Source: a virus. Taken from it: DNA of 24,694 nt. Below the pieces are notes generated by a model. The model made no database searches, was not told the origin of the DNA, and saw only the letters and a program-made list of their open reading frames with translations. The position numbers and the translations under genes are program-made. Below are positions 1 to 24,694 of this stretch, one piece after another (within the stretch, counting starts at the first letter, position 1; each line of letters begins with the position of its first letter). The stretch covers positions 1-24,694 of the IMG/VR virus record IMGVR_UViG_3300017759_000072, one strand, 5' to 3'.

Positions 1-963
1 ATTATAGCTCCAGGAAAAGCAAAGATTGCTCGTATATCAGAAAAAGATCCTAATGACATGGTTGTCAAAGGTAAAGTTAAGGAGCTGCTTAATTCAATAT
101 GGGAAGCAAAAATTTTTAGACCTGATGGCATAGTAGATGGTCGAGACATTTGGGATGTAATTAGTAAAAACGAATTAGTTTATTCATCAGACTATCCTTA
201 CAAATCTCTTAACGAAAAAACAAAAGGCCTTAGATGTGGTGAGCTTGTTACTATTTGTGCAGGATCAGGAATTGGTAAATCATCTTTTGTTAGAGAGATA
301 GGTCACAGTCTTATTAAAGGAGGCGAAAGTGTTGGTTTTATTATGTTGGAAGAAAGTATCAAAAGGACTGCACTCGGTCTTATGGGCATTGAGGTCGAGA
401 GACCTTTACATCTGGAGTGCAATGATGTTTCTTTTGATGATTTGGTTGAGCCTTACAATCGGACTGTTGGTTCTGGCAGGGTATATCTTTATGACAGCTT
501 TGGTGCAACCGAGCTTGATAACTTACAGTCAAGGATTAGATACTTTGCACAGTCATGTGGATGTAAGTTTATTATTTTAGATCATCTTCATATAGCTCTT
601 TCTACAAACTTACAAACTGATGAAAGACGTATGATTGATAACTTTGTGACTAACTTAAGAACCTTAGTGCAAGAGTTAAACATCTGTTTACTTTGTGTTT
701 CACATCTTAATAGGCCTAAGTCAGACACATCTTTTGAAGAGGGTAAAAATATCTCACTTACTAACCTAAGAGGTAGTCATAGTATTGCTCAATTATCAGA
801 CATGGTTTTAAGTTTAGAAAGAAATCAACAAGCTGATGATCCGAATAGAACAATAATAAGACTTCTTAAAAATCGTTTTACTGGAGAGACTGGAATATGT
901 GGTCACCTGATATACAACCCTGAAACTGGAAGACTGTTAGAGGATGCCAATGATGACTACTGA
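1..963 (+). CDS. T7-like primase-helicase (gp4), C-terminal helicase part, 5' partial
   Basis: Replicative helicase of the T7 gp4 family: a hexamer that unwinds the fork 5'-3' with NTP energy and couples to the phage polymerase. The frame is open from the first base, so the gene starts upstream and the zinc-binding/TOPRIM primase half is mostly missing; the first ~20 codons look like the primase-helicase linker. Numbering from the Met at base 58: Walker A GSGIGKSS at 69-76, catalytic-Glu motif MLEES at 96-100, Walker B FIILD at 171-175, sensor His in SHLNRP near 216, and the arginine-finger motif NRFTGETG at 272-279. All match T7 gp4 in order and spacing. The C-terminus is a short acidic tail ending in an aromatic residue (EDANDDY), like the T7 tail that ends in Phe and touches the polymerase. 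The next gene starts inside the last codons. Identification is secure; only the 5' extent is unknown. Confidence 0.96.
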   Translation: MIAPGKAKIARISEKDPNDMVVKGKVKELLNSIWEAKIFRPDGIVDGRDIWDVISKNELVYSSDYPYKSLNEKTKGLRCGELVTICAGSGIGKSSFVREIGHSLIKGGESVGFIMLEESIKRTALGLMGIEVERPLHLECNDVSFDDLVEPYNRTVGSGRVYLYDSFGATELDNLQSRIRYFAQSCGCKFIILDHLHIALSTNLQTDERRMIDNFVTNLRTLVQELNICLLCVSHLNRPKSDTSFEEGKNISLTNLRGSHSIAQLSDMVLSLERNQQADDPNRTIIRLLKNRFTGETGICGHLIYNPETGRLLEDANDDY

Positions 964-1153
964 TGACAACCTTTACAACTTAGGGAAGACTCTTGAACGA
1001 GCTATTAAGAAAATACAAAAAAATGGAAAGCCATTAGTTCTCTATGCACCTGATGTTGTAAGTCAAATATACATGCAAGATTTATTAGATGAGCTTGCAG
1101 AGGACTACGAAGAAGCTGAAAAAATAATTATAAAAGTAAGGAGTGTGCACTAA
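950..1153 (+). CDS. unknown small protein between helicase and zinc-ribbon gene
   Basis: About 67 residues, not recognised. Three in-frame ATGs exist at 944, 950 and 953. The only ribosome-binding-like sequence, AGAGG at 939-943, directly abuts 944 but sits 6 nt before 950, so 950 (or 953) is the better start. The gene overlaps the end of the helicase by 14 nt or less and its stop shares a base with the next ATG, which fits translational coupling. The sequence is soluble and helix-prone: a lysine-rich first half, a short hydrophobic patch (KPLVLYAPD), then an acidic helix (QDLLDELAEDYEEAE). No cysteines, signal peptide or membrane segment. Position suggests an accessory replication role, but that is only context. 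Confidence 0.75.
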   Translation: MMTTDDNLYNLGKTLERAIKKIQKNGKPLVLYAPDVVSQIYMQDLLDELAEDYEEAEKIIIKVRSVH

Positions 1154-1299
1154 TGAAATGTTGGCATTGTGGAACTGAATTAATTTGGGGTGGTGACCAT
1201 GATATTGATCATGAAGACCCTGAGTTTTGTATGGAAACAAACCTTAGTTGTCCTGGGTGTGGTTCTTTTGTAATGGTTTATCTACCAAAAGACGAATGA
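1153..1299 (+). CDS. 48-residue zinc-ribbon microprotein
   Basis: Short ORF coding 48 residues. It starts with ATG at 1153, overlapping the upstream stop (TAATG), and carries a good ribosome-binding site, AAGGAG at 1138-1143, 9 nt upstream. Its stop overlaps the polymerase start as ATGA (1296-1299). Two CxxC knuckles are visible, C3-W-H-C6 and C33-P-G-C36, separated by an acidic, His-rich stretch (GGDHDIDHED), plus a lone C26. This is a classic zinc-ribbon layout; small proteins of this kind occur next to replication genes in marine T7-like phages. Function is unknown; a nucleic-acid or replisome-binding adaptor is plausible from the fold and position alone. Confidence 0.8.
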   Translation: MKCWHCGTELIWGGDHDIDHEDPEFCMETNLSCPGCGSFVMVYLPKDE

Positions 1300-3032
1300 T
1301 TATATTTGATATTGAAACAAATGGACTGCTTGATGACTTGGATAGAGTTCATTGTCTTGTTTTAAAAGATACATCTACAAATAAGGTAGAAACTTATGCT
1401 GATAATATTCAAGATGGTCTTAAAAGATTAGAGCAAGCTGACTGTATTATAGGTCACAACATAATTAAGTTCGACTTACCAGCTTTAAAAAAAGTATATG
1501 ACTTTAATTACAAAGGTAAGGTCAGAGACACCCTAGTCTTAACTCGTTTAATCTGGTCAGATATCAAAGAACGAGATTTTCAGACAAAAGATTTTCCGAC
1601 AAAGCTAATTGGTAGACACTCATTACAAGCTTGGGGTGTTAGATTAGAAAACACTAAGGGAGACTACACAGGATCTTGGGAACAATTCAATGATGAGATG
1701 TTATCATATTGTATTCAAGATGTTCATGTCACTGACTCCCTTTGGAAAAAGATTTGTGAAAAAAAATATAGTGAGGAATCAATAGAGCTTGAACATAGAT
1801 TAGCTGAAATAATTTATCAGCAAGAGTGTAATGGTTTTAAATTTAATACAACTAAAGCTCAACGATTGTATAGTGGGCTTGCTGCAAAAAGAGAAAGTTT
1901 AAAACAACAACTTAAAGATTCTTTTCCTGACTGGGAAGTAAGAACACCTTTTATACCAAAAGTAAATAACAAAAAACTAGGGTACAGAAAAGGTATACCA
2001 ACTGAAAAAGTTCAGGTCATAGAATTTAATCCAAGCTCAAGAGATCATGTTGCAAACAGATTGATAAATCTTAGAGGATGGAAACCTAAACAGTATACAA
2101 ATGATGGTAAGCCAAAAGTAGACGAAGATGTTTTAAAAAGTTTACCATACCCTGAATCAAAAGTTCTCGTTGAATATTATACGATAGAAAAAAGAATTGG
2201 ACAGTTAGCCGAGGGAAGACAAGCTTGGTTAAAACTTGTTAAGAACAATAGGATTTATGGAAGTGTAAATACTAATGGAGCAGTAACTGGTCGAGCTACC
2301 CACAGTCATCCTAACGTAGGACAAGTTCCTGCTACTACTGTTGCTTATGGTAAAGAGTGTCGAGAATTATTTACTGTAGAAGATGATAATGTTTTAGTTG
2401 GTATTGATGTGTCAGGATTAGAGCTGCGATGTTTAGCTCACTTTATGTCTCGTTATGATAATGGAACTTACATTAAAGAAATTTTAGATGGAGACATACA
2501 CACTGCAAACCAAAAAGCAGCAGGCTTAGACACACGAGCACAAGCTAAGACTTTTATTTATGCATTAGTCTATGGTTGTGGTGCAGCTAAGATGGGAGAG
2601 ATACTTGGTAAAGACGTAAAGGCAGGAAAGAAAATTATTTCTGATTTTATGAAAAGAACACCAGCACTCAAAAGATTAATAGAAGACGTTCAACAAAAAG
2701 CAACTAAAGGTTACATCAAAGGTCTTGATGGTAGGCAGCTAAAGATTAGGTCAGCTCACAAAGCTCTTAATACTTTACTACAATCATCAGGAGCATTGAT
2801 TTGTAAACAGTGGATTATAGATGTCCACGAATTAATCCATCAGCATAACCTAGACTGCAAACAAGTAGCATGGGTTCATGATGAAATACAAATTGAAACA
2901 AGAAAGGAGCATGCTGATGAGCTTGGAAAACTCGCAAAGCAAGCAATCCGAAACTCGGAGAAAAAGTTTAACTTCCGATGTGAGTTGGATTGCGAATACC
3001 GAGTGGGAAAAGATTGGTCTCAAACACATTAG
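1296..3032 (+). CDS. T7-like family A DNA polymerase with 3'-5' exonuclease (gp5)
   Basis: Phage replicative DNA polymerase, 578 residues against 704 in T7 gp5. An upstream in-frame ATG at 1248 exists, but the start at 1296 gives MIIFDIETNG, which matches the T7 N-terminus and overlaps the previous stop as ATGA. Exonuclease residues are intact: D5 and E7 (ExoI), D60 (HNIIKFD, ExoII), Y138/D142 (YCIQD, ExoIII). Polymerase motif A is GIDVSGLELRCL with D371; motif B is AKTFIYALVYG with K418 and Y422; motif C is WVHDE with D529/E530. The C-terminal residue is His, as in T7. Tyr422 is at the site equivalent to T7 Tyr526 and E. coli Pol I Phe762. The insert equivalent to T7's 76-residue thioredoxin-binding domain (258-333) is only about 37 residues here (207-243). 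The last 116 nt overlap the start of the next gene in another frame. Confidence 0.98.
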   Translation: MIIFDIETNGLLDDLDRVHCLVLKDTSTNKVETYADNIQDGLKRLEQADCIIGHNIIKFDLPALKKVYDFNYKGKVRDTLVLTRLIWSDIKERDFQTKDFPTKLIGRHSLQAWGVRLENTKGDYTGSWEQFNDEMLSYCIQDVHVTDSLWKKICEKKYSEESIELEHRLAEIIYQQECNGFKFNTTKAQRLYSGLAAKRESLKQQLKDSFPDWEVRTPFIPKVNNKKLGYRKGIPTEKVQVIEFNPSSRDHVANRLINLRGWKPKQYTNDGKPKVDEDVLKSLPYPESKVLVEYYTIEKRIGQLAEGRQAWLKLVKNNRIYGSVNTNGAVTGRATHSHPNVGQVPATTVAYGKECRELFTVEDDNVLVGIDVSGLELRCLAHFMSRYDNGTYIKEILDGDIHTANQKAAGLDTRAQAKTFIYALVYGCGAAKMGEILGKDVKAGKKIISDFMKRTPALKRLIEDVQQKATKGYIKGLDGRQLKIRSAHKALNTLLQSSGALICKQWIIDVHELIHQHNLDCKQVAWVHDEIQIETRKEHADELGKLAKQAIRNSEKKFNFRCELDCEYRVGKDWSQTH

Positions 3033-3321
3033 TCCTCAACGTAAAGGAGATATAGCAGAGCATCATTGTATAGCTTGGCTATGGTCTAAAGGATATGAGG
3101 TTTTTAAAAATAGTGGCCAAACTGGAGCTGTTGATTTAATAGCATTAAATGTTGATTCTGGTGAATTGATGCTTGTTGATGTTAAAAGTTATAAGGATGG
3201 AAGACTATCCTCAAGAACTCCAACACAAAAAAAACTTGGTGTTAAATACTTACATTATAATCCTCATACAAAAAAGATAAGGTTTATAAAACATAGATCT
3301 ATCCACAAAGGTATTAAATGA
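2917..3321 (+). CDS. PD-(D/E)XK-type endonuclease
   Basis: Small nuclease of the PD-(D/E)XK fold (134 residues from this start). Visible core: E48 in GDIAE, D73 in GAVDLIA, and D88-V-K90 in LMLVDVKS, the usual spacing for resolvase/restriction-like nucleases. A T7 gp3-like role in cutting branched DNA is inferred from the fold and the position between gp5 and gp6 analogues. The start is debatable. In-frame ATGs occur at 2878, 2881, 2911 and 2917; only 2917 has a well-placed ribosome-binding site (AAAGGAG at 2903-2909, 7 nt spacing). That places the first ~38 residues inside the polymerase gene in the +1 frame, and the conserved domain begins just as the polymerase stops. A rarer non-AUG start (GTG at 2980 or ATT at 3028) is possible. 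The stop overlaps the exonuclease start as ATGA. Confidence 0.88.
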   Translation: MSLENSQSKQSETRRKSLTSDVSWIANTEWEKIGLKHISPQRKGDIAEHHCIAWLWSKGYEVFKNSGQTGAVDLIALNVDSGELMLVDVKSYKDGRLSSRTPTQKKLGVKYLHYNPHTKKIRFIKHRSIHKGIK

Positions 3322-4052
3322 CAACATTATTAATTGATGGAGATATCTGTGCTTATCAATATTCCTCTGCAAGTGAGCATGAGGTTGACTGGGGTGAAGA
3401 TGTCTGGACACTTTGGAGTAACCGAAAGGAAGCTTCTAGTCTAATAAAACAATATGTAGATCATTTGCTTGAAGCAACTAAAGCCGACAAAGTTGTTTTT
3501 GCTTTTACTGATAAGGAAAACTTTAGAAAAAAGATTAATCCTAATTACAAAGTAAATAGAAAAAAAATAAGAAAACCTGTCTGCTACAAAGCATTAGTTA
3601 ACTGGATTACAGATAATTATGAAACTTATGTAAGACCTGAACTTGAAGCTGATGATGTATTGGGAATTTTATCTACACATCCTACTCTTATTAAAGATAA
3701 GAAAATTGTCGTATCTGAAGATAAAGACCTAATGACTATTCCAGGATTGTTATGGAAAAGTGGCCAACTACACGAGATAGGTGAAGAAGTAGCTGACTAC
3801 AACTTTCTAAAACAAACACTGACTGGTGATGCAACTGATGGCTATTCAGGTGTACCAGGCATAGGAGCTGTAACTGCTGATAAAATTTTAACTAAGGAAT
3901 GTTCTTGGCAAGCTGTTTTAAATTGTTTTGCAAAAGCAAACTTAGATAAAAACGAAGCCTTGTTACAAGCTCGTATGGCTCGAATCTTACGAGCTAGTGA
4001 TTACGATTTTAAAAACAAACAAATAAAACTATGGAGTCCAAATGTATTATGA
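3318..4052 (+). CDS. T7 gp6-like 5'-3' exonuclease (FEN/PIN fold)
   Basis: 244-residue flap/5'-3' exonuclease, the T7 gp6 counterpart (300 residues in T7), which removes RNA primers and degrades host DNA to nucleotides. Metal-binding motifs are in order: LIDGD (D7, D9), ELEADDVLG (E110, D112, D113), VVSEDKDLM (D135, D137), then TGDATDGYSG (D171, D174) followed by the helix-hairpin-helix GVPGIGAVTA at 178-187 that contacts DNA. The start overlaps the nuclease stop (ATGA at 3318-3321) and the end overlaps the DUF3310 gene by 11 nt, so it lies in a tight translationally coupled replication operon. Confidence 0.95.
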   Translation: MTTLLIDGDICAYQYSSASEHEVDWGEDVWTLWSNRKEASSLIKQYVDHLLEATKADKVVFAFTDKENFRKKINPNYKVNRKKIRKPVCYKALVNWITDNYETYVRPELEADDVLGILSTHPTLIKDKKIVVSEDKDLMTIPGLLWKSGQLHEIGEEVADYNFLKQTLTGDATDGYSGVPGIGAVTADKILTKECSWQAVLNCFAKANLDKNEALLQARMARILRASDYDFKNKQIKLWSPNVL

Positions 4053-4299
4053 TATTGCGAAAGCATTAAAAGAAGAAAAAGATAAAGCAATTAATCCTGA
4101 CCATTATAGTCAGCACAAAATTCAACCAATAAATTTTATACTTGCTAACGAACTAAGTTTCTGTCAGGGCAACGTAATTAAATATATATGTAGGTATCAA
4201 GACCGAGGGCACATTGAGGATCTTAAAAAAGCTAGAGCTTATATTGATTTTCTAATTGCAGATGAAGAAAAGCTTAGAGAAGAAGCAGGTGTGTCATGA
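4042..4299 (+). CDS. DUF3310-family protein
   Basis: 85 residues with the DUF3310 signature: NPDHY near residue 19, then IQPINFI, and GNVIKYICRYQDRG followed by EDLKKARAYIDFLI. These small proteins are common in phages and are sometimes annotated as nucleotide-kinase-like, but no activity has been established from sequence. GGAG at 4033-4036 lies 5 nt before the ATG, inside the exonuclease gene. The stop overlaps the next gene as ATGA (4296-4299). Its place between replication genes and the ribonucleotide reductase fits a nucleotide-metabolism or host-takeover role; that is inference. Confidence 0.88.
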   Translation: MYYDIAKALKEEKDKAINPDHYSQHKIQPINFILANELSFCQGNVIKYICRYQDRGHIEDLKKARAYIDFLIADEEKLREEAGVS

Positions 4300-4511
4300 A
4301 GTGGGTCTTAATATTGTTTTTAATTACTGGTGAAGAAAAAGTTTATGGTGGTGTTGAGAAGTGTGAAATTAACCACATCACAAATATAATAAATGAATAT
4401 ATAGATGAAACATTAACTCATCCAGAAATGATTCAAGGGTGGGGGTGTTACGATAAGAAAACTTTTTTAATCAGACAAAATGCTAGAAAAAATCTTGGGC
4501 TAGATGTTTGA
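4296..4511 (+). CDS. unknown small protein, hydrophobic N-terminus
   Basis: 71 residues, not recognised. The start codon overlaps the DUF3310 stop (ATGA) and the end overlaps the next gene by 8 nt, which argues for a real coupled gene. The first 11 residues are hydrophobic (KWVLILFLITG), too short for a confident transmembrane helix and lacking a clear signal-peptidase site; they could instead be a buried beta strand. Two cysteines (C23 and C51) and the motif IQGWGCYDKKTF are visible. The tail (RQNARKNLG) is basic. Confidence 0.7.
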   Translation: MKWVLILFLITGEEKVYGGVEKCEINHITNIINEYIDETLTHPEMIQGWGCYDKKTFLIRQNARKNLGLDV

Positions 4512-4743
4512 TTGGCTTATTGTCACTTTGTGGTTTGAGTTAAATAACAAGCTTCACATGAAGCACTATCCTAATCAATTAGTTTCAAACTGCAAGTCAG
4601 CAGTAATTGAACTTATAGAAGTGTACGAAGAAAAATATCCTCTAAGAAAATTTAGAGCAGCTAAATGTAACGAGCCCTCAGTCTGGTTCAAAAAATACAA
4701 ATTAAACAAGTGGAAAATATTTAAAGAAAAGGAGAACAACTAG
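4504..4743 (+). CDS. unknown small basic protein
   Basis: 79 residues, not recognised. It overlaps the upstream gene by 8 nt, and its stop (TAG 4741-4743) is immediately followed by the reductase ATG at 4744. The N-terminus is hydrophobic and aromatic (MFDWLIVTLWFE); the rest is basic with many Lys and Trp residues (SVWFKKYKLNKWKIFKEKEN). The ribosome-binding site of the reductase (AAAAGGAG 4727-4734) is encoded by its last codons. Function unknown. Confidence 0.7.
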   Translation: MFDWLIVTLWFELNNKLHMKHYPNQLVSNCKSAVIELIEVYEEKYPLRKFRAAKCNEPSVWFKKYKLNKWKIFKEKENN

Positions 4744-6699
4744 ATGGTGTCTACGAGAGCAGAAGTTATTACAAGAAGAACTTATAATCGACCATTAGAT
4801 AACGATAAATTTGAAACATGGGAAGAAACTATAAGCAGAGTTATTAGTCATCAAAGATGGTTATGGATTAGAGCTAAGAAACATGACTTAAATTATGAAG
4901 AGTCACAAGAGCTTACTGAATTAAAAAAGTTACTTCTAGAAAGAAAAGTATCTGTAGCTGGTAGAACACTATGGTTAGGTGGAACTGAGGTCTCTAAAAA
5001 AAGAGAAGCTTCTCAGTTTAATTGTAGCTTTCTAAGAGTAGAAACAGTTTATGATGTGGTTGATGCTTTCTGGTTATTGCTTCAAGGATGTGGTGTGGGT
5101 TTCCAACCAGTCACTGGAACTTTAAATGGATTTCAAAAGCCTATTCATAATGTTGAAGTCATCCGAACAAAAAGAAAAACGAAAGGAGGTAGAGATGACA
5201 ACATTGAATCTTATGACAAAGATAAAAAACTTTGGAAAGTTAGTATTGGAGATAGTGCCGAAAGTTGGTGCAAAGGTCTTGGAAAGCTTCTTGCTGGTAA
5301 GTATGACTGTGAAAAATTGGTTATTGACTTCTCTGAAATTAGGCCAGAGGGTTCAAGACTCTCAGGTTATGGTTGGATTTCGCAAGGCGATAAACTTTTG
5401 TCAAAAGCATTTTTACAAATCGTTGACATACTTAATAGGAGGTCTGGTAATCTTCTTAGTCATTTGGATATTTTGGACATTGTTAATTGGGTAGGAACTG
5501 TATTATCAAGTAGACGATCAGCAGAGATATGCTTATTAGATTATAATAATCCTGAGTGGGAAAATTTTGCTAAAGCTAAAAAAGATCATTTTAATGATAA
5601 CCCACAAAGAAGCCAATCTAATAACTCATTAGTGTTTCATCAAAAACCTACAAAGGCAGAACTACATTATATATTTAAATTAATGGAAGAAGCTGGAGGT
5701 TCAGAACCTGGATTTATAAATGCTGAAACAGCAAAAAGAAAAGCAGCATGGTTTAAAGGTTTAAATCCATGTGCAGAAATACTTTTAGGTAACAAAAATT
5801 TTTGTAACTTAGTCGAGTGTGATTTAGGAAAATTCAATGGTGACTGGGAGGGTTTACTTAGAGCTATTTATTTAATTGCAAGAGCCAACTATAGACAAAC
5901 TTGTGTTAATCTAAAAGATGGAGTGTTAGCTGACACATGGCATGAGCTTAATAATTTCTTACGATTATGTGGAGTTGGCCTAACTGGAATTGTAAGTTGG
6001 GAACATTGTGACTCTGCTAAATCATTTAAAGGATTAAAAGAAATAGCAGTTAAGGGAGCTGAAAGTATGGCTGAAGAACTTAATATGCCAAGACCTAAAG
6101 CTGTAACTACTGTTAAGCCAAGTGGAACTTTATCTAAGATAATGGACACTACTGAGGGAGTACATAAACCATTAGGTAAATACATATTTAATAATATTAA
6201 CTTTTCTAAAAGTGACCCCCTTGTAGAAAAATTAAAACAAAGTAACTACAAGGTTATGGATAATCCTTATGATGATACAAGTGTTTTAGTTACATTTCCT
6301 GTTTGTCATGACAATGTTGATTTTACAGAAGTAGATGGTAAAGAAGTGAACCTAGAAGCAGCAGTTGATCAATTAAATAGATATAAACTGTTAATGGAAA
6401 ACTATGTTGACCATAACTGCTCAGTTACAATCTCGTATGATAAAAAAGAAGTTCCAGCAATAATAGAATGGTTACTTAAGAATTGGGATATTTACATAGG
6501 TGTTTCTTTTCTTTACAGAAACGATCCTACAAAGTCAGCTTCTGACCTTGGTTATCCTTACTTACCACAAGAAGTAGTAACTAAAGAAGAACACGATGAG
6601 TATGTAAAACAATTAGAGCCTGTAGATATTAACTCGGCAAATTCATTAGAAGAGCTAAAAGATGACGAATGTGCAACAGGAGCTTGTCCAGTAAGATAG
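4744..6699 (+). CDS. class II (adenosylcobalamin-dependent) ribonucleoside-triphosphate reductase
   Basis: 651-residue monomeric class II ribonucleotide reductase of the Lactobacillus leichmannii RTPR type (739 residues), which makes dNTPs from NTPs using coenzyme B12 and works without oxygen-dependent radical generation. All key residues are visible: C94 in SQFNCSF (equivalent to C119), the radical site NPCAE with C343 and E345 (C408/E410), C354 eleven residues later (C419), and the C-terminal redox pair C643/C648 in ECATGACPVR (C731/C736). The substrate-site motif PSGT is at 459-462. AAAAGGAG 9 nt upstream gives a strong ribosome-binding site. Such genes are frequent in marine phages and mean the host must supply or import a cobamide. 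No glutaredoxin or thioredoxin partner is coded nearby, so the host reductant is presumably used. Confidence 0.95.
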   Translation: MVSTRAEVITRRTYNRPLDNDKFETWEETISRVISHQRWLWIRAKKHDLNYEESQELTELKKLLLERKVSVAGRTLWLGGTEVSKKREASQFNCSFLRVETVYDVVDAFWLLLQGCGVGFQPVTGTLNGFQKPIHNVEVIRTKRKTKGGRDDNIESYDKDKKLWKVSIGDSAESWCKGLGKLLAGKYDCEKLVIDFSEIRPEGSRLSGYGWISQGDKLLSKAFLQIVDILNRRSGNLLSHLDILDIVNWVGTVLSSRRSAEICLLDYNNPEWENFAKAKKDHFNDNPQRSQSNNSLVFHQKPTKAELHYIFKLMEEAGGSEPGFINAETAKRKAAWFKGLNPCAEILLGNKNFCNLVECDLGKFNGDWEGLLRAIYLIARANYRQTCVNLKDGVLADTWHELNNFLRLCGVGLTGIVSWEHCDSAKSFKGLKEIAVKGAESMAEELNMPRPKAVTTVKPSGTLSKIMDTTEGVHKPLGKYIFNNINFSKSDPLVEKLKQSNYKVMDNPYDDTSVLVTFPVCHDNVDFTEVDGKEVNLEAAVDQLNRYKLLMENYVDHNCSVTISYDKKEVPAIIEWLLKNWDIYIGVSFLYRNDPTKSASDLGYPYLPQEVVTKEEHDEYVKQLEPVDINSANSLEELKDDECATGACPVR

Positions 6700-6726
6700 C
6701 TGTACTACTGGTTTTAGAAACATTTC

Positions 6727-6903
6727 ATGGAACAATTACCTTATAAATTAGAAGATCTTATAGACGAACTTGATAAGATTTTTCCAAATGAGTGTCCAGA
6801 TATAAAACTTACTGATAGAGAGATATGGTTTAAATCTGGTCAAAGGTCAGTTGTTCAATGGTTAATAACATTAAAAGAAAACGAAGAAAACAAGGAAGAA
6901 TAA
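6727..6903 (+). CDS. 58-residue conserved-looking small protein
   Basis: Short ORF coding 58 residues, beginning MEQLPYKLEDLIDELDKIFP and containing WFKSGQRSVVQWL at residues 34-46, a pattern I associate with small proteins of marine T7-like phages; its function is unknown. It lies after a 27-nt gap behind the reductase and ends 1 nt before the next ATG. No strong ribosome-binding site precedes it; the upstream bases are TTTTAGAAACATTTC. The acidic N-terminal half and the Glu/Asn/Lys-rich tail suggest a soluble helical protein. It marks the junction between nucleotide-metabolism and structural genes. Confidence 0.75.
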   Translation: MEQLPYKLEDLIDELDKIFPNECPDIKLTDREIWFKSGQRSVVQWLITLKENEENKEE

Positions 6904-6904
6904 T

Positions 6905-7117
6905 ATGTGTGTATTTAGTGCTCCGAAACCCCCACCTGCACCCCCACCTCCACCACCTCTTACTGACCCATCAGACATTGAAACACCTGAGTTGGTAGAT
7001 AATGAATCTCAAAAGAAAAAGAAAAAAGGAAGAAGCTCGTTGAAGACTACTGGTTCTGACACAGCTTTAGGAAGTGGTTCTTATGGTGGTAGTTCAGGTT
7101 TAAACATACCTAATTAA
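6905..7117 (+). CDS. proline-rich small virion-associated protein, gp7.3-like
   Basis: 70 residues: an N-terminal proline run (KPPPAPPPPPPL, residues 8-19), an acidic middle, a lysine block (KKKKKG, residues 37-42) and a Gly/Ser-rich end finishing SSGLNIPN. The position directly before the portal and the C-terminal pattern (basic patch, S-S-L, Gly/Ser stretch, G-I/L-N-I) resemble T7 gp7.3, a small tail/virion protein needed for infective particles. Similarity is by composition and motif only. AAGGA about 10 nt upstream lies in the end of the previous gene. The low-complexity sequence suggests it is unfolded until bound to the connector or tail. Confidence 0.75.
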   Translation: MCVFSAPKPPPAPPPPPPLTDPSDIETPELVDNESQKKKKKGRSSLKTTGSDTALGSGSYGGSSGLNIPN

Positions 7118-7118
7118 A

Positions 7119-8693
7119 ATGAGTGCATCAGGCAGATACGAAAAGTTAGCAACAGAAAGAGAACTTTATCTTGATAGAGCACGAGAGTGTGCTGAGTTAA
7201 CTATACCCTCTTTATTACCTTATGAGGGTTTTTCTTATAGTAATGATTTATATCAACCCTACCAATCTGTTGGTTCACGAGGTGTAAACAACCTTGCTAG
7301 TAAACTATTACTGTTATTGTTTCCACCTAATAGTCCTTTCTTTAGATTGTCTGTTGACTCAAAAACTAAAAAAGAATTAGTTAATCAACCTGGTTTAAAA
7401 ACAAAAGTAGAAGATACACTTGCTAACATAGAAAGAGAAATACAGGCTGAAGTTGAAAATTCAGCTATAAGAGTTCCAGTATTTGAAGCTCTTAAGCATT
7501 TAATTGTAGGTGGCAACGTCTTATTGCATTTACCTAAGAAAGGAAATCTAAGAGTTTTTCCTTTACACTCTTTTGGTGTAAAAAGAGATCCACAAGGTGA
7601 GGTATTAGAAATCATTGTAAAAGAAATGGTTTCACCGATGTCACTTGATGAAGAAATTAGACAACAAGCTGACATAAAAAATCAAGATGAAGATGTTGAG
7701 GTATTTACTGTTGTTACAAAAGATGGTGATTTTTATAATGTTCAACAAGAAGTTAAAGATGTAATTATTCCTAAGTCACAAGGAAGATACAAAAAAGAAC
7801 TTTTACCTTTTATACCATTAAGGATGGTTAGAATTGATAATGAAGATTATGGTAGAAGTTACTGCGAAGAATTTATAGGAGACTTAAAAAGTCTAGAGGG
7901 TTTGACCGAAGCATTGGTTGAAGCTGCTGCTGCTACATCTAAAGTTGTATTCTTAGTAAGGCCTAATGCTACTACACGAAAAAGAGATATAGCTGAAGCT
8001 GAAAATGGTGCAGTGATTACTGGTCAACCTGATGATGTACGAGTTTTACAAACTGAAAAAAGAGCAGACATGCAAGTGTCTCTTCAAGCTATTACAAGAA
8101 TTGAAGAACGACTAGCATTTGATTTCTTACTTAACTCTGCAATACAAAGAAAAGCTGAAAGAGTTACTGCTGAAGAAATTAGATATATGGCTCAAGAATT
8201 AGAGACAGCACTCGGTGGTGTTTACTCTATTCTATCTCAAGAAATGCAATTACCTATTGTTAATATTCTTATGCAAAGGATGTCATCAAGTGGTAAGATA
8301 CCAAAGATTCCAAAAGACAAAGTAGCTCCAGTAATTATAACTGGTATTGAAGCTCTTGGTAGAGGTAATGATCTTAATAAGCTTAGAACCTTTATGACAG
8401 ATGTTATTCAACTAGCTCAAGCTAATCCAGAAACAATTCAAAGAGTTGACTTTGGTGACTTGATAACTAGGTTAGCTACTGGTCATGGAATAGATACGTC
8501 AGGTCTAATTAAAACTGACGAGCAACTAGCTGCTGAAGTTCAAGAACAGCAGCAAGCTATGCAGCAACAAATGTTAAACTCTGCTATGGAGAAAGCTGCA
8601 CCTGGAGCTGTAAAAGAATATGCTAAAGCTTCAGCTCAAAATCTCCAGCAACCACAACAACAACAACAAGGAACTACAAATGAAACTGAGTAA
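7119..8693 (+). CDS. portal (head-tail connector) protein, gp8-like
   Basis: 524 residues (T7 gp8 has 536). It forms the dodecameric ring at the capsid vertex through which DNA is packaged and ejected and which nucleates head assembly. The N-terminus (YEKLATERELYLDRARECAE, then LTIPSLLP) and the following QPYQSVGSRGVNNLASKLLLLLFPP are characteristic of T7-type connectors. The C-terminus is strongly Gln-rich (QEQQQAMQQQM and a terminal QPQQQQQG), encoded by a CAA repeat at about 8650-8669. There is no clear ribosome-binding site; the ATG lies 1 nt after the upstream stop, so translation may be coupled. The last 14 nt overlap the next small gene. Confidence 0.97.
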   Translation: MSASGRYEKLATERELYLDRARECAELTIPSLLPYEGFSYSNDLYQPYQSVGSRGVNNLASKLLLLLFPPNSPFFRLSVDSKTKKELVNQPGLKTKVEDTLANIEREIQAEVENSAIRVPVFEALKHLIVGGNVLLHLPKKGNLRVFPLHSFGVKRDPQGEVLEIIVKEMVSPMSLDEEIRQQADIKNQDEDVEVFTVVTKDGDFYNVQQEVKDVIIPKSQGRYKKELLPFIPLRMVRIDNEDYGRSYCEEFIGDLKSLEGLTEALVEAAAATSKVVFLVRPNATTRKRDIAEAENGAVITGQPDDVRVLQTEKRADMQVSLQAITRIEERLAFDFLLNSAIQRKAERVTAEEIRYMAQELETALGGVYSILSQEMQLPIVNILMQRMSSSGKIPKIPKDKVAPVIITGIEALGRGNDLNKLRTFMTDVIQLAQANPETIQRVDFGDLITRLATGHGIDTSGLIKTDEQLAAEVQEQQQAMQQQMLNSAMEKAAPGAVKEYAKASAQNLQQPQQQQQGTTNETE

Positions 8694-8838
8694 GACCCTT
8701 AGTGATAAGGATAATCCAACAGAAGAAACCAAAACTAAAGAACTAAAAATTGAAGACCTACCATTATGGAATGCACAAACTGCCGAACCAGGTAAAAAGT
8801 ATCGTAATGCTCAAGGCTCAATTATTGTAAAGAGTTAA
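8680..8838 (+). CDS. small protein between portal and scaffold
   Basis: 52 residues. An in-frame upstream ATG at 8620 exists inside the portal gene, but 8680 has AAGGA (8668-8672) 7 nt before it and gives a sensible protein starting MKLSKTLSDKD; the region upstream of 8680 reads the Gln repeat out of frame. The protein is charged, with a C-terminal part LPLWNAQTAEPGKKYRNAQG that looks like a small ordered motif. Function unknown; the location between connector and scaffold suggests head assembly. Confidence 0.75.
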   Translation: MKLSKTLSDKDNPTEETKTKELKIEDLPLWNAQTAEPGKKYRNAQGSIIVKS

Positions 8839-8840
8839 TC

Positions 8841-9614
8841 ATGGTTGAAACAGTTACAATAAAATCAGAAGAAACTACTTCCGAGAAACCTCAAGAAGAA
8901 GTTAAGGAAGAAGCAACAACAACACAAGGACGACCTGAGTGGTTACAAGAAAAGTTTAAGTCTCCTGAAGACTTAGCAAAAGCTTATGACTCACTTCAGG
9001 GTGAATACACAAAGCTTACACAAAAACAAAAAGCTGAAGAACCAAAAGAACAACCAACAGAAAAACCTAAAGATGATACTTTAGAAATACAAGGTGAAAA
9101 TGCAGAAGAAGCATTGGAGTCTGTAGGTTTAGATTTTGGTAAGTATTCAAATGAATATAACAGTAATGGTAGTCTTTCTGACTCAAGCTATGCTGAGATG
9201 GAACAAAAAGGTATACCAAGAAATGTCGTTGATCAATATATTCAAGGTCAACAGGCACTAGCAACAAATGTTCAAAACCAAGTTTACAATACTGTAGGTG
9301 GTAAAGAACATTATACAGAAATGGTTAACTGGGCGAAAGATAGTTTATCAAAAGATGAAGTTAATGCTTTCAACACTGCTGTTAACAGTTCTGATGTAGC
9401 TCAAATAAATCTTGCAGTACAAGGTTTAAATGCTAGATATACAAGTTCAGAGGGCACAGACCCATCACTAGTTGGTGGTAAATCTGCTGCATCCACTGGA
9501 GTCGGATATGATAACTGGAGTCAAGTCACTGCTGACATGGCAAAACCAGAGTATCGTAAAGATCCATCTTATCAACAAGAAGTTCAAGATAAGTTGGCTC
9601 GTTCCAAACTCTAA
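8841..9614 (+). CDS. capsid assembly scaffolding protein, gp9-like
   Basis: 257 residues (T7 gp9 has 307). Internal scaffold that guides procapsid formation and leaves before packaging. Very acidic, Glu/Lys-rich N-terminal third, followed by RPEWLQEKFKSPEDLAKAYD, the typical phage-scaffold motif for T7-like and other marine phages, then a helical region and a C-terminal basic helix (YQQEVQDKLARSKL) of the type that touches the capsid protein. Position between portal and major capsid genes agrees. Confidence 0.92.
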   Translation: MVETVTIKSEETTSEKPQEEVKEEATTTQGRPEWLQEKFKSPEDLAKAYDSLQGEYTKLTQKQKAEEPKEQPTEKPKDDTLEIQGENAEEALESVGLDFGKYSNEYNSNGSLSDSSYAEMEQKGIPRNVVDQYIQGQQALATNVQNQVYNTVGGKEHYTEMVNWAKDSLSKDEVNAFNTAVNSSDVAQINLAVQGLNARYTSSEGTDPSLVGGKSAASTGVGYDNWSQVTADMAKPEYRKDPSYQQEVQDKLARSKL

Positions 9615-9716
9615 TCAAAACCAAAACGAACAAAACTCTCCGAGGAGAATACTTTTGCGAAGTAAGGTGTAGATAGAAAACATTTATATTAACTTATTTT
9701 ATCAAGGAGATAAAAC
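9615..9716 (+). promoter_or_regulatory. leader of the capsid gene: candidate promoter region plus strong RBS
   Basis: A 102-nt gap between scaffold and capsid, the largest gap in the window and the place where T7 carries its phi10 promoter. It holds a strong ribosome-binding site AAGGAGAT (9704-9711, 5 nt before the ATG), as expected for the most abundant protein. A weak 4-bp inverted repeat TCTC-CGAG-GAGA lies near 9637-9648. The stretch AAGGTGTAGATAGAAAACA (9664-9682) is loosely reminiscent of SP6-class phage promoters but does not match them. A host sigma70 promoter with proper spacing was not found. The promoter call is by analogy. Confidence 0.35.
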
Positions 9717-10685
9717 ATGACTAATGCAACAGTCTCAAGACTAGGTGCAGTTAATGCAAATGATAGTAACTATGCTAATGCAAACTCTTTATTTCTTAAA
9801 GTGTTCAGTGGTGAGGTTATGGAATCATTTGAAAGAACTGCTGTAACAATGGACAAACATCTTGTCAGGCAAATAGCCCAGGGGAAAAGTGCCCAATTTC
9901 CAGTAATGGGAAGATCAAGTGCTGCTTACCACACTCCTGGAGCTGAAATCGTAGGTACAGATTTGAACCACAATGAGAAAATTATTCAAATCAATGACCT
10001 ATTAATATCACATCACTTCATTGCTAATATCGATGAAGCAAAAAATCATTATGATGTAAGATCTATCTACTCGCAAGAGATGGGTAGAGCACTTGCTTTC
10101 CAAATGGATAAGCACGTTTTACAAATGATGGTTGCTGCTGCAAATACGTCTACAGCTAATGTGGGTGATACAAGTTATCCATCAGGAACAGTCATTACTG
10201 ATTCAGATGCGAATACTAGTGCAACATCTTTGATTGCTAGTATTTTCTCAGCAGCCGAAACATTGGATGACAACTATGTACCATCAGAAGACAGATATTG
10301 TTTCTTAAAACCAGAGCAATATTATCTTTTAGCTAATGGAACAAATGCTGTGAATGTTGACTTTTCAGGTCAAGGTTCAATCGCAACAGGACAAGTTCCT
10401 CAGTTAGCTGGTATTAATTTAATTAAAGTACCTCATCTACCAACTGCCAATATTACTGGTACTGGTGTAGATGCTGGTGGTGCTAATGGACAACAAGTAT
10501 CTGCTGCTGCAAATACAGTTGCTGTTATTACACACCCATCTGCTGTGGGTACAGTTAAATTAATGGATCTTGCAGTCGAGTCAGAATATGACATCAGAAG
10601 ACAAGGTACACTAATGGTGGCAAAATATGCTGCTGGCCATGGTGTTCTTAGACCTGAAGCTGCTGTTCAAATTCAAACAGCATAA
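9717..10685 (+). CDS. major capsid protein, gp10-like (HK97 fold)
   Basis: 322 residues (T7 gp10A has 345). Main shell protein. N-terminal arm with LFLKVFSGEVMESFERTAV, then RQIAQGKSAQFPVMGRSSA and HNEKIIQINDLLISHHFI, the conserved core of T7-type capsids; the C-terminal part has VKLMDLAVESEYDIRRQGTL. Ala codons favour GCT over GCA here (about 24 to 14 by my count), the house style of the structural genes. A strong ribosome-binding site precedes it and a strong terminator follows only 12 nt after the stop, leaving no room for a T7 10B-type frameshift extension. Confidence 0.97.
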   Translation: MTNATVSRLGAVNANDSNYANANSLFLKVFSGEVMESFERTAVTMDKHLVRQIAQGKSAQFPVMGRSSAAYHTPGAEIVGTDLNHNEKIIQINDLLISHHFIANIDEAKNHYDVRSIYSQEMGRALAFQMDKHVLQMMVAAANTSTANVGDTSYPSGTVITDSDANTSATSLIASIFSAAETLDDNYVPSEDRYCFLKPEQYYLLANGTNAVNVDFSGQGSIATGQVPQLAGINLIKVPHLPTANITGTGVDAGGANGQQVSAAANTVAVITHPSAVGTVKLMDLAVESEYDIRRQGTLMVAKYAAGHGVLRPEAAVQIQTA

Positions 10686-10697
10686 CACTACTCAATT

Positions 10698-10727
10698 AAG
10701 GAGCATCGTAATGGTGCTCCTTTTTTT
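10698..10727 (+). terminator. intrinsic terminator after the major capsid gene
   Basis: Perfect 8-bp stem AAGGAGCA / TGCTCCTT, extended by T-G and C-G pairs to about 10 bp, with a 5-nt GTAAT loop and a run of seven T at 10721-10727. It lies between the gp10 and gp11 analogues, the same position as T7's Tphi terminator. Partial read-through would give high capsid and lower tail-gene expression. Confidence 0.9.
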
Positions 10728-10744
10728 AACTTAGGAATATTTAA

Positions 10745-11350
10745 ATGGCATTAACACCGACTAGTAAAATACAAGCTGTAAACATTATGCTTGCATCAAT
10801 AGGTGAAGCTCCAGTTTCATCTTTAGATGATGCAACTCTTGCTGATGTTTCTATTGCTGAAAGTATTTTAGATGAAACAAATGTAGAAATTCAATCTAGA
10901 GGATTACACTGTAATACAGAAATAAACTTTCCTATTACTCCTAATACAGATGGAGAAATAGATTTACCTGCTAATTGTGTTAGTGTAGATACTACTGGTC
11001 AATCATTACAAACCGATGTCGTACAAAGAGGAACAAGGTTATATGATAGAGGGCAACGAAGTTTTACAACTTTCACTGGTACTCTGTTTACTACTATGGT
11101 TTTACTCTTAGAATTTACAGATTTACCTCAACATATAAGAAGATATATAACAGTTAAATCAGCACGAAGATTTCAAAATAGAATATTAGGATCACAAACT
11201 TTATCAGGATTTACTCAAGCTGATGAGAATGAAGCTTTATTATACTTTGAACAAATAGAAGCACAAACACAAGATTACAACGTACTTAATGACAACTTTA
11301 CCACTCGTAAGATTGTTAACAGGGGTGTACTAAGACGAGCCTTGAGGTAA
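10745..11350 (+). CDS. tail tubular protein A, gp11-like
   Basis: 201 residues (T7 gp11 has 196). Adaptor ring between portal and nozzle. N-terminus SKIQAVNIMLASIGEAPVSS is the family signature; later QRGTRLYDRGQRSFTTF and the conserved LPQHIRRYITVKSARRFQNR. AGGA at 10733-10736, 8 nt before the ATG. It is followed by the nozzle gene with only 3 nt between. Confidence 0.95.
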   Translation: MALTPTSKIQAVNIMLASIGEAPVSSLDDATLADVSIAESILDETNVEIQSRGLHCNTEINFPITPNTDGEIDLPANCVSVDTTGQSLQTDVVQRGTRLYDRGQRSFTTFTGTLFTTMVLLLEFTDLPQHIRRYITVKSARRFQNRILGSQTLSGFTQADENEALLYFEQIEAQTQDYNVLNDNFTTRKIVNRGVLRRALR

Positions 11351-11353
11351 CCA

Positions 11354-13432
11354 ATGCCTTTAGTCAGTACATCAATACCAAATTTAATTAATGGTGTTTC
11401 ACAGCAACCAGCTACATTAAGACAACTTACACAATGTGATAGTCAAATTAATGGAATAAGTTCAGTTGTTGATGGTTTACTTAAACGACCACCAACAGAA
11501 CATGTAGCAAAAATTTCATCTTCATCATTAAGTAATGCAGCTATCCATGTTGTAAACAGAGATACAAGCAATCAATATATAGTTGTTGTTACTAGTGACA
11601 ATTCAACTGCATCTATAGTTGCTTATGATCTAAGTGGTAACTCTGTCACTGTAAACACACCTAATGGTACAGGTTATTTAGTATGCAGTAATCCCTCAAC
11701 TGATTTAGAGTTTTTAACTGTTGCTGATTTTACTTTTATTATAAATAAGAAAACAACAGTTGCTATGAACACTGGTACTACACCAGGAAGTATTGCTGAT
11801 GAGAAAAACCAATTCTCTCAACTTCCAACTTCAGGAGTAAGTATTGGGGATATTTTTAAAATACTTGGTGATCCAGGAAATGAGTTTGATGAATATTATG
11901 TCAAAGCCACTTCTACTTCAGGTGACTATGAAGAAACTATAAAACCAGGCATTACTTTTCAAATAAATAATACAACAATGCCACATAAACTTGCTTTGTC
12001 TGGTGGTGCATTTACGTTTGATAGGGCAACTTATGATGACAGAACTGTAGGAGATTTAGATTCAGTTCCTGATCCAAGTTTTGTAGGACAAACTATTAAT
12101 GGTGTTTTCTTTCATAAAAATAGACTTGGATTTATTTCTGATGAGAATGTAATCTTAAGTAGAGCTGGTGATTTCTTTAATTTCTTTCCTAGTACAGTTA
12201 CAGCTTTACTAGATGATTCACCTATCGATGTAACAGTTAGTCACACTAATGTTTCTATTTTGAAAAGGGTCATACCTTATAATGAAAGTTTGTTATTCTT
12301 TTCTGATAGAACACAGTTTATTTTAGAATCAAATGGTAATCTTACACCAGAAACAATTAGTATTACTGCAAGCACTGAGTTCGAAGTTGACACAAATGTA
12401 CAGCCAGTTGGTGCTGGTAATAATGTTTACTTTGCATATAAAAAAGGTGCATTTACAAACGTAAGGGAATACTTTGTAGACGAAGATAATATTACAAAGA
12501 ATGCTGCAAACATTACAGCTCATGTTCCTCAATACATTCCAAATAATGTAAAAAGAATGGTTGCATCTAATTCTGAGGATTCACTTTATGCAATTACTTC
12601 AGGAGATGTAAATAGAATCTATGTTTACCGATGGTATTTTACTTCTGGTGAAACAACAATAACAAGAGCTAAAAAAGCTCTATCAGCTTGGTCGTTTTAC
12701 GAACTATCTGACAACGATACTATTCTTAATATTGATTTATTAGAAAACACTTTGTACTTAATTATAGCAAGAACAGATGGTGTTTATATTGAGAAGATGG
12801 AGTTACAATATCCTGCTGATACTGGTTTAGATTTTAATGTAAGGCTAGATAGAAAAACTTCTCTTACTGGTTCTTATAACTCAGGTACTAACATTACGAC
12901 TTGGACTTTGCCTTACCCTATTCCTACAAGTGACACAGTAAAGGTTGTAAAGTCAGGAGCTTGGTCTAGTAGAAAAGGTGTTGATATTCCTACACTCACT
13001 AGAACATCTACAACAACAGTCACAGCTACTGGTAACTATAATGCAGCAGCTTCTTTAGTCGGAATACCTTATACATTTACTTATCAATTCTCACAACAAC
13101 ATGTCAAAGAAAAAAATGCCACTGTAACAGTTAACTCTGGTAGGTTGCAGTTAAGAACTATGAGTATTGACTATGAAGATACTGGTCACTTTGTAATTAA
13201 TGTAGCTCCTAAATCTAGAACTGCTAGTAGTTATGAATTTAATGGAATTATTGTTAATGAATCCGATAGTTTAATTGAAGAGGTTAGACTCGATGATGGT
13301 ACATTTAGGTTTCCTATTCTATCTAAAAACGACAGAGTAACTATATCAATAACTTCTGATAGTTATCTCCCTTGTGCTTTTCAAAAAGCTGAGTGGGAGG
13401 GTTTCTATACTATCAGATCACAAAGAATATAA
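11354..13432 (+). CDS. tail tubular protein B (nozzle), gp12-like
   Basis: 692 residues (T7 gp12 has 794). Forms the hexameric tail nozzle. The start SIPNLINGVSQQPATLRQ and the motif VVDGLLKRPPTEHV are hallmarks of the family; further on are FFHKNRLGFISDENVILSRAG and TEFEVDTNVQPVGAGNNVYF. The stop codon shares its last base with the next gene's ATG at 13432. Confidence 0.96.
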   Translation: MPLVSTSIPNLINGVSQQPATLRQLTQCDSQINGISSVVDGLLKRPPTEHVAKISSSSLSNAAIHVVNRDTSNQYIVVVTSDNSTASIVAYDLSGNSVTVNTPNGTGYLVCSNPSTDLEFLTVADFTFIINKKTTVAMNTGTTPGSIADEKNQFSQLPTSGVSIGDIFKILGDPGNEFDEYYVKATSTSGDYEETIKPGITFQINNTTMPHKLALSGGAFTFDRATYDDRTVGDLDSVPDPSFVGQTINGVFFHKNRLGFISDENVILSRAGDFFNFFPSTVTALLDDSPIDVTVSHTNVSILKRVIPYNESLLFFSDRTQFILESNGNLTPETISITASTEFEVDTNVQPVGAGNNVYFAYKKGAFTNVREYFVDEDNITKNAANITAHVPQYIPNNVKRMVASNSEDSLYAITSGDVNRIYVYRWYFTSGETTITRAKKALSAWSFYELSDNDTILNIDLLENTLYLIIARTDGVYIEKMELQYPADTGLDFNVRLDRKTSLTGSYNSGTNITTWTLPYPIPTSDTVKVVKSGAWSSRKGVDIPTLTRTSTTTVTATGNYNAAASLVGIPYTFTYQFSQQHVKEKNATVTVNSGRLQLRTMSIDYEDTGHFVINVAPKSRTASSYEFNGIIVNESDSLIEEVRLDDGTFRFPILSKNDRVTISITSDSYLPCAFQKAEWEGFYTIRSQRI

Positions 13433-13899
13433 TGGCCGAAGTAATAGAAGCAACTAAAACTCATGCTGTAATACTAGCTCCTCGTTTAAGAAGAGAAGAT
13501 GTTGAAGAGATACGAGCTATGAATGGTCATAAACCTATTGATGCTCTTATGGGAGCATTTAAAGCTCCTAACTCTAAAGTGTACACTATTGTCAATGGTA
13601 ATGAGATTATAGGAATGTTTGGTGTTTCTGATTGTGTTAATGGCACTAACTATGGAGTACCTTGGATGTTAACATCATCATCAATAAAAAGTATATCAAA
13701 AGAATTTTTAAGAGAGTGTAGAACTTGGGTAGACCACTTAGGTGAAAAATATCCAGTCTTATATAATTTTGTTCACGACAAAAATAAGACAGCTATGAGG
13801 TGGCTACAGTGGTGTGGCTTTGATGTAAAATTTCAAAAACCTTATGGTGTTAAAAAAGAAAATTTTTATTTATTTACAAAGGAATTAAATAATGTGTGA
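13432..13899 (+). CDS. internal virion protein A, gp13-like (GNAT-like fold)
   Basis: 155 residues from the ATG that overlaps the nozzle stop (TAATG); an in-frame ATG at 13393 lies inside the nozzle gene and is unlikely. The C-terminal half, from EFLRECRTWVDHLGEKYP to the terminal FYLFTKEL, aligns with T7 gp13 (same EKY-x-x-L-x-N-x-V core, then R-x-L-x-x-x-G, then the F-x-LFT end). The overall pattern, including NKTAMRWLQWCGF, is that of an acetyltransferase-like fold. In T7 gp13 is a minor virion protein; enzymatic activity should not be assumed. Position between gp12 and gp14 agrees. Confidence 0.88.
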   Translation: MAEVIEATKTHAVILAPRLRREDVEEIRAMNGHKPIDALMGAFKAPNSKVYTIVNGNEIIGMFGVSDCVNGTNYGVPWMLTSSSIKSISKEFLRECRTWVDHLGEKYPVLYNFVHDKNKTAMRWLQWCGFDVKFQKPYGVKKENFYLFTKELNNV

Positions 13900-14455
13900 T
13901 CCAGTTGTCGGTGCTGTCTTTGCAGTAGCTTCAGGAGCTTTTAATTACATACAAGCTGAGAACGAAGAAAGAGCAGCTAAAGGTAGGAATGCTACCTTAC
14001 GAGCCAATGCAGATGCAGCCTATAGAAGAGATATTGCTATCTTAAATAGAAGACAACAAGAAGAATCTGAGAAGTCTGGACAAGAACTATTAAAAGCTAG
14101 AGTAGAAGCTATGGAAAACCGAGCTACTAAACAAGTAAGGCTTGGTGAATCAATACCTGGTGGTGGTCTATCAGTTGATGCAATTTTAGCTGATACAGAG
14201 ATGCAAGCTGGTATGGCTAACCAAACAATTCAAAGAAACTTTACTAACACTGTAGCTGCTCTAAATGATGACAGAACAAGAGCTTATGCAACACTTGCAA
14301 ATAGATATGCACAACAAGAACAGCCAGTTGGTGGTAACATCTTAGGCTCTCTTATATCTACTGGTGCATCAATAGCTGCTATTCCTGGAATAGGTGATGC
14401 ACTTAAAATACCAGGTTCAGCAGTAACTACAAACACATCAACAGCATTTGGATAA
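13892..14455 (+). CDS. internal virion protein B, gp14-like
   Basis: 187 residues (T7 gp14 has 196). Ejected core protein thought to form the outer-membrane part of the DNA ejection channel. Hydrophobic Ala/Gly-rich N-terminus (MCDPVVGAVFAVASGAFNYI), a long charged coiled-coil middle (residues about 22-85), then Gly/Ala-rich amphipathic segments (NILGSLISTGASIAAIPGIG) able to insert in membranes. AAAGGA 8 nt before the ATG; overlaps gp13 by 8 nt. Confidence 0.9.
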   Translation: MCDPVVGAVFAVASGAFNYIQAENEERAAKGRNATLRANADAAYRRDIAILNRRQQEESEKSGQELLKARVEAMENRATKQVRLGESIPGGGLSVDAILADTEMQAGMANQTIQRNFTNTVAALNDDRTRAYATLANRYAQQEQPVGGNILGSLISTGASIAAIPGIGDALKIPGSAVTTNTSTAFG

Positions 14456-14458
14456 TAT

Positions 14459-16201
14459 ATGGCAAAAAATAAACCAGTTGGTAACTTAACACAACCAGGA
14501 CTACAACCTCAAGCAAGACCTATAGATGCTTTTGCTGGAGGAGGTACTCAACAAGCTGGCACAGGAGCTGGTGAATTAGCAAATGCTTTAGGTGTAGCTG
14601 CTGAAGTTGCAGAAGATATTAGAAAGAGAAAAGAAGAAGAAGATTTAAGACTAGTCGATTTTTATGCCGATCAGTTTATAAAAGACAAAGAAGCTGGCTT
14701 GGCTGATAAGGTTGCAGTTGGTGAATTGTTTCCAGATAAATCAAGTATTATAAAAAGTAGAATAACTGAAGCAGTAGGTAAAAGATTTGCAACTGAGCAG
14801 GCAAGAGGTTTGATGGATGAATTACTAGCTGATGAAAACCTTAGATATGATAGTGATGCTAGAAGATTATTCTATGAACAGAAAAAACAACAGCTTAGTG
14901 AAGAGATAAAAGATAGACCATTTTTTGGAGCTGGTGCATTAGAGGGTTACAACAGTGTGTTTAATCAGTTTGAATATCAGTTGCAACAAGAGGGAGCTAA
15001 AGAACATTTAGAAACTTTAAAAGAAAACTATTCATCAAAACTTAATGATGCGATGGAAGATGCTTTTCAGAACAAAACAACTTTTGATATAAAAGTGTTT
15101 GAGTCTACATATAAAGATACAGGGCTAAACCAATCAACTAAAAAAGAACTATTTGTAGACCAATTAATTACTAGAGCACTTCTTCAAGCAAATAAACCTG
15201 TAGATGATTTAAAATCAGCACGAGCTGGAAAAACTAAAGAGGAAATTTACGAGGGAGTTGTAAAAAGTATTCCAGAAGATATGAGAGGAGATCAAGCAAC
15301 AGAATTAAAATTAGCAAAATTAAATTCAGATCTAATTAACATTACTGCTGCCAACTTAAGAGCTGCTCTTAGTGATGAAGAGCAATCTTTATTTCAACAA
15401 AAACAAAAGAAATTGAAAGATTTTTTTGAAGCTGCTGAAGATCCTAAAAAATTAGAAAAGCTTCTTACCTCCCCTCCAAGAGATTTTTTGTTCAGTAAAA
15501 CAGAAAATGGAAATGTATATAAAACAGATACCTTTGATAACTTTCGCACTTTACAAAGTAAAGGAGCTAATCCTAACACATCAAAAATCACAAAAAATGA
15601 TTATTTAAAAAGAATTAGGATAATAGGTATAGGTGATGAAAACCCTACTCAACAATTAGATGAAGAGTTAGATGCAATCGCAAAAGACCCACGTTTATCG
15701 GAAACTGATAAATTAGATTTAATTTCTAATATAGATCAATATGCAAATGCTTATTCTTTTGTTGAAAGAGAAGTAGCAAATGCAGAAAAAGAAAATTTAA
15801 AAGCAAGAGTGCAAAATCAAATAGAGCTAATACAATCAGACATTGGGTTCAGGGAAAGAACTGGTGGTAGATTTCTTGCTGCTCTAAATAATGATGACCC
15901 TCTTAGATTTGCAGAAAATAAATATGATGAATACATGTTTGAATTTATTTCAGAAGCGATAAGAAATAAACAATCAGTTCTTGATGCTGATCTAAGAGAA
16001 GCATCTAAAAGTATTTTTGAAAAAGTACAAACTGAGTTAAAACAACAGTACCCAGTATTATTTAATGTTGAAAGAATTAAACAATTATATGATGAGGGTG
16101 AGGTAGATATACCAAACTTTAGAGATATAACTCAAGACCCTACAACAAGAAAACAGCTTATAGAATTTATAAAAGCTAATCCTGATTTATTTAAAGAATA
16201 A
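14459..16201 (+). CDS. internal virion protein C, gp15-like
   Basis: 580 residues (T7 gp15 has 747). Identified mostly by position, size and composition: Gln/Pro/Gly-rich N-terminus (NLTQPGLQPQARPIDAFAGG) as in the family, followed by an almost entirely helical, highly charged body with no cysteine-rich or enzymatic motif. T7 gp15 and gp16 form the periplasmic ejection tunnel and DNA-translocating motor. I see no lytic transglycosylase motif in it. The stop shares a base with the gp16 start. Confidence 0.82.
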   Translation: MAKNKPVGNLTQPGLQPQARPIDAFAGGGTQQAGTGAGELANALGVAAEVAEDIRKRKEEEDLRLVDFYADQFIKDKEAGLADKVAVGELFPDKSSIIKSRITEAVGKRFATEQARGLMDELLADENLRYDSDARRLFYEQKKQQLSEEIKDRPFFGAGALEGYNSVFNQFEYQLQQEGAKEHLETLKENYSSKLNDAMEDAFQNKTTFDIKVFESTYKDTGLNQSTKKELFVDQLITRALLQANKPVDDLKSARAGKTKEEIYEGVVKSIPEDMRGDQATELKLAKLNSDLINITAANLRAALSDEEQSLFQQKQKKLKDFFEAAEDPKKLEKLLTSPPRDFLFSKTENGNVYKTDTFDNFRTLQSKGANPNTSKITKNDYLKRIRIIGIGDENPTQQLDEELDAIAKDPRLSETDKLDLISNIDQYANAYSFVEREVANAEKENLKARVQNQIELIQSDIGFRERTGGRFLAALNNDDPLRFAENKYDEYMFEFISEAIRNKQSVLDADLREASKSIFEKVQTELKQQYPVLFNVERIKQLYDEGEVDIPNFRDITQDPTTRKQLIEFIKANPDLFKE

Positions 16202-19200
16202 TGGCAGAAGAAAGAAAGTTTGATTATTATCAAAAGCCAGAGGGAACTTCTATAACTGATGAAACATTAATAAACGACCCTCAGTTTGTTAAGGCTTCTA
16301 AAATTTTATTTGAAAGAGCTTTTGGAAAAAAGAACAGAGACAGTAGAAATTATCAGTCTGACGAAGATATAGCAAAGTGGGGTTTAGACCACATGGGTTT
16401 ATTTAATTACAACCTCACGAGCATGGCTGTAACAGCAACAGCTATTGGTAAAGGATCAGAGGAACAAAAACAAGCTTTTCTATATGCTATGGATGCTTAC
16501 GATAGTTTAGATAATTTTACTGGTTCTGGCACTATTAGATTTCTTGCAGGCACAGCATCTGATCCTACAAACCTTATTTCTTTTGGAACATTAGGAGTTG
16601 GGTTTTTTGGGAAGCAAGCTGCTCGACAAGGTATAAAAGCTAAAATAAGGTCTGTATTAACAACTGGTACAAGCTTGGCAATTCAAGGAGCTGCGATGGG
16701 TGCAGTTGATAACACTTCAAGACAAGCTGTAAGAATTGCTGGAGAAGCTTTAAATGAAGATGGAACTATAAAAGATAGTTATGACACATCAGAAATATTA
16801 AGTGGAGCTGCAAAAGGTGCAGGTTTAAATGTTGCTTTTGGTGGGATGGCTTATGGCACGTTTAAAGGTGCAGAGCTTGGTTATAGAAAAATTAAAAGTT
16901 TAGTTTATCCAGCTAAACCTAAACCACAAACACGACCAACTTTAGACGAAGACAAGATGGTTGATCTTGATCCAGAGTTAAGAGCCGAGTTAGAAACTGC
17001 ATTTGATGGAAATGGTGCTGTAAAAGATCTTACAGATTTTATTGATGATTTCAAACAAAAGATTGGTAAAGATCCAGTAGGTGTTTTAGATAACAGACAA
17101 AACTACAAAATACTTGGTGAAGCTGTTAAGATATTCAACAACCGATTAACTAACTTAGGTTTAAAAGATCCTGAGATTGGTCAAACTTTATTTCATACAG
17201 AATTTACTTCTGGTCAAGAACAAGCTCTAGCAAAACTAATAGATAATGAAGTAACTAATATTGTAAAATTAAATTCTAAGATAGCCAAAATATATAGTGA
17301 TGAGGGTGATAAATTAAACTATCAAGATAGACTTGATTTGTTAGAAACTGGTCAAAATTTATATGATGCACTAGCTCCTTTAGAGGAAGCTCGAAGACAT
17401 CTTAGTGAAGCATCAGGTAGAGGACTAGGAGTTAGAAGAACTTTTAATATTAAAGGTGAATTAGCTAAAGAAGATTTAAGAGAAGTAGCTATAAGAAACA
17501 TAGAAGAAGCTACTCCAGATGAAGTAGATAGACTTTTAAAGTATTCTTCTGAATTATCTGGTGAAGCTATAAAAGCCGAGTTGACTTATAAAATACAAAA
17601 AGTTGCTGGTGAAATTGAGGAAGCAAGAAGAAAACAAGATTACAGTTTAGTTTCTGACAAGCTAATAGAAAGAGAAGCTTTAATACAAAAACACATGGAT
17701 GAAAAGTATGGTAAGCCAGGTTTGTTTTATAAAATACAAAGATTTTTAGGCGAGTCTACAATATCAAATGTTTTAAGTTTAGCTTCTACAGTGCGAAATA
17801 TTATTCCATCTATTGCTACCTACTTTATAAAACCAGTTGCTAATTATGTTTCTTCTGGTTTTGATCCTATAAAATTTAGAGGTATGGTGGCAACTTACTC
17901 AGGTCAAGCTGAAGTTTTTGCACAAGCTTTAAAGAATGCAAGGTTAGCATTTAGATATGAAAAATCTATTCTATCAGGAACTTCTGATAAGTATTTAGAA
18001 ATGCCACCAATGCTTAAAAAAGGTATAAAAGGTAAAATACCAAGTATTGGTCAAATAAGAATATTTAACAGATTACTATTAGCAACAGATAGTTTTTATG
18101 AAACATCTTTTTACAGAGGTATCATTAAAGGAAAATATACAGAAGAAGCAACTATTGAAGGAGCTTCTAAAGGTCTAAAAGGTAAAGAGTTAAATGATTT
18201 TATAGCTGAAAAAGTAGATAAGCAGATAAAAGGTGCATATTCATTTTCTATGGACTCATTAAGAGCTGTTTTAGCTGATGGTAAAAACAGAGGTCTTGAG
18301 GGAAAAGCTTTAAAAGATTGGGTTACAAATGAACTATCAAAGAACGATAAAGATCTTCTTACTGCTACAGACAACGATGCATTAGTACAAATACTGGATA
18401 TGTTGTTTAAAAGAAACTTTTCTGGAAAAGGTGGTGATGGTAAAGTTGGTAAATACAACATAAGTGCTATTGCTAAATACTACGAGGGTTTAGTTGCTCG
18501 ACATCCTTTGTTCAGAGTTATAGGACAAATATTCTTTAGAACCCCTGTAAGACTTGCAGAATTTTCTACAAGACTAGCTCCAGGCTTGCAGTTTTTTGCT
18601 CCAAGGTTTGTAAAAGATTTAAGAGGTGAAAATGGAACTGTTAGACAAGCTAGAGCTATGACAGAATTAAATTTGTCTCAAATGGTAATTGCTTATGGTA
18701 TGATGAAATTTATAAAAGGAGAAGCTCAAGGTGCTCCTTTTAATTGGGTAAATCAAAAACAACAAGCACAAAATCCAGAGCAAGATGACCCTTATACAAT
18801 TACAATAAATGGAAAACCAAGAAACATAGCTTTGTTTGATCCTTTTGGTGCTCCTTTAAGAATGCTTTGGAATATAATGCAGTATCAAGTTGATATTGAA
18901 TTAAAAAGAGAACAAGGAGAGTTTATAAATGTTGAAAAAGAGTATCAATTACTTGATGAAAAAATACATGCAACTTTTTTAGGTATTGTAAAAACATTTA
19001 GAGATATGAATTTATTAGGTGCTCCTAAAGCTATAGGAGACATGTTAGATGAGCTTGATGATACTGACTATGAATTTGGTGATGCTATGTTTGAAAGACT
19101 AAGCCAAATATCTCGACAGTTTATACCTTTTGGTGGACAAATAAAAAACACTTCTTATTTATTTGACCCTGAGTTAGCTGATCCAGAATACTTTGATGAG

Positions 19201-19932
19201 TATGCTGAATCAATGTTTAAAAGACAAGGAGCTACAAACTTTTCTAAGTCATACACTTTTTTAGGAAGACCAGCAGAAATTGTTGATTGGAAGTCATCTT
19301 TTGGGTTAGAGTTTTTGGGTTATCCTAAAAAACAAAAAATAGAAAGATACAAAAAACAGATTGAAGAGGATTTAAAAAGGCAAGGTAGAAAAGTTACCAA
19401 AAAAAGAATAGATCAAATTTATAAAAAAGAAGCAATAGTACACGATTATTTTTTAAATGCAGCTAAAGGTGCTGGCACTGCTTTTCAATTAAAACCAGAG
19501 TCTTCTATGTTGCCTGGTGTAAGATTAAATACAGTTGAAGTTACAGTAAGACAATATGACAAAACTCTAAAAAGAAGTGTTGAAGTACAAGGTAATCTTT
19601 GGGATTTAGTTGTACAACAAATGAGAGATAATGGTCTTACTGATTTACTTTTTGATATTGCTGCTAATAAAGTTCCAATAGGAAGTGAAAAAGCAAAAGG
19701 ACAAGGTATTACTGAAACTAGGTCTGAACTAGCAGACATTAAAAAAGATGCAATAGAAGATGTGTTATCAAGAATTGTAACCAATAAAAAAGCAACAAAA
19801 ACAACAAAACAAACTCAGACTGGAAGTGATTTAATAGGATTGCTTAGATGGTATGAGGAAACAAAAGAGGATATGAAAGAAACTACTATTCCTCCTCTTG
19901 ATATAGACCTAAAAGATTATAAACAACAATAA
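16201..19932 (+). CDS. internal virion protein D, gp16-like, without an obvious transglycosylase domain
   Basis: 1243 residues (T7 gp16 has 1318), the longest gene here. Ejected motor/tunnel protein. Residues about 105-210 (FLAGTASDPTNLISFGTLGV, then Ala/Gly-rich hydrophobic helices) correspond to the segment that follows the N-terminal lytic domain in T7 gp16, and the C-terminal region FRTPVRLAEFSTRLAPGLQF with NLSQMVIAYGMMKF also fits the family. The first ~100 residues (EGTSITDETLINDPQFVKAS and on) show none of the goose-lysozyme/SLT features such as the E-S-R-F and G-x-x-Q motifs seen in T7. The body is rich in Lys/Glu helices. Confidence 0.92.
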   Translation: MAEERKFDYYQKPEGTSITDETLINDPQFVKASKILFERAFGKKNRDSRNYQSDEDIAKWGLDHMGLFNYNLTSMAVTATAIGKGSEEQKQAFLYAMDAYDSLDNFTGSGTIRFLAGTASDPTNLISFGTLGVGFFGKQAARQGIKAKIRSVLTTGTSLAIQGAAMGAVDNTSRQAVRIAGEALNEDGTIKDSYDTSEILSGAAKGAGLNVAFGGMAYGTFKGAELGYRKIKSLVYPAKPKPQTRPTLDEDKMVDLDPELRAELETAFDGNGAVKDLTDFIDDFKQKIGKDPVGVLDNRQNYKILGEAVKIFNNRLTNLGLKDPEIGQTLFHTEFTSGQEQALAKLIDNEVTNIVKLNSKIAKIYSDEGDKLNYQDRLDLLETGQNLYDALAPLEEARRHLSEASGRGLGVRRTFNIKGELAKEDLREVAIRNIEEATPDEVDRLLKYSSELSGEAIKAELTYKIQKVAGEIEEARRKQDYSLVSDKLIEREALIQKHMDEKYGKPGLFYKIQRFLGESTISNVLSLASTVRNIIPSIATYFIKPVANYVSSGFDPIKFRGMVATYSGQAEVFAQALKNARLAFRYEKSILSGTSDKYLEMPPMLKKGIKGKIPSIGQIRIFNRLLLATDSFYETSFYRGIIKGKYTEEATIEGASKGLKGKELNDFIAEKVDKQIKGAYSFSMDSLRAVLADGKNRGLEGKALKDWVTNELSKNDKDLLTATDNDALVQILDMLFKRNFSGKGGDGKVGKYNISAIAKYYEGLVARHPLFRVIGQIFFRTPVRLAEFSTRLAPGLQFFAPRFVKDLRGENGTVRQARAMTELNLSQMVIAYGMMKFIKGEAQGAPFNWVNQKQQAQNPEQDDPYTITINGKPRNIALFDPFGAPLRMLWNIMQYQVDIELKREQGEFINVEKEYQLLDEKIHATFLGIVKTFRDMNLLGAPKAIGDMLDELDDTDYEFGDAMFERLSQISRQFIPFGGQIKNTSYLFDPELADPEYFDEYAESMFKRQGATNFSKSYTFLGRPAEIVDWKSSFGLEFLGYPKKQKIERYKKQIEEDLKRQGRKVTKKRIDQIYKKEAIVHDYFLNAAKGAGTAFQLKPESSMLPGVRLNTVEVTVRQYDKTLKRSVEVQGNLWDLVVQQMRDNGLTDLLFDIAANKVPIGSEKAKGQGITETRSELADIKKDAIEDVLSRIVTNKKATKTTKQTQTGSDLIGLLRWYEETKEDMKETTIPPLDIDLKDYKQQ

Positions 19933-19941
19933 GGAAAAACT

Positions 19942-20601
19942 ATGGCATTTGCTTTAAATCGTTATACTGGCAATAACAGTACCACTACATTCAGTGTACC
20001 TTTTAGTTACCGATCAACTGATGATGTTATCGTAAAGGTTGATGGAGTAACCAAGACAATTACAACTCACTACACTTTTCCTAGTTCTAATCAAATACAG
20101 TTTGGAACACCTCCAGCTCAAGATGCAATAGTTGAGATAAGAAGAGCAACAAGTCAATCTACAAGACTCGTTGATTATGCTGCTGGTTCTGTCTTTAAGG
20201 AATCAGATTTAGACAACGATAGTATTCAGGCTTTTAATATGGCTCAAGAGTCTATTGATATTGCTGGTGATGCTTTAACAAAAGACAGTACCGATCAATT
20301 TGATGCAACAAGCAGACGTATTAAAAATGTTACTAATCCATCAGCAGCTCAAGATGCAGCTACTAAAAGTTATGTAGATGCTAATGGAGCTACTGTAGCT
20401 GTTGGATCTGTAACGACAAACACTTTGAGTGCTGGTAGTAGTGCTACAGTTGCTATTACAAACTCAGGCACGACTCAAGCTGCTACTTTAAATTTCACAC
20501 TTGGCATTCCAGTTGGTAACACTGGTGCACAAGGAAGTGCAGGTGCTGATGGTGAAACTTCACTTGCTGATGCTACAGCATTGGCTATTGCTTTAGGTTA
20601 A
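19942..20601 (+). CDS. short tail fibre anchor with gp17-like N-terminal domain
   Basis: 219 residues against 553 for T7 gp17. Residues 1-110 form the T7-type tail attachment domain (NRYTGNNSTTTFSVPFSYRS, then DYAAGSVFKESDLDNDSIQA), followed by the trimer-linker motif NPSAAQDAATKSYVD at 132-146, a Thr/Ser-rich beta region, and a short collagen-like Gly stretch (GIPVGNTGAQGSAGADGETS, 188-207). It then stops after LADATALAIALG, so there is no receptor-binding domain. AAGGA 6 nt upstream. It probably fixes to the portal/nozzle and serves as a base to which separately coded fibre proteins attach. Confidence 0.93.
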   Translation: MAFALNRYTGNNSTTTFSVPFSYRSTDDVIVKVDGVTKTITTHYTFPSSNQIQFGTPPAQDAIVEIRRATSQSTRLVDYAAGSVFKESDLDNDSIQAFNMAQESIDIAGDALTKDSTDQFDATSRRIKNVTNPSAAQDAATKSYVDANGATVAVGSVTTNTLSAGSSATVAITNSGTTQAATLNFTLGIPVGNTGAQGSAGADGETSLADATALAIALG

Positions 20602-20611
20602 AGGAGAAAAC

Positions 20612-20956
20612 ATGGCAAATACATTTAAAATAAAAACTAAAGCTGCTGTATCAAACAGCTCTTTAGCTACAGTTTATACTGTACCGAGTGCAACTACTAC
20701 GATTGTTTTAGGAATGTCACTATGTAATATTACTAGTAATGCAATCACAGCAGATGTGCAACTGGTTTCAGATACATCTGATACAGAAACAAATGCTAAT
20801 ATCTTTTTGTTAAAATCAGTAAGTATTCCAGCAAATACAACATTAGAAGTGTTTGGTGGTCAAAAGTTAGTATTACAAACAACCGATGTGGTTAAAGCTC
20901 AAGCATCAGCAGGATCTGCTTTAGACATGTCAGTATCAATCATGGAGCAAACATAG
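20612..20956 (+). CDS. small beta-rich virion or fibre protein
   Basis: 114 residues, predicted all-beta from alternating hydrophobic residues. Motifs FLLKSVSIPANTTLEVFGGQ followed by KLVLQTTDVVKAQAS and the end SALDMSVSIMEQT resemble a family of small structural proteins found next to fibre genes in marine phages; a precise role is not established. Strong ribosome-binding site AAAGGAG 6 nt upstream. Not in frame with the preceding anchor gene, so not a split fibre. Next gene begins 2 nt after. Confidence 0.75.
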   Translation: MANTFKIKTKAAVSNSSLATVYTVPSATTTIVLGMSLCNITSNAITADVQLVSDTSDTETNANIFLLKSVSIPANTTLEVFGGQKLVLQTTDVVKAQASAGSALDMSVSIMEQT

Positions 20957-20957
20957 A

Positions 20958-21812
20958 ATGCCTTATCTAGGGTCAGCACCAACAACATCGTTTCAGACAC
21001 TAGCTAAACAAGATTTTACAACAAGTGCAACAACGTCTTATACGTTATCTAATTCAGTAACAAGTGCTAATGATATAGCTTTGTTTATAAACAATGTAAG
21101 ACAAGAACCTACTGCAGCATATTCAGCAAGTGGTACTGCATTAACATTGTCAGAAGCAACAGCAGGTTCAGATGATATGTATTGTGTTTATATAGGTAGA
21201 GCCGTAGGTACAATTAATCCTGCAAGTGGTAGTGTTGGTACAAGTCAATTAGTAGATGGTTCGGTTTCAATAGCAAAATTATCAGCAACAGGCACAGCAA
21301 GTAGCAGTACATTTTTAAGAGGTGATAATAGTTTTGCAGAAGCAGGTGGAGGTAAAGTATTGCAAGTGCAAAGTGGAGCATTAACAACTCATATATCTAC
21401 AACAAGCACTTCTTATGTTGCAGTTACTAATTGCAGTATAACTTTTTCTTCTTTAGCAAGTACAAGTAGTAAAGTTTTATTATTAGGTCAAATAGGTACA
21501 AGTGGTAATCACGATACTGGGCATATGCCAGTAAGATTTGCAAGGTCTGTTGGAGGTGCAAGTTACTCAGCAGTTGGTGTAGGTACTGGTGGTGCAACCC
21601 TTAATTATACATCAGCAACATACTCTACAAATGGTGCATATTATGATGCTTATCCTTTAATGTTTTTAGATAGCCCAAGCACTACAAGTGCTACAATATA
21701 TAGAATGGAATTTCGTTCTTCTAATGGTGCTACACAATATATAAACAGAAGAAATGACGATACTCATTTTTGTGGTTTAACAACAATAATAGGTTTAGAA
21801 ATAGGTGCATAA
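20958..21812 (+). CDS. tail fibre-like protein A
   Basis: 284 residues. Three parts: an N-terminal beta domain starting MPYLGSAPTTSFQ with an LFINNVRQEP motif (1-85), shared with fibre C; a linker with TSQLVDGSVSIAKLSATG and SSSTFLRGDNSFAE (94-128), typical of phage fibre connector sequences; and a C-terminal beta-sandwich (135-284) with SKVLLLGQ, MPVRFARS and FLDSPSTTSATIYRMEF, ending GLTTIIGLEIGA. The C-terminal part is the probable receptor-contact domain. Ala codons are mainly GCA (about 24 GCA to 6 GCT), unlike the core structural genes. GGAG 11 nt upstream. Confidence 0.85.
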   Translation: MPYLGSAPTTSFQTLAKQDFTTSATTSYTLSNSVTSANDIALFINNVRQEPTAAYSASGTALTLSEATAGSDDMYCVYIGRAVGTINPASGSVGTSQLVDGSVSIAKLSATGTASSSTFLRGDNSFAEAGGGKVLQVQSGALTTHISTTSTSYVAVTNCSITFSSLASTSSKVLLLGQIGTSGNHDTGHMPVRFARSVGGASYSAVGVGTGGATLNYTSATYSTNGAYYDAYPLMFLDSPSTTSATIYRMEFRSSNGATQYINRRNDDTHFCGLTTIIGLEIGA

Positions 21813-22087
21813 TGGATTATGATAAAGCAATAAGAGCAACACATAGTTCAGTTGTAACTATACAAGGCAACACAGAAAAAAACATTGTTGCAACAGATAA
21901 AGATAATAAAGAAGTTATTATTAATTGGACAAAAGTAAATGCTTGGAAAGATCCTAATGAATATCAATATAAACGAAAAAATGAATACCCATCAATTAAC
22001 GACCAATTAGATGATATATATCACAATGGAATTGATGGTTGGAAAAAAACAATTAAAGCAGTTAAGGATAAATACCCAAAGGAATAA
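21812..22087 (+). CDS. small fibre-associated protein A (assembly/chaperone-like)
   Basis: 91 residues from the ATG overlapping the fibre A stop (TAATG). A more upstream in-frame ATG at 21770 lies within fibre A. The C-terminal half R55-K-N-E-Y to K-Y-P-K90 matches the C-terminal part of the small protein at 22602: both read RKxEY, five residues, QL, a variable stretch, NGI, and finally KYPK. Such pieces recur in phage proteins annotated as tail-assembly or XkdW-like. Its place directly behind a fibre suggests a folding or assembly helper for that fibre. Confidence 0.78.
   Translation: MDYDKAIRATHSSVVTIQGNTEKNIVATDKDNKEVIINWTKVNAWKDPNEYQYKRKNEYPSINDQLDDIYHNGIDGWKKTIKAVKDKYPKE
22070..22083 (+). 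repeat. 14-nt direct repeat, copy 1
   Basis: AAATACCCAAAGGA, identical to bases 22902-22915. It encodes the KYPK end of a small protein and contains AAAGGA, the ribosome-binding site for the next fibre gene (7 nt spacing). Confidence 0.85.
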
Positions 22088-22090
22088 ATT

Positions 22091-22600
22091 ATGCCATTAA
22101 GTAAAATATTAACAGATTCGTTAGCAACTGGTGTAGGTGGTGATGATAATACCCCTGCATTTTTTGCGTATTTAAGTGCTAATCAAACATTAACTAATAA
22201 TGCTCGTAACAAACTTTTATGCAATACTGAAACTTTTGACTCTGGTGGGCAATATGACAACTCAACTAATTATAGATTTACACCCACAACGGCAGGAAAA
22301 TATTTTGTATTTGCAAATTCTGAATATGCAAGTGAAGGTCAAGGAACAGTTAATTGGATATTAAATGAAATTTTTAAGAATGGAACATCAAGTAGTATAA
22401 GAGTTTATGGGTATATAGATTTTAGAAATAATCCTGCAAATAGTGGTAACCCAATAGCAGTTGGTGTTTTTGATATGAATGGTTCTAGTGATTACATTGA
22501 GTTTTATTCATATCCAGGCTTATCAAGTGGAACTCCCACAGCTTATGGTAATGCAACTACACCTCATACTTATTTTGGAGCATTTAAATTAGGAGTTTAA
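22091..22600 (+). CDS. fibre-like protein B with C1q/TNF-like jelly-roll domain
   Basis: 169 residues. A short leader MPLSKILTDSLATGVG, common at the start of phage structural proteins, is followed by a C1q-like domain (about 22-169): AFFAYLSANQTLTNNARNKL, then TETFDSGGQYD, then YRFTPTTAGKYFVFANSEY, and a final HTYFGAFKLGV. C1q-like domains form trimers and serve as carbohydrate- or protein-binding tips. AAAGGA 7 nt upstream, coded by the end of the preceding gene. Next gene begins 2 nt after. Confidence 0.85.
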   Translation: MPLSKILTDSLATGVGGDDNTPAFFAYLSANQTLTNNARNKLLCNTETFDSGGQYDNSTNYRFTPTTAGKYFVFANSEYASEGQGTVNWILNEIFKNGTSSSIRVYGYIDFRNNPANSGNPIAVGVFDMNGSSDYIEFYSYPGLSSGTPTAYGNATTPHTYFGAFKLGV

Positions 22601-22601
22601 T

Positions 22602-22925
22602 ATGGCAAATCTTGATAAAAAAATAGAAGCATATATGGGAAGAAGTGTTAACTTTTTATCAGAAGTAACTTTGCAAGATGATGGTAAAGGTGCATATATT
22701 TTTGAATGGAATATTAAAGATAAAGCTAAACCAACAGATGACGAACTTAAATCTAAAGAATCTGATGCAGATAAACTAGAAAAAAATGCAACAGCAATAG
22801 CTAATAGAAAAGTAGAATATGGAACTGTTGAACAACAGCTTGAATATATAGCAGAGAATGGAATAACAAAGTTTCAAGAACATGTTACTGCAATAAAAAA
22901 GAAATACCCAAAGGATGGTAGCTAA
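22602..22925 (+). CDS. small fibre-associated protein B (assembly/chaperone-like)
   Basis: 107 residues. N-terminal part has a short beta pattern (VTLQDDGKGAYIFEWN) and a PTDDELKS turn as in phage tail-assembly proteins; the middle is a charged helix (KESDADKLEKNATAIANRK); the C-terminal RKVEYGTVEQQLEYI to KKKYPKDGS is paralogous to the protein at 21812. AGGAG 6 nt upstream. Its stop overlaps the next fibre's ATG at 22925. Confidence 0.8.
   Translation: MANLDKKIEAYMGRSVNFLSEVTLQDDGKGAYIFEWNIKDKAKPTDDELKSKESDADKLEKNATAIANRKVEYGTVEQQLEYIAENGITKFQEHVTAIKKKYPKDGS
22902..22915 (+). repeat. 14-nt direct repeat, copy 2
   Basis: AAATACCCAAAGGA, identical to 22070-22083 and in the same place: at the KYPK-coding end of the small protein, supplying the ribosome-binding site (9 nt spacing) for fibre C. 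Confidence 0.85.
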
Positions 22926-23950
22926 TGCCATACATAGGAAAACAACCAGAAATTGGAGCATATAAAAAGCTAGATGCTATTACAGTAGTTAATGGTCAAG
23001 CTGCTTATACTTTACAAAGTGGATCGGCTAACTATAGTCCTGCTAGTGCGAATCATCTTATTGTAAGTCTAAATGGTATTGTACAATCTCCACAAAGTTC
23101 ATACAATGTATCTGGCAGTACAATTTCTTTCGCAAGTAATTTAGTAACAGGTGATTCAATAGATTTTATTTTAGCATTAGGAGATGTTTTAGATATTGGA
23201 ACTCCTAGTGATAATACTGTAACAAATGACAAGTTAGCTACTGCACCGACTATAATTAGTAAAGGAGATGGTGGTAGTACAGATGGAGCAATACAACTTA
23301 ACTGCTCACAGAATAGCCACGGAGTAAAAATTAAATCACCTCCACATTCGGCAGGTCAGTCGTATACATTAGTCTTGCCAAGCACAGCACCAAGTGCAAA
23401 TAAAGCATTAATTACAGATGGTAGTGGTAATTTATCTTTTGGTAGTGCTGGTGGTTTAACATTATTAAATACAACAACTTTATCATCAAGTACCTCTGCT
23501 ACTCTTCAAGGTTTAATGACAGGATATGATAATTATTTGGTTTTATATAAACTAACAAGAAGTACAAATTCAATTCCAAGATTAACATTTTTAAGTGGTG
23601 CAACTGAACTAACTTCAGGTTATCATTCACAGGGAGTTTATGGTCAAGGTTCAACTGTTGGTTCTCTTGGTGATGATGGACAAAGTTTTATTAATTTAAC
23701 TTCAACCTTTTCAAGCAGTTATGGTGCAACAGCTCCTGTGAGTGGACATTTTTATGTTATAGACCCTGATGATGCAAGTGATTTAACTTATGTTGTTGGT
23801 CAAAATGCTTTGTGGTCTAGTAGTTCAAATCTAGTCATCAATAGTTTTACAGGCTCGTCTACAACAGCACAGGCACAAGATGGATTAAAATTCGCATTAA
23901 GCACAGGTAATTATGTTGATGGATTTATTAAACTTTATGGGATTAGCTAA
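22925..23950 (+). CDS. tail fibre-like protein C
   Basis: 341 residues. N-terminal MPYIGKQPEIGAYKKLDAIT with SLNGIVQSPQSSYNVSG (1-85) is paralogous to the start of fibre A. The middle (110-175) contains DGAIQLNCSQNSHGVKIKSP followed by HSAGQSYTLVLP and SANKALITDGSGNLSF, a fibre-shaft segment I associate with marine phages. The C-terminal domain (180-341) contains LMTGYDNYLVLYKLTRST and the end STGNYVDGFIKLYGIS, paralogous to fibre D. The last codons TATGGGATT supply a weak GGGA ribosome-binding site for the next gene, whose ATG overlaps this stop. Confidence 0.86.
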   Translation: MPYIGKQPEIGAYKKLDAITVVNGQAAYTLQSGSANYSPASANHLIVSLNGIVQSPQSSYNVSGSTISFASNLVTGDSIDFILALGDVLDIGTPSDNTVTNDKLATAPTIISKGDGGSTDGAIQLNCSQNSHGVKIKSPPHSAGQSYTLVLPSTAPSANKALITDGSGNLSFGSAGGLTLLNTTTLSSSTSATLQGLMTGYDNYLVLYKLTRSTNSIPRLTFLSGATELTSGYHSQGVYGQGSTVGSLGDDGQSFINLTSTFSSSYGATAPVSGHFYVIDPDDASDLTYVVGQNALWSSSSNLVINSFTGSSTTAQAQDGLKFALSTGNYVDGFIKLYGIS

Positions 23951-24531
23951 TGGCAATAATTAGAGCAAACAATAATACTTTATCTAGTGTAACTGCATTA
24001 CCTTTTGCAACTGGTGGGTTAGTTAAAATTACAGAAACAAATATAAGTTCTAGTGTTTCAGAAGTTGTGTTCAATAGTTCTATTATGACAGGCTATAATA
24101 GATTTAAAATAGTAGTGCATAATCTTACACATTCAACACCATCAGATTTACGATTTGCAGATTCACCAGACAACGGGTCTACAATTTCTTTTACTGGAAA
24201 TTTTGGTTCTCATTATGCACAGTTAATTTCTAATTCTCATGCTGTTGGTTCGGGAAGCACTTCAAATTACTATGACTTTCAAGGTTGGAATTTAAAAGCA
24301 AATGTTGGAAATTATTATGAATTTGATTTAACAAACTTTGGTCGTTCTGGAACAAATGATTATAAAAAATATATTTGTAATTGGATACACTATAACAATA
24401 ATAATAATATTTATGGTAATTTAAATTATTTTTCTAGTTCTTTAACAAGTGCTATGAATTATATAAAATTTTTTGCATCAACTGGAACTATTGATGAAGG
24501 ATTGTTTATAGTTTATGGGATAGTAGAATAA
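23950..24531 (+). CDS. tail fibre-like protein D
   Basis: 193 residues. A minimal N-terminus MAIIRANNNTLSSVTALPFA, common in marine phage fibre-like proteins, is fused directly to one C-terminal domain: MTGYNRFKIVVHNLTHST (46-63) and STGTIDEGLFIVYGI (177-191), which match fibre C in order. The Asn-rich segment YNNNNNIYGNLNYF (148-161) is unusual. No shaft segment is present, so it may be a tip protein riding on another fibre. Confidence 0.83.
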   Translation: MAIIRANNNTLSSVTALPFATGGLVKITETNISSSVSEVVFNSSIMTGYNRFKIVVHNLTHSTPSDLRFADSPDNGSTISFTGNFGSHYAQLISNSHAVGSGSTSNYYDFQGWNLKANVGNYYEFDLTNFGRSGTNDYKKYICNWIHYNNNNNIYGNLNYFSSSLTSAMNYIKFFASTGTIDEGLFIVYGIVE

Positions 24532-24549
24532 AAAAGAAAGGAGGTAAAT

Positions 24550-24694
24550 ATGTCTATTTATAAAACTAAAATGGTTAATGGTAAGGAAGTAGAATTAAGT
24601 GTTGACGAAATCAAAGAACTTGAAGCTAGAGATAAAGCTTGGGCTGATGGAGAGTATGACAGACTTATGGAAAGTATTCGTCAAGAAAGAACAA
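24550..24694 (+). CDS. probable tail fibre assembly chaperone, 3' partial
   Basis: Frame open to the end of the window (48 codons seen), beginning MSIYKTKMVNGKEVELSVDE. It has the strongest ribosome-binding site in the window, AAAGGAGGT at 24537-24545. The segment IKELEARDKAWADGEYDRL followed by MESIRQERT looks like the region before the R-x-x-R-x-x-x-L-x-x-T-D-W end of phage tail-assembly chaperones, but that end lies outside the window. Start and frame are secure; function is tentative. Confidence 0.65.
   Translation, partial: MSIYKTKMVNGKEVELSVDEIKELEARDKAWADGEYDRLMESIRQERT

Follow-up and report, generated by a model that had tools for sequence, protein, structure and literature searches.

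A 14-nt coding repeat as a probable border between exchangeable receptor-binding cassettes in a T7-like marine phage

The fibre array and its repeated junction

The window, that is, the whole 24.7-kb stretch of DNA that was analysed, is an IMG/VR fragment of a T7-like podovirus. It encodes a DnaB-type helicase, a family A polymerase, a 5'-3' exonuclease and a ribonucleotide reductase with a B12-dependent domain, together with a T7-type portal, scaffold, capsid and short T7 tail-fibre N-terminal protein. The isolates nearest to the window by DNA are mostly pelagiphages and, judged by this similarity, the virus is probably a Pelagibacter phage. The features of its fibre array are collected in Table 1.

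Table 1. Features of the fibre array, with positions in the window.
Feature	Positions	Strand
Short T7-type tail-fibre N-terminal protein (PF03906), bait for same-backbone relatives	19942..20601	+
114-aa conserved gene ahead of the fibre array	20612..20956	+
F1, first fibre after the tail-fibre stub; anchor conserved to ~21240, tip beyond variable	20958..21812	+
S1, 91-aa small protein, phrog_9114 family; type tracks the tip of the preceding fibre	21812..22087	+
Conserved C-terminal half of S1 (EYPSxxDQLDxIYHNGIDxWKxxIKxxKDKYPK), putative exchange anchor	21954..22087	+
Repeat copy 1, KYPK codons of S1 and Shine-Dalgarno (AAAGGA, 22078-22083) of the C1q-like gene	22070..22083	+
Conserved 39-nt junction leading into MPLSKI-type fibre genes (stop codon of S, Shine-Dalgarno, start, MPLSKI)	22070..22108	+
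C1q-like fibre gene, MPLSKI anchor, 169 aa	22091..22600	+
S2, 107-aa XkdW-like small protein (Pfam PF09636; fold of 2hg7)	22602..22925	+
Conserved junction of S2 end and F2 start (KYPKDGS-TAATG-MPYIGKQPEIGA)	22885..22960	+
Repeat copy 2, KYPK codons of S2 and Shine-Dalgarno (AAAGGA, 22910-22915) of F2	22902..22915	+
F2 fibre gene; anchor conserved to ~23460, tip beyond variable	22925..23950	+
F3 fibre gene; tip variable after a short conserved anchor (MAIIRANNNTLSS)	23950..24531	+

An exact search of the window confirmed the predicted 14-nt direct repeat, AAATACCCAAAGGA, which occurs exactly twice, with a spacing of 832 nt between the copies. A weaker match of 31 nt (77%) surrounds the 14-mer when the window is compared with itself. 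Copy 1 encodes KYPKE-stop at the C-terminus of S1 (...KDKYPKE), and copy 2 encodes KYPKDGS-stop at that of S2 (...KKYPKDGS). The original prediction had placed KYPK at the end of each small protein; this holds for copy 1, where one residue follows the motif, but not for copy 2, where three residues come after KYPK. It had also assigned the AAAGGA of each copy to the following fibre gene, and the spacing agrees: 7 nt to the ATG of the C1q-like gene at 22091 and 9 nt to the ATG of F2 at 22925. Both sites rank with the longer Shine-Dalgarno matches of the window, and matches of at least 4 nt precede 22 of its 26 genes compared with 36% of random positions, which makes a role of AAAGGA in translation credible. 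As a bare sequence, the 14-mer was rejected as a significant repeat, since it is within chance of dinucleotide shuffles: the window holds 13 exact repeated 14-mers against 6.2 ± 3.4 in the shuffles, 29% of which contain a repeated 14-mer pair within 1 kb. Its significance comes instead from the comparison with relatives.

The product of the C1q-like gene has no Pfam match at E ≤ 1, to C1q or to any other family. Its AlphaFold model (pLDDT 82.5), however, matches C1QL1 (4qq2) with a TM score of 0.83 on target and an E-value of 2e-7; the model thus predicts a C1q/TNF-type jelly-roll fold, and the name given to the protein in the original prediction is right by fold.

Both small proteins match PHROG family 9114 (E 2e-18 for S1 and 2e-19 for S2) and share only ~30% identity. 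S2 matches XkdW with 37.7 bits (Pfam cut-off 24.6); S1 itself gives no Pfam match to XkdW, and 18 of 32 aligned S proteins do so at E ≤ 0.01. The sole credible PDB match of the S2 model (pLDDT 94.8) is the PBSX XkdW structure 2hg7 (TM 0.69 on target, E 0.058, prob 1.00). Among the 32 S proteins, no Pfam match to the tail fibre assembly families (Tfa/Caudo_TAP) was found at E ≤ 0.01, and homology to Tfa was therefore rejected; S2 has one weak PHROG match named tail fiber assembly protein (E 0.017). Prochlorococcus phage P-SSP7 encodes, shortly after its tail fibre, an uncharacterised S1 relative (PSSP7_040, 2995-3285 of L217; 44% identity, E 1e-14), so that the S family reaches a well-studied isolate. 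Two S genes with distinct N-terminal types (L016, 6001-6279; L112, 489-788) have the same unusual C-terminal DNA, IEKWKSEMIKPIKDKYPKE, which points to exchange inside the small genes as well.

Variation at the junction among related phages

Thirteen further contigs contain the tail-fibre stub of the window at 92-99%, and nine of them have a readable slot. The C1q-S2 unit was found in none of these nine slots; it is kept, with both repeats, in an additional contig (L006) that is 99.9% identical to the window. In L218/L138, L220/L113, L222/L114 and L228, homology to the window ends at 22108-22141 and restarts at 22920-22922. The slot in L218, L220, L222 and L228 contains one MPLSKI gene of 164-209 aa, and in the first three, where it is complete, there is no second small gene. 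In L226, L118 and L120, homology restarts with the opening base of copy 2 (22902). The slots differ while the upstream genes of these relatives are 91-100% identical to those of the window, which argues for replacement and not slow divergence. The predicted replaceability of the unit is thus supported by a fibre order that differs among relatives and by borders that lie, in same-backbone slots, at the repeat-bearing junctions. Further borders common to these relatives are found at 21235-21242 (F1), 21954-22001 (S C-terminal half) and ~23460 (F2), those in F1 and F2 being devoid of the 14-mer. Within F1, a 30-nt island at 21309-21338 (STFLRGDNSF region), 90-94% conserved in most same-backbone relatives, sits between two variable stretches and is perhaps another exchange point.

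The unit also occurs on a different backbone. By portal comparison, the backbones of L100 (IMGVR_UViG_3300029448_000279), L101 and L137 differ from that of the window, with an identity of only 24% for the L100 portal. Across 22070-22600, L100 is nevertheless 99.2% identical to the window in DNA. Its S1 upstream of the unit is 75% and then 84% identical, with the last mismatch before the block at 22066, and its fibre tips are ~50% identical. On the right side, identity is 96-100% to 22810, 85% at 22811-22884 and 97% at 22885-22960. By these steps, the unit is bordered on the left at copy 1 and on the right within the C-terminal half of S2 (~22813), ~90 nt before copy 2. Taken together, the contigs show units that have been replaced, are absent or have been added, with borders at the junction.

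Other arrangements were observed as well. L101 (4449-8164) has a longer array, composed of F1, an S2-like gene, a C1q-like gene, S2, a MALSKI fibre, S1 and F2, whose three small genes suggest that cassettes can accumulate. S1-like and S2 genes lie side by side, with no fibre gene between them, in L131 (4705-5332) and L133 (1225-1851), and the adjoining S genes of L131 both have the exact 14-mer, 331 nt apart. The 67,849-bp record IMGVR_UViG_3300030406_002001 (L093/L128 and L137/L009), possibly a joined assembly of two phages, contains two fibre arrays with different upstream genes. The following fibre genes of these arrays are ~93% alike, the preceding small gene is S2 in one and S1 in the other, and the change-point falls at the first base of the 14-mer.

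The original prediction that the unit may be lost at the repeat is matched by product-like loci, in which S1 is joined to F2 with the KYPKDGS-TAATG tail (L014, L020-L022). On the upstream side, the S genes of L014 and L020 resemble S1 of the window (73-85% identity, compared with 37-60% to the S2 context), and from +14 onwards the identity is 80-88% to the copy-2 context and 12-16% to the copy-1 context. The S1-to-F2 loci thus switch from the context of copy 1 to that of copy 2 inside the 14-mer. The form of L014 and L020 is that which would be expected from recombination between the two copies with loss of the unit, a change that can be read in either direction. The mirror arrangement, S2 followed by an MPLSKI gene, is seen in L128, L135 and L011. 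Where loci are alike upstream (93% or more) and different downstream, 37 of 42 pairwise change-points, which are not independent of one another, lie between +14 and +43, and the other five are near +100.

A set of 97 non-redundant junctions was compiled, the sequences of which are related, so that the counts are not independent. As predicted, the repeat is conserved in relatives: the exact 14-mer is present at 24 of the 27 MPLSKI junctions, whichever small gene precedes, at four of 13 F2-type junctions and at six of the 57 others. The link between the 14-mer and the downstream type has p = 5e-5 by permutation within upstream classes, with relatedness ignored. MPLSKI genes are preceded by S1 in 10 cases, by an S1-like group in seven and by S2 in 10, and F2-type genes with the 14-mer likewise follow either S1 or S2; each of the four combinations of S type upstream and fibre type downstream is therefore present and carries the 14-mer. 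These distributions indicate that the 14-mer travels with the downstream gene. The choice of the KYPK codons is almost fixed at MPLSKI junctions (1.0, 0.83, 1.0 and 1.0) and mixed at the others (0.5-0.6).

A conserved island extends from 0 to +39 with divergent sequence on both sides; the rows of this profile were picked for the MPLSKI start, which conditions positions +21 to +38; the sole condition on the first 21 was a degenerate KYPK pattern. A short conserved block between unrelated flanks in different phages, the mark of a mosaic boundary sequence, is thus found here. The 14-mer appears to be the core of a longer anchor, which comprises 39 nt before MPLSKI genes and ~150 nt with the C-terminal half of S. 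Where that half is also shared, the alignments place the crossover no more finely than within the anchor.

Pairing of the small protein with the fibre tip

The last 140 residues of the fibre preceding each S gene were clustered as tips. One cluster of 51 is associated with S1 types only and another of 27 with S2 only, and a recount with another duplicate filter gave clusters of 52 and 26. In 78 of 78 cases in the two large clusters, S type can be predicted from the tip cluster; the exception is a small mixed cluster, with five members, seen in the recount. The rule applies among fibres with the same anchor, both in the first fibres after the 114-aa gene (12 S1-type, six S2) and in MPLSKI-type fibres (four S1-type, five S2). 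The type of the small gene evidently tracks the tip of the preceding fibre and not its anchor, which argues that the exchanged piece is a fibre tip with its cognate small protein. The S genes lie directly downstream of a fibre gene and are matched to its tip, as tail fibre assembly proteins are. S is most likely a partner of the fibre tip, acting as a chaperone, cap or connector, and the C-terminal half common to the S proteins suggests both a shared role and an exchange anchor.

Interpretation and known systems

From the comparison of sequences, we consider that exchangeable receptor-binding cassettes in this T7-like marine phage are probably separated by a standard border with the repeat at its core. 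A cassette would comprise a fibre gene, with a short conserved N-terminal anchor and a variable tip, usually followed by a tip-matched, XkdW-like small protein. Because the KYPK codons that close the small gene also carry the ribosome-binding site for the fibre gene after it, any small gene ending in this way could be joined to any fibre gene with this start, with neither the stop nor the start signal being lost. Recombination between co-infecting phages would proceed through homologous pairing or annealing across the junction and the C-terminal half of S, and selection would favour products with intact translation and with a matched tip and partner, the small protein serving its fibre tip in one of the capacities named above. 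The self-contained cassette of the original prediction stands as regards exchange at the repeat junctions; the moving piece, however, appears to be a fibre tip with its small gene, and other breakpoints exist.

The repeat is missing from the F1 and F2 borders, the right border of L100 lies outside copy 2, and 14 nt is short for RecA-type pairing, all of which count against a border function of the repeat. Several observations agree with a passive role, in which recombination is illegitimate or occurs anywhere, selection retains only those products that join at gene or domain borders with their start signal intact, and the common stretch is passed on as part of the downstream gene. This reading fits the right border of L100 and the repeat-free borders at domain limits, which lie at 21235-21242 in those same-backbone relatives whose sequence extends that far, and the 14-mer tracks the downstream MPLSKI gene, as would be expected of the gene's own 5' end. 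We regard a passive role as rather unlikely, because the unrelated contexts of S1 and S2 switch within the one block that they share without a difference, and the conserved block takes in codons beyond the Shine-Dalgarno. It is very improbable that the 14-mer has no part in recombination and that its identity reflects chance together with functional constraint on two homologous small genes, both with a conserved KYPK ending and a Shine-Dalgarno. The common membership of S1 and S2 in phrog_9114, the frequency of exact 14-mer repeats in the window and the strength of AAAGGA as a Shine-Dalgarno here would all suit such an origin, but it is contradicted by the same-backbone comparisons, in which slots differ between phages with 91-100% identical neighbours and have sharp borders at the junction, and by the existence of all four S/fibre pairings.

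The order F1-S1-C1q-S2 resembles two pairs, and the array of L101 is longer, with three small genes, as if a fibre and small-gene pair had recently been duplicated in tandem and the repeat were a remnant. The low identity between S1 and S2 contradicts a recent duplication; moreover, the F1 and C1q tips are in different clusters and the same units are found apart in other phages, so that we give this origin hardly any credence. That the repeat brackets a gene of receptor-binding type might recall a dedicated switch, namely an invertible segment, a site-specific recombinase or a diversity-generating retroelement. The repeats are direct and not inverted, no long inverted repeats flanking the unit were found in the window, and no recombinase, invertase or reverse transcriptase was matched among the scanned proteins of this 24.7-kb fragment of the genome. 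An invertible or site-specific switch was rejected on these grounds, and the probability of a dedicated switch of any kind is close to nil.

Beyond the border function of the repeat itself, it is possible, and proposed here tentatively, that marine phages with different backbones use one plug-and-socket format for their receptor-binding arrays, in which the RBS-bearing coding end is maintained as a recombination anchor and the XkdW-like proteins, with their common C-terminal half, are tip-matched partners. If so, tips could be exchanged, added and removed among unrelated phages with translation unbroken. The junction would provide a concrete border for receptor-binding exchange in very abundant ocean phages, where such exchange was previously known mainly as hypervariable islands. 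A testable role, that of matched partner of the preceding fibre tip, would follow for the widespread and uncharacterised phrog_9114/XkdW-like family, and the pairing rule could be used for annotating tips and partners in metagenomes.

The N-terminal domain of S2 has family and fold in common with PBSX XkdW, the gene of which also sits after a fibre gene; the S proteins differ by an added C-terminal helical half, conserved across types, that would serve as the exchange anchor. In the invertible G segment of phage Mu, a constant fibre N-terminus is combined with a variable tip and a matched assembly protein. The cassettes of the window can be likened to it in the constant N-terminus and in the variable tip with a matched partner. 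By contrast, inversion, inverted repeats and invertase were not detected in the window, and exchange here is between phages. A limited literature search found no account of a coding end with the added functions of ribosome-binding site and exchange border, or of a pairing rule between tips and XkdW-like proteins, and nothing usable on deletions between short repeats in T7.

The metaviromic islands described for marine phages, pelagiphages included, are hypervariable regions of host recognition that were identified by read recruitment; they hold tail fibre, C1q-domain and XkdW genes and combine a conserved N-terminus with a variable C1q or C-terminal part (PMC3909814). Both this gene content and the conserved N-terminus with a variable C1q part recur in the array of the window; no description of borders, of the overlap of stop codon and Shine-Dalgarno, or of the pairing of small protein and tip was found in that paper. 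Conserved boundary sequences have been proposed to guide homologous recombination in phage mosaicism (summarised in PMC3029335). A short shared sequence at a module junction between unrelated flanks is common to that proposal and the present locus, where the boundary, in addition, codes for the end of the upstream protein and serves the downstream gene as its ribosome-binding site. Distantly related Alteromonas phages have in common a module of tail fibre and cognate chaperone, the chaperone being proven by experiment (PMC10579305). As in that system, a fibre and its downstream small partner move together between unrelated backbones; the partner is here a predicted, XkdW-like one, the units are part of arrays of several fibres, and the border is a short conserved junction of coding sequence and ribosome-binding site.
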